DNA of 64,000 bases from Actinocrinis puniceicyclus (GTDB lineage: Bacteria; Actinomycetota; Actinomycetes; Streptomycetales; Catenulisporaceae). The notes under the pieces were generated by a model. That model did not search any database. It was given only the letters and a program-made list of their open reading frames with translations, and was not told the DNA's origin. Numbering within the stretch: the stretch's first letter is position 1; every line of letters starts with the position of its first letter. Positions 1 through 64,000 of the stretch are shown piece after piece. A program made the translations under genes and the position numbers. Location: the NCBI RefSeq assembly GCF_018283645.1, contig NZ_JAGSXH010000003.1, positions 1 through 64,000 on the forward strand. The letters run 5' to 3'.

Positions 1-31
1 GGCTGGGGCTGGGGCTCGGGCTCGGGCGCGG

Positions 32-808
32 GTGCTGACGATCGCCGGCTCCGATTCCGGCGGCGGCGCCGGCATCCAGGCCGATCTGAAGACGATGCTC
101 GCGCTCGGGGTGCATGGAATGAGCGTCGTCACGGCCGTCACAGCACAGAACTCCCTGGGCGTGCACGGAGTCTGGCAGCTGCCCGCGGACGCGGTGGCCG
201 CGCAGTTCCGGGCGGTGGTCGACGACATCGGCGTCGACGCGGTGAAGGTCGGCATGCTCGGGACCGCGGAGCTGGTCGCCGAGGTGGCGCGGCTGCTGGC
301 GCGGCTCGACCCGGCCGTTCCGGTCGTCGTCGACCCGGTGTCGGTGTCCAAACACGGTGACGCGCTGCTGGCATCCGATGCCCTCGGCGTCCTGACCACC
401 GAACTGCTGCCGCGTGCGACGATCGTCACGCCGAACCTCGACGAGGCCCGCGCGCTGACCGGAATCACCGTGACAGACGTGGACGCAATGCGCGCGGCGG
501 CGGCGAAACTGCTGGCGTCCGGCCCCGCCTGGGTGCTGGTCAAAGGCGGGCACCTGGCCTCTGAGCAGTCCACCGACCTGCTCACGAACGGCCCGCACGA
601 GGTCACGTTCAGCGCGCAGCGCCGCGACAACCGGCACACGCACGGCACCGGATGCACGCTGGCCAGTGCCATCGCCTCTCATCTGGCGTCAGGCAGCCCG
701 GTTCCCGACGCGGTCCGCGCCGCGAAGCTGTACGTCACGAACGCGATCGCCGGCGGATTCCCGCTCGGCTCCGGCATCGGCCCCGTCGACCACGGCTGGA
801 ATCTGTGA
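32..808 (+). CDS. thiD: Hydroxymethylpyrimidine/phosphomethylpyrimidine kinase ThiD
   Basis: Phosphorylates 4-amino-5-hydroxymethyl-2-methylpyrimidine and its monophosphate to the diphosphate used in thiamine synthesis. The N-terminal [13 protein letters not shown] segment (residues 6-18) is the ribokinase-fold substrate loop, and HGTGCT (204-209) holds the catalytic-site Cys208. Length (258 aa) is normal for the single-domain enzyme. The GTG at 32 is the first usable start, but the frame is open to the window edge and relatives carry a few residues before VLTIAGSDS, so the true start may lie upstream of position 1. The upstream codons are a low-complexity Gly/Ala/Arg run. The gene is convergent with rpmB across a strong hairpin. 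Confidence 0.95.
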
Positions 809-845
809 CCTGCGCCGGGACGACGAGGCGCGGGCACAACGAAAG

Positions 846-880
846 GCCCCGCGATCGCCGAGAGAACGGCGACGCGGGGC
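846..880. terminator. Bidirectional hairpin between thiD and rpmB
   Basis: Arms 846-860 and 867-880 pair over 14 bp with one bulged A (854) and a 6-nt loop AGAGAA. The hairpin sits between the stops of two convergent genes and has no T tract, as is common for high-GC actinobacterial terminators. Confidence 0.75.
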
Positions 881-901
881 GCAGACTCGGGCACGAGCCG
901 G

Positions 902-1090
902 CTAGCGGGTGACCTTGCCCGCCTTGAGGCACTTGGTGCAGACGTTCTGGCGCTTCGGCGTCCCGTTGGACAGCGTGGTGCGAACCCGCTGGATGTTCGG
1001 GTTGAACCGGCGCTTGGTGCGGCGGTGCGAGTGCGAGACGCTCATGCCGAAGCCCGGACCCTTGCCGCAGACATCGCAGGTGGCAGCCAC
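902..1090 (-). CDS. rpmB: 50S ribosomal protein L28
   Basis: Large-subunit ribosomal protein of 62 aa. The conserved core [15 protein letters not shown] and the C-terminal LKAGKVTR are clear. It is the zinc-binding form, with CDVC (Cys5, Cys8) and CTKC (Cys51, Cys54) forming a four-cysteine site; zinc-free paralogues in actinobacteria are usually zinc-repressed and encoded elsewhere. The start is set at GTG 1090 because GGAG at 1099-1102 lies 8 nt upstream. The in-frame GTG at 1099 would overlap that GGAG and add three residues not usual in the family. Transcribed alone, divergent from the FakA-like gene. Confidence 0.96.
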
Positions 1091-1177
1091 GGGAGACACT
1101 CCAAAAGACCGATGGGACGTACGAGGTGAGTCGCCGAGGCCGGTTTTCTCCGTCTGGAGACGCAGGCGCCGATAGGC

Positions 1178-1191
1178 AACCTGGTCAGGTT
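1178..1191. promoter_or_regulatory. AACCTG-GT-CAGGTT palindrome between rpmB and fakA-like gene
   Basis: A perfect inverted repeat with 6-bp arms and a 2-bp centre lies in the divergent intergenic region. It could be an operator for either gene. Only the symmetry is seen; no regulator is identified. Confidence 0.3.
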
Positions 1192-1316
1192 AACCCAACC
1201 GGCCCGGCAAGAGCCAATCCGGGTCGCGGGCGGTGTACGTAGCGCCCATCACGTTCGATGATGCAAATATCCTCGGTACGAAACGTATGCCACCCCGGCG
1301 GACAGAAAGGCGCAGC

Positions 1317-3128
1317 GTGCTTGAGACGCTCGACGGGCCGGCGGTGCGACTGTGGGCCAGGGCCTGCCTGGCCGCGTTGGGCCGCGCCCGTGAGGAGATC
1401 GACGCGCTGAACGTGTTCCCGGTCCCCGACGCGGACACCGGCACGAACCTGTTCCTCACGTTCGAAGCGGCGTGCGAGGCGCTCGACGCGCTCGACCCGC
1501 CGCCCGAGGCGGACGGGCTCGGAGCCGCCACCGCTCTCGGCGCGCTGGCCGGCGGAGCGCTCAAGGCCGCACACGGCAACTCCGGGGTGATCCTGAGCCA
1601 ACTGCTGCGCGGCCTCGCCGACGAGGTCGGCGCGGCCATCCGGGACGGGCAGCCGGCCGGCCCCCGCGTCCTGGCCGCAGCCCTCGCCGACGCAGCCGAA
1701 CTGGCCTGGCAGGCCGTCGCCGCACCCGTCGAAGGCACCATGCTCACCGTCGCGCGGGCCGCGGCGGACGCCGCGTGCGCCGTCGTCGACGGGACGGACC
1801 TGCACGGGGACTGGAACCTCGAACCGACCTTCGCGGCCGTGGCGCAGGCCGCACGGGACGCCGCCGAGTCCGCGCTCGCCCACACCCCGGAGCAGTTGCC
1901 GGCGCTCAGCGCAGCAGGGGTCGTAGACGCTGGAGGGCGAGGCATCTGCATCCTGCTCGATGTACTTTCCGCGCTGCTGGGGGGTTACGACCCGATGCGA
2001 GCGGTAACTGTGGGACGTGTGCGTGTACCGCCCCAGACCATGACCGCTATACGCGACAACACCGTCCGCGCCGCAAAAAGCTCTGATCCGCCCACCATTC
2101 CGTCCTTCGAAGTGGTGTACATGGTGGACACGAACGAGCCGCAGTTGCGGCAGTTGCGCGCGACCCTCGAAGAGTTCTGCGAGCAGGGCGGAGGCGATTC
2201 GCTGGTGATCGCCGGGGGCGCCGGCTCGTACCGCGTGCACATTCACGTGGAGCGGCCCGGCCCGGTGATCGAGGCCGCCATCCGGCTCGGCAGGCCGCAC
2301 GATCTGCATGTCAACGCGCTCTCGGAACGCGCGGTGCGCGCGCCGCGGGAAGAGGCCCCGCTGCGGCTGTCCGGCCGGATCGGTGCCGACCACGCGGACG
2401 TCGCCCACGGCGGGGGCCCCCTTCACTTCCACGCCGCGCCCGGCCGCGTCGTGCTGGCCGCGGCCCCCGGGCCCGGCCTCGCCGAGTTGTTCGCCGCGGC
2501 CGGGGCGACCCCGCTGCCGTGCGCGGCCGGGCGCCCGCCGACCAGCGCGCAGCTGAGCCGCGCCATCGCCCAGGCCGGAGTCGAGGAGGTGGTGGTCCTG
2601 GTCAACGACGCGGACGGCCTGGCCGCGGCCTCCGCCGCCGCCGAACAGGTACACCGCGGCACCTCCGGGGTGCGCGTGGCCGTGGTGCCGAGCAAGGCCG
2701 TGGTGCAGGGCATCGCGGCTCTCGCCGTGCACGAGCCGGGCCGCCGCTTCGATGCCGACATCGTCGCGATGACCGCTGCCGCCGGAGCCACCCGGCACGG
2801 CGCCTTGCAGGTCGCCGAGGACGACGCCTGGACGATGGCCGGGGTCTGCCACGCCGGGGACGTGCTCGGCTTCATCGAGGGCGACGTGGCCCTGATCGCG
2901 CCGACGCTGCGCGACGCGGCTCTCGCCCTGGTCGACCGCATGGTGTCGGCGGGTGGTGAGATGGTGACCCTGGTCACCGGCGACGGCTTCGGCTCGGACG
3001 GCGACCCGGACGGCACGCGGTTGGCGGACGCCGTGCGGGCGCGGGTCCAGGCGACCAGGCCGGAGATGGACGTGGTGGCCTACGAGGGCGGCCAGAGCGG
3101 CTGGCCGCTGCTGATCGGTGTGGAGTGA
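1317..3128 (+). CDS. FakA/YloV-like DAK2-domain kinase
   Basis: The N-terminal DhaL-like domain (about residues 1-200) carries the Mg-ATP motif NVFPVPDADTGTN (Asp38, Asp40, Asn44) and HGNSGVILSQ (from His86). These are hallmarks of the DAK2 kinases that include the fatty-acid kinase FakA, which phosphorylates fatty acids held by FakB (DegV) proteins. The rest (about 220-600) matches the linker and C-terminal FakB-contacting region of that family. The start GTG 1317 has GAAAGG six bases upstream and gives 603 aa; the longer frame from 1233 has a poor leader. GTG/TGA overlap couples it to recG, an arrangement familiar in actinobacteria. The substrate is inferred from the family; no fakB gene is in the window. 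Confidence 0.85.
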   Translation: MLETLDGPAVRLWARACLAALGRAREEIDALNVFPVPDADTGTNLFLTFEAACEALDALDPPPEADGLGAATALGALAGGALKAAHGNSGVILSQLLRGLADEVGAAIRDGQPAGPRVLAAALADAAELAWQAVAAPVEGTMLTVARAAADAACAVVDGTDLHGDWNLEPTFAAVAQAARDAAESALAHTPEQLPALSAAGVVDAGGRGICILLDVLSALLGGYDPMRAVTVGRVRVPPQTMTAIRDNTVRAAKSSDPPTIPSFEVVYMVDTNEPQLRQLRATLEEFCEQGGGDSLVIAGGAGSYRVHIHVERPGPVIEAAIRLGRPHDLHVNALSERAVRAPREEAPLRLSGRIGADHADVAHGGGPLHFHAAPGRVVLAAAPGPGLAELFAAAGATPLPCAAGRPPTSAQLSRAIAQAGVEEVVVLVNDADGLAAASAAAEQVHRGTSGVRVAVVPSKAVVQGIAALAVHEPGRRFDADIVAMTAAAGATRHGALQVAEDDAWTMAGVCHAGDVLGFIEGDVALIAPTLRDAALALVDRMVSAGGEMVTLVTGDGFGSDGDPDGTRLADAVRARVQATRPEMDVVAYEGGQSGWPLLIGVE

Positions 3129-5491
3129 GCGAGGCGATGGCGCAGCAGGTCGGGCAGCGGCCGGTCGCGAATGCCGATCCGCTGGCCGAGCGGCTCAAGG
3201 AAGTGGTCGGCGGCCGCACCGCGACCACCCTCGAACGCAAGCTCGACCTGCGCACCGTGGGCGACCTGCTGCGCCACTATCCCCGGCGGTACGCGACGCG
3301 CGGGGAGCTGACCGACCTGGCGAGCCTCGCGCTGGACGACTACGTGACCGTGCTGGCCGAGGTCGAATCGGTCAGGACGCGGCCGCTCAAGGGCCGGCGC
3401 GGCTCGGTGACCGACGTGGTGGTCACCGACGGGTCCGCCGACCTGTCGCTGACCTTCTTCAACCAGCCCTGGCGCGACCGCGAGCTGTACCCCGGCCGGC
3501 TGGGCCTGTTCTCCGGCCGCGTCACGGTGTTCAACAAGCGCCGCCAGCTGGCGCAGCCGGAGCTCGAACTGCTTAAGGAGGACCAGGACGCGGCCGCGGA
3601 GGCCGAGCGCTACGCGAACGAGCTGATCCCCTTCTACCCGGCGGCCAAGGAGCTGTCCAGCCGCAAGATCCAGTCGTGTGTGCAGGTCGCCCTCGACCGC
3701 CTGGACGACCTGCCGGATCCGCTGCCGCGGCCGGTGCGCGAGCGGCACGGGCTGATCGGCCTGCTGGAGGCGTTCGAGAAGATCCACCGCCCGGGCCGGC
3801 GCGACGAGTACCGGTTGGCCCGCAAGCGGCTGAAATGGGACGAGGCGCTGCCGCTGCAGGTGGTTCTGGCCCAGCGGCGCCGTGACGCGCTCGCCCTGCC
3901 GGCCGTCCCGCGGCCGGTGCGCCGCGGCGGGTTGCTCGACCGCTTCGACGCCCGGCTGCCGTTCCGGTTGACCTCCGGTCAACGCGCCGTCTGCGACCAG
4001 ATCGAGCGGGACCTGGCCGCCGCGCACCCGATGCAGCGGCTGCTGCAGGGCGAGGTCGGCTCGGGCAAGACCGTGGTCGCGCTGCGCGCCATGCTCACCG
4101 TCGTGGACGCCGGCGGACAGGCCGTGTTGCTCGCCCCGACCGAGGTGCTGGCGCAGCAGCACCACCGCTCGATCCTCGACCTGCTCGGTCCGCTGGCCCG
4201 CGCCGGGCAGCTCGACGGCGATCCGGAGGGCACCCGTGTGGCGCTGCTCACCGGTTCGCAGGGTGCGAAGGAGCGGCGCGCGAACCTGCTCGACGCGGCA
4301 GGCGGCGCCGCCGGGATCGTGATCGGCACGCACGCCGTGATCGAGGACACCGTGCAGTTCGCCGACCTCGGCCTGGTGGTGGTGGACGAACAGCACCGCT
4401 TCGGCGTCGAGCAGCGTGACGCTCTGCGCGCCAAGTCCGCGAAACCGCCGCACCTGCTGGTGATGACGGCGACGCCGATCCCGCGCACCGTGGCGATGAC
4501 CGCGTTCGGCGACCTGGAGACCTCGGTGCTGGCGGAGCTGCCCGGTGGCCGCTCGCCGATCTCCACGTTCGTCGTGCCGGCCGCGGACAAGCCGCACTAC
4601 CTCGCGCGCACCTGGGACCGGATCCGCGAGGAAGTGGCGGCCGGGCATCAGGCGTACGTGGTCTGCCCGCGGATCGGGGACGGGGAGCCCACCGGCAGCG
4701 ACGAGGCCGAGGGCGAGGAGACCGGCGGCGCTCCGGACGGCGCGGCTCCGGACGGCGCGGCTCCGGACGGCGCGGCTCCGGACGGCGCTGCCCGGGCCGG
4801 CGGCGATCCGGCGGACGAACCGGAGCGGCAGGCCCAGCTTTCCCTGGACGATCTCGCCAAGGCCGCACCCGCCCCCCGGCCGGCGCTCTCCGTCGTCGAC
4901 ACCGCACGTCGGCTGACCGAGCGGCAACTGGCCGGGCTGCGCATCGGAGTGCTGCACGGACGCCTGGCTCCCGAGGAGAAGGACGCGGTCATGACCGCCT
5001 TCGCGGCAGGCGGGATCGACGTGCTGGTCGCCACGACGGTGATCGAGGTCGGCGTCAACGTGCCGAACGCGACGGTCATGGTCGTGCTCGACGCGGACCG
5101 CTTCGGCGTCTCCCAGCTACACCAGTTGCGTGGGCGCGTCGGGCGGGGAACCGCACCGGGACTGTGCCTACTGGTCACGCAGGCCCCAGAGGAAACGCCC
5201 GCGCGGCAACGCCTCGGCGCGGTCGCCGCGACCCTCGACGGCTTCGAGCTCTCCCGCATCGACCTGGAGCAGCGCCGGGAGGGCGACGTGCTCGGCGCGA
5301 GCCAGTCGGGGCGCCGCTCCTCGCTCAAACTGCTGCGCGTCCTGGACGACGAAGAACTTTTGCGCGCGGCCCGCGAAGCGGCGAGCGAACTGGTGGAAAG
5401 CGATCCGCTGCTGACCGGTGAGCCCGCCCTGGCCGCCGCGGTCGCCGCGCTGGTCAGCTCGGACCAGGCCGGCTTCCTCGACAAGAGCTGA
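3125..5491 (+). CDS. recG: ATP-dependent DNA helicase RecG
   Basis: Branched-DNA helicase that remodels stalled replication forks and Holliday junctions. An N-terminal wedge/OB region precedes helicase domain 1 with Walker A GEVGSGKT (309-316), DEQH (421-424) and TATPIPRT. Domain 2 has the arginine-rich QLRGRVGRG (from 667). At 788 aa it is slightly long because an acidic Gly/Pro/Ala insert (about residues 518-570) interrupts the start of helicase domain 2. The insert contains four APDGA repeats encoded by a 15-bp tandem repeat. The start GTG 3125 overlaps the TGA of the upstream gene, implying translational coupling. Confidence 0.97.
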   Translation: MSEAMAQQVGQRPVANADPLAERLKEVVGGRTATTLERKLDLRTVGDLLRHYPRRYATRGELTDLASLALDDYVTVLAEVESVRTRPLKGRRGSVTDVVVTDGSADLSLTFFNQPWRDRELYPGRLGLFSGRVTVFNKRRQLAQPELELLKEDQDAAAEAERYANELIPFYPAAKELSSRKIQSCVQVALDRLDDLPDPLPRPVRERHGLIGLLEAFEKIHRPGRRDEYRLARKRLKWDEALPLQVVLAQRRRDALALPAVPRPVRRGGLLDRFDARLPFRLTSGQRAVCDQIERDLAAAHPMQRLLQGEVGSGKTVVALRAMLTVVDAGGQAVLLAPTEVLAQQHHRSILDLLGPLARAGQLDGDPEGTRVALLTGSQGAKERRANLLDAAGGAAGIVIGTHAVIEDTVQFADLGLVVVDEQHRFGVEQRDALRAKSAKPPHLLVMTATPIPRTVAMTAFGDLETSVLAELPGGRSPISTFVVPAADKPHYLARTWDRIREEVAAGHQAYVVCPRIGDGEPTGSDEAEGEETGGAPDGAAPDGAAPDGAAPDGAARAGGDPADEPERQAQLSLDDLAKAAPAPRPALSVVDTARRLTERQLAGLRIGVLHGRLAPEEKDAVMTAFAAGGIDVLVATTVIEVGVNVPNATVMVVLDADRFGVSQLHQLRGRVGRGTAPGLCLLVTQAPEETPARQRLGAVAATLDGFELSRIDLEQRREGDVLGASQSGRRSSLKLLRVLDDEELLRAAREAASELVESDPLLTGEPALAAAVAALVSSDQAGFLDKS
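4730..4789 (+). repeat. 15-bp tandem repeat x4 inside recG
   Basis: Unit GCTCCGGACGGCGCG occurs at 4730, 4745, 4760 and 4775 (last copy with one change). Being a multiple of three it keeps frame and encodes APDGA units in the helicase insert. Confidence 0.95.
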
Positions 5492-5570
5492 GCCGAACCC
5501 TTGATGACATCCGACCGCCGGGCGGAGAAACGTGGCCGGACCACATAACGAACCGCGGCGCCGCTGCGGG

Positions 5571-5576
5571 CAGAAT
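5571..5576 (+). promoter_or_regulatory. Candidate -10 (CAGAAT) for leaderless rsmD
   Basis: CAGAAT lies 7 nt before the rsmD ATG, and no Shine-Dalgarno is seen. The placement fits a transcript starting at the ATG. No clear -35 is seen. Confidence 0.35.
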
Positions 5577-5583
5577 CGGCGGC

Positions 5584-6153
5584 ATGACACGCATCATCGC
5601 GGGCAGCGCGCGGGGACGCCGCCTCGCCGTGCCCGAAGGCCGCACCACCCGGCCCACCTCCGACCGCACCCGCGAGGGCCTGTTCTCCGCGCTCGACGCC
5701 TCGTTGAACGGCTTCGGCGGACTGCGCGTCCTCGACCTGTACGCGGGCTCCGGTGCGGTCGGCCTGGAGGCGCTGTCCCGGGGCGCCGCGGCCGCGCTGC
5801 TGGTCGAGTCGGACCGGGCTGCGGCCGGCGTGGTGCGGGCCAACCTCGACGCGCTCGGCCTGCCCGGCGCGCGGATCTGCACGGACCGCGTCGAACGGCT
5901 CGCCGCCGCACCGTGCCCGGACCAGCCCTACGACCTGGCGTACCTCGATCCGCCGTACGCGACGCCACCGGAGGAACTCGCCGCGGTGCTGGTCGCGCTG
6001 GCCGGCAACGGCTGGATCGCGGACGGCGCCATGATCGCGGTCGAGCGCGCGACGCGGGGGCCGCAGTGGGCCTGGCCCGCGGGCTTCGAAGCACTGCGAT
6101 CCCGCGCGTACGGCGAGGGCACCGTCTGGTACGGTCGCCGCCAAGCTCGCTGA
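5584..6153 (+). CDS. rsmD: 16S rRNA (guanine(966)-N2)-methyltransferase RsmD
   Basis: Methylates G966 of 16S rRNA during 30S assembly. The N-terminal IIAGSARGRRL and RPTSDRTREGLFSAL are family signatures. VLDLYAGSGAVGLEAL is the SAM-binding loop and DPPY (122-125) the catalytic motif for amino-group methylation. The length of 189 aa is typical. It precedes coaD, a pairing conserved widely in bacteria, although here 175 bp separate the two. The ATG lacks an SD and has a -10-like hexamer 7 nt upstream. Confidence 0.95.
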   Translation: MTRIIAGSARGRRLAVPEGRTTRPTSDRTREGLFSALDASLNGFGGLRVLDLYAGSGAVGLEALSRGAAAALLVESDRAAAGVVRANLDALGLPGARICTDRVERLAAAPCPDQPYDLAYLDPPYATPPEELAAVLVALAGNGWIADGAMIAVERATRGPQWAWPAGFEALRSRAYGEGTVWYGRRQAR

Positions 6154-6328
6154 AGACCACCGGCCGGCGCCGACGCCTCCACGCCGAACAGCCGCCGGAC
6201 CGCCGCGCCGCCGTCCGCTTCGCGGACGCACGATCCCCGGACCGCCCGCCTGCTTCCCCCGAATCCGCCCTCGCCGATGACGACAAGGACTGTCTCGTGG
6301 ACCCGAATCCCGCCTCCCGGAGAAGACG

Positions 6329-6808
6329 ATGATGCGCCGCGTGGTCTGCCCCGGTTCGTTCGACCCGGTCACCAACGGGCACCTGGACGTGATCGGACGG
6401 ATGGCACTGCTGTTCGACGAGGTGGTCGTCGCGGTGGGCAAGAACGCCGGCAAGAACGGCCTGTTCGGCTATGCCGAGCGCGTTGAGATGCTGCGCGACG
6501 TCACCGCGCACCTGGACAACGTGAAGGTCGAGGTCGTCGAGGGCCTGCTGGTCGACTTCTGCCGGGAGCGCGGCATCCGTGCCATCGTCAAGGGGCTGCG
6601 CGCGGTCGGCGACTTCGACTACGAGTTGCAGATGTCCCAGATGAACCTCCGGCTGGCCGACGTGGAGACGCTGTTCGTGGCCACCAACCCGCTCTACAGC
6701 TTCCTGTCCTCCTCGCTGATCAAGGAGGTCTGCGCGCTGGGCGGGGACGTCTCCGGCCTGGTTCCCGACGCGGTGTTGGAGCGGCTGACCGAGCGGCTGC
6801 GCAAGTAG
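6329..6808 (+). CDS. coaD: Phosphopantetheine adenylyltransferase
   Basis: Catalyses transfer of AMP to 4'-phosphopantetheine, the penultimate step of CoA synthesis. The nucleotidyltransferase motif GSFDPVTNGH (9-18, His18) and the C-terminal SSSLIKEV (127-134) loop are intact. The length (159 aa) is typical. Two adjacent ATGs (6329, 6332) follow GGAG at 6319-6322 by 6 or 9 nt; either may be used. Confidence 0.97.
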   Translation: MMRRVVCPGSFDPVTNGHLDVIGRMALLFDEVVVAVGKNAGKNGLFGYAERVEMLRDVTAHLDNVKVEVVEGLLVDFCRERGIRAIVKGLRAVGDFDYELQMSQMNLRLADVETLFVATNPLYSFLSSSLIKEVCALGGDVSGLVPDAVLERLTERLRK

Positions 6809-6855
6809 ACGCGCCCGCGGCGGGCGGCCGCGATCACGCTCCAGTGGCCGTGAAG

Positions 6856-6868
6856 TGACGATACGTCA
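6856..6868. promoter_or_regulatory. TGACG-ATA-CGTCA palindrome upstream of SepIVA-like gene
   Basis: A perfect 5-bp-arm inverted repeat stands in the coaD/SepIVA-like gap, followed by two direct copies of TTACCGG at 6884 and 6893 (9-bp period). The arrangement resembles an operator plus promoter, but no regulator can be named. Confidence 0.3.
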
Positions 6869-7024
6869 TAACAGCTGCCGACTTTACCGGTGTTACCGGC
6901 AATAAGACTATTCACGGCACACCGCCCATTCCGGGCATGGCACTCGCACACTGAGCCGTACGGGGTACCGTTGGCTGGACGCCCGCTTCCGGGCGCCGCC
7001 CGTGAAACAGGGAGTGCCAGTCCG

Positions 7025-7975
7025 GTGGACGTGAATGCCAAGATCGACGACCTCATCGAGATCGTGGAGAGCGCGCGCGCTATGCCGATGTCGGCCTCGT
7101 GTGTGATCAACCGAGCGCAGGTGCTCGAACTGCTCGATGAACTCAGGCGGGGGCTGCCCGACGAGATGGACCGGGCCCGCCGGGTGCTCGCGGACCGCGA
7201 GTCGGTGCTGGAGGACGGCCGCCGCGAGGCCGAGCGGCTGCTGGAGCGCACTCGCAGCGAGCGCGAGTCGATCATCGGGAACACGGACGTGACCCGGGAG
7301 GCCCGTGGCGCCGCCGAGCGCATCCTGGCCGAGGCCAGGCACGAGGCCCAGCAGATGCGCCTTGAGGCCGAGGACTGGGTGGACCAGAAGCTGGCCAACT
7401 TCGAGGTCGTGCTCACCAAGACGATCGCGGCGGTGGGCCGCGGCCGGGAGAAGATGCGCGGCAACAGCAACCCGATGGAAGAACTCGGCCGGCATGTCGA
7501 GGAGCAGGACGCGGTCGCCGCGGAGCGGCGCCGCTCCCGGGACTTCTCCGGCGCCGACAACGGGTTCGACGGCTACGAGAGCCAGGACTTCACGGTGGAC
7601 GCATTCGCGGAGGCGGAGCGTCCCTACGAGCAGCACGAGTACGGCGCCGCGGACCAGTACGCGGAGCGGCAGGGCGACTACGCGGCCACGGGCGCGTACG
7701 GTTCGGACCAGCACGACGGCTACAGCTACGAGCAGGGCGCGTACGACCAGGGCGCGGCCCACGGCTACGGCACCGGTGAGTTCCACACCGATCCGCAGGG
7801 CGGCGGCTACGGCCAGGAGTACGCCGACGAATACGGCCAGCCGCAGCAGTACGGCCAGCCGCCGGCGCAGCGCCAGGGACCGCCCGCGCAGTACCCGGCC
7901 GAGGAGACCTCGTACTTCGACACCGGCCTGATCGACGTCCGGCAATTCCAGCATGACGGCGGCTACACCCGCTGA
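7025..7975 (+). CDS. SepIVA/DivIVA-like coiled-coil cell division protein
   Basis: The first 150 residues form a charged helical region (IDDLIEIVESARAMPMSASCV, then EMDRARRVLADRES and onward) like mycobacterial SepIVA (Rv2927c), a DivIVA-like septal factor encoded next to DUF177 and rnc, as here. The rest is a Tyr/Gln/Gly-rich disordered tail of roughly 130 residues ending in the conserved-looking SYFDTGLIDVRQF. The start GTG 7025 follows GGGAG by 10 nt; the frame runs open to 6890 but that leader lacks family features. It probably acts at the inner membrane or septum in growth and division; that role is inferred from the family and neighbours. Confidence 0.8.
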   Translation: MDVNAKIDDLIEIVESARAMPMSASCVINRAQVLELLDELRRGLPDEMDRARRVLADRESVLEDGRREAERLLERTRSERESIIGNTDVTREARGAAERILAEARHEAQQMRLEAEDWVDQKLANFEVVLTKTIAAVGRGREKMRGNSNPMEELGRHVEEQDAVAAERRRSRDFSGADNGFDGYESQDFTVDAFAEAERPYEQHEYGAADQYAERQGDYAATGAYGSDQHDGYSYEQGAYDQGAAHGYGTGEFHTDPQGGGYGQEYADEYGQPQQYGQPPAQRQGPPAQYPAEETSYFDTGLIDVRQFQHDGGYTR

Positions 7976-8118
7976 ACCGGCCTGGAACCGGCCCTGAGCC
8001 GGGCCGCCTGAGTGTGCTGAACCAGCCCTGAGCCGGGCCGTTCCCGAGTCGGCCCGGCTCTTTGGTAAGCTGGATGGCCGGTTGTGCTCCACCCTCCCCA
8101 TCACCGCTGGAAGTCGTC

Positions 8119-8754
8119 ATGCCTGCCGTATCCAAGCCACGCCGTCTCGACGCGCGGTCGCCGTTCGTCTTCGACGTGCGTGAACTGGGCCGCCGTGCGG
8201 GTGCGATGCGCGAGTTCGACCGGGAGCTTCCCGCTGCGGACCTGCTCGGCGGCGAGAACTCGGCCACGCTCGACGGCCTCTACTCGGCGGACGGCGCGGA
8301 CCTGCAGCTGAGCCTGCGGGTCGAGTCCGTGGTGGAGGGGATGCTGGGCACCGGCCGGGTCTCCGGCTCACTGGTCGGCGAGTGCGTGCGCTGTCTCGAT
8401 CCGATCGAGGTGGAGCTCGACGCCGATTTCCAGGAGCTGTTCTACTACGACGCCGCCGACCTGACCGCCCAGGAGGCGCAAGAGGCGCTGCTCGTGGTGG
8501 AGGACCTGATCGACGTCGGTCCGCTCGTGCGCGACGCGGTGATGCTGGAACTGCCGCTCCAGCCGCTGTGCCGGGAGGACTGCCCAGGGCTGTGCGCCGA
8601 GTGCGGTGCCCGACTGGCCGACGATCCCGATCACGGGCACGAGACCGTCGACCCGCGCTGGGCCGCGCTGAGCCGGCTGACGCCGGGCGGCTCCGGTAAG
8701 GTCGCCGGGAACGAAACGGGGGCCGGCCGGGAGACCGGCGGCTCCGAGCAGTGA
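8119..8754 (+). CDS. YceD/DUF177 family protein
   Basis: DUF177 (YceD) proteins are linked to 23S rRNA/ribosome assembly and almost always sit just before rpmF, as here. Seen: central GECVRCLDPIEVELDADFQE motif, an acidic stretch, and a Cys-rich CREDCPGLCAECG segment that may bind metal. The start ATG 8119 has GGAAG 5 nt upstream and gives 211 aa. The Gly/Thr-rich C-terminus (about the last 25 residues) is poorly conserved. Confidence 0.88.
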   Translation: MPAVSKPRRLDARSPFVFDVRELGRRAGAMREFDRELPAADLLGGENSATLDGLYSADGADLQLSLRVESVVEGMLGTGRVSGSLVGECVRCLDPIEVELDADFQELFYYDAADLTAQEAQEALLVVEDLIDVGPLVRDAVMLELPLQPLCREDCPGLCAECGARLADDPDHGHETVDPRWAALSRLTPGGSGKVAGNETGAGRETGGSEQ

Positions 8755-8858
8755 CGCGGCACGTATAAGATCCGAGCAGTTCAGTACGCAGTACTCAGTA
8801 CTCAGTACCCGTAGCGGGCCGGCGGCCCGCGCGGGCGATGACCAGGAGAGTTCGAACC

Positions 8859-9032
8859 GTGGCCGTTCCGAAGCGCAAGAAGTCCCGCAGCCGCACCCGC
8901 TCGCGGCGTGCCCAGTGGAAGGCCGCGCCGCTGACCCTGGTCGCCTGTGACCGCTGCGGGGAGACCAAGCTCCCGCACACGCTGTGCGAGAACTGCGGCA
9001 CCTACAACAAGCGTCAGGTCATCGCGGTCTGA
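8859..9032 (+). CDS. rpmF: 50S ribosomal protein L32
   Basis: Small large-subunit protein of 57 aa beginning [17 protein letters not shown] and ending [16 protein letters not shown] and CENC supply a four-cysteine zinc site. GTG 8859 is chosen because AGGAG at 8844-8848 precedes it by 10 nt and MAVPK is the universal L32 start; the ATG at 8838 would add seven non-family residues. Confidence 0.97.
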
Positions 9033-9048
9033 CGGCCGGGAGCCGCTC

Positions 9049-9780
9049 GTGACCGATTCCCAGGTGCCCCCGGCCGTGCTGGAGCAGCGCCTCGGCGTCC
9101 CGCTGGACCCGCGGCTGCTGCAGCGCGCGCTGACCCACCGGTCGTTCAGCTACGAAAACGGCAACGTGCCGACCAACGAGCGCCTCGAATTCCTCGGGGA
9201 CTCGGTGCTCGGCCTCGTGGTCACCAGCACGCTGTACGACACGCATCCCGACCTGCCCGAGGGACAGCTGGCCAAGTTCCGCTCGCACGTGGTCAACTCG
9301 CGCGCGCTGGCGGACGTGGCCCGTTCGCTCGGGCTCGGGCAGTTCCTGCGCCTGGGCAAGGGCGAGGAGTCCACCGGCGGCCGGGACAAGTCCTCGATCC
9401 TGGCCGACACCATGGAGGCGCTGATCGGCGCCGTCTACCTGGACCACGACCTGGAAACCGCCGCGGGCCTGATCCACCGGCTCTTCGACGGCCTGATCGA
9501 GGCGTCCGCGGGGCTCGGCGCGGGACTGGACTGGAAGACCTCGCTGCAGGAGCTGACCGCGGAACACGGCCTCGGCGTGCCGGTGTACCTGGTCACCGAG
9601 GACGGCCCGGACCACGACAAGTTCTTCGAGGCGCGGGTCCGGGTCGCCGACCGGGAGTATCCGCCGGGGCGCGGCCGCTCGAAGAAGGTGGCCGAGCAGA
9701 TCGCGGCCGAACACGCCTACCGCGCGATCCGCGCGGTGTTCGGTTCGGCCAAGGCGGAGCCCGATGCCGGAGCTGCCTGA
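9049..9780 (+). CDS. rnc: Ribonuclease III
   Basis: Double-strand-specific endoribonuclease for rRNA and mRNA processing. The signature [14 protein letters not shown] supplies metal ligands Glu47 and Asp51; [13 protein letters not shown] supplies Asp120 and Glu123. A dsRNA-binding domain fills about residues 165-240 (DWKTSLQEL, then [14 protein letters not shown]). Its 243 aa is usual. The start GTG 9049 follows GGGAG by 6 nt and begins 16 nt after rpmF. The 3' end overlaps mutM by 17 nt. Confidence 0.96.
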
Positions 9781-10657
9781 GGTCGAAGTCGTGCGCCGGG
9801 GCCTGGAGCACTGGACGGCGGGACGCACGGTGGCGGCCGCGCACGCGCTGCACCCGAGGGCGTTACGGCGGCATGCCGCCGGGCCCGCGGACTTCGCGGC
9901 GCGGCTGGCCGGCCGGACCTTCGGGACCGCCCGGCGGCGCGGCAAGTACCTTTGGGTGCCGCTGTTCGGCCCCGGGCAGCAGTGGCGCGACGGCGACGAC
10001 TTCGCCGAGGAGGCGCTGCTCGGGCATCTGGGCATGAGCGGCCAACTGCTCGTCCAGCCGGCCGCCGCGCCCGACGAGAAGCATCTGCGGGTCCGCGTCG
10101 TGTTCGCCGACGACGGTCCCCAGCTGCGTTTCGTGGATCAGCGCACCTTCGGCGGACTGTGCCTCGACCTGCTCAAGGACGGTGTCCCGGCGAGCGTCGC
10201 GCACATCGCCCGCGATCCGATGGATCCGCTGTTCGACGACGCGAAGTTCGTCGCCGCGCTGCGCGTCAAGAGCACCGGCGTCAAGCGGGCGCTGCTCGAC
10301 CAGTCACTGATCAGCGGCGTCGGCAACATCTACGCCGACGAGGCACTGTGGCGGGCGAAGCTGCACTTCGAGCGGCCGGGTTCGACGCTGCGCCCGGCCG
10401 AGGCGGCCCGGCTGCTGGCCGCGGTCCGCGAGGTGCTGGCGGAGGCGCTGGCGGTCGGCGGCACCTCGTTCGACTCGCTGTACGTCAACGTCAACGGGGA
10501 GTCCGGCTACTTCTCCCGCTCCCTCAACGCCTACGGCCAGGCCGGCCGGCCATGCGGCCGCTGTCAGACCCCGATCGCCCGGGTGGCCTTCATGAACCGC
10601 TCGTCGTACTACTGCCCGCGATGTCAGCGGGCGCAGATGAAGAAGGCAAGTGCATGA
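9764..10657 (+). CDS. mutM: Formamidopyrimidine-DNA glycosylase (Fpg/MutM)
   Basis: Base-excision repair enzyme removing 8-oxoguanine and formamidopyrimidines. [14 protein letters not shown] gives the catalytic Pro2 (after Met removal) and Glu3. The H2TH region ([17 protein letters not shown]) and the C-terminal zinc finger (CGRC, then CPRC with 16 residues between the pairs) are complete. It starts inside the 3' end of rnc and ends with ATGA overlapping folC, so the three genes are probably co-translated. The rnc-mutM pairing is typical of actinobacteria. Confidence 0.96.
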
Positions 10658-12012
10658 ACGCGCGGCAGGACGAGGTCGAGGCGCAGTACCGGGCAGTCGA
10701 GGCCGAACTGCTGCGCCGCTGGCCCGAGACCAGGCTCGAGCCGTCCCGGGACCGGATCGAAGACCTGATGGACCTGCTCGGTTCGCCGCAGCGTTCGTAT
10801 CCCTCGATCCACATCACCGGAACCAACGGCAAGACCAGCACCGCGCGCATGATCGACGCGCTGCTGCGCGCGCTCAACCTGCGCACCGGCCGCACCACCA
10901 GCCCGCATCTGGAGCAGATGCGCGAGCGCATCTGCCTGGACGGCGAGCCGATCAGCCGGGAGCGTTTCGTCGAGGTCTACCGCGACGTGCAGCCCTTCGC
11001 CGAACTGGTGGACAAGCGCCGGCCGCACCCGCTGTCCTTCTTCGAGATGATCACCGGCATGGCTTACGCGGCGTTCGCGGACGCCCCGGTGGACGCCGCG
11101 GTCGTGGAGGTCGGGCTCGGCGGCAGCTGGGACTCGACCAACGTGATCGACGCGCAGGTCGCGGTCATCACCCCGATCTCCCTGGACCACACCCATCTGC
11201 TCGGCGACACCGTCGAGGACATCGCCTGGGAGAAGTCCGGGATCATCAAGCGCGACGCGCTCGCGGTGCTGGCGCAGCAGCCGGTGGAGGCCGCGCAGGT
11301 GCTGCTGCGCCAGGCGGCCGAGGTCGGCGCGACGGTGGCGCGCGAAGGCATCGAGTTCGGCGTGATGGACCGTCAGCTCGCGGTCGGCGGCCAGCGCCTC
11401 GTCATCAGGGGCCTGTCACACGAGTACGACGAGGTCCACCTGCCGCTGTACGGCGCGCACCAGGCGCACAACGCGGCCTGCGCCATCGCCGCCGTCGAGG
11501 CGTTCCTGGGCGCGGGCGCGGGCGGGGCGACGCTGGAACCGGACCTGGTACGCGAGGCGATGGCCGTGGTGCGCTCGCCGGGCCGCCTTGAGGTGGTGCG
11601 CCGCAGCCCGACCGTGCTGATCGACGCCGCGCACAACCCCGGCGGAGCGCTGGCCACCGCGGAGGCGATCGCCGAGGAGTTCGCGTTCGACCACCTGGTC
11701 GGCGTGATCGCGGCGATGCAGGACAAGGACGTGCGCGGTCTGCTCGAAGCCTTCGAGCCGGTGCTGGCCGAAGTGGTCATCACCCGCAACTCCACGCAGC
11801 GCGCGATGCCGGTGCGGGAACTGGCCGAGATCGCCGGGCAGGTCTTCGGCGCGGAACGGGTCACCGCGGTCGACCGGCTCGACGACGCGATCGAACGCGC
11901 CATCGCGTTGGCGGAGGGCGGCGTGCCGGACGCCTCGCTCGGCGGCTCCGGCGTGCTGATCACCGGTTCCGTGGTGACCGCGGGAGAGGCCGGCCGGCTG
12001 CTGCGCCGGTAG
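10654..12012 (+). CDS. folC: Folylpolyglutamate synthase / dihydrofolate synthase
   Basis: Mur-ligase-family enzyme adding glutamate to dihydropteroate and folates. The P-loop [10 protein letters not shown] (Lys60) and [13 protein letters not shown] are family motifs, as is the C-terminal DAAHNPGGA. The 452 aa length fits. The frame is open far upstream, but ATG 10654 overlaps the mutM TGA by 4 nt and matches family N-termini. A DUF4233 gene and ndk follow, an order common in actinobacteria. Confidence 0.95.
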
Positions 12013-12082
12013 GCGGCCGTCCGCGCCCGAGACCCCGCCTGCTTCAATGGGATGTGTCACACCGAGCAGAAAGGGCGATCCG

Positions 12083-12499
12083 ATGCGCCGGATGGCCGCG
12101 TCCGTACTGGTCTTCGAAGCATTCATCGCCCTGTTCTTCGGGTTGGTCGCGGCGAAGCTGCACCCGTCCGACGACTGGCTCGTGGCGGTCGTGCTCGGCG
12201 GCCTGTGCGTCCTGCTGTCCGGGTTGATGCGTTACCGCTGGGCTTACACGCTCGGCTGGATCCTGCAGGCCGGCTTCATCGCGGCCGGTTTCCTCGTGAC
12301 GGACATGTTCGTGCTCGGAGTCGTGTTCACCGCGGTGTGGTGGGCGGGGCTGCACTACGGCGAGAAGGCGGAGCGCATCAAGGCCGGGCTTGTGGCCGCG
12401 CACGAGGCGCGGGCCGCGGCCGACGAGGGCGCGCGCGAGCACGGCGAGGGCGCGGCGGCCGGAACTTCTACAGACCGTCCTGGAGTGAAGACCCGCTGA
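12083..12499 (+). CDS. DUF4233 membrane protein
   Basis: A protein of about 138 aa with four hydrophobic segments in the first 100 residues ([67 protein letters not shown]) and a charged Ala/Glu-rich cytoplasmic tail. DUF4233 proteins lie between folC and ndk across actinobacteria; function is unknown. ATG 12083 is chosen because AAAGGG lies 7 nt upstream; an ATG at 12047 is an alternative. Confidence 0.8.
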
Positions 12500-12569
12500 G
12501 CTGGGTCATAACATCAAGGCAACCACAGACGTCGAAGCGGACGTCGCGCGACTGCTTGAGGAGATGATG

Positions 12570-13001
12570 GTGGCGACCCCCGTGGAACGCTCGCTCGTGT
12601 TGGTGAAGCCGGACGGTGTGCGCCGCGCGCTGATCGGCGAGATCATCCGGCGCATCGAGGCCAAGGGGATCAGGGTGGTCGCGCTGGACTTCCGGGCGCT
12701 GCCGCGCGAGCTGGTCGAGGAGCACTACGCCGAGCACGAGGGCAAGCCGTTCTTCGAGCCGCTGGTCTCGTTCATGACCTCCGGCCCCGTCGTCTCCATG
12801 ATCATCGAGGGGCACCGCTGCATCGAGGCGTTCCGTCTCCTGGCCGGGGCCACCGACCCGGTCAAGGCCGCCCCCGGCACCATCCGCGGCGACCTGGCCA
12901 CCGACATCGGCACCACGGTCGTGCAGAACCTGGTGCACGGGTCCGATTCGCCGGTCTCGGCCGAACGCGAGATCAAGCTGTTCTTCCCGCAAGAGTCCTG
13001 A
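12570..13001 (+). CDS. ndk: Nucleoside diphosphate kinase
   Basis: Transfers the gamma phosphate between NTPs and NDPs through a phosphohistidine. [24 protein letters not shown] and the active-site NLVHGSDS (His123) are all present. Start choice: GAGGAG at 12558-12563 directly abuts ATG 12564, so the third start codon of the row ATG-ATG-GTG (12570, 6-nt spacing) is most likely, giving 143 aa. A tandem repeat and a hairpin follow the stop. Confidence 0.95.
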
Positions 13002-13003
13002 GC

Positions 13004-13048
13004 TGAGCCGAGTCTGACTGAGCCGAGTCTGACTGAGCCGAGTTCTGG
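13004..13048 (+). repeat. 15-bp tandem repeat x3 downstream of ndk
   Basis: TGAGCCGAGTCTGAC occurs perfectly at 13004 and 13019, then degenerately at 13034. It starts three bases after the ndk stop and is non-coding. It could be a replication-slippage product. Confidence 0.85.
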
Positions 13049-13095
13049 GCCGAGCCTGACCCCGAGAAGGCGTTCGAGCCCTCGGCGCCGCGCCC

Positions 13096-13127
13096 GACGC
13101 CGCGTCCGGTCCTGCGGGCGCGGCGTC
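13096..13127 (+). terminator. Candidate ndk terminator
   Basis: GACGCCGCG (13096-13104) pairs perfectly with CGCGGCGTC (13119-13127) around a 14-nt loop, downstream of ndk and before the mreB leader. No T tract follows. Confidence 0.5.
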
Positions 13128-13234
13128 AACCATGTGGCGTCCGCTCGCCCGGCGCGCCAGTGACATTGCGTCATCTTGGTCCCTCATCCGGTGGAACAGC
13201 CGTTTCCTTCGCGCAAATCGGCGGGAAGCACCCA

Positions 13235-13240
13235 TAGGGT
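13235..13240 (+). promoter_or_regulatory. Candidate -10 (TAGGGT) for mreB
   Basis: TAGGGT fits TANNNT and lies about 44 nt before the mreB ATG, leaving room for a short leader with GGGAAGG at 13264-13270. No convincing -35 is seen. Confidence 0.3.
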
Positions 13241-13283
13241 CTGAAGACGGGCGTGGGCGCTTCGGGAAGGTAGCTGGGACAAC

Positions 13284-14309
13284 ATGGGCATGTCGGTCGT
13301 CGGCCGTGACATCGCGGTGGACCTCGGAACGGCGAACACGCTGGTCTACGTGCGCGGCAAGGGGATCGTGCTCAACGAGCCGTCCGTGGTCGCGGTCAAC
13401 ACGCACAACGGTGCGGTGCTGGCCGTGGGCTCGGAGGCGAAGAAGATGATGGGCCGCACTCCCGGCAACATCGTCGCCATCCGCCCGCTCAAGGACGGGG
13501 TCATCGCCGACTTCGAGATCGCGGAACGGATGCTGCGTTACTTCATCCGCAAGGTGCACCATCGCCGGTTGCTCGCCCAGCCACGGGTGGTCATCTGCGT
13601 TCCCAGCGGCATCACCGGGGTCGAGCGGCGCGCGGTCGAGGACGCCGCCGACGCCGCCGGGGCGCGCCAGGTGCATCTGATCGAGGAGCCGATGGCGGCG
13701 GCGATCGGCGCCGGGCTGCCGATCCAGGAGGCCACCGGCAACATGGTGGTGGACATCGGCGGCGGCACCACGGAAGTCGCCGTGATCTCCTACGCGGGCA
13801 TCGTCACCGCGTCCTCGATCCGCACCGCCGGGGACGAGCTGGACAACGCGATCATCCAGTACGCCAAGAAGGAGTACTCCCTGCTGCTCGGCGAACGCAC
13901 CGCCGAGGAGCTGAAGATCACCCTCGGGTCGGCCGACGAACAGGACTCGGAGCTGCACGCCGAGGTGCGCGGGCGGGATCTGGTCTCCGGGCTGCCCAAG
14001 GTCATCGTGCTGACCTCGACCGAGTTGCGGCGCGCGCTCGACGAGCCGGTCGCCGCGATCGTCGACGCGGTCAAGGACACCCTGGACAAGTGCCCGCCGG
14101 AGCTGTCCGGCGACATCATGGACCGCGGCATCGTGCTCACCGGAGGCGGCGCCCTGCTGCGCGGCCTGGACCAGCGGCTGCGCCGCGAGACCGGCATGCC
14201 GGTGCTGATCGCGGAGAACCCGCTGGACTCCGTGGTGCTCGGCTCGGGCCGCTGCGTCGACGAGTTCGACGCGCTCCAGCCGGTGCTCGGCGCCCAGAGC
14301 CGCAGGTAG
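13284..14309 (+). CDS. mreB: Rod shape-determining protein MreB
   Basis: Actin-like ATPase that organises lateral wall synthesis and, in filamentous actinomycetes, spore-wall assembly. DLGTANT (13-19) is the phosphate-1 loop, DIGGGTTEV (from Asp157) phosphate-2, and [15 protein letters not shown] the adenosine motif. Full length at 341 aa. ATG 13284 and 13290 are both possible. It heads the mreBCD-mrdA-rodA cluster. Confidence 0.97.
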
Positions 14310-14317
14310 CGGGGCGG

Positions 14318-14407
14318 ATGACGGTGCTGGAAACAGTCACGGTGCTGGTATCGATCAGGGCACTGGAATCAGTCAGGGCGCTGAGATCGAACGCGGTGGT
14401 GCGATGA
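14318..14407 (+). CDS. Possible 29-aa peptide between mreB and mreC
   Basis: An ATG nine bases after the mreB stop opens a 29-codon frame (MTVLETVTVLVSIRALESVR and so on) that covers an 18-bp-period repeat and ends at 14407, 13 nt before mreC. The sequence GCGGGGCGG before the ATG is only a weak SD. It may simply be repeat sequence that happens to stay open, or a short bridging frame keeping ribosomes moving into mreC. No homology is recognised. Confidence 0.2.
   Translation: MTVLETVTVLVSIRALESVRALRSNAVVR
14321..14392 (+). repeat. 18-bp-period degenerate tandem repeat, mreB-mreC spacer
   Basis: Four units start at 14321, 14339, 14357 and 14375, each of the form ASGGYRCTGGWAWCRRTC with variation. 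The array fills most of the spacer. Confidence 0.75.
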
Positions 14408-14420
14408 AAGGCGCGGTCAT

Positions 14421-15311
14421 ATGCGCGACACGCGCCGTACCAGGGTGGTGCTGGCCGGCCTGCTGCTCGCGGGTCTCGCGCTGATCACCTTCGACGCGCA
14501 CGGGGCGCGCCCCGGCGAGCCGCGGCCGCTGGGCAAGCTGCGCTCCCTCGGCCAGGCCGTGCTCGGGCCGGTCGAGCGCGGGGCGGACAGCGGCGTGCGG
14601 GCGATCGGCTCCGTCTTCCACGGCTTTGGCCGCTCCTCCGCGGACCAGCAGCGCATCGCCCAGCTGAACGCCCAGGTCGCCGCGCTCAGGAACCAGCTGG
14701 AGAGCGGCACACAGGACCACCACCGCGCGCAGCAGCTTGACAGACTGCTGCGGTTGACCGCCCTCGGCGGCCTCAAGACGGTGCCCGCGCGGCTGGTGGC
14801 TCTCTCGCCCGAGCAGGACGGCACCTGGTCCGCGACCATCGACGCGGGCCGGCGCGACGGGATCGCCGAGAACCAGACCGTCCTGGACGGCGACGGGCTC
14901 GTGGGCCGCACCACCGACGTCGGTCCCCATTCCGCGACCGTGCTGCTGGCGGCCGACCCGGCCTCCACCGTCGGGGTCCGGTTGGCCGGGTCCGGCACCA
15001 TCGGCACCGCGACCGGGCAGAACCCGCACACCCTGCGCGTGGAGTTCCTCGACCCCCAGTTGCAGGTCAAGCCCGGCGCCGTCGTGGTCACGCTCGGGTC
15101 GGCCGGCGACGCGCCGTTCGTGCCAGGCGTCCCGATCGGGACGGTGCGCCAGGTGGTCGCGACGCCGGGGGCGCTGACGCGGACAGTCCTGGTGACTCCG
15201 TACGTGGACGCCACCTCCGTCGACACCGTGGCAGTGGTCGTGCAACCGCCGCGCACCGACCCCCGCGACGCGATGGTGCCCGCCGTGGCGCCCGATGCGC
15301 CGCGGCCGTAG
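14421..15311 (+). CDS. mreC: Rod shape-determining protein MreC
   Basis: Bitopic elongasome scaffold that activates PBP2/RodA. Residues 8-25 (VVLAGLLLAGLALITFDA) form the single membrane helix. The helix QQRIAQLNAQVAALRNQLES starts the coiled coil, followed by two beta-barrel domains (about 110-280; GIAENQTVLDGDGLVGRT is the family core). The start ATG 14421 has AAAGG 9 nt upstream. The 296 aa length is usual. It is followed by mreD after 29 nt. Confidence 0.93.
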   Translation: MRDTRRTRVVLAGLLLAGLALITFDAHGARPGEPRPLGKLRSLGQAVLGPVERGADSGVRAIGSVFHGFGRSSADQQRIAQLNAQVAALRNQLESGTQDHHRAQQLDRLLRLTALGGLKTVPARLVALSPEQDGTWSATIDAGRRDGIAENQTVLDGDGLVGRTTDVGPHSATVLLAADPASTVGVRLAGSGTIGTATGQNPHTLRVEFLDPQLQVKPGAVVVTLGSAGDAPFVPGVPIGTVRQVVATPGALTRTVLVTPYVDATSVDTVAVVVQPPRTDPRDAMVPAVAPDAPRP

Positions 15312-15340
15312 CGAACCGGGCAGGAGGAGACCAGGACGCC

Positions 15341-15997
15341 ATGCGGACCCTGCTGCGCGCCGCTCTCGTCGCGACCGCCGCGATCGTGACACTGGTGCTG
15401 GAGCTTTCCGTCGCGCCACGGCTGCACCTGCCCTACGCGGTTCCCGACCTGGTGGTGCTCGCCGTCTTCGCGTTCGCCGCGCAATGGGGCGCCGCCGCCG
15501 GCGCGTCGGCCGGGTTCGCGATCGGCCTGGTGCAGGACCTGGCCCCGCCCGGGCTCGGCGCGCTCGGCCGCAACGCGCTGGTGCTCACCGTCGTCGGCGC
15601 GCTGGCCGGCCGGGTCGGCCGCGAGGTGCACCGCTCCGCGCTGCGCACCAGTGCGCTGGCCGGCTCGCTCGCGGCCCTGGCCATGGTGCTCGATCTGCTG
15701 ATCGGCCTGGCGCTCGGCGGCGGCGTCGGACTTTCGCCGGCCGGTGTGCCGCGCGCCCTGGGCGCCTGCGCGCTGTACACCGCGGTCGCCACGCCGCTGA
15801 TCGTGCCCGGTCTGGCCGCGCTGGCCCGCCGCACGGACGGCCCCGGCGCCCGGCTGCTCGCACCGCCCGGCAGCGCGTTCGGTGTTCCGGTGCCGACCCG
15901 GTCCGGGCCGGCCGAGCCCGCGCCGGGCGAGTCGGCATCGGCCGAGTCCGCGTCGGCGCAGTCCGCGCCGGCCGGCTCCGAGAGCGAAAGGGTGTGA
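15341..15997 (+). CDS. mreD: Rod shape-determining protein MreD
   Basis: Polytopic elongasome protein of 218 aa with about five membrane helices in residues 5-165 and a Ser/Ala/Pro/Glu-rich cytoplasmic tail (about 175-218). The tail is a run of low-complexity ESAS/AQSAPA-type sequence and is longer than in most MreD proteins. The ATG is preceded by a purine-rich GGAGGAG. Position between mreC and the PBP2 gene fixes the assignment, since MreD proteins vary strongly in sequence. Confidence 0.9.
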   Translation: MRTLLRAALVATAAIVTLVLELSVAPRLHLPYAVPDLVVLAVFAFAAQWGAAAGASAGFAIGLVQDLAPPGLGALGRNALVLTVVGALAGRVGREVHRSALRTSALAGSLAALAMVLDLLIGLALGGGVGLSPAGVPRALGACALYTAVATPLIVPGLAALARRTDGPGARLLAPPGSAFGVPVPTRSGPAEPAPGESASAESASAQSAPAGSESERV

Positions 15998-16002
15998 TCT
16001 GA

Positions 16003-18264
16003 TTGCCGGTCCCGCAGCCCGCGCGCAGCCGCGTCGCCGTCGTACAGGTTCTGGTGCTGGCGCTGCTGGGTACGCTCGGCGCCCGGCTCTGGTTCCTCCA
16101 GGTGCGCTCCGGGGCCCAGTTCCAGCAGGCTGCCGCGGCGAACGACCTGCGCTCCGTGGTGACCGCCGCGGTGCGCGGTTCGATCCTCGACGACCAGGGC
16201 CGCGCGCTGGTGGACAACCGCACCGTCCTGGACGTGACCGTCGATCTCAATACCCTGGCGCGAGAGCCGCAGTCGGGCCGGCCCGTGCTGGAGCGCCTCG
16301 CCGCCGCGCTCGGCGTGCCCGCCGCGCAGATCGAACAGCGGGCTCGGCTGTGCTCGCCGACGGTGGGCCAGCCGTGCTGGACCGGTTCGCCCTACCAGCC
16401 GGTACCGGTCGCGCGGGACGTGCCGACGCGGCTCGCGGTCAAGATCATGGAGGAGCGCGACCGGTTTCCCGGTGTCTCCGCCGTGCCCGGGGCGCAGCGC
16501 GTGTTCCCCGAGCCGTACGGTGCGCAGGCCGCACAGGTCCTCGGCTACCTGTCCCCGGTCACCCCGGGCGAGCTGGACGCCCCGGACACGAAGTATCAGC
16601 CTACTGACATGGTGGGCCGCTCCGGCCTGGAGCAGACCCACGACGACGAACTGCGCGGCGTCTCCGGTGTGGCCGAGGTCGCCGTCGACAACCTGGGCCG
16701 GGCGGTGCGCACCGTCTCCGCCACGCCGCCGGTGCCCGGCGACGACCTGGTCACCACCCTCGACGCGCACGTGCAGGCGGTCGCCGAGCAACAGCTTGCC
16801 GCCGCGGTCAAGTCCGCGCGCAACGGCTGGGACAAGAACTCGGGGACCCGCTACAAGGCCGACTCGGGCGCCGTCGTCGTGCTCGACGTCAACACCGGCG
16901 GCGTGGTCGCGATGGCCACCTACCCGAGCTACGACCCGAGCGTGTGGAGCGACGGGGTCAGCGCCGCGCAGTACGCGCGCCTTACCGACCCCAAGGCGGG
17001 CACGCCGCTGCTGGACCGCGCCTACCAGGGCCAGTTCGCCCCCGGATCCACCTTCAAGCTGGTGACCGCCTCCGCGATGCTCCAGGACGGCTTCCCGGCG
17101 CGCGGGGTCTACGACTGCTCGCCCTCCTTCGACGTCGGCAGCCAGTCCTTCCACAACTTCGAGGGCGAGGCGTTCGGCCCGATCACGCTCAAGCGTGCCA
17201 TCGAAGTGTCCTGCGACACGGTGTTCTACCGGGCCGCGTACCAGATGTGGCTGCGCGACGGCGGCAACCGTCCGGTCACGCACCCGGCCGACCCGGTGCA
17301 GACCATGGCCGCGGCCTATGGCTTCGGCCGCGCGACCGGTATCGACCTGCCCGGCGAATCCCCCGGCGACGTGCAGAACCGGCAGGAGAAGCTGGCCACC
17401 TGGAAGCAGATGAAGGACATCTGGTGCCGCCGCGCCCAGACCGGCTACCCGGAGGTGGCCGGCTCCGACCCGGCCAGGGCCGCGTATCTCAAGCAGATCG
17501 CCCACGAGAACTGCCAGGACGGCTGGCAGTTCCGCGGCGGCGACGCGGTGATCGAGGCGATCGGCCAGGGCGGCATCCTGGTCACCCCGCTGCAACTGGC
17601 CCGCGCCTACGCGGCGCTTGCCAACGGCGGCACCCTGTACCAGCCCCACCTCGAGAAGGCGGTCATCGCCCCGGACGGCCACGTGGTCTCGACCTACCGG
17701 CCGAAGGTGGTCGGGCATGTGCCGGTCTCGCCGGCGACGCGCTCCTTTCTGGTCAGCGCGTTCGAGGGGGTGGCCCAGGAGGGCACCGCCTCCGGTGTGT
17801 ACGGACCCTGGCCGCAGAACCGGATCGCGGTCGGCGCGAAGACCGGAACCGCGGACGTGTACGGCAAACAGGCCACCTCGGTCTTCGCCTCGTTCCTGCC
17901 GGCGGACCACCCGCAGTACGCGGTCGCGATGATGGTCTCCCAGGCCGGCCAGGGCGCGATGGTCTCCGGACCGGCGGTGGAGAAGATCGAGGAGGCGCTC
18001 TACGGCGTCCAGGGCGGCGCGATCAACCCGCGGGCGGCCCTGCTGCCGCAGCCGCCCGCCACGCTGCCGGGCATCCGGCCGGACGGGACGCTCGTCGCAC
18101 CGGCCGACCAGGTGCTGCCGCCCGCATGCCTGCCGCCGCCCGGCTATGGCGTCTCGCAGGCGTTGCCGCCGGCTTTCACCGAGCCTTCGGTGCTCGCCGC
18201 GCCGCCCTACTACCTGCCTGAGCGCCGATACGCCGGCCTCTTCCAGGCCGGGGCGCTCGCGTGA
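16003..18264 (+). CDS. mrdA: Penicillin-binding protein 2 (elongation transpeptidase)
   Basis: Class B PBP that crosslinks peptidoglycan together with RodA. An N-terminal helix (about 11-28) is followed by the dimerisation domain (about 50-250) and the transpeptidase with SxxK as GSTFK (Ser349, Lys352), SCDT (403-406, the SxN-type position) and KTGT (613-616). At 753 aa it is a little long, with a Pro-rich extension after about 690. The apparent start is TTG 16003, with AAAGGG at 15987-15992. It overlaps rodA by GTGA. Confidence 0.95.
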   Translation: MPVPQPARSRVAVVQVLVLALLGTLGARLWFLQVRSGAQFQQAAAANDLRSVVTAAVRGSILDDQGRALVDNRTVLDVTVDLNTLAREPQSGRPVLERLAAALGVPAAQIEQRARLCSPTVGQPCWTGSPYQPVPVARDVPTRLAVKIMEERDRFPGVSAVPGAQRVFPEPYGAQAAQVLGYLSPVTPGELDAPDTKYQPTDMVGRSGLEQTHDDELRGVSGVAEVAVDNLGRAVRTVSATPPVPGDDLVTTLDAHVQAVAEQQLAAAVKSARNGWDKNSGTRYKADSGAVVVLDVNTGGVVAMATYPSYDPSVWSDGVSAAQYARLTDPKAGTPLLDRAYQGQFAPGSTFKLVTASAMLQDGFPARGVYDCSPSFDVGSQSFHNFEGEAFGPITLKRAIEVSCDTVFYRAAYQMWLRDGGNRPVTHPADPVQTMAAAYGFGRATGIDLPGESPGDVQNRQEKLATWKQMKDIWCRRAQTGYPEVAGSDPARAAYLKQIAHENCQDGWQFRGGDAVIEAIGQGGILVTPLQLARAYAALANGGTLYQPHLEKAVIAPDGHVVSTYRPKVVGHVPVSPATRSFLVSAFEGVAQEGTASGVYGPWPQNRIAVGAKTGTADVYGKQATSVFASFLPADHPQYAVAMMVSQAGQGAMVSGPAVEKIEEALYGVQGGAINPRAALLPQPPATLPGIRPDGTLVAPADQVLPPACLPPPGYGVSQALPPAFTEPSVLAAPPYYLPERRYAGLFQAGALA

Positions 18265-19511
18265 TCATCGGCGAGAGGGCCGGCGTCCCGGCGGTCACCG
18301 TCGCGCTGGGCGATTCGCCGACGGACCGGGTCCGCGCGGCCGCGCGGCGCGGGGGAGCGCTGCGACGCTTCGACTGGGCCCTGGCGGTGTCGGCGAGCGC
18401 CCTGGCCGTCCTCGGCGCGATCCTGGTCTGGTCGGCCACCCGCGAGCGCGGCCGGCTGACCGGCGGCGATCCCCAGTACTTCCTCAAGCGGCACCTGCTC
18501 AACCTCGCCGTCGGGCTGGTGCTGGCCGCCGCGGTCAGCGCGCTGGACCACAAGCGTATGCGGGCGCTGACTCCGGCGGTGTACCTGTTCGCGATCCTCG
18601 GCCTGTTCGCGGTGCTCTCCCCGCTCGGCTCGACCGTCAACGGCGCCCGCTCCTGGATCGAGCTCGGCGCCGGCTTCTCCATCCAGCCGGCCGAGTTCGC
18701 GAAGGTCGGCGTCGTCATGGCGGCCGCGATGGCGATGTCCGCCCGCCCCGCGGTGCGCCGCGCGCCGGACATGCTCGCTCCGGTGTTCGACGCGCGCCGG
18801 CCCGGCGACGCGCCCTCGGGCCGCCTGATCGGGCTCGCGCTGCTGGCCGCGGCCGTGCCCACCGGCCTGATCGCGCTGCTGCCGGACCTGGGTACGACGA
18901 TGGTGGTCGTCGCGACGATGGCGGGTGTGATCGTCGTCTCCGGGGTCAGGCTGCGCCTGCTGTTGCTGCTCGGGCTCGCCGCGGCGGGCGCGGTCGCGCT
19001 CGTGGTGAAGTTCCACCTGCTGGCCGCTCACCAGGTCAACCGGTTCGCCGCCTTCGCGGACCCGAACCTCGATCCGCAGGGCGTCGGCTACAACACCCAC
19101 CAGGCGAGGCTGGCCATCGGCTCCGGCGGGATCTTCGGTCAGGGCCTGTTCCACGGCGCGCAGACCAACGGCCAGTTCGTGCCCGAGCAGCAGACCGACT
19201 TCGTGTTCACCGTCGCCGGAGAGGAACTCGGCCTGGTCGGCGGCCTGGTGATCATCGCGCTGTTCGGGGTGCTGCTGTGGCGCGCCTGCGTGATCGCCCG
19301 CGGCGCGACCGAACCGTTCCAGCTGCTGCTGGCCGCCGGCGTGCTCAGCTGGTTCACGTTCCAGACCTTCGAGAACATCGGCATGACGCTCGGGATCATG
19401 CCGGTGGCCGGCATCCCGCTGCCGTTCGTCTCCTACGGCGGCTCCTCGATGTTCGCCAATTTCATCGCGGTGGGCCTGCTGGAGAACGTCCGGCTGCGCT
19501 CCACCAGATAG
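18261..19511 (+). CDS. rodA: Peptidoglycan glycosyltransferase RodA (SEDS family)
   Basis: Polymerises lipid II into glycan strands and partners with PBP2. About ten membrane helices are visible. SEDS motifs include NGARSWIELG, QPAEFAKVG, the long extracytoplasmic loop with QQTDFVFTVAGEELG, and PLPFVSYGGSSMFANF near the C-terminus. The 35-residue N-terminal cytoplasmic leader is moderately long. GTG 18261 overlaps the mrdA stop, so the two partners are translationally coupled. Confidence 0.96.
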   Translation: MIIGERAGVPAVTVALGDSPTDRVRAAARRGGALRRFDWALAVSASALAVLGAILVWSATRERGRLTGGDPQYFLKRHLLNLAVGLVLAAAVSALDHKRMRALTPAVYLFAILGLFAVLSPLGSTVNGARSWIELGAGFSIQPAEFAKVGVVMAAAMAMSARPAVRRAPDMLAPVFDARRPGDAPSGRLIGLALLAAAVPTGLIALLPDLGTTMVVVATMAGVIVVSGVRLRLLLLLGLAAAGAVALVVKFHLLAAHQVNRFAAFADPNLDPQGVGYNTHQARLAIGSGGIFGQGLFHGAQTNGQFVPEQQTDFVFTVAGEELGLVGGLVIIALFGVLLWRACVIARGATEPFQLLLAAGVLSWFTFQTFENIGMTLGIMPVAGIPLPFVSYGGSSMFANFIAVGLLENVRLRSTR

Positions 19512-19526
19512 GCGGCGCGGACCAGG

Positions 19527-19532
19527 TAGCCT
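19527..19532 (+). promoter_or_regulatory. Candidate -10 (TAGCCT) for leaderless radical SAM gene
   Basis: TAGCCT lies exactly 6 nt before GTG 19539, the spacing expected if transcription starts at the start codon. No SD is present. Confidence 0.45.
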
Positions 19533-19538
19533 GGGACG

Positions 19539-21458
19539 GTGGTGAACTCCGTCTGGCCCCGGCTCGAAGCCCTGCTGCCGTCCGTGCGCAAACCGATCCA
19601 GTACGTCGGCGGGGAGCTGAACTCCACGGTGAAGGAGTGGGACGCCTGCGACGTGCGCTGGGCGCTGATGTACCCGGACGCCTACGAGGTGGGGCTGCCG
19701 AACCAGGGCACCATGATCCTCTACGAGGTGCTCAACGAGCGCGAGGGCGTGCTGGCCGAGCGCACCTACTCGGTGTGGCCGGACCTGGAAGCGCTCATGC
19801 GCGAGCACGGGGTGCCGCAGTTCACCGTGGACGCGCACCGGCCGCTGGGCGCCTTCGACCTGTTCGGCGTCTCCTTCTCCACCGAGCTGGGCTATACGAA
19901 CATGCTCACGGCGCTCGACCTGGCCGGCATCCCGATGGCGGCCGTGGACCGCGACGAGTCGCACCCGGTCGTCATCGCCGGCGGGCACGCCGCGTTCAAT
20001 CCCGAGCCGATCGCGGACTTCGTCGACGCGGCGGTTCTCGGCGACGGCGAGCAGGCGGTGCTCACGATCACCGACATCGTGCGCGCGTGGAAGGCCGAGG
20101 GCAGGCCCGGCGGCCGCGACGAACTGCTGATGCGGCTCGCCCGCACCGGGGGTGTCTACGTCCCGCGCTTCTACGACGTCGAATACCTCCCGGACGGGCG
20201 GATCAAGCGCGTGGTGCCGAACCGGCCCGGCGTGCCGTGGCGGGTCTCGAAGCACACGGTCATGGACCTCGACGAGTGGCCGTATCCGAAGCGGCCGCTG
20301 GTCCCGCTGGCGGAGACCGTGCACGAGCGGATGAGCGTGGAGATCTTCCGCGGCTGCACCCGCGGCTGCCGGTTCTGCCAGGCCGGGATGATCACCCGCC
20401 CGGTGCGCGAGCGCTCGATCACCGGCGTCGGCGAGATGGTCGAGCAGGGACTTTCCGCCACCGGGTACGAGGAGGTCGGGCTGCTCTCGCTCTCCTCGGC
20501 CGACCACAGCGAGATCGCCGAGATCGCCAAGGGGCTGGCCGACCGGTACGAGGGGACGCAGACCTCGCTCTCGCTGCCCTCCACGCGCGTCGACGCGTTC
20601 AACATCGACCTGGCCAACGAGCTGTCCCGCAACGGTCGTCGCAGCGGCCTGACGTTTGCGCCGGAGGGCGGCAGCGAGCGGATCCGCCGCGTCATCAACA
20701 AGATGGTCAGCGAGCAGGACCTGATCCGCACGGTCACCGCCGCGTACTCGGCGGGCTGGCGGCAGGTCAAGCTGTACTTCATGTGCGGCCTGCCGACCGA
20801 GACCGACGAGGACGTGCTTCAGATCGCGCAGATGGCGCGCAACGTGATCAAGGCGGGTCGTGAGGCCGCGGGCACCCGGGACATCCGCTGCACGGTGTCG
20901 ATCGGCGGCTTCGTGCCCAAGCCGCACACGCCGTTCCAGTGGGCCGGGCAGTTGGGCGCCGAGGAGACGGACGCGCGCCTGGCCAAGCTGCGCGACGCGA
21001 TCCGCGCCGACCGGGACTACGGCCGCGCGATCGGCTTCCGCTACCACGACGGCAAGCCGGGCATCGTCGAGGGCCTGCTCTCCCGCGGAGACCGGAGAGT
21101 GGGCAAGGTCATCCGCGCCGTGTACGACGACGGCGGCCGGTTCGACGGCTGGAGCGAGTTCTTCTCCTACGAGCGCTGGATGCTGGCCGCGCAGCGGGCG
21201 CTCAAGGACGAGCCGGTCGACGTGGCCTGGTACACCACGCGGGAGCGGGACCAGGTCGAGGTGCTGCCGTGGGACCACCTGGACTCCGGTCTGGACCGCG
21301 AGTGGCTGTGGGAGGACTGGCAGGACGCGCTGCGCGAGGTCGAGGTCGACGACTGCCGGTGGACGCCGTGCTTCGACTGCGGCGTGTGCCCGCAGATGCA
21401 GACCGAGATCCAGGTCGGCCCGACCGGCAAGAAGCTGCTGCCGCTGACAGTGGTCTGA
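19539..21458 (+). CDS. TIGR03960-type B12-binding-domain radical SAM protein
   Basis: The N-terminal cobalamin-binding-like Rossmann region (about 30-200; YPDAYEVGLPNQG, VIAGGHAAFNPEP) precedes a radical SAM core with the cluster motif CTRGCRFC (Cys273, Cys277, Cys280). A C-terminal Cys pair, CFDCGVC, is typical of this family. Length 639 aa. Its substrate is not established. In most actinobacteria it follows rodA and is followed by a TIGR03936/DUF2344 gene and the rne-rplU-rpmA block; here that partner is absent. GTG 19539 or 19542 may start it. Confidence 0.88.
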   Translation: MVNSVWPRLEALLPSVRKPIQYVGGELNSTVKEWDACDVRWALMYPDAYEVGLPNQGTMILYEVLNEREGVLAERTYSVWPDLEALMREHGVPQFTVDAHRPLGAFDLFGVSFSTELGYTNMLTALDLAGIPMAAVDRDESHPVVIAGGHAAFNPEPIADFVDAAVLGDGEQAVLTITDIVRAWKAEGRPGGRDELLMRLARTGGVYVPRFYDVEYLPDGRIKRVVPNRPGVPWRVSKHTVMDLDEWPYPKRPLVPLAETVHERMSVEIFRGCTRGCRFCQAGMITRPVRERSITGVGEMVEQGLSATGYEEVGLLSLSSADHSEIAEIAKGLADRYEGTQTSLSLPSTRVDAFNIDLANELSRNGRRSGLTFAPEGGSERIRRVINKMVSEQDLIRTVTAAYSAGWRQVKLYFMCGLPTETDEDVLQIAQMARNVIKAGREAAGTRDIRCTVSIGGFVPKPHTPFQWAGQLGAEETDARLAKLRDAIRADRDYGRAIGFRYHDGKPGIVEGLLSRGDRRVGKVIRAVYDDGGRFDGWSEFFSYERWMLAAQRALKDEPVDVAWYTTRERDQVEVLPWDHLDSGLDREWLWEDWQDALREVEVDDCRWTPCFDCGVCPQMQTEIQVGPTGKKLLPLTVV

Positions 21459-21472
21459 TCCCAGCGACGGTT

Positions 21473-21492
21473 ACGCCGGTGTCTCCCGGCGT
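21473..21492 (+). terminator. Hairpin after the mre/rodA/radical SAM block
   Basis: ACGCCGG (21473-21479) pairs with CCGGCGT (21486-21492) over a 6-nt loop, 15 nt after the stop. No T tract. Confidence 0.5.
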
Positions 21493-21683
21493 CCCGTGCG
21501 TCGGCGGCGGTTCATCGACGGCGGGGCGCGCGTCCGCGTTGCTTCCGCGCCGGCGTGCGTCCGCAGACCGGCGCGCGAGGCGCGCGCACCGGCCGGTCGT
21601 GCGACCCCGCGCGCGCTCTGCTCTCAGACGTCTGTTTCCCGCCATGATCCAAGATCTGCTATGACCCACGGTGAGAGAACCGG

Positions 21684-21689
21684 TACGGT
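21684..21689 (+). promoter_or_regulatory. Candidate -10 (TACGGT) for leaderless Uma2-family gene
   Basis: TACGGT is 7 nt before ATG 21697, and no SD precedes that ATG. This also supports 21697 over the in-frame ATG at 21661. Confidence 0.4.
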
Positions 21690-21696
21690 CGGTGGC

Positions 21697-22359
21697 ATGG
21701 TTGATCGAATCGGGCGCGGGGGCGCCGTGGAACCGGTCTGGGACACCCTCACACACCATGAGGACTACGCGATCCCGTACTGGGTCTCCGAGAACGTCAC
21801 GGTACACATGTGGCAGGCGATGCCGGAGAGCCTGTGCCGGCGGCTGGAGGTGGTCGACGGACGGGCCGTGCTGCTCGGCTCGCCCACCGATGACCATCAG
21901 GGTGCGGCGTTGAGCCTGGGGATCGGGCTGCGATCGCACGCGCGTGCCTACGCGCAGGCCAGCGGTCGGCCGGTGGACGCGCTGTACGGCTACGACCTGC
22001 GTCTGCGTACTGATCCGCTGCATCACCGCCGGCCCGACGTGATCGTGTACGGGCAGGCGCCGGGCCGCGGGCTGCCCACGCCGTCGGACACGCTGCTGGT
22101 CGTCGAGGTGGTCTCGCCGTCCAGCCGGGTGATCGACACCGTGCACAAGTCCGCCGAGTACGCCGCGGCCGGAGTGCCGCACTACTGGACCGTGGAGACC
22201 GGCGACGGGTCGATCTGCGCCATCAGCTGGTACGCGCTCCCGGACGGCGACAAGCGCTACCGGCTGCGGGCCCAGTGGACCCCGCAGCTGACCCCGGAAG
22301 GGATCTGGACCGACGCGCCGTTTCCGATCCGCATCGCATGGGACGAACTCGCGTTCTAG
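21697..22359 (+). CDS. Uma2 family PD-(D/E)XK-like protein
   Basis: A 220-aa member of the Uma2 (DUF820) group, a restriction-endonuclease-like fold that is abundant in Streptomyces and cyanobacteria and biologically uncharacterised. Seen: LEVVDGRAVLLGSPTDDHQ near the N-terminus, and the catalytic-core pattern RRPDVIVYG, then LLVVEVVSPSSR and KSAEYAAAGVPHYW (Asp-Glu-Lys arrangement). It stands alone between the radical SAM gene and the dehydrogenase, interrupting an otherwise conserved neighbourhood, so it may be a later insertion. Confidence 0.82.
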   Translation: MVDRIGRGGAVEPVWDTLTHHEDYAIPYWVSENVTVHMWQAMPESLCRRLEVVDGRAVLLGSPTDDHQGAALSLGIGLRSHARAYAQASGRPVDALYGYDLRLRTDPLHHRRPDVIVYGQAPGRGLPTPSDTLLVVEVVSPSSRVIDTVHKSAEYAAAGVPHYWTVETGDGSICAISWYALPDGDKRYRLRAQWTPQLTPEGIWTDAPFPIRIAWDELAF

Positions 22360-22571
22360 AGGGTTCTGGACGGAAGGACGTCCGCGGGACGAACAGCGGA
22401 TCCCGACCTGGTCGACCCGCCCGCCGTCGTCGTCATCGTGATCGTCGGCCGATTCGACGTGGACGAGGCCATCCCGTGCCGGCGACCACGACTGGACCAC
22501 GAGGTGCGCGCGCGGCGTCCAACGACATTACCTGCGGGTAACCTGGTCTGGATTCATGCGTGTGGCGGTTC

Positions 22572-22577
22572 TAGGCT
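22572..22577 (+). promoter_or_regulatory. Candidate -10 (TAGGCT) for leaderless gabD2-like gene
   Basis: TAGGCT lies 6 nt before ATG 22584, and no SD is seen, which fits a leaderless mRNA. Confidence 0.45.
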
Positions 22578-22583
22578 TGCGCC

Positions 22584-24221
22584 ATGACGACGAGCGGTGT
22601 GACTCCCCAGACGGCCCCCGGTCCGGCGCCGGGCGCCGGTGCGAACGGCGCGGCGACGCGGCTGGAGACGATCCGGCCCCACCTGCCCCGCGAGTTCGTC
22701 GCCAGGCTGGTCGAGGACGTCGTGGTCGGTTCCAACGCCGGCACGACGCCCATCCACGCTCCCGTCACCGGGGAGGTCATCGTCGAGCTGCCGCAGTCCG
22801 CGCCCGGCGACGTGCGCCTGGCCTTCCAGAAGGCGCGCGCCGCGCAGCCGGCCTGGGCCGCGCGGCCGGTCGGGGAACGGGCCGCGGTGCTGCGCCGCCT
22901 GCACGATCTGCTGTTCGACAACGAGCCGCACCTGCTGAACCTGGTGCAGATCGAGACCGGCAAGGCCAGGCTGCACGCCTACGAGGAGCTGGCCGGCGCG
23001 GCCGCGGCGCTGCGGCACTACGCGGCGGCCGCGCCGGGGTACCTCAAGACCCGGCGCCGCGCCGGCATCCTGCCCGGACTGACCAAGGTGTCCGAGGTCC
23101 GCCACCCGAAGGGCGTAGTCGGCCTGATCACGCCGTGGAACTACCCGCTCGCGCTCGTCGTCATGGACATAGCGCCGGCGCTGGTCGCAGGCAACGCGGT
23201 GGTGCACAAACCGGACAACGCGACCACGCTCACAGCGCTGTACCTGCGCCAGTTCGCGGTGCGCGCCGGGCTGCCACAGGACGCGTGGCAGATCGTCACC
23301 GGAGAGGGTCCGGTGACCGGCCCGGCCGTGGTCGACCACGCCGACTACGTCGCCTTCACCGGCTCGACCCGCACCGGCCGGCAGGTCGCGCAGCAGGCCG
23401 CCGGCCGGCTGATCGGCTGCTCGCTGGAACTCGGCGGTAAGAACTCGATGATCGTGTTCGACGACGCCGATCTGGAGAAGGCGGTGCAGGGGGCGCTGCG
23501 CGGCTGCTTCTCCTCGGCCGGGCAGCTGTGCGTGTCCTTCGAGCGGATATACGTGCACTACTCCCTGCACGATCAGTTCCTTGAGCGGTTCGTCACGGAG
23601 ACCAAGGCGCTGCGGCTCGGCGGCGGTCTCGACTACGGGGCCGACGTCGGTTCGCTCGCCTCGACCCGGCAGTTGGAGTCCGTCACGCTGCACGTCGAGG
23701 ACGCCCGCGCGAAGGGCGCGAAGGTGCTCGCCGGCGGCCGGCGCCGGCCCGACGTCGGCTCGCTGTTCTACGAGCCCACCATTCTCTCCGGGGTGACCGC
23801 CGCGATGAACGTGTACGCGCAGGAGACCTTCGGCCCGGTGGTGTCCGTGTTCGGATTCAAGAACGAGGCCGAGGTGCTGGAAGCGGCCAACGACACGGTC
23901 TACGGCCTGAACGCCGCGGTGTGGACCCGTGACGCGAAGCGCGCCCGCGAGGCCGCGCTGCGCCTGCACTCGGGCATGGTCAACGTGAACGAGGCGTACG
24001 GCGCCGCGTTCGGTTCCGTCGCCGCGGCCATCGGCGGGATGGGTGATTCCGGGCTCGGCCGACGCAACGGAGCCGAAGGAATACACCGATACACCGAGTT
24101 GCAGACGATAGCGCGGCAGACGGTGTTGCCGCTCGCGCCGTGGTTCGGCGAGTCACCCGAGCGTTACACCAAACAGCTGACTTTCTCGCTGCGGCTGCTC
24201 AAGCGTCTCGGACTGAAGTAG
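22584..24221 (+). CDS. Succinate-semialdehyde dehydrogenase (GabD2-like)
   Basis: An NAD(P)-dependent aldehyde dehydrogenase. Seen: TPWNYPLAL cofactor motif, FTGSTRTGR, LELGGKNS with general base Glu282, and FSSAGQLC with nucleophile Cys316. Length 545 aa with about 30 extra Gly/Ala/Pro residues at the N-terminus. Closest in overall pattern to actinobacterial GabD2, which oxidises succinic semialdehyde to succinate and feeds the TCA cycle; other aldehyde substrates are possible. It is monocistronic here, with no GABA transaminase nearby. Confidence 0.85.
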   Translation: MTTSGVTPQTAPGPAPGAGANGAATRLETIRPHLPREFVARLVEDVVVGSNAGTTPIHAPVTGEVIVELPQSAPGDVRLAFQKARAAQPAWAARPVGERAAVLRRLHDLLFDNEPHLLNLVQIETGKARLHAYEELAGAAAALRHYAAAAPGYLKTRRRAGILPGLTKVSEVRHPKGVVGLITPWNYPLALVVMDIAPALVAGNAVVHKPDNATTLTALYLRQFAVRAGLPQDAWQIVTGEGPVTGPAVVDHADYVAFTGSTRTGRQVAQQAAGRLIGCSLELGGKNSMIVFDDADLEKAVQGALRGCFSSAGQLCVSFERIYVHYSLHDQFLERFVTETKALRLGGGLDYGADVGSLASTRQLESVTLHVEDARAKGAKVLAGGRRRPDVGSLFYEPTILSGVTAAMNVYAQETFGPVVSVFGFKNEAEVLEAANDTVYGLNAAVWTRDAKRAREAALRLHSGMVNVNEAYGAAFGSVAAAIGGMGDSGLGRRNGAEGIHRYTELQTIARQTVLPLAPWFGESPERYTKQLTFSLRLLKRLGLK

Positions 24222-24493
24222 CGGTTGAACACGCGAACGAATACGCGAACCAATCTCGATCGCACGGCTCGCCGAGCGGCCGTGCGGCGCGCCCGATATG
24301 GGTAAAGACTTGGTAATGTCTGCCACCCGGCTATCTGCCGCCGTGCCCGGGCCAGTAGCGTGTAGGTGCAGATGGCACCGAACCGTCACCTCTGCGAGGG
24401 CCTTGGGGCTTGGGGGAGCGCGGGAATGGTGGATCTGACAACCTCACAGTTGTCCTATACGCAGAATTCCTGATTCGACGGGGATGGTGAACG

Positions 24494-24805
24494 ATGGCCG
24501 GAGCCTATACAACCGACGCTGCGGTGATGCAGAAGGCGGCTCAGCAGGTGCAGCAGGTCAGCGAGGAGATCAACTCCGAACTGCGCTCCCTGATGAGCAG
24601 CCTTGAGCCGGTCGCCTCGTCCTGGAAGGGCAGTGCGGCCAGTGCTTTCCAGCAGCTGATGGCGCGTTGGCAGGAGGACGCCAGCAAGCTGACGCAGGCG
24701 CTGGACGGAATCGCCGGCATGCTCGACTCGACGACGAAGACCTACTCGCAGGCTGAAGAGTCCAACGCCTCGCAGATCAGCCAGATTCTCGGTAGCCTCG
24801 GCTGA
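24494..24805 (+). CDS. WXG100 family type VII secretion protein (first of pair)
   Basis: A 103-aa helical-hairpin protein with the WxG turn (Trp44-Lys-Gly) and a C-terminal YSQAEE that fits the YxxxD/E export signal of type VII (ESX) substrates. No signal peptide or Cys. The downstream partner begins 76 nt later; such pairs form heterodimers. No ESX machinery gene (EccC, EccD, MycP) is in the window, so the pair is orphan here. The preceding 272 bp hold no gene. Confidence 0.9.
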   Translation: MAGAYTTDAAVMQKAAQQVQQVSEEINSELRSLMSSLEPVASSWKGSAASAFQQLMARWQEDASKLTQALDGIAGMLDSTTKTYSQAEESNASQISQILGSLG

Positions 24806-24881
24806 CCGGGCGGCGGACGGTCAGCGGGTTCTTCATCCCGCCACGGGGCGGGTCTTCATACGTACGAGGGGAGTAGCGCAG

Positions 24882-25181
24882 ATGGGTTACGATCAGGGTC
24901 ACGTGATGGTGACCTTCGCGACCATCGCGGAGGCATCGCAGAACGTGCAGCGCACCTACCAGAGCCTTGAGCAGAAGCTGAACGACCTGCACCAGTTCCT
25001 GCAGCCGATGGTGGCCGAGTGGACCGGTTCGGCCGCCGAGCAGTACCAGCAGAAGCAGCAGCAGTGGAACCAGGCCCAGACGGACCTCGGCAACGTGCTG
25101 CAGACCATCGGCCGGGTGCTGGAGGACACGCACACCGCCTACACGCAGACCGAGCAGGCCAACAGCCAGGCCTGGGCCTGA
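24882..25181 (+). CDS. WXG100 family type VII secretion protein (second of pair)
   Basis: A 99-aa WXG100 protein with WTG (Trp47) at the hairpin turn and YTQTEQ near the C-terminus fitting YxxxE. Very Gln-rich around EQYQQKQQQWNQAQ. GGGGAG lies upstream of the ATG. It presumably dimerises with the upstream product and is exported by an ESX apparatus encoded elsewhere; the role is not inferable. Confidence 0.9.
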   Translation: MGYDQGHVMVTFATIAEASQNVQRTYQSLEQKLNDLHQFLQPMVAEWTGSAAEQYQQKQQQWNQAQTDLGNVLQTIGRVLEDTHTAYTQTEQANSQAWA

Positions 25182-25370
25182 GGTCGAGCCCGAGGCGCAT
25201 CGTGCCCGGTCTTTCCGGTCCGCGTCCGCGGATCGAACAGACCGGCGCACTCTGATCGCGTTCTGATAATGTGCCGAGCGTGCTTCGGTCGCGGCGATTT
25301 GGCTATGGCTTTCCGGCAGGTCCGGTGGGCCAGGCGGTCGCGCGCTGACGAACACGGCGAGACCTCATCC

Positions 25371-25402
25371 GGCGCCCCGGACCCCGCAGGGTCCGGGGCG
25401 CC
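25371..25402 (+). terminator. Perfect 14-bp hairpin between WXG100 pair and chorismate mutase
   Basis: GGCGCCCCGGACCC (25371-25384) pairs perfectly with 25389-25402 around a CGCA tetraloop. It most likely ends the WXG100 transcript; it could alternatively act as a leader attenuator of the chorismate mutase gene 64 bp downstream. Confidence 0.65.
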
Positions 25403-25465
25403 GTCGCGTCCGAGGTCGGACCGCGCGGCTCCCGGCGCCTTCCCGGCAGGAAGGACCGACCGACC

Positions 25466-25759
25466 ATGAACACCGCCGACACGCCCACCGCCGACACACC
25501 TACCGTCGTCACCTCCGACGATGACGCAGTGCACTGCGGCCGTGAACGCATCGACGCGCTGGACGCGCAGATCACCGCCCTGGTGCTGAGCCGCGTCGAG
25601 GCCTCGCGGCAGATCCAGGCGGCCCGCGTCGCCGACGGCGGCCGCCGGGTCGACCTGCGCCGGGAGACCGAGATCATCGGCCGGTACAGCGCCGCGCTCG
25701 GCCGCCCGGGCATCGCGATCGCGATGGCGTTGCTGGAACTCGGCCGCGGACGCGCGTAA
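25466..25759 (+). CDS. Chorismate mutase, AroQ type
   Basis: Converts chorismate to prephenate for Phe/Tyr synthesis. A 97-aa single-domain all-helical protein: RERIDALDAQITALVLSRVE (helix 1 with the conserved Arg), then ASRQIQAARV and RETEIIGRY. The first 25 residues are Asp/Thr/Pro-rich and disordered. No signal peptide, so a cytoplasmic enzyme. GGAAGGA precedes the ATG. In several actinobacteria such small mutases are activated by DAHP synthase; that is not testable here. Confidence 0.88.
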   Translation: MNTADTPTADTPTVVTSDDDAVHCGRERIDALDAQITALVLSRVEASRQIQAARVADGGRRVDLRRETEIIGRYSAALGRPGIAIAMALLELGRGRA

Positions 25760-25965
25760 CCGGACGTCCGTTCAGTCGTTGTCCCGGGCGGATGGGCCGG
25801 GGCGAACGGCCGCGGCCGAGAACGAGCGACGACCGGACCGTGGTTGTGGGACCTCGTCTCGGTGCGTGTCTGCCGGCAGGGGACAGTCGGCGGACGTCCG
25901 CGTACCCTTCCTTCTTCGCGGCCGGCCGCCGCTACAGCGGTTCCGGCCGGCCGCGAAGAGCCCCG

Positions 25966-25971
25966 TAGACT
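25966..25971 (+). promoter_or_regulatory. Candidate -10 (TAGACT) for guaA
   Basis: TAGACT lies 10 nt before the guaA ATG (25982) with no SD between, giving a leaderless or about 4-nt-leader transcript. The same hexamer and spacing occur before pcrA. Confidence 0.45.
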
Positions 25972-25981
25972 GGTGCGCACT

Positions 25982-27597
<1,616 letters not shown>

Positions 27598-27765
27598 CGC
27601 GAAGGCCGGGCCGCCCCGGCTCGCGGTGTCGTTTTCCCGTAACGGATTGCGCCGCGGTCCGCTGTACCCGCCCGGGGCGCGCCCTCACCGGTGTACGCTC
27701 CGATCCTGCTGCTCGATCGCGAACGTACGAAGAATCATCATCGCGTTGCCAGGGAGGGGGCGGGC

Positions 27766-29004
27766 GTGGCCCACGGACCGGATTGCCACTGCTCGGTCCG
27801 GCGGGACTACGACCTCGAACTCGCGCAGTTCGCCGACCGCTGTCTGGAGTTCGCCCGCGGGGAAGGCGTGCCCGCCGCGCTGGCGCACTCCGAGTCCGGC
27901 GCGAAGCAGTGGGTCTCCGACGAGCTGACCCGGCGGGCCGGACGGCTGGCCGCGGTCTCGCGCCGGGAGAACGCCGCCTGGATCGCGCTGGTCGGCCGGC
28001 AGGCGCAACGGGGTGCCTGGTGGCTGCTGGCCGCCGTGCTGGTGCTCGATCTGGCCACGCTGCCGCTCTCGGCGGGCTGGACCCTGCCGCGCACGGCCAC
28101 GCCGCTGGCCTTCCTCGCCTTCGCGGCGCTGTTCACGCTGTTCAGCCTGGTGCACGGCGACATCGGCGGCGTGCTGTGCTTCCTGGTGGGTGTGGACGGG
28201 CGGCTCTCGCTGCCGCGCACCCTGGGCGTGCTGTGGGCGTCCAGCCTGGCCACCGCGTTCGTCTACTTCGGAATCGAGGACATAGCCGCGGGTTCGGCGG
28301 CGGACCGGGCGCAGGTCGCCGCGGCGATCTCGCATCCGCACTGGGAGTACCTGGCGCTGCTGGCCGCGCCGGTGTTCGTGGCCGTGGTCAGCGGCGCGGT
28401 CAGCGCGGCGCGCATGCGCCGCAGGGCGGCGCCCTACCTGCCGGGCCAGCGCTCGCAACTGCGCGACCTGCTGGTCGAGGAGAGCGGCCTGGGCTCGCTG
28501 GCCGCGGCGGTGTGGCTGCCGGTGAACCTGGTCGGGGTGCTGTTCCTCGTGGTCGGCCTGGCGAAGAACCCGTACCAGCTGCCGCGGCTGCCCGACGCGG
28601 TCACCGTGATCGCGCTCGGCGCGGCGGCGCTGTATCTGGGCGTGAAGCTGACCGAGGTGCGCAAGCCGGTCCTGGTCTCGGTCGTCAGGGTTCGCACACC
28701 GGGCGAGCCGGACGGCCCGATCCGCCAGGGCGACGAGATCGAGATCCGCGGCCTGGGCTTCGTCCCCGCGGCGGCCCGCGCCCCGGACCAGCTCTCCCGG
28801 ATCGTGGTCAAGCTCGGCCCGGTGCACATCCACGTCCCGCTGGTTCCGGATCAGGACGGCGGGTTCGCCAACCCGACCGACACGAGTGTCACCGTCCCGA
28901 TTCCGTACGAGGCCGAACCCGGCCCGTGGACGGTGCGCGTGGTGACGGCCGCGGGCCTGGAGACCGACGACTACCCGCTGGACATCCTCGCCGACGAGGT
29001 CTGA
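27766..29004 (+). CDS. Integral membrane protein with C-terminal beta domain, unknown function
   Basis: The protein has 412 aa from GTG 27766, which follows a GGGAGGGGG purine run. The N-terminal 80 residues are soluble with a CHC motif. About six membrane helices lie between residues 83 and 295. The last about 110 residues look beta-rich (VLVSVVRVRTPGE, then IEIRGLGFVPAA and PWTVRVVTAAGLE), reminiscent of an IPT/TIG or Ig-like fold. I do not recognise a family. It is convergent with the small membrane gene at 29024 and close to the PspC locus, so an envelope role is possible but unproven. Confidence 0.7.
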   Translation: MAHGPDCHCSVRRDYDLELAQFADRCLEFARGEGVPAALAHSESGAKQWVSDELTRRAGRLAAVSRRENAAWIALVGRQAQRGAWWLLAAVLVLDLATLPLSAGWTLPRTATPLAFLAFAALFTLFSLVHGDIGGVLCFLVGVDGRLSLPRTLGVLWASSLATAFVYFGIEDIAAGSAADRAQVAAAISHPHWEYLALLAAPVFVAVVSGAVSAARMRRRAAPYLPGQRSQLRDLLVEESGLGSLAAAVWLPVNLVGVLFLVVGLAKNPYQLPRLPDAVTVIALGAAALYLGVKLTEVRKPVLVSVVRVRTPGEPDGPIRQGDEIEIRGLGFVPAAARAPDQLSRIVVKLGPVHIHVPLVPDQDGGFANPTDTSVTVPIPYEAEPGPWTVRVVTAAGLETDDYPLDILADEV

Positions 29005-29023
29005 TACGTCCCGCGCCGGCGTC

Positions 29024-29464
29024 CTACCGGTCGCCGCGGCTCGACCGGGTGTGGCTCTCGCGGCGGGCTCGCACGAACGCTCCGACCACCCCGGACAGGC
29101 CGAGGCCGAGCAGCAGGAACGAGCCCGTCCAGCCCGCGTTGACGGTAAGGTGGCCGCCCGACGCGAGTAGGTACGCGCCGCCGAGCAGGAAGAACACCAG
29201 ACCGACACCGATCGACACCGGGTCGGCCGCGCCGCGCGTCGACGGCTTGGGGCGCTGCCGCGCGGATGCGCGCGGATGCTCGGGGCCGCTCGCCACGGTC
29301 GCCTCCTGGAGGGTCGGATAGTCGGGTACCGGGACCGCGAACGTCTCGCCGGTCGCGGTGAACGGCTCGCGGAGGGTCAGGTGTTCGGCCTCTGAGTTCG
29401 GGCCGGAATCCGGCCGCTCGGCCGCCCGGCCGGCCGCCGGGGTTTCGCGCGGTTCGTCAGGCAC
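29024..29464 (-). CDS. Small two-helix membrane protein downstream of PspC/LiaF-like gene
   Basis: A 146-aa protein. The first 80 residues are hydrophilic and disordered, then two membrane helices (DPVSIGVGLVFFLLGGAYLLAS and WTGSFLLLGLGLSGVVGAFV) and a basic tail. GTG 29464 overlaps the upstream gene's stop by 8 nt, so the two are co-translated. Family not recognised; it is probably an accessory of the PspC/LiaF-like protein. Confidence 0.75.
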   Translation of the reverse strand: MPDEPRETPAAGRAAERPDSGPNSEAEHLTLREPFTATGETFAVPVPDYPTLQEATVASGPEHPRASARQRPKPSTRGAADPVSIGVGLVFFLLGGAYLLASGGHLTVNAGWTGSFLLLGLGLSGVVGAFVRARRESHTRSSRGDR

Positions 29465-30869
29465 GGTCCACCTCCAAAGATCCCATGCCCACCTTGATGT
29501 CCAGCACGATGGTTCCGTGGGAGCCGGCTAAGGCCGGTTCGGCGAAGCCGTCGGTCAGGTCGATCCCGTTGTGCTCGGAGTCGTCGGGGAAGAGGATGTG
29601 GCCGGCGCCGACGTGCGCGGTGATCTCGACCGCCACGTCGTCGGGCACCGTGACCCTCAGCTGGCCGACGCCGACGTAAGCCCTGACGTGCACGGCGCCG
29701 CCGCGCGGGTCGATCGCGGACAGGTCCAGCTCGCCGTGACCTACCGCCGCGTCGTACGGTGACGCGAGGGCGGCCGCGGATACCGGCGTCCAGAACACGT
29801 GCCCGGTCTCGCCGCGCAGCGGCATGCCGACGGCATTGGCCAGGATCAGCGGCACCGCGAGCACCAGTCCGAGCGGAATCAGCGCTCTGGCCCGCCCGAA
29901 CAGGCCCCCGACGACCATGCCCGCGCCCACCGCCATGACCGCGACCGCCACCCCGGAGGTCACCCCGATGTGGAAGACGCCTGCTTTCCCCAGCACCCCG
30001 AGCAGGCCGAGGAGCAGCAGCGCCGCGGAGAGCGCCAGGCCGCTGAGCCGGCGCTGTCTCGGTTCGCCGGCGGGTTCTCGGCCGGAGAGGAGGGAAGGGT
30101 CGTAGGCGGGCAAGGTGCCCGCGCTCGTCGTCCTCGCTCCCGCATCCGCGGCCCCGGCTTCCCGACCGACGGGGCCGGGCGCCTGAAGGCCCGGTGCCTG
30201 GAGGTCCGGGGCTGCCTGGGCCGCCACCGGGCGCTGCCACCACGGCCGCGGCGCCGCGGCCCCCTGCCGTCCGGGACCGGCGTACTGAGCCGTACCGGCC
30301 CGCGCCCCGCGGCTGGCGTCGCCACGCCAGACGAGCACGAGGACGATCACCGAGGCGATCACGAGTAGCGGTACCGCATGGTCGAAGCCCCGGCTCAGCG
30401 TCGTCAGCGCCGCCATGAAGCCCAGCGCCATCAGGACCGCCACCGCCACCGCGCCGAGCGCGCTACGGCCCGTCAGCAGCCGGTGCGCCTCGGATTCGTC
30501 CTCCCCGTCGCAGGGGACGAACAGCCACGCGGTCGCGTAGGCCAGCAGTCCGAAACCGCCGAAGAAGGTCAGCACGGCGAACAGGATGCGAAAGACGATC
30601 GGGTCGACGTCCAGGTGGCGCCCGAGGCCCCCGCAGACCCCCGCGATCATCCTGGAACGCCGGTCCCGCCGCAGCGGCGCGCGAAGCGGGTCCGGCCCCT
30701 GCCCCGGTCCCGGTCCCGCGGACGCCTCCGCCTGTCCGCCGGCCCGCGTGCCCGCCGCCGGATCAGGCCCCGGACCCGGTACCGCTCCTGCGCTCCAGGC
30801 GTCGCTGTCGTGGTCGCGGTCGCCGCCGCTGTCGCCGCCGCCGATTCCCGAGCTCTGCTCATCGCTCAT
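29457..30869 (-). CDS. PspC-domain membrane protein with LiaF-like C-terminal domain
   Basis: After a Gly/Pro/Asp-rich cytoplasmic leader, the PspC domain (about 75-145; GVCGGLGRHLDVDPIVFRILF) is followed by further helices and a Pro/Gln/Ala-rich linker. A second helical block leads to a C-terminal beta-strand domain (about 375-470; GHGELDLSAIDPRGG, YVGVGQLRVTVP) like LiaF-type cell-wall-stress domains. ATG 30869 is chosen because family members start just before such leaders; the frame stays open to 31040, into the divergent kinase gene. In LiaFSR systems such proteins restrain the sensor kinase; here the kinase is encoded divergently 145 bp away. Confidence 0.82.
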   Translation of the reverse strand: MSDEQSSGIGGGDSGGDRDHDSDAWSAGAVPGPGPDPAAGTRAGGQAEASAGPGPGQGPDPLRAPLRRDRRSRMIAGVCGGLGRHLDVDPIVFRILFAVLTFFGGFGLLAYATAWLFVPCDGEDESEAHRLLTGRSALGAVAVAVLMALGFMAALTTLSRGFDHAVPLLVIASVIVLVLVWRGDASRGARAGTAQYAGPGRQGAAAPRPWWQRPVAAQAAPDLQAPGLQAPGPVGREAGAADAGARTTSAGTLPAYDPSLLSGREPAGEPRQRRLSGLALSAALLLLGLLGVLGKAGVFHIGVTSGVAVAVMAVGAGMVVGGLFGRARALIPLGLVLAVPLILANAVGMPLRGETGHVFWTPVSAAALASPYDAAVGHGELDLSAIDPRGGAVHVRAYVGVGQLRVTVPDDVAVEITAHVGAGHILFPDDSEHNGIDLTDGFAEPALAGSHGTIVLDIKVGMGSLEVDRA

Positions 30870-31014
30870 GGGGTAAACACTGCCCGGGCCGAGCGGTTCG
30901 CCGCATCGGGCGCGGCCAGGATTCGACCCGGAATCGTGCCCTGAGTGCGGCTCCGGGTCATCCCCGATGCACAGCAGCTCCTGACCGTGTGAGCATGGCT
31001 GACGTGATGCCGTT

Positions 31015-32241
31015 GTGACGCCGCCGCTGCCTGAGGGCACCCGCCGCCTTTACCGGTCGTCGCAGCGGCGGCTGATCGGCGGGATCGCGAGCGGGCTCTC
31101 GCTGCATCTCGGCGTCGACGTCTGGCTGCTGCGCCTCGCGTTCGTCCTGCTGGCCCTGATCGACGGTGCCGGGCTGGTCGCTTACGCGGCGTTCTGGCTG
31201 TTCGTGCCGCTCGGCCGGGTACCGCCGGCGGATCGCGCCGAGCCGCGCCCCGGAGCCCGTGCCACGCTGGCGATCATGGTCGCGGCCGAGGCGGTCATCG
31301 TGGCCGGGATGGGGGCGGCGGGTCCGCCCGGCAAGTGGAACGTCATCCTGCCGGTGGCCGCGGTGGTGGCCGGGCTCGGGGTGCTGTGGCGCCAAGCCGA
31401 CGACGAGCAGCGCGCCCGCTGGTTCTCGACCGGCAGGCGGCGGCCCAGGCTCGCCATGCTGGTGCGCAGCGGCGTGGGGGCGCTCGTGGTGCTCGGCGGC
31501 ATCACGATGATGACGTCCGGGGGCCAGCCGTGGCAGCACGCCGGGCGGGTGCTGATGGCCGCGTTCGCGTTGGTGATCGGCGTCGTGCTGATCGCGATGC
31601 CGTTCCTGTTGCGGGTCTTCCGGGACCTGTCGGCGGAGCGTGCCGAGCGAATCCGCTCGCAGGAACGCACCGAGGTCGCCGCGCTCATGCATGACTCCGT
31701 GCTGCACACGCTGACGCTCATACAGCGCAGCAGTGGTGACTCGACCGAGGTGGCCAGGCTGGCCCGGGCCCAGGAGCGCGAACTGCGGGCCTGGCTCTAC
31801 GAAGGCGGGCCGCGGCCCCGCGTCGGCGACGAGGCGGCGCCGCGGACCTTCGTGCAGGCGGTCAAGGCGGCCCTCGCCGAGGTGGAGGACCTGCACGGGA
31901 TCCAGATCGAGCTGGTGACGGTCGGCGACGCGCCGCTCGACGACCGGCTGCACGCCTGTGTGGCCGCGGCGCGCGAGGCGGCGGTCAACGCCGCGAAGTA
32001 CGCCAAGGGCGCCGCGATCTCGGTGTATGCGGAAGCTGAGACGGCGGGCGGGCGCATCCGCGGCGCCGAGGTCTTCGTGCGTGACCGCGGCCCCGGTTTC
32101 GACCTGGATCGCGTTGCCGCGGACCGAATGGGGATCCGCGAGTCCATCGTCGGCCGGATGAAGCGGCACGGTGGGAGCGCGAGCATTCGCACGGCGCCCG
32201 GAGAGGGTACCGAAGTACGCATAGAGTGGCGCTGTGACTGA
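31015..32241 (+). CDS. PspC-domain sensor histidine kinase
   Basis: A fusion of an N-terminal PspC domain (about 10-65; RLIGGIASGLSLHLGVDVWL), further membrane helices up to about residue 205, and a NarL/LiaS-type kinase. The phosphoacceptor is in ALMHDSVLHT (His226). The ATPase has the N box (REAAVNAAKYAKG) and G box (VRDRGPGFD). It likely senses membrane or wall stress. The start GTG 31015 lacks a clear SD. It overlaps the response regulator by 8 nt. Confidence 0.88.
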   Translation: MTPPLPEGTRRLYRSSQRRLIGGIASGLSLHLGVDVWLLRLAFVLLALIDGAGLVAYAAFWLFVPLGRVPPADRAEPRPGARATLAIMVAAEAVIVAGMGAAGPPGKWNVILPVAAVVAGLGVLWRQADDEQRARWFSTGRRRPRLAMLVRSGVGALVVLGGITMMTSGGQPWQHAGRVLMAAFALVIGVVLIAMPFLLRVFRDLSAERAERIRSQERTEVAALMHDSVLHTLTLIQRSSGDSTEVARLARAQERELRAWLYEGGPRPRVGDEAAPRTFVQAVKAALAEVEDLHGIQIELVTVGDAPLDDRLHACVAAAREAAVNAAKYAKGAAISVYAEAETAGGRIRGAEVFVRDRGPGFDLDRVAADRMGIRESIVGRMKRHGGSASIRTAPGEGTEVRIEWRCD

Positions 32242-32926
32242 GCAGGTGGGGGCGCGGGTGGACGACGCGGCGTCGGGCGCGGAGCCGATCAGGCTGGTGT
32301 TGGTGGACGACCACCGCTTGTTCCGCACCGGGGTGAGAGCGGAGCTGGACCAGGTCGCCGGCGCCGCGATCGAGGTGGTTGGCGAGGCGGACGATGCGCC
32401 GCGAGCGGTGTCGGTGATCCTGGCGACAAGGCCGCAGGTGGTGCTTCTCGACGTGCACCTTCCCGGCGGCGGCGGGGTCGAGGTGCTCAAGCAGTGCCAG
32501 GCCAGGGCGCCGGAGGTGCGCTTTCTGGCCCTGTCCGTCTCCGACGCGGCCGAGGACGTGATCGGCGTGATCCGGGGCGGCGCGCGCGGCTACGTCACCA
32601 AGTCGATCACCGGGATCGAACTGGTCGACGCCGTGCGGCGGGTCGCCGACGGCGATGCGGTGTTCTCGCCGCGGCTGGCCGGCTTCGTGCTGGACGCCTT
32701 TTCCGGTTCGGCCGCGCCGGTGGACGAGGAACTGGACCGGCTCACCGCGCGCGAACGCGAAGTGCTGCGGCTGATCGCGCGCGGCTACGCCTACAAGGAG
32801 ATCGCCCGCGAGCTGGTCATCTCGGTCAAGACGGTGGAGAGCCACGTCTCGTCGGTTCTGCGCAAGCTCCAGCTGTCGAACCGGCACGAGCTGTCCCGAT
32901 GGGCGACGGCCCGCCGGCTCGTCTGA
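32234..32926 (+). CDS. NarL/LuxR-family response regulator
   Basis: A receiver domain (about 18-135) with phosphoacceptor Asp73 in VVLLDVHLP and Lys in YVTKSI, then a LuxR-type HTH (LTAREREVLRLIARG, KTVESHVSSVLRKL). 230 aa. GTG 32234 overlaps the kinase stop, so it is the cognate partner of the PspC kinase. Likely targets are the divergent PspC/LiaF-like operon and perhaps the ABC exporter downstream. Confidence 0.92.
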   Translation: MTEQVGARVDDAASGAEPIRLVLVDDHRLFRTGVRAELDQVAGAAIEVVGEADDAPRAVSVILATRPQVVLLDVHLPGGGGVEVLKQCQARAPEVRFLALSVSDAAEDVIGVIRGGARGYVTKSITGIELVDAVRRVADGDAVFSPRLAGFVLDAFSGSAAPVDEELDRLTAREREVLRLIARGYAYKEIARELVISVKTVESHVSSVLRKLQLSNRHELSRWATARRLV

Positions 32927-33030
32927 GACGGTGCGAAGGCTCGGCGGGCCGGAATGATCCGAAAAGTAGTGAGCCTTTCTCATATATAGTGGCCCGAGAA
33001 TCGGGGTCGGGCACACCGCGGTCCGGTGAC

Positions 33031-33062
33031 ACGGGCGACCGGTGGCACGGGCGACCGGTGGC
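33031..33062 (+). repeat. 16-bp direct repeat upstream of the ABC exporter gene
   Basis: ACGGGCGACCGGTGGC occurs twice head to tail (33031 and 33047), partly repeated again at 33063. Upstream, TATAGT at 32985-32990 could be a -10. The pair may be operator sites or slippage. Confidence 0.6.
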
Positions 33063-33089
33063 ACGGGGGTCTGAGGACGAGGGGGTCGG

Positions 33090-36000
33090 ATGACGCAGAC
33101 CAGCGCCGAAACGACACCGGACGGTAAGGCCGGCGACGAGTGGCTACGCAGGCTGCTCGGCTACACGTGGCGCTACAAGCGACTGGTCGTCACGGCACTG
33201 ATCGCGTCGTTGTCGATCACCGGCATCAACCTCGTCGTACCGCTGATCCAGCGCGCCGTCATCGACGAGGTCATTCTGCGCCACTCCCAGCCGCTGCTGC
33301 CGTGGGCGATCGCCCTGCTCGTGGTCGCGGTGCTCAACCTGGTCGTCTCGCGCACCCGCCGTTATGTCGGCGGCCGCATCGGCATCGAGGTGCAGAACGA
33401 CCTGCGCACCGACGTGTTCGGCGCGCTCACCCAGCTCGACGGGCAGGGCCAGGACAACCTGGAGACCGGGCAGATCGTCTCGCGCTCCTCCTCCGACATC
33501 AACATCGTCACGCAGCTGCTCGGCATGGCCCCGATGCTGGCCGGCACGCTGCTGCTGTTCGTCAGCTCGCTGATCGCGATGCTGGTGCTCTCCCCGCTGC
33601 TGACCCTGATCGGGCTCGCGGTCGGCCCCGGCCTGGCGGTGGTGAGCACGCTCGCGCGCAAGCGGCTCTTCCCGGCGAGCTGGGACGCGCAACAGAAGAG
33701 CGGGATGCTGGCCGGGGTGGTCGAGTCCGCGGTCACCGGGGTGCGTGTGGTCAAGGGCTTCGGGCAGGAACGCCAGGAGGTGCGCAAGCTGGAGGGCGCC
33801 GCCGAGGCCCTGTTCGCCTCGCGGCTGCGCACGGTGCGGCTGACCGCGAAGTACAACCCGACGCTCAGCGCCATCCCCACGCTCGGGCAGCTCGGTGTGC
33901 TCGCGTTCGGCGGCTGGCTGGCGCTGCGCGGGGACATCACCCTCGGCACCTTCCTGGCCTTCTCCGCCTACCTGGCCCAGTTCGGCGGCCCGGTGCGCGC
34001 CCTCTCGACGCTGCTGACCTTCGGCCAGCAGGTGCGGGCCAGCGCGGTGCGCGTCTTCGAGGTCATCGACTCCAGGCCGCAGATCACCGACCTGCCCGCG
34101 GCGCCGGCCCTGCCGGCGGACGTCGAGGGCGTCGCGTTCGAGGACGTGACCTTCGGCTACGTGCCGTCTCGTCCCGTCCTGCGGGGCCTGACACTGGAGG
34201 TGCGGCCGGGTGAGACGCTGGCGCTGGTCGGCACGGCGGGCTCGGGCAAGTCCACGGTCGCGATGCTGCTGCCGCGCTTCTACGACCCGCAGTCCGGCGC
34301 GGTGCGCATCGGCGGGCACGATGTGCGCGAGGTGACGACGGACTCGGTGCGCGCCGCGATCGGCCTGGTGATGGAGGACGCTTTCCTGTTCTCCGAGTCG
34401 GTCCGCGCGAACATCGCCTACGGCCGGCCGGACGCGACGGACGAGCAGATCCGTGCCGCCGCGCGGGCGGCCGAGGCGGACCGGTTCATCGAACAGCTTC
34501 CGCGGGGTTATGACACGGTCGTCGGCGAGCAGGGCCTGACCCTCTCCGGCGGCCAGCGCCAGCGCGTGGCCCTCGCCCGGGCCCTGCTCACCGATCCCCG
34601 CATCCTGTTGCTGGACGACGCGACCTCGGCGATCGACGCGGCCACCGAGGCGGAGATCCACGCGACGCTGCGCCGTGTGATGGCCGGGCGCACCACGGTG
34701 CTGGTCGCGCACCGGCGCTCGACCCTCCAGCTGGCGGACCGGATCGCGGTGCTCGACCGCGGCCGCGTCGTGGACATCGGCACCGCCGCGCAGCTGGAAG
34801 GGCGCTGCCCGCTGTACCGGCTCCTGCTCTCCGGACCGGGCGAAGACGCCGAGGGCGTGGACGCGGGCGAACTGAGCGCCGTGGCGCCTCCCGACGGCAC
34901 CGAGGTGAAGGAGGGCACGAACGGTTCGGCGACGAACACCGCCGCTGTCAACGGCTCGGCGCTGAACGGGACTGTGGTTCACGGCGCTGCGGTCAACGGC
35001 GCTGCGGTCAACGGCGCTGCGGCGCAGGACGGTCGTGTCGACGGCATCACCGCGCGGCTCTGGGACCGCGCGAAGTACGGTGGCGGCGACCCGTACTCCC
35101 CCTACTACACGAAGCGGGCGGACGGCGGCGGACGGGCGGGCCCGGGCAGGCTGATGGCCGCGATGCCCGCGACGCCCGACCTGCTCGCGAAGGTCGCCGC
35201 GCTGCCGCCCGTGCACGACAAGCCCGAACTCGACGCAGCGCTCGTACACGCCGAGGACCCCGCGTTCTCGCTGCGCCGCCTGCTGCGGCCCTTCGCCTGG
35301 CTGCTCGCCCTCGGCCTGCTGCTCGAAGCCGCCGACGCGCTCGCCTCGCTGCTGGTCCCGGCGCTGATCCGCACCGCGGTGGACCAAGGCATCCAGGGCG
35401 CGGCCTACCACGTGATCACGACCATGGTGATGTTCGGCCTGCTGCTGGTGATCGGCGACTGGATCGTCGAGTCCATACAGACCCGGGTCACCGGCCGTAC
35501 CGGCGAGCGCCTGCTCTACCTGCTGCGGATCAAGTCCTTCTCGCACCTCCAGCGTCTCGGTCTGGACTACTACGAGAAGGAGATGGGCGGGCGGATCATG
35601 ACCCGGATGACGACGGACATCGACGCGCTCGCCTCGTTCCTGCAGAACGGCGTGTCCACCGCGGTGGTCTCGGTGCTGACGTTCTTCGGGATCGCCGCCG
35701 CGCTGCTGGTGCTGGACTGGCGCATGGCGCTGGTCGTCTACGCCGTGCTGCCGATTCTGGTGGCCGCGACGCTGGTGTTCCGCAGGAAGTCCTCGCGCGC
35801 GTACACCGAGGCCCGCGAGCGGATCAGCGCGGTGAACGCGGATCTGCAGGAGAACGTGGCCGGCATGCGCGTGACGCAGGCGTTCCGCCGCGAGGGCGTC
35901 AACCGCGACCGCTTCGCCGGGAAGGCCGACGCGTACCGGGAATCGCGCACCCGCGCGCAGAAGTACATCGCCACGTACTTCCCGTTCGTCCAGTTCCTCG

Positions 36001-36995
36001 CGGACCTCGCCGGAGCGCTCGCGCTCGTGTACGGCGCGCACCGGATCGGGCAGGGCACGCTGACCGCTGGCGCGCTGATCGCCTACCTGCTGTACGTCGA
36101 CATGATCTTCTCGCCCGTGCAGCAGCTCTCCCAGGTCTTCGACGGCTATCAGCAGGCGAACGTCGGTCTGCGCCGTATCCGTGATCTGATGCGCACGCCC
36201 ACCGCCACGCCGGAGGCCGCCGAACCGCGGCCGGTCCCGGAAACCGGGCTGTCCGGGCGGATCGAGTTCCGGGACGTGCGCTTCGCCTACTCGCCGGACG
36301 CGCCGGAGGCGCTGCGCGGGGTGAGCGTCCTGATCGAACCGGGCACGACCGTCGCGCTGGTCGGCGAGACCGGCGCCGGGAAGTCCACGCTCGTCAAGCT
36401 GGTGGCCCGCTACTACGACCCGGCCTCCGGAGCGGTCCGCGTGGACGGCGTGGACCTGCGCGAGTACGACCTGTCCGGTTACCGCTCGCGGCTCGGCGTG
36501 GTACCGCAGGAGGCTTATCTGTTCCCCGGCACGGTCCGCGACGCGATCGCCTACGGCCGCCCCGACGCGACCGACGCGCAGGTCGAGGCCGCCGCTCGCG
36601 CCGTCGGCGCGCACGACCTGGTGGCCCGGCTGCACGGCGGCTACCTCCACCAGGTCGGGGAGCGCGGCCGCAACCTGTCCGCCGGTCAGCGTCAGTTGCT
36701 CGCGCTGGCTCGCGCCTACCTGGTGGATCCCGACATTCTGCTGCTGGACGAGGCGACCGCCGCGCTCGACCTCGGGACCGAGGCCGCCGTGACTCGGGCC
36801 ATGGACGAGGTGGCCCGTGCGCGCACCACCCTCGTCGTGGCGCACCGGCTGACCACGGCGGCCCGCGCGGACCGGATCCTGGTGCTGGATGAGGGCCGTG
36901 TCGTCGAGGACGGTACGCACGGCGAACTACTCGCCGTCGGCGGCGTGTACGCCCGGCTGTGGGCCGCCTTCGCGGAGGCGTCGGCGGAGGTCTGA
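33090..36995 (+). CDS. Fused (TMD-NBD)2 ABC exporter with asymmetric ATP sites
   Basis: One 1301-aa chain carries two type-IV exporter halves. Half 1 has six helices to about 320, then an NBD with Walker A GTAGSGKS (381-388) and signature LSGGQ (485-489). Half 2 has helices about 730-1000, then an NBD with Walker A GETGAGKS (1092-1099). NBD1 has Glu429 in place of the Q-loop Gln and Asp510 at the catalytic Glu position; NBD2 keeps Gln1140 and Glu1221 but has signature LSAGQ (1196-1200). Thus one ATP site is degenerate, as in heterodimeric multidrug exporters. The linker (about 600-690) has VNGAA repeats from a 15-bp unit. Substrate unknown. GAGGGGG precedes the ATG. Confidence 0.93.
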   Translation: MTQTSAETTPDGKAGDEWLRRLLGYTWRYKRLVVTALIASLSITGINLVVPLIQRAVIDEVILRHSQPLLPWAIALLVVAVLNLVVSRTRRYVGGRIGIEVQNDLRTDVFGALTQLDGQGQDNLETGQIVSRSSSDINIVTQLLGMAPMLAGTLLLFVSSLIAMLVLSPLLTLIGLAVGPGLAVVSTLARKRLFPASWDAQQKSGMLAGVVESAVTGVRVVKGFGQERQEVRKLEGAAEALFASRLRTVRLTAKYNPTLSAIPTLGQLGVLAFGGWLALRGDITLGTFLAFSAYLAQFGGPVRALSTLLTFGQQVRASAVRVFEVIDSRPQITDLPAAPALPADVEGVAFEDVTFGYVPSRPVLRGLTLEVRPGETLALVGTAGSGKSTVAMLLPRFYDPQSGAVRIGGHDVREVTTDSVRAAIGLVMEDAFLFSESVRANIAYGRPDATDEQIRAAARAAEADRFIEQLPRGYDTVVGEQGLTLSGGQRQRVALARALLTDPRILLLDDATSAIDAATEAEIHATLRRVMAGRTTVLVAHRRSTLQLADRIAVLDRGRVVDIGTAAQLEGRCPLYRLLLSGPGEDAEGVDAGELSAVAPPDGTEVKEGTNGSATNTAAVNGSALNGTVVHGAAVNGAAVNGAAAQDGRVDGITARLWDRAKYGGGDPYSPYYTKRADGGGRAGPGRLMAAMPATPDLLAKVAALPPVHDKPELDAALVHAEDPAFSLRRLLRPFAWLLALGLLLEAADALASLLVPALIRTAVDQGIQGAAYHVITTMVMFGLLLVIGDWIVESIQTRVTGRTGERLLYLLRIKSFSHLQRLGLDYYEKEMGGRIMTRMTTDIDALASFLQNGVSTAVVSVLTFFGIAAALLVLDWRMALVVYAVLPILVAATLVFRRKSSRAYTEARERISAVNADLQENVAGMRVTQAFRREGVNRDRFAGKADAYRESRTRAQKYIATYFPFVQFLADLAGALALVYGAHRIGQGTLTAGALIAYLLYVDMIFSPVQQLSQVFDGYQQANVGLRRIRDLMRTPTATPEAAEPRPVPETGLSGRIEFRDVRFAYSPDAPEALRGVSVLIEPGTTVALVGETGAGKSTLVKLVARYYDPASGAVRVDGVDLREYDLSGYRSRLGVVPQEAYLFPGTVRDAIAYGRPDATDAQVEAAARAVGAHDLVARLHGGYLHQVGERGRNLSAGQRQLLALARAYLVDPDILLLDEATAALDLGTEAAVTRAMDEVARARTTLVVAHRLTTAARADRILVLDEGRVVEDGTHGELLAVGGVYARLWAAFAEASAEV

Positions 36996-37040
36996 GAGGG
37001 AAGCTGACGCGGAGCGTCGCGGCTGCGTGCGCGAAAAGTG

Positions 37041-37108
37041 CGCGCCCGGACCGCCGGGAGGATGCCGCGGTCGTGGGTGGGTTGCGGCGGTTCGGCGGTC
37101 CGGGCGCG
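37041..37108. terminator. 16-bp perfect inverted repeat between convergent ABC and NlpC/P60 genes
   Basis: CGCGCCCGGACCGCCG (37041-37056) is exactly complementary to 37093-37108, with a 36-nt loop. Located in the 207-bp gap between two convergent stops, it likely serves as a two-way terminator. Confidence 0.55.
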
Positions 37109-37202
37109 ATGGGCGGATGACCGGCCGGCTCGGGGGAGGGGAGGGACCGACCGGTGCTGCCCGTTTCGGTGGAGTTGTCCAGGGCCTTGCGGCCGACTGC
37201 GA

Positions 37203-38240
37203 TCAGACCCGGGCGTAACCGGTGACGGACATGTAGCCGTAGTACGGGGAGCTGGGGTCCAGCGAGCCGTACTGCACGACGGTGCCCGTGTGCGGTGCGT
37301 GGATGTACATGCCGTTGCCGACGTATATGGCGACGTGTCCGGGCGGGTTTCCCTCGAAGAAGATCAGGTCACCGGGCTGGAGCTGCGAAGCGCTGTAGAA
37401 CTGGGACAGGCCCGCGAACTGCTCCTCGGACGTACGGGGTATGGACACCCCGGCGTACGCCCAGGCCGCCATGGTGAGCCCGGAGCAGTCGAAGTAGCTC
37501 GGGCCGGTCGCGCCGTAGACGTAGGAGTCGCCGAGCTTTGACTTCGCGTACTCCACGGCCATGGCGGCCCGGCCGGAGGTCGCGGGCAGCGCACCGGTGT
37601 AGGTGGTGGTGCCGCCCGCGCTGTTGACCTGCTGTTGCTGCTGGGCGGTCAGCGTGCTCATCAGAGCCTTGCGCTCGGCGAGCTTCGCGTCCACGGCGGT
37701 CTTGGCGGCCTTGGCCTGGTCGAGCACCGCCTGCTGCTGCTGGAGGGCGTTCGCCTCGTTCTTCTTGTCCTGGAGCAGCTGGGCTTTCTCCTGGGTGATC
37801 GACCGCATCAACACGGCCTCCTGGTCGGCCTGCTGGCTCGCGATGCCGGCCTGGCTCAGGTACTTCTCGGGGCTGGCGTTGAGCGCCAGCTGCAGTGTCG
37901 GGGAGATGCCCCCGTTGCGGTACTGCGCCGCGGCCTGGAGGCCCATCGTGCTTTCGAGCGTGTCGAGCGCCGACTGCTCCTGGGTGATCTGGGCCTGGAG
38001 GCCGTCGATCTTCTTCTGGAGCTGCGCGTACTGTTCCTGGGCGGCGTCGTACGCGTTGGTCTTCTGCTCGGCCTGGTTGTTGAGCTGCTGAACCTCGGCC
38101 TTGACCTGGCTCAGGCTCGGCGTGGGCGACGCCTGGCTGGTGCCCGGAAGCAACGCGACCGTTCCGGCGGTGACACCGACCACTGTCGCGGCGGCTGCGG
38201 TTGCCCTACCGGTTACCTTCGGGGCGCGATGGGACGCCAT
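37203..38240 (-). CDS. Secreted NlpC/P60 peptidoglycan endopeptidase (RipA-like)
   Basis: Cleaves stem peptides of peptidoglycan. A signal peptide (about 1-38, ending SQASP) is followed by a long coiled coil (about 40-200; KAEVQQLNNQAEQK and onward) and a Gln-rich hinge. The NlpC/P60 domain (about 225-345) has Cys252 in FDCSG, His302 in GHVAIYVG and His314 in YIHAP. 345 aa is typical. AAGGAG lies 2 nt upstream of the start codon. Expression is under a c-di-AMP riboswitch in the leader, linking wall hydrolysis to osmotic/c-di-AMP state. Confidence 0.95.
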   Translation of the reverse strand: MASHRAPKVTGRATAAAATVVGVTAGTVALLPGTSQASPTPSLSQVKAEVQQLNNQAEQKTNAYDAAQEQYAQLQKKIDGLQAQITQEQSALDTLESTMGLQAAAQYRNGGISPTLQLALNASPEKYLSQAGIASQQADQEAVLMRSITQEKAQLLQDKKNEANALQQQQAVLDQAKAAKTAVDAKLAERKALMSTLTAQQQQQVNSAGGTTTYTGALPATSGRAAMAVEYAKSKLGDSYVYGATGPSYFDCSGLTMAAWAYAGVSIPRTSEEQFAGLSQFYSASQLQPGDLIFFEGNPPGHVAIYVGNGMYIHAPHTGTVVQYGSLDPSSPYYGYMSVTGYARV

Positions 38241-38251
38241 AGCTCCTTCTT

Positions 38252-38400
38252 CCGACGGCGCCTACCGGGTTAGCTGACGGGTTCGGGCTGGAAGAAGTCG
38301 CCCTACACCCCGCCCGACGCGGCCGGCGTCTGCCGGTGCGACTGGCGCGGCGATTCACCCCGGGGGACTGATGGGTCCCCGGCTCCTTCGACGCCGTCGG
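38252..38400 (-). promoter_or_regulatory. c-di-AMP riboswitch (ydaO/yuaA class)
   Basis: Read on the minus strand, the leader carries the class hallmarks in order: GGGGACCCA, GGGGTGAATCG, GTAGGGCGACTTC, then CCCGAACCCGTCAGCTAAC and GGTAGGCG. The closing P1 stem is perfect: CCGACGGCG (38400-38392) with CGCCGTCGG (38260-38252). P1 ends 3 nt before AAGGAG of the NlpC/P60 gene. In actinobacteria this RNA commonly sits before wall-lytic and Rpf genes and turns expression off when c-di-AMP binds; whether termination or translation is controlled here cannot be told. Confidence 0.92.
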
Positions 38401-39060
38401 TTGAAGTGCGGCCCACTGGGGAGAGGGCGCGTACCGCGATACTGACGAACGCTCGGGACTCGGCGCGGAAGCCGGCGGCCGGTGCGGGGGACCGGCAGGC
38501 TCGCTGACTTCTGGGCCGTAACCTTAGCGAGATGCGGCCCGGATGGTGGCTTCGGGGCTGCGGATTTTGTTTCGTCTTTGCCCTGCGGACCCTTGCGCGA
38601 CGCCGGCGCGACGACGTCCCCCGGGCGGTCGCGGCCTCCTGCTGTGCACCCGAAAGTCCCTTTTGCCCGCTGGGTTTCGGCGTCAAACCCCCTGCACGCC
38701 GACGCCGCGGCGAACGGCTCGTCAACCGGTTATTTTCCCGACGATCCGTCGATAAAAACGGGGCTGCCCCCGGGCGTGCCGCGCGCCTTCGGCGGATGCT
38801 GACCCGCCTCGTGGTCCGGCTGTGTTACCGCTCTGCTTCAGACCGTGTTGTTAGTGCATTGCCTTCGATGGCCGCGTCCGTCGCCGATACGGCACCGCAG
38901 TGTCACGGCCCGTCGATCGCAACGTGTTGCCGGCTGCTTTCATTCCCGCACCTGACGGTCCGCGAGGTGGATACCGCGGCCCGCCGACACCGCCGTGTGC
39001 CGCGCGGCCCCGCCGGGACCGTCCGCGCTGTCCTCCCCGCGTTCTAGACTCGATCCCACG
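38401..39060. other. 660-bp non-coding region between riboswitch leader and pcrA
   Basis: The region holds the promoter side of the minus-strand NlpC/P60 leader and the plus-strand pcrA promoter. Codon use and content of the open frames across it look non-coding (Arg/Cys-rich shadow products), and base composition dips in GC around 38720-38780. TAAGGT on the minus strand near 38526 could be the -10 of the riboswitch transcript. No gene or RNA fold was recognised. Confidence 0.5.
39045..39050 (+). promoter_or_regulatory. Candidate -10 (TAGACT) for pcrA
   Basis: TAGACT lies 10 nt before ATG 39061 with no SD, identical in sequence and spacing to the guaA element. It suggests a leaderless or near-leaderless mRNA. 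Confidence 0.45.
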
Positions 39061-41640
39061 ATGAGCAGTTCCTCGGCTTCCTACGAAGCGCCCCTTTTCG
39101 ACCTGCCCAAGCCGCCGCCGGTGCGCACCCGGGCCGAGGCCGCGCTGCCCGCGCTTCCCTCCGCCGGCTTCCCCGACCGCGAGCCCTGGCTGAGCGAGCC
39201 GCCGCCGGACGAGGACTGGCACGCCCCGCCGCCCGAGGACGAGGAGCACGAGCGCGCCGAGTCCGCGCGCACCTTCGCGCCCGCGCCGCGCCGCGCCGGT
39301 CTCGACCCGGAGGCCCTGCTCGCCGGGCTCAACCCGGCTCAGCGCGCCGCGGTCGTGCACCGCGGCAGCCCCCTGCTCATCGTCGCCGGCGCCGGTTCCG
39401 GTAAGACCAGGGTGCTGACCCACCGGATCGCCTACCTGCTGGCCGAGCGCGGCGTGCACCCCGGCGAGATCCTGGCGATCACGTTCACCAACAAGGCCGC
39501 CGCCGAGATGAAGGAACGCGTGGCGGCCCTGGTCGGCCCCCGAGCCAAGATCATGTGGGTGTCCACGTTCCACTCCGCCTGCGTGCGCATCCTGCGCCGC
39601 GAGCACACCCACCTCGGCCTGCCCTCGTCCTTCACCATCTACGACGCGGACGACTCGCGCCGGCTGATGACCGCGGTGGCCAGGGACCTGGAGCTGGACG
39701 TCAAACGGCACCCGCCGCGGGGCCTGCTGGCGCAGGTCTCCGCGCTCAAGAACGAGTTGGTCGACCACGAGTCCGCGCGGGACCGGGCGCGCACCGAGCA
39801 GGAGCGGTTGATCGCCGGGGTGTACGCGAACTATCAGCAGCGGCTGATCGCGGCCAAGGCGCTGGACTTCGACGACCTGATCATGACCACGGTGAACCTG
39901 TTCCAGGCTTTCCCCGCGGTCGCCGAGTCCTACCGGCGCCGGTTCCGGCACGTTCTTGTCGACGAGTACCAGGACACCAACCACGCGCAGTACGTGCTGG
40001 TGCGCGAGTTGGTCGGCGGGGCGGTGTCCCAGCTGCCCAAGTACACCGTGGACGGGGACCTGGTCGGCGCCGGGCCCGACGAACACCGCTCCGGCGCGCG
40101 AGGCGGCGAGAACGGCGAGGACGGCGAGGACGGTGCGGTACCGCCGGCCGAGCTGTGCGTCGTCGGCGACGCGGACCAGGCCATCTACGCGTTCCGCGGC
40201 GCGACGATCCGCAACATCCTGGAGTTCGAGGCCGACTATCCGAGCGCCACGACGATCCTGCTGGAGCAGAACTACCGCTCCACCCAGACGATCCTGGCCG
40301 CGGCCAACGCGGTGATCGACCGCAACAAGAGCCGGCGCGCCAAGAGTCTGTGGACCGACGCCGGCGGCGGCGCGCTGATCACCGGCTACGTCGGCGACAA
40401 CGAGCACGACGAGGCGGCCTTCGTCGCCAACGAAGTGGACCGGCTTACCGACGAGGGGCTTGCGAAACCGGGCGATGTGGCGGTTTTCTATCGGACCAAC
40501 GCCCAGTCCCGGGTCTTCGAGGAACTGTTCATCCGGGTCGGTCTGCCGTACCGGGTGGTCGGTGGCGTCCGCTTCTACGAGCGCAAGGAGGTCAAGGATG
40601 CGCTGGCGTACCTGCGCGCTTTGGCGAACCCGGACGACTCGGTATCGCTGCGCCGCGTCGTCAACGTACCCAAGCGCGGAATCGGCGAGCGCGCGGAGGC
40701 GATGCTCGACGCGCTGGCTCAGCGCGAGCGGATCTCCTTCGGTGCGGCGATCGACCGCGCAGACGAGGCGTACGGTCTGGCGGCGCGATCGCTGAACGCG
40801 GTCAAGGGCTTCGCGGCGCTGATGGCGGCGCTGCGCGAGCGGCTGGCCGAGGGCGCGGGCCCGGCGGCGCTGCTGGAGGCGATCCTCGACCGCACCGGCT
40901 ACGTGGCCGACTTGCAGCAGTCCACCGACCCGCAGGACGAGAGCCGGGCGGAGAACCTCCAGGAACTGGTCGCGGTCGCGCACGAGTACGAGCAGAGCGA
41001 CCCGGAGGGCGGCGTCGACGGCTTCCTGGAGCGGGTCGCGCTGGTCGCGGACGCCGATCAGATCCCGGACCGCGGCGACGGCGGCATGGTCACCCTGATG
41101 ACCCTGCACACGGCCAAGGGCCTGGAGTTCCCGGTGGTCTTCCTCACCGGGCTCGAGGAGGGCGTCTTCCCGCACACCCGATCGCTCGGCAACGCAAAGG
41201 AACTGGAGGAGGAGCGCCGGCTGGCCTACGTGGGGATCACCCGCGCCCGGCAGCGGCTGTACTTCACCCTCGCGGCCATGCGCTCGGCTTGGGGTTCGCC
41301 CTCGTACAACCCGCAGTCGCGTTTCCTTTCCGAGGTCCCCGACAAGCTGATCGACTGGCAGCGCGCCGCCCCCGAGCCGCAGTCCACCTCGTTCGGCACG
41401 CTCGCCCCGTCGCTGTCCGCGGCGGCGCAGCGGTCGCGGGACCGGGGCTTCAAGTCGGCCGGCCCCGGCAACCGCGAACCGATCTCGGTCGCGCCGGGCG
41501 ACCGTGTCGTACACGACACGTACGGCCTCGGTACGGTCGTCGCGGTCGAGGGTCGTTCCGGCGAGCACGCGACCGTGGATTTCGGCTCCTCAGGCGTGCG
41601 CAAGCTCGTCCTCGCGTTCGCGCCGCTGCAGAAGCTGTAG
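39061..41640 (+). CDS. pcrA: ATP-dependent DNA helicase PcrA/UvrD1
   Basis: SF1A 3'-5' helicase of repair and replication restart. After a Pro/Glu-rich leader of about 85 residues come the Q motif (LNPAQRAAVV), Walker A AGAGSGKT (109-116), TFTNKAAAEMKERV, DEYQDTN, GDADQAIYAFRGA, QNYRSTQ, TLHTAKGLEFPVVF and VGITRARQRL. A 35-residue Gly/Glu/Asp-rich insert sits just before the GDADQ motif. The C-terminal DRVVHDTYGLGTVVAVEG is the Tudor-like RNA-polymerase-contacting domain. 859 aa. ATG 39061 is used; upstream frame lacks family features. Confidence 0.95.
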   Translation: MSSSSASYEAPLFDLPKPPPVRTRAEAALPALPSAGFPDREPWLSEPPPDEDWHAPPPEDEEHERAESARTFAPAPRRAGLDPEALLAGLNPAQRAAVVHRGSPLLIVAGAGSGKTRVLTHRIAYLLAERGVHPGEILAITFTNKAAAEMKERVAALVGPRAKIMWVSTFHSACVRILRREHTHLGLPSSFTIYDADDSRRLMTAVARDLELDVKRHPPRGLLAQVSALKNELVDHESARDRARTEQERLIAGVYANYQQRLIAAKALDFDDLIMTTVNLFQAFPAVAESYRRRFRHVLVDEYQDTNHAQYVLVRELVGGAVSQLPKYTVDGDLVGAGPDEHRSGARGGENGEDGEDGAVPPAELCVVGDADQAIYAFRGATIRNILEFEADYPSATTILLEQNYRSTQTILAAANAVIDRNKSRRAKSLWTDAGGGALITGYVGDNEHDEAAFVANEVDRLTDEGLAKPGDVAVFYRTNAQSRVFEELFIRVGLPYRVVGGVRFYERKEVKDALAYLRALANPDDSVSLRRVVNVPKRGIGERAEAMLDALAQRERISFGAAIDRADEAYGLAARSLNAVKGFAALMAALRERLAEGAGPAALLEAILDRTGYVADLQQSTDPQDESRAENLQELVAVAHEYEQSDPEGGVDGFLERVALVADADQIPDRGDGGMVTLMTLHTAKGLEFPVVFLTGLEEGVFPHTRSLGNAKELEEERRLAYVGITRARQRLYFTLAAMRSAWGSPSYNPQSRFLSEVPDKLIDWQRAAPEPQSTSFGTLAPSLSAAAQRSRDRGFKSAGPGNREPISVAPGDRVVHDTYGLGTVVAVEGRSGEHATVDFGSSGVRKLVLAFAPLQKL

Positions 41641-41902
41641 GCCTCCCGCCGCTCGCCGATCCGGTTCATCGACTGCGCCGTGGCGGCACCCAGGAGGCAC
41701 GGCGAACCGGGGAAGGGGCGAACTTGATCGACAGCCCGGTCTCGTCACCCGCGACCCAGAACGTTGATGGTCACGTGCCCTCTTCGACACGTCGCGGGCG
41801 CGGACGCGGTCGGGTGGCGTGCGTCACAACGCGGCTGACGGCCGCCTCCGTTACCCTTCGAGGAAGACAATCCTCACGGCGATGACGCAGCAGGGAGTGC
41901 CC

Positions 41903-42322
41903 ATGACCGAGTCCGGACCGATCCGCGTGGTCATCGCGAAGCCGGGGCTCGACGGCCACGACCGCGGTGCGAAGGTAGTCGCGCGGGCGTTGCGCGACGC
42001 GGGCATCGAGGTCGTCTACACCGGACTGCACCAGATGCCCGAGCAGATCGTGGCGACCGCGATCCAGGAAGACGCGGACGGCGTCGGGCTCTCGATCCTC
42101 TCCGGCGCGCACATGACGCTGTGCCCGAAGGTCGTCGAGCTGCTGCGCGAGCGCGACGCCGCGGACATCAAGGTCTTCGTCGGCGGGATCATCCCCGAGG
42201 CCGACATCCGGTCGCTGCTGGAAGCCGGGGTGTCCGCGGTCTTCACCCCGGGCACGCCGACCCAGTCGATCGTGGACTGGGTGCGGGCGCAACTCGGCCC
42301 GGCGGTCGCCACCGCGTCCTGA
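41903..42322 (+). CDS. Standalone cobalamin-binding protein, IcmB-like mutase small subunit
   Basis: A 139-aa B12 domain with the base-off ligand motif DGHDRG (Asp17-xHis19-xxGly22), then [11 protein letters not shown] and [10 protein letters not shown]. This matches the small subunit of isobutyryl-CoA mutase or related acyl-CoA mutases, which pairs with a separate large subunit to rearrange CoA thioesters. No large subunit or MeaB-type chaperone gene is in the window. ATG 41903 has GGGAG 5 nt upstream; earlier in-frame starts (41882, 41819) lack one. Confidence 0.8.
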
Positions 42323-42361
42323 GCGCCCTCGCCGATCCTGCATCGGCCAGCCACGCCCGCG

Positions 42362-42907
42362 TCAGCCGCCGTGACCGGTGGGACCGCAACCCGCCATGAT
42401 CTGCGCCAGTTCGCTGGTGACCTCGACCGGCACGAACTGCACCGATCCGTCGCCGCGCTGCACGCCGACCGTGATCCGGACCGGTGGCGCGTTCGCAGAC
42501 GAGTTGAAGGTGCCGGACGAGAAGCACCTGCCGGGCACCGGCACGTACACGTTGACCTCGCCGCCCGGCGGCACCGACTGCGGCGCGATGTACAACGGAG
42601 GCGCGGCCGACGTACGCGAGAAAGCCGCGTCGATGACTTTGACCGGCGAAGTGCCGTCGTTGCGCAACAGCACCAGCACGCCGCCGGTTACGGGCACGCC
42701 GTTGTACGTCGTGGCGCGGTCGGGTTCGGTCGCCTGGCGAAGCAGGATCGGCGGCGCGGCAGGCTTGTCCATGACGCGATAAGCGGCGTACGAGCCGACG
42801 GCGAAGCCGAAGACGGCTACCATCGCCGCGATCATGCCGGTGTGCTGCATGGCGCGGCCGGACAGCGTGTCAATGCCGGGTCCATCGGTACCAGTACTAG
42901 CCTGCAC
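42362..42907 (-). CDS. Membrane-anchored extracytoplasmic protein, unknown function (second of pair)
   Basis: About 181 aa. An N-terminal hydrophobic helix (MIAAMVAVFGFAVGSYAAYRV) precedes an extracytoplasmic beta-type domain with RNDGTSPVKVIDAAF, VPPGGEVNVYVPV and two Cys (CFSSG, AGCGP). GTG 42907 overlaps the upstream stop by 11 nt and suggests coupling; ATG 42850 is a plausible alternative start (162 aa). The ND-G-PV-V pattern recurs in the upstream gene, so the two are probably paralogous domains. Family not recognised. Confidence 0.7.
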   Translation of the reverse strand: MQASTGTDGPGIDTLSGRAMQHTGMIAAMVAVFGFAVGSYAAYRVMDKPAAPPILLRQATEPDRATTYNGVPVTGGVLVLLRNDGTSPVKVIDAAFSRTSAAPPLYIAPQSVPPGGEVNVYVPVPGRCFSSGTFNSSANAPPVRITVGVQRGDGSVQFVPVEVTSELAQIMAGCGPTGHGG

Positions 42908-44000
42908 TGCCGCCACCGCCGATCCCCGGCAGTTCGGGCAGGCCGCAGTACTTCGCGATCTCGTCCGGAGCGGCCAGCGCGAGCCCCTGTTCGGTCTGGT
43001 GGACCCTCGCGTTGTGAGGACCGTCTCGGAAGTCGGCGAACGCCAGCGAGTCGTATCCGTAACCCCCCTGAGCGGACTCCAGCGCGAGAGCGCACGAGAC
43101 CACGCTGACAGGGATCGCGATGTTCGCCGAGCCACGGGGCGGGATCGACACAGGCGCAGGGGCGCGCACGTCCAGACCGGAATCGGAGCGCCAGCTCGTG
43201 ACGGCGTCCGCCGGTACCCAAACCAGCAGCGGGAACGGCGCGCGATTGGTGACGCCGACGAGCACCGTGTACGTGCCGCGTGTCTTGGAGTGCAGCAGAC
43301 CGAACGAGGTGATGACCCCCGGCTCGGGCATCCGCTGGCACACTCTCTGTTCCTCGATGTCGCTGAACCGGTCGATCATCAGGGTCTGCGAACGGGTTCC
43401 GCCGTCCGCGGTGCGCACCGTGAGCCTGGCCACCGTGGCGACCGGGTCGACCGACGGAAAGTCCCCGCACACGAAGTGCGCCACTCCTCCCAGCGCGCTG
43501 ACGCCCCCGGGCGCGGTCGTCGTGGTCGTCGTGGCCGCCGTGGCGCCGCCGGGCGCGGCCGGCAGCAGTGTCGCGGGGGCGAACTGCGACGCGGTCACCT
43601 GCGCGCCCAGCACCGTGACCGGGTCGGGGCCGTCGTTGACCACACGCAACGTCACGTGCTCGTCGACCGCGTCCGTCCACGGCGTGGCGAGCAGTTGCCG
43701 CACGTCGGTCGGCGGGCTGGGCGGCGAGTCGATGACGAACGGACCGACCGGCGCCAGGTGCAGGACGGTGGCCGCGCGGTCGCGGGCCGCCTGCCGGCCC
43801 TGGGTGAAACCCGCCGTGGAAGCCGCGCCCAGAACCAGCGCCGCGAGCGCGATGCCGAGGTGCACGAACAGCGGATTGCCGGCCGCGAGCCCCGCGTTCC
43901 AGCGCCGGCCGACCCGCGCGCGCAGCGGCTGCGTCTCGCTCGGCGCAGACCACCGCCCGCCCTCGGTGTCGTCGTAGTCGAATTCGATCTCGAGTCCCAA
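42897..44000 (-). CDS. Membrane-anchored extracytoplasmic protein, unknown function (first of pair)
   Basis: A 367-aa protein from TTG 44000 with GGGAGG just upstream. Residues 1-45 are cytoplasmic and acidic/basic mixed, then one helix (HLGIALAALVLGAASTAGF). The extracytoplasmic part has two repeats of a similar beta pattern (VNDGPDPVTVLGAQV in the first; PRGSANIAIPVSVVSCA in the second), separated by a polythreonine stretch (six Thr). No enzyme motif is seen. Likely expressed from the 236-bp divergent region shared with the SWIM operon. Confidence 0.75.
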   Translation of the reverse strand: MGLEIEFDYDDTEGGRWSAPSETQPLRARVGRRWNAGLAAGNPLFVHLGIALAALVLGAASTAGFTQGRQAARDRAATVLHLAPVGPFVIDSPPSPPTDVRQLLATPWTDAVDEHVTLRVVNDGPDPVTVLGAQVTASQFAPATLLPAAPGGATAATTTTTTAPGGVSALGGVAHFVCGDFPSVDPVATVARLTVRTADGGTRSQTLMIDRFSDIEEQRVCQRMPEPGVITSFGLLHSKTRGTYTVLVGVTNRAPFPLLVWVPADAVTSWRSDSGLDVRAPAPVSIPPRGSANIAIPVSVVSCALALESAQGGYGYDSLAFADFRDGPHNARVHQTEQGLALAAPDEIAKYCGLPELPGIGGGGSAG

Positions 44001-44086
44001 GCCGCCCTCCCGGCAGGTCGCACTTCGAGTCTAAGACGCGCCGGCAGGCCTAATCTGTCCGCAGCCGGCCGAACGTGTCCTGGCCG

Positions 44087-44177
44087 CGGGCAACGGGCAA
44101 CGGGCAACGGGCGACGGGCAACGGGCGACGGGCGACGGGCGACGGGCGTGAGGCGACGGGTGACGGGTGACGGGTCA
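44087..44177. repeat. Heptanucleotide tandem array, 13 units
   Basis: CGGGCAA / CGGGCGA / CGGGTGA heptamers run without gaps from 44087 to 44177 with only a few substitutions (one unit GAGGCGA). The array lies in the divergent gap between the anchored-protein gene and the SWIM operon. A 7-bp unit is out of step with codons, supporting a non-coding region prone to copy-number change. Confidence 0.93.
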
Positions 44178-44223
44178 GCGAAGGGGCGAGAGGCGACCGG
44201 CGCCCTCTGTCGGCGCGATCGAA

Positions 44224-44229
44224 TAATGT
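44224..44229 (+). promoter_or_regulatory. Candidate -10 (TAATGT) for leaderless SWIM operon
   Basis: TAATGT lies 7 nt before ATG 44237 and there is no SD. The heptamer array ends 46 bp upstream of this hexamer. Confidence 0.45.
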
Positions 44230-44236
44230 CTCGGCC

Positions 44237-45739
44237 ATGGCAGGAACGACCAACCCCGCCGCGGCGCAGCGCTGGCCGGCGCAGCGGGTGCACGCCCTCG
44301 CGCCAGACGCGTCGTCGCAGCGTGCGGGCGCGAAGCTCGCCGTGCCCACGCCGTGGAGCGGCTGGGGAGCGCGCGCCGAGTCAGGGCTGGTGTGGGGGGA
44401 CTGTAAGGGCAGCGACAACCAGCCGTATCAGGTCACTGTGGAGCTACCGGGCGGCCAGTCACCGCCCTCGTACTCGTGCTCGTGCCCCTCGCGCAAGCTC
44501 CCCTGCAAGCATGCGCTCGGCCTGCTGCTGCTGTGGTCCGGCGGCGCGGTCCCGGAGACCGACGAACCGCCGCGGCGCGTACTGGACTGGCTGGCCGCGC
44601 GCCGCGAGCGGGCGGAACGCGGGGAGGCCCGCAAGGCCGCGGCCGCGCAGAAGGCACAGGCGGCCGAGCTGGAGGACCCCGCCGCCGCGCGCAAGGCGGC
44701 CCAGGCCGCCGAGCGCCGCGCCGAGCAGCGGATACGGCGGATCGACGCCGGAGTCGACGAGCTCGAGTTATGGCTGTGCGACCAGGTCCGCTCCGGGTTG
44801 ACCGGGTTGCGCGCGGCGGGGTACCGGCCGATCGACGAGCTCGCCCGGCGGCTGGTCGACGCGCAGGCACCGGGGCTGGCAGCCCGGGTGCGCGACCTGA
44901 CGTCCTGTCTCAACGCGCCACAGGACTGGCCCGAACGCACCCTCGCCGAGTTCTCGCTGCTCTACCTGCTGGTACAGGGTTGGCGTAACCGCGACGCGCT
45001 GCCTGATGCGCTCGCCGCGACCGTGCGCCGCCGGATCGGACTCAATCCGAGCAGCGCGCAGATCGCACAGTCGGGAGAGCGCGCCGCGGGGCGTTGGCTC
45101 GTGCTCGGATGCCGGGACACGACCGCGGACAAGCTGGTGGAACGGCGGGTCTGGCTGCAACGGGAGGCGGACGGGCGCGTCGCGATGCTGCTCGCCTTCG
45201 CCCCGCCCGGGCAGGCGCTGAACCTGGCGCTGTCCGCTGGAGAGGTCCTGGACGCGGAACTGGCCTTCGCCCCGGAGGCGGCGCCGCTGCGCGCGGTCGT
45301 CATCGAGCAGGGAGCGCAGCTGCCCGATCAGGACGGATCCGCCGAGCAGCAGGGCGCGCCGGACTGCCCGCCGCGGGACGCGTCGACCCGGCTCGCCTGG
45401 ACTCCGCAGGGCGGAACGCTCGACGAGGCCGCGGCGGCTTTCGCGGCGGCGCTCGCGGCCGATCCGTGGACGCGCTTCATACCCTTCGTGCTCGGCAGTG
45501 CGCTACCGCTTCCCGCCGACGCGACGGGGGCGTGGCGGATCGCCGACGCGAAGGGCGGCGGCCACGTCTCGCTGCTGCCGGAGACCGGCGACGGGACCGA
45601 CCCCAACCGCGCCGAGCAGATCGGTCTCGCGCTGCTGGCCTGCGGCGGCGGCCACCCCTCGCCGCTGTTCGGCCTCTACCGGCCCGCAGGACTGACGCCG
45701 GTTTCCGTGTGGCGTGACGGCGAGGCGACGAACCTGTGA
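44237..45739 (+). CDS. SWIM zinc finger protein
   Basis: A 500-aa protein whose N-terminal region holds a SWIM finger, CSCPSRKLPCKH (Cys81, Cys83, Cys90, His92), which in the family binds DNA or protein partners. A charged Ala/Glu/Lys/Arg-rich helical stretch follows (about 115-160), then a helical domain (WLCDQVRSGLTGLRAAGY) and a beta-rich C-terminal half. No nuclease or ATPase motif is seen. GTGA overlap with the next gene makes it the first member of a five-gene operon. Function unknown; it may be the recognition or adaptor component. Confidence 0.85.
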   Translation: MAGTTNPAAAQRWPAQRVHALAPDASSQRAGAKLAVPTPWSGWGARAESGLVWGDCKGSDNQPYQVTVELPGGQSPPSYSCSCPSRKLPCKHALGLLLLWSGGAVPETDEPPRRVLDWLAARRERAERGEARKAAAAQKAQAAELEDPAAARKAAQAAERRAEQRIRRIDAGVDELELWLCDQVRSGLTGLRAAGYRPIDELARRLVDAQAPGLAARVRDLTSCLNAPQDWPERTLAEFSLLYLLVQGWRNRDALPDALAATVRRRIGLNPSSAQIAQSGERAAGRWLVLGCRDTTADKLVERRVWLQREADGRVAMLLAFAPPGQALNLALSAGEVLDAELAFAPEAAPLRAVVIEQGAQLPDQDGSAEQQGAPDCPPRDASTRLAWTPQGGTLDEAAAAFAAALAADPWTRFIPFVLGSALPLPADATGAWRIADAKGGGHVSLLPETGDGTDPNRAEQIGLALLACGGGHPSPLFGLYRPAGLTPVSVWRDGEATNL

Positions 45740-46911
45740 CGGACGTGACTGTGTCAGCGGCGACTGTGCCGGATGTGACTGTGCCGGATGTGATGGACGA
45801 CTGGGCGCACCTGGTCTCCACCGCTCTGGTCGGAACCGACCGGCGCCCGCTGCCCGCCGCCGGCCCCGGACCGGGTGCCGACCCCGCCGCGCAACTGCTG
45901 GCCCGGGCCGCCCTGGCAGGTCTCGCCAGGCGGGTCGGCCGCCCGCCGGAGCGCTTCGAGGGCGCACTGCCGCAACCTGCTCCGCCTGATCCGCGGCCTG
46001 CGTTACCGCAAGCCGCCGCGCGCCGGCTACGCACCATCCTCGATTCCTATCCCAAGTACCTGCCGGAATGGCTCGCCGCCGTGCGGCGCGCCGGGTTCCG
46101 GCTGCCCGCGGCCTACCTGCCGCCGCTGCTCGACATCGGCCGAACCAATATGCTGATCCGCGCCGACCTCGCCGCGGTGCTCGCCGAACCCGGGCGCTGG
46201 CTCGCCGCGGCGAGCGGCAACTGGCGGTACCTGCTGCGTGAGGCCCGCGCGGAAGCCCGGCCGGAGGACTGGCAGGGCGCCGACCCGGACGCCCGGGTCT
46301 GCTATGTCGCAGGTCTCTACCTCAGCGACCCGCAGGCCGCCCGGCGGCTGATCCGGCAGGACTGGGCCGCGCAGCGGGCTGCGGTCAAGCTCGGGCTGCT
46401 GGCGTTGGTGTCCCGATACCCGGACCCGGACGACGTGTCCTTCGTGCAGGGCCTGCTCAAGGACCCGTCGAAACAGGTACGCGACGAGGCCACGCTGCTG
46501 GCCGGCGGCCTGGAGCGGCGCAGCGCGAAGCCGCCGCCACCCGACTTCACCGCCGAGGTCGCCCGCCTGCTGGCCGCGAACCGTGGCGTAGGGCGCGACC
46601 TGCACAACTTCGTGATGACCCGCAGCGGTGAGCCCTGGCCGCACGACGGCGCGCTGCTGCTGATCGACGCGCTGGCCGAACGCGGCGGGCGCGCCGCCAA
46701 GGCCGCGTGGTCGGACTGGATCGCCGAGCAGGTGCAGACCGCCGTCGCCGACAACGCCCCGTTGACCGTGCGCGACAGGGTCGCCGGGCTGGTCGCAGAC
46801 CAGGCCGTGGCGGCGGCGCTGGAGGGCGCCGCGCCGCGGGTCGACTTCGCGGCCATGCTCGCGCTGCTGGACTTCCGCCGCGACATGCTCGCCGAACTGC
46901 GCCTCTCTTAA
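45736..46911 (+). CDS. DUF5691 family protein (helical-repeat-like)
   Basis: A 391-aa, mostly helical protein with regularly spaced Leu/Ala/Arg-rich helices (for example LLARAALAGLARRVGRP, LARAD-type segments, DEATLLAGGLERR) that suggest a HEAT-like scaffold. No catalytic motif. DUF5691 genes are found next to SWIM, MoxR and VWA genes in several bacteria; function unknown. GTG 45736 overlaps the SWIM stop by 4 nt. The first about 20 residues are a Val/Thr/Asp repeat (TVPDVTVPDV). Confidence 0.8.
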   Translation: MTDVTVSAATVPDVTVPDVMDDWAHLVSTALVGTDRRPLPAAGPGPGADPAAQLLARAALAGLARRVGRPPERFEGALPQPAPPDPRPALPQAAARRLRTILDSYPKYLPEWLAAVRRAGFRLPAAYLPPLLDIGRTNMLIRADLAAVLAEPGRWLAAASGNWRYLLREARAEARPEDWQGADPDARVCYVAGLYLSDPQAARRLIRQDWAAQRAAVKLGLLALVSRYPDPDDVSFVQGLLKDPSKQVRDEATLLAGGLERRSAKPPPPDFTAEVARLLAANRGVGRDLHNFVMTRSGEPWPHDGALLLIDALAERGGRAAKAAWSDWIAEQVQTAVADNAPLTVRDRVAGLVADQAVAAALEGAAPRVDFAAMLALLDFRRDMLAELRLS

Positions 46912-46987
46912 CAGGGCCCGCACATACCCCGCCCCGCACGCTCGACCGCGCCCGCACATCCGTGACGACAGGCAGGAACCGCCGACG

Positions 46988-48094
46988 ATGACCACCCCGC
47001 TGTCCGAACCAGCACCCGCCGTCCTGCGCCCGCACGCCGAGGACGCGTACGCCCGCGAACTCGACGCGCTCGCCAAGGGCGACACGCTGGCGCGCCCGCC
47101 GCGCTGGAACCTCTCCCCCCAGGCGGTGACCACCTACCTGCTCGGTGGCCGCGCCGCGGACGGCACCGAGATCACCCCGAAGTACATCGGCCCGCGCCGG
47201 CTGATCGAGGTCGCCGTCGCGACGCTGGCCACCGACCGGGCGCTGCTGCTGCTCGGGGTGCCGGGAACCGCGAAGAGCTGGGTCTCCGAGCACCTGGCCG
47301 CCGCGGTGAGCGGAGACTCGACGCTGCTGGTGCAGGGCACCGCGGGTACCTCCGAGGAGTCGATGCGCTACGGCTGGAACTACGCGCAGCTGCTCGCGCA
47401 CGGCCCCTCCCGCGAGGCGCTGACATCCTCTCCGCTGATGACCGCGATGGCCGCCGGAAAGGTCGCCCGGATCGAGGAGCTGACGCGCATCCCGGCCGAC
47501 GTGCAGGACACGCTGATCACCATCCTGTCCGAGAAGACCCTGCCGATTCCCGAACTCGGCGACGAGGTGCAGGCCGTCAAGGGTTTCACCGTGATCGCCA
47601 CCGCCAACGACCGCGACCGCGGGGTCAACGACCTTTCCTCCGCGCTGCGCCGCCGTTTCAACACCGTGGTGCTGCCGCTGCCGGCCAGCGCCGAGGACGA
47701 GGTGCGGATCGTCTCCCGGCGTGTCGAGGAGCTGGGCCGCACCCTGGAACTGCCCGACGTCCCGGCCGCGCAGCAGGAGATCCGCCGCGTGGTCACCGTG
47801 TTCCGCGAACTGCGGTCCGGGCTGACCGAGGACGGCCGCACCAAGCTCAAGTCCCCCTCCGGCACCCTCTCTCCGGCCGAGGCGATCTCCGTGCTCACCG
47901 GCGGCATCGCGCTGGCCGCGCACTTCGGCGACGGGACGCTGCGCCCGCACGACGTGGCGGCGGGCATCCTCGGCGCGGTGGTCAAGGACCCGTCCGCGGA
48001 CCCGGTGGTCTGGCGCGAGTATCTCGAGACGGTGGTGCGGTCGCGCGACGGCTGGTCCGGCTTCTACGAGGCATGCCGGGAGCTGTCGGCGTGA
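46988..48094 (+). CDS. MoxR-type AAA+ ATPase
   Basis: A 368-aa AAA+ protein with Walker A GVPGTAKS (90-97), sensor-1 ATANDRDRG (Asn207) and arginine finger region SSALRRRF (218-224). At the Walker B position it reads RIEELTR (161-167), so the usual Asp is replaced by Glu. MoxR ATPases remodel or load metals into partner proteins through VWA-domain proteins (RavA-ViaA, NorQ-NorD, CbbQ-CbbO). Here the VWA partner is two genes downstream. A 76-nt gap precedes the ATG. The 3' end overlaps the DUF5682 start by GTGA. Confidence 0.9.
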   Translation: MTTPLSEPAPAVLRPHAEDAYARELDALAKGDTLARPPRWNLSPQAVTTYLLGGRAADGTEITPKYIGPRRLIEVAVATLATDRALLLLGVPGTAKSWVSEHLAAAVSGDSTLLVQGTAGTSEESMRYGWNYAQLLAHGPSREALTSSPLMTAMAAGKVARIEELTRIPADVQDTLITILSEKTLPIPELGDEVQAVKGFTVIATANDRDRGVNDLSSALRRRFNTVVLPLPASAEDEVRIVSRRVEELGRTLELPDVPAAQQEIRRVVTVFRELRSGLTEDGRTKLKSPSGTLSPAEAISVLTGGIALAAHFGDGTLRPHDVAAGILGAVVKDPSADPVVWREYLETVVRSRDGWSGFYEACRELSA

Positions 48095-50505
48095 ACCACG
48101 GCGGCGCGCGAGTCGTTCTGTTGGGCGTAAGGCACCACGGTCCGGGTTCGGCCCGCGCGGTGTCGGCGGCGCTGTCGGCCTTCGAACCCGACAGGATCCT
48201 GATCGAAGGGCCGGCCGACGCCGATCCGCTCATCCCGCTGGCCGGCGCGGAGGGCATGGAGCCGCCGGTCGCCCTGCTCGCCTACCGGGAGCAGGATCCG
48301 AAGGTCTCCGCGTTCTGGCCGTTCGCGGGCTTCTCGCCGGAGTGGATCGCACTGCGGTACGCGATCGAGCGAGGGATCGGCGTCGGGTTCTGCGACCTGC
48401 CGGCCGCGGCCTCGCTGTCTCAGGACACGAAGGCGCAGGCGCGCGATCGGGATCGGGACCGGACCGGGGACGGCCCCGATCCGATCGCGCGCCTGGCCGA
48501 GGCCGCCGGCTACGCCGATGCGGAGACGTGGTGGGAGGACGTCGTCGAGCACCGCGGCGGCCGATCCGGCCCGCGCGAGGGAGCGCGACAAGCGGACGGA
48601 GGGGATTCGCTCGCAGCGTTCGACGCCATCGCCGAAGCCATGGCGGCCGTGCGCGAACACGAGCCGACACCGGAACGCGACGCGCTGCGTGAGGCACACA
48701 TGCGCAGTGTGCTTCGCGCGGCGCTCGCGGAAGGCGCGCGGCGCGTCGCCGTGGTCTGCGGCGCATACCACGTCCCGGCGCTGTCAGGGATCTGTGACGG
48801 ACGCGAGGCGCAGCCCCCGGCGCAGGCTGCGGACAAGGCGCTGTTGGCGGCGCTGCCCAAGCAGACCAAGGCCACTGCGACCAAGCTGACGTGGGTACCG
48901 TGGACGCACAGCCGGCTGTCGTACCACTCCGGCTACGGCGCCGGCATCGGCTCGCCGGGTTGGTACCGGCACCTGTTCGAGACGGACGACCACGTCACGG
49001 AGCGCTGGCTCGCCTCGGTCGCGCGGTTGCTGCGGGACGAGCGGCACCCGGTCTCCAGCGCGCACCTGATCGAGGCGACCAGGCTCGCGCGCGCGCTGGC
49101 CGCGTTGCGCGGACGGCCGCTGCCGGGCCTGGCCGAACTGACCGAGGCGACCGTCGCCGTGCTCTGCGAAGGCCGCGAGGAGCCGCTGGCGCTGATCGGC
49201 CGGGAACTGGTCGTCGGCGAGGATCTCGGCACGGTTCCGGGCGGCGTGCCGACCGTGCCGCTGGCCGCCGACCTGGCCCGCGAGGCCAAGCGGCTGCGCG
49301 TGCCCAGGACCGCGACGCGCAAGCAGTACGACCTGGACCTGCGCAACGCCACCGACCTGGAGCGCTCGAAGCTGTTCCACCGGCTGGGACTGCTGGGCGT
49401 GGACTGGGCCGTGGCGGTCGGCTCCCGCTCCGCGGGCACCTTCCGCGAGTCCTGGGACGTGACCTGGGAACCGCTGTTCGAGGTCCGGCTGGTGGAGGCG
49501 GCGGTGTGGGGGACCACGGTGCAGTCCGCCGCGACCGCGAAGGCGCTGGAAACGGCCGAGCAGACCGAGACGCTGGGCTCGCTCACCGTTCTGGTGCAGC
49601 GCTGCCTGACCGCGGACCTGCCCGGCGCGGTTGATCCGCTCATAGCTCAGGTGCAGAACCGCGCCGCGCTGGACACCGACATCGCCGACCTGGCCACCGC
49701 GTTGCCGCCGCTGGCCGGCATCCTGCGTTACGGAGACGTGCGCGGTACTCGCGCGGACGGCCTGCGCACCGTCGTGCACGGCATCGCGGTACGTATCGCC
49801 ATCGGCCTGCCGCCGGCTTGCGTCAATGTCGATGACGACGCCGCCCACGCCCTGGCTCCGTCGCTCGCCAAGGTGCACGCGGCGATCCAGACCCTTGACG
49901 AACCGGCGATCCGCGATCCGTGGATGCGGGCGCTGCGACAGGTCGCGGACCTCGGCGGCGCGGGGGCGCACGGACTGCTCGCGGGCCGCGCCGCCAGGCT
50001 GCTCAGCGACGCCGGAGTTCTCGGCGCCGAGGCGGTCGCGGCGCTGATGGCCAGGGCGCTGTCCCGCGGCGGGGAGCCCGCCGGCGCCGCCGGATGGCTG
50101 GAAGGACTCCTCGCGGGCTCAGGGCTCGTGCTCGCCCATGACAAGGCCCTGCTCCGGCTGATCGACGACTGGCTCGCCGGGCTGGACGCCGACCGCTTCG
50201 AGCACGTGGTGCCGTTGCTGCGCCGCACCTTCGCGACCTTCACCGCGCCCGAACGCCGCACGATCGGCGAACGGGTCGCGCACCTGGGCGCCCCGGACGG
50301 CGCGTCCGCGCTCGCCGAGCGATCCGCGCCGCCGACCGGTGTCGCGGCGGACTGGTTCGCCGCGGCGCTGCCGACCGTGCGGCTGCTGCTGACCGGCAGC
50401 CCTTCGCATCCCGGCAGCCCTTCGCATCCCGGCAGCCCTTCGCATCCCGGCGGCGCTGTATCCGCCGAAGTCGCACCGACCCGGAAACTGGAGCCCGCGC
50501 CGTGA
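48091..50505 (+). CDS. DUF5682 family protein
   Basis: An 804-aa protein starting with VVLLGVRHHGPGSARAV and ILIEGPADADPLIPL. This beta-strand/HHGPGS/IEGP pattern recalls the TraB/ChaN-like fold, whose members bind metal and may be proteases or substrate binders; that link is tentative. A second H motif, VVCGAYHVPAL, lies about residue 225. The C-terminal half is helical, ending in a GSPSHP repeat tail. GTG 48091 has GGGAG 8 nt upstream and overlaps the MoxR stop, preferred over ATG 48073. It ends with GTGA into the VWA gene. Confidence 0.82.
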   Translation: MNHGGARVVLLGVRHHGPGSARAVSAALSAFEPDRILIEGPADADPLIPLAGAEGMEPPVALLAYREQDPKVSAFWPFAGFSPEWIALRYAIERGIGVGFCDLPAAASLSQDTKAQARDRDRDRTGDGPDPIARLAEAAGYADAETWWEDVVEHRGGRSGPREGARQADGGDSLAAFDAIAEAMAAVREHEPTPERDALREAHMRSVLRAALAEGARRVAVVCGAYHVPALSGICDGREAQPPAQAADKALLAALPKQTKATATKLTWVPWTHSRLSYHSGYGAGIGSPGWYRHLFETDDHVTERWLASVARLLRDERHPVSSAHLIEATRLARALAALRGRPLPGLAELTEATVAVLCEGREEPLALIGRELVVGEDLGTVPGGVPTVPLAADLAREAKRLRVPRTATRKQYDLDLRNATDLERSKLFHRLGLLGVDWAVAVGSRSAGTFRESWDVTWEPLFEVRLVEAAVWGTTVQSAATAKALETAEQTETLGSLTVLVQRCLTADLPGAVDPLIAQVQNRAALDTDIADLATALPPLAGILRYGDVRGTRADGLRTVVHGIAVRIAIGLPPACVNVDDDAAHALAPSLAKVHAAIQTLDEPAIRDPWMRALRQVADLGGAGAHGLLAGRAARLLSDAGVLGAEAVAALMARALSRGGEPAGAAGWLEGLLAGSGLVLAHDKALLRLIDDWLAGLDADRFEHVVPLLRRTFATFTAPERRTIGERVAHLGAPDGASALAERSAPPTGVAADWFAAALPTVRLLLTGSPSHPGSPSHPGSPSHPGGAVSAEVAPTRKLEPAP
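50395..50448 (+). repeat. 18-bp perfect tandem repeat x3 at the DUF5682 C-terminus
   Basis: GGCAGCCCTTCGCATCCC repeats at 50395, 50413 and 50431 with no change. It is in frame and encodes GSPSHP three times just before the C-terminus. Confidence 0.97.
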
Positions 50506-51734
50506 CCGCAACCGACCTCACGCCGGCGTCCGGCGAGGCCGACCCCGGCGACAAGTCCCCGCGGGCCGAGCGGCTGCGCCGCTGGCGGCTCGTGCTCGGC
50601 GGCGAGGCGGAGAGCGCCTGCGGTGGTCTCGGCGGCCGCGACCAGCGCATGGACAACGCGCTCGACGCGCTCTACGCCGCCGCGGCCGACGGCGGCGCCG
50701 CTTCGCGTATCCGTCCCGGCGCCCGTGGGGAGCGAAGCGCCGGGCTCCAGGCTTCCGCGCCGAACGTGGCCCGCTGGCTCGGCGACATCCGCGAGTTCTT
50801 CCCCAGCTCGGTCGTGCAGGTCATGCAGCGTGACGCGGTGGATCGGCTGAACCTGCGCCAGTTGCTGCTGGAACCGGAGCTTCTCGGCGCGGTGGAACCC
50901 GACGTTCATCTCGTCGGCACCCTGCTCTCCCTGAACCGGCTGATGCCCGAGGAGACCAAGCAGACAGCGCGTCAAGTCGTGCGTACCGTCGTCGACGACC
51001 TCGAACGCCGCCTCGCGCAGGGCTTCCGCGCGGCTGTCACCGGGGCACTCAACCGGGCCGCGCGCACGAACCGACCGCAGCCGCGCGACATCGACTGGAA
51101 CCGGACCATCCGCGCCAACCTCAGGCACTATCAGCCGGAGTACCGCACCGTGGTACCTGAGCGGCTGGTCGGTTACGCGCGCGCTGCGAACACGGTCAAA
51201 CGCGACGTCGTGCTCGCCATCGACCAGTCCGGCTCGATGGCCGCCTCAGTCGTCTACGCCTCGCTGTTCGGCGCGGTTCTCGCCTCGATGAAGACTCTGC
51301 GCACGTCGCTGGTGGTCTTCGACACCGAGGTGGTGGACCTGACCCCCGTGCTCGCCGATCCGGTCGAGGTGCTGTTCGGCACGCAGTTGGGCGGCGGTAC
51401 GGACATCAACCGGGCGGTCGCCTACTGCCAGTCGCTGATCGGCCGCCCCGCGGACACCATCTTCATCCTGATTTCCGACCTGTACGAGGGTGGGGTCCGC
51501 GACGAGCTGATGCGCAGGATGGCCGAGATGACCGCGGCCGGAGTCCAGTGCATCGCGCTGCTGGCACTGAGCGACGAGGGCGCGCCCTCCTTCGATCAGC
51601 GCAACGCGGCCGCGCTGGCCGAGCTCGGCGTCCCGGCGTTCGCCTGTACCCCGGACCGCTTCGGCCCGCTGATGGCCGCGGCCATCGAACGACGCGACCT
51701 GGCGCCCTACGCGGCTGCGGACCGAGCCGGCTGA
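50502..51734 (+). CDS. VWA-domain protein, MoxR partner
   Basis: A 410-aa soluble protein. An N-terminal helical region (about 1-230) precedes a von Willebrand A domain with an intact metal-ion-dependent adhesion site: DQSGS (241-245), GGGTD and ISDLYEGG. No signal peptide or membrane helix, so it works in the cytoplasm. GTG 50502 overlaps the DUF5682 stop by 4 nt. As in ViaA or NorD, the VWA domain probably links the MoxR ring to its target. It is the last gene of the operon. Confidence 0.9.
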   Translation: MTATDLTPASGEADPGDKSPRAERLRRWRLVLGGEAESACGGLGGRDQRMDNALDALYAAAADGGAASRIRPGARGERSAGLQASAPNVARWLGDIREFFPSSVVQVMQRDAVDRLNLRQLLLEPELLGAVEPDVHLVGTLLSLNRLMPEETKQTARQVVRTVVDDLERRLAQGFRAAVTGALNRAARTNRPQPRDIDWNRTIRANLRHYQPEYRTVVPERLVGYARAANTVKRDVVLAIDQSGSMAASVVYASLFGAVLASMKTLRTSLVVFDTEVVDLTPVLADPVEVLFGTQLGGGTDINRAVAYCQSLIGRPADTIFILISDLYEGGVRDELMRRMAEMTAAGVQCIALLALSDEGAPSFDQRNAAALAELGVPAFACTPDRFGPLMAAAIERRDLAPYAAADRAG

Positions 51735-52076
51735 ACGGCGAAGCGGCGAGCGGCCGGCGGCTCGGCCGCCCGCTCGCACGGCATTGCGGGTTCCGGGCGG
51801 AACTTCGTACCGTGCGACGCTGGCGGACTGATCCGCCGGATCGAGCCGCCGGACTGATCCGCCGGATCGAGCCGCCGGATCGAGCCGCGCGCGGCACGCT
51901 TTCGGGCACGCGGAAACCGTCCCGCCCACCGCCGGCCTTCGGATGCGCCTGCTTTTGACGCACATCACACGCGGCCGGTTACGGGGCATTCACCGAACCG
52001 GGATAACCTCGTATCAGCTTCCTAGGCCGGGGACGAGCAGCCGCCCCGAGCCATCAGTCACCGAGGACGGACGCGC
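51735..52076. other. 342-bp non-coding region between VWA gene and sucC
   Basis: The region holds the 26-bp tandem repeat with palindromes (51825-51876) and, further on, possible sucC promoter elements: TTGACG at 51955-51960 and TAACCT at 52004-52009 (not properly spaced to each other). No open frame here looks coding. Confidence 0.5.
51825..51876. repeat. 26-bp perfect tandem duplication with internal palindrome
   Basis: The 26-bp unit beginning CGGACTGATCCGCCGGATCG occurs at 51825 and 51851, then a partial third copy. Each unit contains the palindrome GATCCG-C-CGGATC (51831-51843 and 51857-51869), so it could form hairpins or be a double operator upstream of sucC. Confidence 0.85.
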
Positions 52077-53285
52077 GTGGATCTTTTCGAGTACCAGGCG
52101 AGGGACCTCTTCGCCAAGCACGGTGTGCCGGTCCTTCCGGCGCTGGTCGCCGGGACACCGGAGGAGGCCGAGGCGGCCGCGTCCAGTCTCGGCGGCAAGA
52201 CGGTGGTCAAGGCACAGGTCAAGACCGGGGGCCGGGGCAAGGCCGGCGGGGTGAAGCTGGCCGCGGACCCAGCGGACGCGCGGGAGAAAGCCGGGCAGAT
52301 CCTCGGCATGGACATCAAGGGCCACACCGTACACAAGGTGATGCTCGCGGCGGCCGCGCAGATCGAGGCCGAGTATTACGTCTCCTTCCTGCTCGACCGG
52401 GCCAACCGCACCTTCCTGGCGATGGCCTCGGTGGAGGGCGGGATGGAGATCGAGGAGATCGCGGTCACCAAGCCCGAGGCCCTGGCCAAGGTGCCCGTCG
52501 ACGCCACCGAGGGCGTGACCGCCGAGAAGGCCCGCGAGATCGTCGCGGCGGCGAATTTCCCCGCCGAGGTCGCCGACCAGGTCGCCGACGTGTTGCAGAG
52601 CCTGTGGAAGGTCTTCGTCGCGCAGGACGCGCTGCTGGTCGAGGTCAACCCGCTCGTGCTGCTCAAGTCGGAGGACGGCTCCGCGGCCCCCGGGCTCTCC
52701 GGCGGCAAGATCGTCGCGCTCGACGGCAAGGTCTCGCTCGACGCCAACGCCGCCTTCCGCCAGCCCGGCCACGCGGAACTCGAGGACAAGGCCGCAGCCG
52801 ACCCGATGGAGGCCGAGGCCAAGGAGAAGCACCTCAACTACGTGAAGCTGGACGGCGAGGTCGGCGTCATCGGCAACGGCGCCGGGCTGGTCATGTCCAC
52901 CCTCGACGTGGTCGCCTACGCCGGAGAGGCGCACGGCGGCGTCAAGCCCGCCAACTTCCTGGACATCGGCGGCGGCGCGTCGGCCGAGGTGATGGCCAAC
53001 GGCCTGGAGATCATCCTGGGCGACCCGGCCGTCAAGTCGGTGTTCGTCAACGTGTTCGGCGGCATCACCGCGTGCGACGCGGTCGCCAACGGAATCGTGC
53101 AGGCGTTCGCGTTGCTCGGCTCGCGCGGCGAGGTGGTCGACAAGCCGCTGGTGGTCCGGCTGGACGGCAACAACGCGCAGCTCGGCCGCGAGATCCTGAC
53201 CGAGGCCGCGCTGCCCGGTCTGGAGCAGGTGGACACCATGGACGGCGCCGCTGCCCGCGCGGCCGAACTCGCCGCGGCGAAGTAG
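52077..53285 (+). CDS. sucC: Succinyl-CoA synthetase (ADP-forming) beta subunit
   Basis: ATP-grasp subunit of the TCA-cycle enzyme converting succinyl-CoA to succinate with ATP formation. [31 protein letters not shown] and the CoA-ligase core [12 protein letters not shown] and [11 protein letters not shown] are characteristic. 402 aa. Start GTG 52077, with purine-rich GAGGAC upstream. sucD follows after 13 nt. Confidence 0.97.
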
Positions 53286-53298
53286 GGGAGTGACGAGA

Positions 53299-54180
53299 AT
53301 GGCTATCTTCCTCGACGAGAACTCGAAGATCGTCGTCCAGGGCATGACCGGCTCGGAGGGCATGAAGCACACGCGCCGCATGCTCGCCTCCGGCTCGAAG
53401 ATCGTCGGCGGGGTCAACCCGCGCAAGGCCGGCGAGAAGGTGGAGATCGACGGCGTACAGATCCCCGTCTTCGGGACGGTGGCCGAGGCGATGAAGGAGA
53501 CCGGGGCCGACGTCTCGGTCGTCTTCGTGCCGCCGGCCTTCGCCAAGGGCGCGGTCATCGAGGCGATCGACGCCGGCATCCCGCTCGCGGTCGTCATCAC
53601 CGAGGGCATCCCGGTGCACGACACCACCGAGTTCTGGGCATACGCCCAGGGCAAGGGCACCCGCATCGTCGGCCCGAACTGCCCCGGCCTGATCAGCCCC
53701 GGCAAGTCCAACGCGGGCATCATCCCGGCCGACATCACCAAGGCCGGAAGGATCGGCCTGGTCTCCAAGTCCGGCACGCTGACCTACCAGATGATGTACG
53801 AGCTGCGTGACCTGGGCTTCTCCAGCGCGGTCGGCATCGGCGGCGACCCGGTCATCGGCACCACGCACATCGACGCGCTCCAGGCGTTCCAGGACGACCC
53901 GGAGACCGCGGCCATCGTGATGATCGGCGAGATCGGCGGCGACGCCGAGGAACGGGCCGCGGCCTACATCAAGGAGCACATCACCAAGCCGGTGGTCGGC
54001 TACGTTGCGGGCTTCACCGCGCCGGAGGGCAAGACCATGGGCCACGCCGGCGCGATCGTCTCCGGTTCGTCCGGTACCGCGCAGGCCAAGAAGGAGGCGC
54101 TGGAGGCCGCGGGCGTGAAGGTCGGCAAGACCCCGTCCGAGACCGCGCGGCTCATGCGCGCGATCGTCGAAGCTCTCTGA
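53299..54180 (+). CDS. sucD: Succinyl-CoA synthetase (ADP-forming) alpha subunit
   Basis: CoA-binding subunit carrying the phosphohistidine His249 in [15 protein letters not shown]-terminal [15 protein letters not shown] and TGSEGMKHT define the family, as does [11 protein letters not shown]. 293 aa. ATG 53299 is preferred over GTG 53290 because GGGGAG at 53285-53290 is then 8 nt upstream. Confidence 0.97.
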
Positions 54181-54197
54181 CATTCCGCGGCGACCAG

Positions 54198-54236
54198 GCG
54201 CGCTCGTCCTTCACCCGGGTGAAGCGCGGGCGCGCC
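54198..54236 (+). terminator. Structured inverted repeat after sucD
   Basis: A perfect 16-bp palindrome CTTCACCCGGGTGAAG (54209-54224) is enclosed by GGCGCGC (54198-54204) and its complement GCGCGCC (54230-54236). Together they form an extended hairpin 18 nt after the sucD stop. Confidence 0.55.
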
Positions 54237-54267
54237 TGCGCTGTGCGGCACCGTTCCCGCGCCCAGC

Positions 54268-56223
54268 ATGGGTGCCATGGCCGACAGCAAGCAGCCGCCC
54301 GTCGACTCCTCGGCGCCGCCCGCGACCAGGCGCGCCGGCGAGGCGTCGTCGTTTCTCGGCGCTCGATCAGGTCAGCCGCAGGACGAGCCTGACGGTCCGT
54401 CACCGCGGCCGCATATCGCAGAACAGCGATACACCGCCGCGGGGCCGACCGCGCCCGCCGAGGCGGAATCGGCGCCGCCCGAGGACCGCGTCGCGGATGG
54501 CGGCGCCGGTCCCGCCGAGACCTCGGGTCCACTTTTCGCCGGCCTGGCCACGGCGCTGCGCGAGGGGTCGCCGGCGGCGCTGCGTCGTATCGGGCAGGCC
54601 GTGGCCGGGCACGCCGCCGAACTGGCCGCCGGAGCGGCCACCGCGCTGGTCGTCGCGGCGGGCGGCTGGCTGGCTGCGGCGGCGCTGACGCTCGCCGTGT
54701 GGGCGACGACCGCGCCGACGACCGATTCCTTCGCCGCCCCGCTGCATGTCGCCGGGCAGCTGTGGCTCGCCGCGCATCACGTCCGGCTGCGCACCGCCGA
54801 TGGCACGTTCGGCCTCTCCCCGCTCGGCTTCACCATCCTGCCGGCCGCGGCGCTGCTGCTTGCCGGGCGGTACGCCGCGCATCGCCTGCGTGCCGGGATC
54901 TGGACGCTGGCCGCCGTCGCCGTCTGTTATCCGCTGGCCGCGCTCGTCATCTCGTGGAGCGCCGTCTCGGGTGCGCTGCACGCCGATCTGGGCACGGCCG
55001 TCGGCTATCCCTGCTTGATCGCGTTCGCCGCCTGTGGTGTCGGCTTCCTGAGCGCGCGTACCGCCTTGTTCGCGTCCCCGGGTCCGGCACCCACCGACAC
55101 AGACGCCGACACAGACGCCGACACCGACGCCGACACCGACACCGAGCGCTGGTCTGCGGCGGCGCTGCGTGCGGCCGCGGCGGCGCTGGCGGTCCTGGTC
55201 TGCGGCGGCGCGCTGCTCGCGGCGCTCGCGGTGTGCCGGAATTTCGGCGACGTCTCGCGCCTGGGCTCGGTGATCGGCCAGGGCACCGCGGGCGAGTCGG
55301 GCCTGTTCCTCATCGATCTGGCGCTCGCGCCGAACCTGGTGGTCTGGGCGTTGAGTTACGCCGCGGGTCCCGGTTTCGCGGTGGGCGTCGGCAGTGCGGT
55401 GTCGGTGCGCGGCTCGCGGCACGGGCCGCTGCCGGGGCTGCCGCTGCTTCAGGCGGTTCCGCACGCCGGTGCGGCTTCGCCCTGGCTCTACCTGGTCTTC
55501 GCCGTGCCGCTCGCCGCGGGAGTCGTCGTCGTGTTGATCACCGGCCGCTCGGTGCGCGGTTTCGGCGGGCGGGCGGCGGCGGCCGGCGCGGCCGTCGCGG
55601 TGGTCGGCTGCGCGGTGGCCGTGGGCGCCGCGCTGTCCGGCGGTCCGGTCGCCGCGGGCGTGATGTCGGCGGTCGGCCCGGTGCCGTGGCGGCTCGGGGC
55701 GGTGGTGGCGCTGGAACTGGGCTGCGTCGCGGCCGCGGGGTTAGTGCTGTGGTTCGCGCTTGACCGGGTGCGTCGCGGCGCGGATCGGCCGGCGCTCGCC
55801 GCGTCAGCGGGTCCGCACGACGACGCTGCGGACGATCTTGTCGGCCCAGGTCTGGTGTTTGGAGTCCCACAGCGGCCAGAGCAGGTTGAGCACGCCGGGG
55901 ATGGCGCAGGCCACCCAGAACAGCCAGTCGAGGAACAGCCGCAGGAAGCCGACGGCGGCGCCGACGGGCAGTCCGTTCTCGAAGCGGGCCAGCCGGAGGC
56001 CGAGGGTCTGTTTTCCGTAGGACTGGCCGGTGCGCCCGGCCCGGATGCTGTTGCCCACAGCCCAGATCAGCCCGAGGAAAGCCAGAACGCCGAACAGGAT
56101 GTCGACGGATTCGACTTGGGTGGCTCCGGTGAGCGAGCCGGCGACGATGAAGGGGCCGTTGTCGAGGGCGAAGGCGCCGACGCGCTGCCACCAGTCGGCG
56201 AGCGGGGGCATGCCGACGGGTAG
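54268..56223 (+). CDS. DUF6350 (PerM-like) polytopic membrane protein with antisense-derived tail
   Basis: After a hydrophilic leader of about 85 residues come about nine to ten membrane helices (residues about 115-510), the DUF6350 type found between sucD and purN in actinobacteria. A linker loop contains TDADTDAD repeats from a 12-bp unit. The frame does not stop after the last helix but runs on for about 140 acidic Gly/Glu/Asp-rich residues that are the exact antisense of the convergent RDD gene. Either the protein really has this tail, or the expected stop was lost. Start ATG 54268 or 54277; no SD seen. Confidence 0.75.
   Translation: MGAMADSKQPPVDSSAPPATRRAGEASSFLGARSGQPQDEPDGPSPRPHIAEQRYTAAGPTAPAEAESAPPEDRVADGGAGPAETSGPLFAGLATALREGSPAALRRIGQAVAGHAAELAAGAATALVVAAGGWLAAAALTLAVWATTAPTTDSFAAPLHVAGQLWLAAHHVRLRTADGTFGLSPLGFTILPAAALLLAGRYAAHRLRAGIWTLAAVAVCYPLAALVISWSAVSGALHADLGTAVGYPCLIAFAACGVGFLSARTALFASPGPAPTDTDADTDADTDADTDTERWSAAALRAAAAALAVLVCGGALLAALAVCRNFGDVSRLGSVIGQGTAGESGLFLIDLALAPNLVVWALSYAAGPGFAVGVGSAVSVRGSRHGPLPGLPLLQAVPHAGAASPWLYLVFAVPLAAGVVVVLITGRSVRGFGGRAAAAGAAVAVVGCAVAVGAALSGGPVAAGVMSAVGPVPWRLGAVVALELGCVAAAGLVLWFALDRVRRGADRPALAASAGPHDDAADDLVGPGLVFGVPQRPEQVEHAGDGAGHPEQPVEEQPQEADGGADGQSVLEAGQPEAEGLFSVGLAGAPGPDAVAHSPDQPEESQNAEQDVDGFDLGGSGERAGDDEGAVVEGEGADALPPVGERGHADG
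55096..55143 (+). repeat. 12-bp tandem repeat x4 in the DUF6350 gene
   Basis: GACACAGACGCC occurs perfectly at 55096 and 55108, with variant copies at 55120 and 55132. It encodes Asp-Thr-Asp-Ala units in a loop between helices. Confidence 0.9.
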
Positions 56224-56709
56224 CCCCGCTCCTGCCGCCGGATAGCCGTAAGGCTGTCCGTACGGCGGCGGCGGTGCTGCCTGGTAAGGGCCGCCATAGG
56301 GTCCAGCGCCGTATTGCCCAACCCCGTAAGGCTGCTGCGCGTAACCGGGTTGACCGTAGGGAGCCCGATCCTGTGGCTCCTGCGCTCGTGCCTCTTGGGG
56401 CTGTGGTGCCTGGGATTGCGGTGTCTCGGGCTGCGGTGTCTCGGGCTGCGGTGTCTCGGCCTCTCGCGGCGGCAGCGGCGGCGGGACCGCCGAATACGCC
56501 GTGGCGCCGGCTTCATCGGCCTGCGGTTTGTCAACCAGGTCGCGAAGCGGGTCATGGGGCGCCGCGCTCTGCTGTCCTTCAGGCTCCGGCTGTGACCCGC
56601 GCCCGGCCTCGGGGTCCTGCGCCGGCTCGGCCTCCTGCGCCGCCTCGGGTTCCTGTTCCGGCTCGGGCTCTCGCTCCGGTTGCCGCGGATGGCTCGGTGT
56701 CGTGCTCAC
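55804..56709 (-). CDS. RDD family membrane protein
   Basis: A 301-aa protein. The N-terminal 165 residues are a Glu/Pro/Gln-rich then Tyr/Gly/Pro/Gln-rich disordered region (PETPQPE repeats; YGQPYGYP). The RDD domain follows (WWQRVGAFALDNGPFIV, helices, SYGKQTLGLRLARFENG, and a C-terminal KHQTWADKIVRSVVV). RDD proteins have two or three helices and uncertain function. GTG 56709 start. Its last 420 bp overlap the convergent DUF6350 frame. Confidence 0.85.
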   Translation of the reverse strand: MSTTPSHPRQPEREPEPEQEPEAAQEAEPAQDPEAGRGSQPEPEGQQSAAPHDPLRDLVDKPQADEAGATAYSAVPPPLPPREAETPQPETPQPETPQSQAPQPQEARAQEPQDRAPYGQPGYAQQPYGVGQYGAGPYGGPYQAAPPPPYGQPYGYPAAGAGLPVGMPPLADWWQRVGAFALDNGPFIVAGSLTGATQVESVDILFGVLAFLGLIWAVGNSIRAGRTGQSYGKQTLGLRLARFENGLPVGAAVGFLRLFLDWLFWVACAIPGVLNLLWPLWDSKHQTWADKIVRSVVVRTR

Positions 56710-56788
56710 GCCGCCTCCTGACGAGTACTCTCACCATATCGTCAGGCTTTGTCCTGCTACGCACATTCTCCAGTGGTCTGAACGGGTA

Positions 56789-57196
56789 TCAGCCCACAAA
56801 GCCGAAACGGCGCAATTGCCAAAGCCAGGAACCGGCGACCATCAGCGCGCCCGCGGTCCATCGCAGCCACACCGGTGTCCGGGCCAGGGCGGCCATCGGG
56901 TCGACCGTCGTCAGCGGCGCGGCCAGAAAGAGCACCGCCGCGGCCACGGTCAGCGGATTGGCCGCGAGCGCGCCGCCCCAGTGCCCGGCACCCGCTTCCA
57001 TGAAAACCGTGGTCGAGCCGCAGAACGGGCAGGGCACGCCGGTCAGCCGGCGCAGCGGGCAAAGCGCCCCCGGATCGTGGTTCTGGTGCACCCATGCCGC
57101 GGCGACCGAGGCGAGCGCGACGAGGCCGAGCCGCAGCGCGGCAGCCCGCGGACCGCGAACGGCCGCGCTGACCGCCCGCGGTGCGGCCGCGCTCAC
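56789..57196 (-). CDS. DUF2752 membrane protein
   Basis: About 135 aa with three hydrophobic helices. The DUF2752 signature CPLRRLTGVPCPFCGSTT lies between helices 1 and 2. The Cys residues may bind metal or form disulfides. GTG 57196 overlaps the upstream stop as GTGA, so it is translationally coupled; a longer frame starts at 57235. Function unknown. Confidence 0.82.
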   Translation of the reverse strand: MSAAAPRAVSAAVRGPRAAALRLGLVALASVAAAWVHQNHDPGALCPLRRLTGVPCPFCGSTTVFMEAGAGHWGGALAANPLTVAAAVLFLAAPLTTVDPMAALARTPVWLRWTAGALMVAGSWLWQLRRFGFVG

Positions 57197-58362
57197 GGCA
57201 CGAGGGCCAGCGAATGGTCGAACTGCTGCTGGCACACGTTCTGCCCGGCGATCGTGTTAGCCGCCCGCATGCAGTCCGAGTACTGCCGAAGCTGCGGGAA
57301 GAAGATCAGCGAGTAGGAGACCACGGCGAGCGCGACGAGCGAGGAGATGCCGCTCCACACGACCGAGGCGACCGCCTCCGGCGCGCGCTGCGCCTGGCGT
57401 GCCGCGTCGCGCTGGGCGAAGGTGCCCAGCCACAGGCCGCCGAGCGACATCAGCAGGCCCGTACATGCGGCGATGAGCCAGACCGGGAAGTCGCGGTAGC
57501 CGTTGAGCAGCGTGATCATGGTGCACGCCGCGCCGCCGAGGGCGAGTCCGCGCGCCCAGCGGGTGCGCAGGCCCAGCGGCGGGCGCTTGCCGGGCTCCTC
57601 ACCGCCGGGTTGCTGCTGACGCGGCGGTTGCTGCTGCGGCGGGCGGTACGGCGAGCGCGGATCGAACTGCGCCGGACGCTGGCCCGCCGGCGTGTACCGG
57701 TTGGGATCGTGCCAAGGCGCGGGCTGATGCGGGCTGCCGGTCGGGCCGAGAGCCGGTCCGGGGCTCTGACCGGGACTGCGGGGCGGTCCCGGGACGGGCG
57801 CGGGCGCCGCGTTCGGCTGGCGGTATGGCTCGACCTGCTGCGTCTCCGGCGACTGCGCCCCGTCCTGTTGCGACCCGGGCTGTCGGGTAGCGGGCTGGTG
57901 CGCACCGTCCTGCGGCGTACCGTCTTGCTGCGCGCCGGGCTGCTGATTCGGCTGCTGCGGCCGTGTGCCCGGCGCGTGGTTCGGCCAGTTCGCCTGGTCC
58001 GGCGTGGGCGGCGGCAGCGGAGGAACCGGGTACTGCGGTGCCGGGTACTGCGCTACCGGGTATTGGGCCGCGGGGTATTGGGCCACCGGATACTGGGGCA
58101 CCTGGCCGGGCGGCACCGGCACCGGCACCGGCACCGGCGGAAAGTTCGGCGGTACCGGACCCGGCTGTCCGAGAAACCACGGAGCCGGCGCCGGCTGCTG
58201 CGCCGACCACTGCGGTACCGGAAGGTTCTGCGTCTGCTCTTCCCCGCCGCCGCCCGCGTTCCCCAAGCTGGATTCACCGATCTTCTGGTCGCCACTCCCA
58301 TCGTCGGGGGTGCTGTCCTGGCGGGCAGGGGCGTCGGTCACAGTATTCGGCTCCGTTGTCAC
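57193..58362 (-). CDS. Proline-rich membrane protein, unknown function
   Basis: The first 265 residues are very Pro/Gln/Tyr-rich and disordered (PVPVPVPP, QYPVAQYP repeats). About three membrane helices follow (GLALGGAACTMITLL; VWLIAACTGLLMSLGG; SGISSLVALAVVSYSLIFF). The C-terminus has SDCMRAANTIAGQNVC, a Cys-bounded motif seen in small actinobacterial membrane proteins. The start is uncertain: GTG 58362 is taken, but the frame is open to 58461 and GTG 58341 is possible. It forms an operon with the DUF2752 gene. Confidence 0.7.
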   Translation of the reverse strand: MTTEPNTVTDAPARQDSTPDDGSGDQKIGESSLGNAGGGGEEQTQNLPVPQWSAQQPAPAPWFLGQPGPVPPNFPPVPVPVPVPPGQVPQYPVAQYPAAQYPVAQYPAPQYPVPPLPPPTPDQANWPNHAPGTRPQQPNQQPGAQQDGTPQDGAHQPATRQPGSQQDGAQSPETQQVEPYRQPNAAPAPVPGPPRSPGQSPGPALGPTGSPHQPAPWHDPNRYTPAGQRPAQFDPRSPYRPPQQQPPRQQQPGGEEPGKRPPLGLRTRWARGLALGGAACTMITLLNGYRDFPVWLIAACTGLLMSLGGLWLGTFAQRDAARQAQRAPEAVASVVWSGISSLVALAVVSYSLIFFPQLRQYSDCMRAANTIAGQNVCQQQFDHSLALVP

Positions 58363-58529
58363 GGGAGGGATGGGCGCTGCGTCGTTACGGTATCGCCGAC
58401 CGGTGTCGCGGATGGCTTGAATTGGTCTCCTCACCGTACCGCTAGCTATCGTTGGCCACATCCCGCTGGTCCGGCCTATGGCCGCCGCCGGGCGACATCA
58501 CGTCAACTGATTGAAAGGACGCCGCGGTC

Positions 58530-59237
58530 GTGGCCTCCCCAACTCAGCAGTCAACGAACTCCCCTACCCGCTACCGACCCCCGTCATCGCGCCCGGCGCG
58601 CCTCGTCGTGCTGGTCTCCGGCAGCGGGACCAACCTCCAGGCGTTGCTCGACGCCGCCACCGACCCCGGATACGGCGCCACGCTCGTCGCCGTCGGCGCG
58701 GACCGGGACGGCATCCTCGCCCTCAAGCGCGCCGAGGACGCGGGCGTGCCCACCTTCGTGATCCGGTTGAAAGACCACCCCGATCGGAGCGCCTGGGACC
58801 GCGCGCTGCGCGACGAGGTCCGGCGGCACGCGCCCGACCTGGTCGTCTCGGCCGGGTTCATGAAGCTGGTCGGCCCGGACTTCCTGGCCGAGTTCGGCGG
58901 CCGGACGGTCAACACGCACCCCGCGCTGCTGCCCTCGTTCCCCGGCATGCACGGCGCGCGCGACGCGCTCGCGTACGGGGTCAAGGTGGCCGGCTGCACG
59001 CTGTTCGTCGTCGCCGAAGGCATCGACGACGGGCCGATCATCGCGCAGGCCGCCGTGCCGGTCGAGGACGGCGACGACGAGCAGAGCCTGCACGAGCGGA
59101 TCAAGGCCGCCGAGCGCGCGCTGCTCGTCGAACAGGTCGGCCGGATGGCCCGCGAGGGGTGGACCATCACCCCGGCTCCAACCGCCGCGCCGGATACGCG
59201 CGGCACCGTCAGCAACCGGAAGGTGACCATCCCGTGA
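58530..59237 (+). CDS. purN: Phosphoribosylglycinamide formyltransferase PurN
   Basis: Transfers the formyl group of 10-formyl-THF to GAR in purine synthesis. [14 protein letters not shown] binds the phosphate, and [12 protein letters not shown] supplies Asn128 and His130. The catalytic Asp region is EGIDDGPII. 235 aa with a 20-residue Ser/Thr/Pro leader. GTG 58530 follows GAAAGGA by 10 nt. GTGA overlap with purH. Confidence 0.96.
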
Positions 59238-60802
59238 GCACACAGCTGCCCATCCGTCGCGCGCTGGTCAGCGTGTACGACAAGACCGGACTCGAGGAGC
59301 TCGCCCGGGGCCTGCACGCCGCCGGGGTCGCCCTCGTCTCCACCGGCAGCACCGCGGCCCGCATCGCCGCCGTGGGCGTCCCGGTCACCGAGGTGGCCGA
59401 GCTGACCGGGTTCCCCGAATGTCTCGACGGCCGGGTCAAGACCCTGCACCCGAAGGTGCACGCCGGGATCCTCGCCGACCGGCGCCTGCCCGAACACGTC
59501 AGCCAGCTCGAAGAACTCGGCATCGAGCCCTTCGACCTGGTCGTGTCGAACCTGTACCCGTTCACGCGGACCGTCGCCTCCGGCGCCGCTCCGGACGAGT
59601 GCGTCGAACAGATCGACATCGGCGGCCCGTCGATGGTGCGCGCGGCGGCGAAGAACCACCCGAGCGTGGCGATCGTGGTCGACCCGGCCCGCTACACGGA
59701 CGTGCTGGCGGCGGTCGAGAGCGGGGGATTCACCCTGGAACAGCGCAAGCGCCTGGCCGCGGAGGCGTTCGCGCACACCGCCGCGTACGACGCCGCAGTC
59801 GCGTCGTGGTTCGCCTCGGCTTACGCGCCGGCCGACGAATCACCGTTCCCGGACTTCGTCGCGGCCACGTACAAGCGCAGCGCGTTGCTGCGGTACGGCG
59901 AGAACCCGCACCAGGCCGCCGCGCTCTACACCGGCGGCCCGGCGGCAGAGCAGGACAGTCTGGCCAACGCCGAGCAACTGCACGGTAAGGAGATGTCCTT
60001 CAACAACTACGTCGACACCGACGCGGCCCTGCGCGCGGCCCACGACTTCGCAGATCCCTGCGTCGCGATCATCAAGCACGCGAACCCGTGCGGTGTCGCG
60101 GTCTCGGTCAGCGGCGACATCGCCGAGGCGCACCGCAAGGCGCACGCCTGCGACCCGGTCTCGGCCTTCGGCGGCGTGATCGCGGCCAACCGTCCGGTGT
60201 CCGCCGAGATGGCCCGACAGGTCGCCGAGGTGTTCACCGAGGTGATCGTCGCCCCGGACTACGAGGACGGGGCGGTGGAGATCCTGTCCGCGAAGAAGAA
60301 CATCAGGCTGCTGCGCACCGGCGCGAGCGGGCGGCGGGCCACCGACTTCCGGCAGATCTGCGGCGGCATGCTGCTCCAGGCCGGGGACAACTTCCAGGCG
60401 GCGGGCGACGATCCGGCGAACTGGAAGCTGGCCGCGGGGCCGGCCGCCGATCCCGGCACGCTGGCCGATCTGGCCTTCGCGTGGCGGGCGGTGCGCTCGG
60501 TCAAGTCGAACGCCATCCTGCTCGCCACGGATGGCGCCACGGTCGGGGTGGGCATGGGCCAGGTGAACCGGGTGGACTCGGCGAGGCTCGCGGTGAGCCG
60601 GGCCGGGGATCGCGCGGCCGGCTCGGTCGCCGCTTCGGATGCCTACTTCCCGTTCTCGGACGGCCTGGAGGTCCTGATCGCGGCCGGCGTCAGGGCAGTG
60701 GTGCAGCCCGGTGGCTCGGTGCGGGACGCGCAGTCGCTCGCGGTCGCGGAAGCGGCCGGTGTGACGATGTACCTCACCGGCACGCGGCACTTCGCGCACT
60801 GA
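59234..60802 (+). CDS. purH: Bifunctional AICAR formyltransferase / IMP cyclohydrolase PurH
   Basis: Last two steps of IMP synthesis. The N-terminal IMP cyclohydrolase (about 1-190; [33 protein letters not shown]) and C-terminal AICAR transformylase ([33 protein letters not shown]) are both complete. 522 aa. GTG 59234 overlaps the purN TGA by 4 nt; purN and purH are thus coupled, and folD nearby supplies the folate cofactor. Confidence 0.97.
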
Positions 60803-60837
60803 TCCGCACGCCGCGTTCGACGGCTGAAGAAAAAGAC

Positions 60838-60870
60838 CGCGGCGGCGGGCCGGAAAGGCTCGCCGCCGCG
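60838..60870 (-). terminator. Intrinsic terminator of the DUF4190 gene (minus strand)
   Basis: CGCGGCGGCG (60838-60847) pairs with CGCCGCCGCG (60861-60870). Reading the minus strand, the stem is followed by GTCTTTTTCTTC, a T-rich tract. It also faces the purH stop and may serve both strands. Confidence 0.75.
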
Positions 60871-60923
60871 TCCGCGTTGACGCCTCCCGGTCCGCTTCGT
60901 GCCGGTCCGCGTGGAAACCCGCG

Positions 60924-61550
60924 TCAGTTTCCGAAGAAGCCGCGCTGCAAGCACAGCTCGTACTGCGACGTTCCGGTGACCGGATCAGGCGTCGCGCTGT
61001 ACTGGTGGCAGTTGGCCGCGGTGCTGACGAACCACACGATCACCACGATCTCGAGCACGTTGGCGATGATGGCCAGGATCGAGGTCACCAGCCCGGCGAT
61101 CGCCATGCCCTTGCCGGCGGCCTGGCCGCGGCCGGCCTTGCGGATCGCGATGATCGAGAAGACGAGCCCGACGATCCCGACCACTCCGCCGACGTAGAAC
61201 AGCGACGTGCACAGACCGACGATGCCGAGAACCATGCCGGTGATCGCCAGGCCGCGGGGCGGCGGCGCCATCGGCATCATCGGGTACGGATACGGATACC
61301 CGTAGGGCATCAGGCCCTGGTTCGGCGGGTAGCCAGGTGCGCCCTGGTCTCCCGGCCAGTGGGCGAAGCCGTCGCCCGGGTAACCCCCGGCCGGGTACTG
61401 CGCCGTCGGCTGGGATTCGACGGGCTGGTCGAGCGGCGCCTGTGCGGTCGGCATCGGTCCGCTCGGCATCTGCCCAATCGGTGGCGCGAGCGGTGGCGCC
61501 AGCGGTGGCGCGAGTGATGGCGGGGGCGTCGCTTCGGGTGATTCGGACAA
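60924..61550 (-). CDS. DUF4190 membrane protein
   Basis: About 208 aa. The Pro/Gly/Tyr-rich N-terminal half ([23 protein letters not shown]) is cytoplasmic. The DUF4190 domain has two helices ([37 protein letters not shown]), and a third helix and Cys-containing tail follow. Start TTG 61550 is preceded by AGGGGGAG; the frame is open further up to 61736 but would run into folD. Function unknown. Divergent from folD. Confidence 0.75.
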
Positions 61551-61613
61551 GGCTCCCCCTGGCTCCGTTCTTCGGGCACGTACTTGGCGCGCGAGTCTAC
61601 CTGTTGCGTCTGC

Positions 61614-61619
61614 GAGAAT
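61614..61619 (+). promoter_or_regulatory. Candidate -10 (GAGAAT) for leaderless folD
   Basis: GAGAAT lies 7 nt before the folD ATG, and no SD is seen. The match to TATAAT is 4 of 6. Confidence 0.3.
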
Positions 61620-61626
61620 AGGGCGC

Positions 61627-62478
61627 ATGACGGCGACGATTCTGGACGGCTGGCTGACCGCGGAGGAGATCCGCCAGGACCTGGCCAAGCGGGTGAGTGT
61701 ACTGGCCGAGCGTGGCGTCGTACCCGGCCTCGGCACGCTACTGGTCGGCGACGACCCGGGCTCGCACGCCTACGTGACGATGAAGCACCGCGACTGCGCG
61801 AAGGTCGGCATCCACTCCATCGATCGCCGCCTGCCGGCCAACGCCACCCAGGAGCAGGTCGAGGCCGCCGTCGCCGAGCTCAACGCCGATCCGGCCTGTC
61901 ACGCCTACCTGGTTCAGCTGCCGCTGCCGAAGGGGCTCGACGAGTTCCGTGTCCTGGAGCGGGTCGAGCAGGCCAAGGACGCCGACGGCCTGCACCCTCT
62001 CAGCCTCGGCAAGCTGGTGCTCGGCGAGCCGACGCCGCTGCCGTGCACCCCTTACGGGGTCGTGGTGCTGTTGCGCCGCTTCGGCGTCGAACTGAACGGA
62101 GCCGAGGTGGTGGTCGTCGGCCGCGGCATCACCGTCGGCCGTCCGCTCGGACTGATCCTGACGCGCAAGTCCGAGAACTCGACCGTGACGCTGTGCCACA
62201 CCGGCACGCGCGACCTGGCCGCGCACACCCGCCGCGCGGACATCATCGTCGCGGCCGCGGGCGTGCCGGGAATCATCAAGCCGGACATGGTCAAGCCGGG
62301 CGCGGCAGTGCTGGACGTGGGCGTCTCGCACGTGGACGGCAAACTCACCGGCGACGTGGCCGCCGGCGTCGAGCAGGTAGCCGGCTACCTCTCGCCCAAC
62401 CCCGGCGGCGTCGGCCCGATGACCCGCGCGCAGCTGCTCACGAACGTCGTCGAAGCCGCTGAGCGAACGCTGCTCTGA
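61627..62478 (+). CDS. folD: Methylenetetrahydrofolate dehydrogenase / cyclohydrolase FolD
   Basis: Interconverts 5,10-methylene-THF and 10-formyl-THF. YVTMKHRDC (Lys53 catalytic), [11 protein letters not shown], the NADP site [13 protein letters not shown], and [13 protein letters not shown] are all present. 283 aa. It supplies 10-formyl-THF to PurN and PurH encoded just upstream. Confidence 0.96.
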
Positions 62479-62510
62479 CCCGCCCGCCGGTTGACCTGCC
62501 CGCCGTCCGG

Positions 62511-64000
62511 TTATCCGGTGCGGCGGCCGGACCGGGCGCGTGGCTTCACGGCGCCGGGGCGCTTCGGCGTGGCGCTCGGCCCACGCTCTGTCGCCGCGGT
62601 CTTGATCTTCGCAGCCTCGGTCTTCGCAGCCTCGGTCTTCGCAGTCTCGGTCTTCGCAGTCTCGGTCGCCGCGGGCTCCGGGACCTCGATCGGAGCCGGC
62701 GTGGTCGTGATCGGCTCGGCGTGGATGCCCGGCTCCGAGGTGATCGGCTCGGCGTGAATACCCGGCTCGTTCTCGGCCGCAGGCTGCTGCACCACGACGA
62801 TCCGGGATTCGGATTCTTGCCTCGGCCCCGCCTCCAGCGCCGCCGACTCGCCGCGTTCGGCCGTCTCGGCCGGCCGGGGCTCCAGCCACAGCGCGCCGAG
62901 CGGCGGCAGCCGCAGCACCGCGCGCGCCGGCCAGCCGTCCTGACCCTCGTCGAGCGCGTACACCTGCCCGAAGTTTCCGACGCCCGAGCCGCCGTACTGC
63001 TCGGCGTCGGTGTTGAGCACCTCGGACCAGACCGGTGCCTGGCCGGCGCTCCACGGCAGCGGCAGCGAATAGCCCTCCCACGGCACCCCGGCGAAGTTCG
63101 CCACGCACACCAGCGGCCGTCCGTCGAAGCCCCAGCGCACGAACGCGAACACGTTGTGATCGCCGTCGTCCGCCTTCAGCCACGAGAAGCCGTCGCCGGA
63201 GGTGTCCCGCTCCCACAGCGCCGGGCGCGTCCGATACGCCGAGTTCAGGTCCTGCACCAGCCGGAACACTCCGCGGTGCGCCGGGTTGTCCAGCAGCCAC
63301 CAGTCCAGTCCGGCCTGCTCCGACCACTCCGAGTCCTGCGCGAACTCACAGCCGGAGAACAGCAGCTGCTTGCCCGGATGCGACCACATGAAGGCCAGGT
63401 AGGCGCGCACGTTCGCCAGTTGCTGCCAGCGGTCGCCCGGCATCTTGCGCAGCAGCGAGCCCTTGCCGTGCACCACCTCGTCGTGGCTGATCGGCAGGAT
63501 GAAGTTCTCGGTGAAGGCGTAGACCATCGAGAAGGTCATCCGGTTGTGGTGCCAGCGCCGGTTGATGGGCTGCTCGGACATGTAGCCGAGCGAGTCGTGC
63601 ATCCAGCCCATGTTCCACTTGAAGCCGAAGCCCAGGCCGTCGTGATCCGTCGGCCTGGTCACCCCGGGCCACGCGGTGGACTCCTCGGCGGCCACCGTGA
63701 CCCCCGGCACCCGCTTGTACACCGTCGCCGTCAGCTCCTGAAGGAACGAGACCGCCTCCAGGTTCTCCCGGCCGCCGTACGCGTTCGGGTGCCAGCGGCC
63801 GTCCTCGCGGGAGTAGTCGAGGTAGAGCATCGAGGCGACCGCGTCCACGCGCAGGCCGTCGACGTGCATCTCCTCGCACCAGAACAGCGCCGAGGCGACC
63901 AGGAAGTTGCGCACCTCGCGGCGGCCGTAGTCGAAGACCAGGGTGCCCCAGTCCGGGTGCTCGCCGCGCCACGGGTCGGGGTGCTCGTACAGCGGCGTGC
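62511..64000 (-). CDS. glgB: 1,4-alpha-glucan branching enzyme GlgB (3' part)
   Basis: Only the C-terminal about 496 residues are in the window; the frame runs off the right edge. GH13 motifs are clear: [13 protein letters not shown] (nucleophile Asp), [11 protein letters not shown] (acid/base Glu) and [13 protein letters not shown]. The C-terminal beta domain ends near [12 protein letters not shown]. Beyond it is an unusual tail of about 110 residues with [10 protein letters not shown] repeats and a KTEAAKTEA run. Involved in glycogen branching. Confidence 0.95.
62611..62670 (-). repeat. 15-bp tandem repeat x4 in the glgB 3' tail
   Basis: GCAGCCTCGGTCTTC (plus strand) at 62611 and 62626, with variants at 62641 and 62656. 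In frame, it encodes Lys-Thr-Glu-(Ala/Thr)-Ala units in the GlgB tail. Confidence 0.92.

Follow-up and report, generated by a model that had tools for sequence, protein, structure and literature searches.

A Five-Gene SWIM/DUF5691/MoxR/DUF5682/VWA Unit of Actinocrinis puniceicyclus and Its Similarity to the Escherichia coli yeh Genes

Organization of the Five-Gene Unit

The window analyzed here is a stretch of 64,000 nucleotides from the genome of Actinocrinis puniceicyclus, and all the positions given below refer to it. The five open reading frames located between positions 44237 and 51734 were all confirmed on the + strand, in the order and with the families first described, and the Pfam matches agree with these assignments. 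The first gene (44237..45739, + strand) encodes a protein of 500 aa carrying a SWIM zinc finger (Pfam SWIM, E 1.4e-7), and the second (45736..46911, +) encodes a DUF5691 protein of 391 aa (Pfam DUF5691, E 6.7e-60). They are followed by the genes encoding a MoxR-type AAA+ ATPase of 368 aa homologous to YehL (46988..48094, +; Pfam AAA_5, E 6.5e-37), a DUF5682 protein homologous to YehM (48091..50505, or from an alternative start at 48073, +; Pfam E 3.6e-250), and a VWA protein of the CoxE type, 410 aa long and homologous to YehP (50502..51734, +; Pfam VWA_CoxE, E 3.7e-54).

The SWIM/DUF5691 and DUF5682/VWA junctions each consist of a 4-nt GTGA overlap, and a gap of 76 nt separates the DUF5691 gene from the MoxR gene. 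These two overlaps and the gap are firm, whereas the third GTGA junction initially reported, that between the MoxR and DUF5682 genes, depends on the start codon. The DUF5682 protein is 804 aa long when read from the GTG at 48091, which gives a 4-nt GTGA overlap, and 810 aa long when read from the ATG at 48073, which gives an overlap of 22 nt. The GTG start seems to be favored because of the GGGAG present upstream and because the starts of the homologues are located near this position. As previously stated, no membrane helix was evident in any of the five proteins, the highest 19-residue Kyte-Doolittle mean being about 1.6 or lower.

The MoxR/VWA Pair and Its Relatives

The MoxR protein encoded in the window carries a Walker A motif (GVPGTAKS), the EELTR motif, sensor 1 (ATAND), and an arginine finger (SALRRRF), and these motifs are kept in 77 loci. 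In the VWA protein, the MIDAS (DQSGS, GGGTD, ISD) is intact and conserved among the homologues. The intact Walker, sensor, and arginine-finger motifs and the MIDAS are those generally expected of a MoxR-VWA pair, which supports the motor function originally attributed to these two proteins. A MoxR AAA+ protein is similarly paired with a VWA protein in NorQ/NorD, CbbQ/CbbO, and RavA/ViaA, the client enzymes of which are recognizable; to our knowledge, none of these systems has a DUF5682, DUF5691, or SWIM partner. Apart from midasin, NorQ is the nearest relative of the window MoxR with a solved structure.

The similarity of the window MoxR to YehL of E. coli (39% identity over 359 aa, E 2.9e-73) far exceeds that to the other relatives compared, NorQ (E 2.1e-7) and midasin (E ~1e-16). 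YehL is a named subfamily among the MoxR ATPases (PMC3893208). The neighboring proteins match in the same way: DUF5682 shows 28% identity with YehM over 584 aa (E 1.5e-34), and a comparison of the VWA protein with YehP gives 36% identity (377 aa, E 5.9e-77). The corresponding E. coli K-12 genes follow the order yehI (DUF4132), yehK, yehL, yehM, yehP, yehQ, the last of which likewise encodes a SWIM protein. The gene layout of the YehL subfamily, MoxR-DUF5682-VWA accompanied by a SWIM gene, is therefore present at the window locus, with the homologous genes in the same order as in yehL-yehM-yehP-yehQ. The two sets differ in that DUF4132/WGR proteins and YehQ occur in E. coli where the window has DUF5691 and its own SWIM protein, and no similarity beyond the finger was detected between the latter and YehQ.

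Judging from these alignments, the window unit is an actinobacterial form of a widespread and uncharacterized YehL-type MoxR/VWA system. The original prediction of an uncharacterized AAA+ machine therefore stands as regards the motor and the conserved gene set; it overlooked the YehL/YehM/YehP(/YehQ) core and the existence of three architectures. In the literature searched, no function was found for the yeh genes, and DUF5682 and DUF5691 were not named.

Distribution and Architectures of the Unit

A single scan including one genome per species yielded at least 585 stretches carrying DUF5682 relatives. The best 80 of these are the most window-like loci and hence sample the window's own type; they span the Actinomycetota, Cyanobacteriota, Planctomycetota, Chloroflexota, Bacteroidota, and Gammaproteobacteria. 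The neighborhood check, which had been set beforehand as the test on which the prediction could fail, found the five families together elsewhere: all five genes lie within a few kilobases in 71 of these best 80 stretches, in six phyla. Eight of the nine remaining loci end at contig edges, and a DUF5682 gene without any downstream VWA gene was observed in a Nostocaceae MAG (L049), the locus of which is also cut upstream. The five genes are also clustered on Deinococcus and Rhizobium plasmids, and in the Streptomyces group, the SWIM and DUF5691 genes are inverted and divergently transcribed. Among 199 genomes sampled from the phylum, 17 contained DUF5682 and 16 contained DUF5691 (above the cut-off), all 16 belonging to those 17 (raw counts, regardless of the kinship between genomes), and this co-occurrence is above chance.

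The loci can be classified into three architectures, all of which include SWIM, MoxR, DUF5682, and VWA. Type I, that of the window, has the order SWIM, DUF5691, MoxR, DUF5682, VWA, and type II, that of E. coli, has the order DUF4132/WGR, MoxR, DUF5682, VWA, SWIM. Type III has the order DUF4132 (the gene being observed in L041), a large protein about 1,700 aa in length, MoxR, DUF5682 fused to VWA, and a SWIM finger encoded downstream. Some genomes carry two or more of these types. An additional locus (L040) carries VWA, MoxR, and DUF5682, and no SWIM finger was recognized within the stretch read. When the accessory proteins (SWIM, DUF5691, DUF4132, and the large type III protein) were compared across the three types, no mutual homology was detected.

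The DUF5682::VWA fusion was found in four type III loci, and SWIM and DUF5691 form a single protein in one type I locus. In 22 loci, the pairwise distances between the MoxR, DUF5682, and VWA proteins are correlated (r ~0.95-0.96, with r 0.96 in the case of DUF5682 and VWA), with type I clustering cleanly in the case of each of the three proteins. Since DUF5682 is shared by all three architectures and fused to VWA in one of them, it looks like a stable subunit rather than a passing client. The DUF5682::VWA fusion and the correlations speak against the earlier suggestion that it might be a transient client of the motor.

The SWIM and DUF5691 Proteins

The SWIM finger (C81-x-C83 ... C90-x-H92) consists of residues that are invariant in 44 homologues, and a SWIM finger was also found at the type II and type III loci. 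The AlphaFold model of the window protein (pLDDT 90.2) has a C-terminal domain predicted to be beta-rich, which gave weak tandem OB-fold-like matches with HIN, LEF-3, and Teb1 in Foldseek (best E 0.01). We propose that this protein may serve as the recognition or adaptor subunit. The window DUF5691 is a shortened form covering columns 2-239 and 381-491 of the 491 profile columns, columns 240-380 being missing. A weak alphaRep/HEAT match (E 5e-4) is in line with the helical scaffold initially suggested, a role that we also propose here.

The N-Terminal Domain of DUF5682

The structure prediction recommended at the outset gave a confident AlphaFold model of DUF5682 (pLDDT 89.4), in which an N-terminal alpha/beta domain of about 265 aa is followed by an alpha-helical solenoid accounting for about two thirds of the protein. 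In an alignment of 22 sequences, showing identities with the window protein down to 19%, the residues H21, H22, E45, E90, D108, E159, R206, E207, M210, G230, and H233 (numbered from the ATG at 48073) are invariant. The N-domain motifs are GxRHH, E, RExxM, and GxxH, the patterns of which were checked in 80 loci. In the model, GxRHH comes after strand 1, the Glu is in strand 2, RExxM is in a long helix, and GxxH comes after a later strand and is followed by the solenoid; each motif residue sits either at the end of a strand or within a helix of this confidently predicted fold. The invariant His, Glu, and Arg residues point to a putative functional site.

The same order of motifs and a matching alpha/beta layout are found in the TIKI/TraB/ChaN superfamily. 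DUF5682 shares with these proteins the ordered GxxH / E / R-E-x-x-M / GxxH pattern, as two motifs of the GxxH type, a Glu, and a helix with R-x-x-x-M occur in the order typical of TIKI proteins and are invariant or nearly so in the 22 sequences. It differs from them in its large C-terminal solenoid and its extra invariant residues (FSPEW, D108). Weak Pfam matches with TraB or ChaN were obtained with 5 of 10 divergent, non-independent N-domain sequences (E 0.011-0.67). In profile-profile comparisons, TraB ranked first of 33 with the full DUF5682 profile and with that of types II and III combined, at a probability of about 1-2%, and the alignment covered the RExxM...GxxH stretch; TraB ranked 10th with type II alone and 4th with type III alone. 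The profile-profile tests run on TraB, EreA, and ChaN with local decoys gave no significance, the ChaN profile being very small. A Foldseek search with the full DUF5682 model, dominated by the helical part, returned only helical repeats and nothing at E <= 0.001; the DUF5682 profiles gave no meaningful match in a PDB sequence search, and no TraB family member was found in the window's own genome. The resemblance of the N-domain to the TIKI/TraB/ChaN hydrolases, which had been put forward tentatively, is thus suggestive only.

Proposed Mechanism and Alternatives

The explanation to which we lean, with modest confidence, is that the YehL-type machine might be a MoxR/VWA/DUF5682 complex in which a TIKI-like enzyme is gated by ATP and to which SWIM and DUF5691 recruit a target. 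The MoxR ring would be the motor and VWA the adaptor, in a stable complex with DUF5682, the N-domain of which is probably a metal-dependent hydrolase of the TIKI/TraB/ChaN kind and the C-terminal part a solenoid. The target would be recruited by SWIM, acting together with DUF5691 in type I and with DUF4132 in the E. coli type. Hydrolysis of ATP by MoxR would shift the VWA protein, and the active site of DUF5682 would thus be exposed, loaded, or gated. This last step is proposed by analogy with NorQD, where the VWA partner is moved by the MoxR ring (PMC13036017). The more specific idea that DUF5682/YehM may be a peptidase resembling TIKI, or some other hydrolase, and that MoxR-VWA may gate it, with a SWIM adaptor and exchangeable scaffolds, is advanced more tentatively; this would be an ATP-dependent kind of enzyme not described so far.

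It is also conceivable, and in our opinion rather unlikely, that MoxR-VWA might act as a maturation chaperone, loading DUF5682 with metal or folding it and then releasing it to act alone. NorQ drives the insertion of metal into its target (PMC13036017), NorQ/NorD is the closest well-studied relative with a solved structure, and a TIKI-like site in DUF5682 would require a metal; however, the type III fusion and the r value of 0.96 are better fitted by a permanent subunit.

We regard as distinctly unlikely the possibility that the unit might be an anti-phage or conflict system resembling the ternary MoxR-vWA systems described by Kaur et al. (2020). The VMAP, iSTAND, and FtsH ternary systems provide a precedent, as they combine MoxR and vWA with a third component (PMC7159879); they differ from the window unit, where the third component is DUF5682. 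The VMAP, iSTAND, and FtsH domains did not match any of the five window proteins above the Pfam cut-off, and the match with bpMoxR was below the cut-off. The main text of the above article mentions neither DUF5682, SWIM, DUF4132, nor YehL. The patchy distribution of the unit in the phylum (17/199 genomes), its presence or absence at one and the same chromosomal site, and the occurrence of two or more types in some genomes are what a conflict system might show. However, the synteny around the unit is fixed in the Streptomycetales and their relatives, and 5303 of 5426 E. coli genomes (98%) carry yehM, nearly always on the chromosome. The PADLOC profiles gave no real match, nothing being obtained beyond two weak hits with ATPases (E 0.014 and E 0.057), one scan of viral contigs provided no confirmed relative, and the single match among phage sequences was a dubious one with a short fecal record. 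A defense role is therefore not favored, and the conflict role first considered receives little support.

Control by DNA damage was dropped in the case of type I, where the number of upstream SOS boxes is at chance level (7 seen versus 7.3 expected) and a DNA-damage role finds no support. As regards type II, links have been reported between DUF4132/WGR proteins and the DdrO response of Deinococcus, and between MolR and the E. coli LexA regulon (PMC8533742); a LexA-like site is located 25 bp upstream of yehF.

That DUF5682 might be an inactive scaffold, in a machine confined to the remodeling of protein or nucleoprotein complexes and relying on SWIM for binding, seems to us highly improbable. 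The solenoid does account for about two thirds of DUF5682, and the weak OB-fold-like matches of the SWIM protein and the weak HEAT signal of DUF5691 would suit this role, but the His, Glu, and Arg residues of the N-domain are invariant in 22 sequences, at identities down to 19%.

The gene order pcrA-icmB-[unit]-sucCD observed in the window and in the Streptomycetales (names assigned by eye from the protein sequences) might suggest a factor assembling the adjacent IcmB (a B12-dependent mutase subunit) or SucCD (succinyl-CoA synthetase), an idea that can practically be dismissed, since pcrA, icmB, and sucCD occur together in three genomes (G001, G005, and G015) from which the unit is absent at this site, the neighbors differ in other phyla, and no such genes lie beside the E. 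coli yeh genes. As icmB and sucCD are retained at sites lacking the unit, they were ruled out as adjacent metabolic clients. The unit is a self-contained module which is dispensable for its pcrA, icmB, and sucCD neighbors, and the original remark that no client enzyme is adjacent holds in the sense that there is no conserved external client.

YehL is one of the seven named MoxR subfamilies. With SWIM, MoxR, DUF5682, and VWA recurring as a set across phyla and a candidate active site named in YehM, the question becomes accessible to experiment in E. coli K-12. If the explanation based on a gated hydrolase is true, this machine would be common among bacteria and carried by almost all E. coli.

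Gene content and surroundings of DUF5682 loci

The DUF5682 protein encoded in the window carries in its C-terminal tail a GSPSHP motif repeated three times (window positions 50395-50451), which lies outside the match to the family profile, past its end. Elsewhere in the window, two small genes (24494-25181) encode products that were judged by eye to be WXG100-like.

At the Nostocaceae MAG locus L049 (275-2539), a DUF5682 gene is present and no VWA gene follows it downstream. No VWA gene is listed after DUF5682 in the Methylosinus pOB3b3 unit (L202:10217-11805) either, where the PLSDB gene table is incomplete and the gene may simply be unlisted. In one genome (G017), genes encoding a trypsin-like protease and a PknG-like kinase (L034:14782-18646) adjoin a type II unit, i.e., one with the E. 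coli architecture.

In the E. coli yeh region, a LexA-like site, CTGGATAAAATTACAG, which shows one mismatch when scored against CTGTN8ACAG, is located 25 bp upstream of yehF (L002:450-465). The DUF5682 homologue yehM has an IS5-family transposase annotated within it in one E. coli strain (NZ_CP137737.1:1867916-1871259). A 14-kb faecal record that bears the label Bacteriophage sp. contains a DUF5682 relative showing 28% identity (MT835988.1:10965-12755); the DNA of this record is possibly of bacterial origin.
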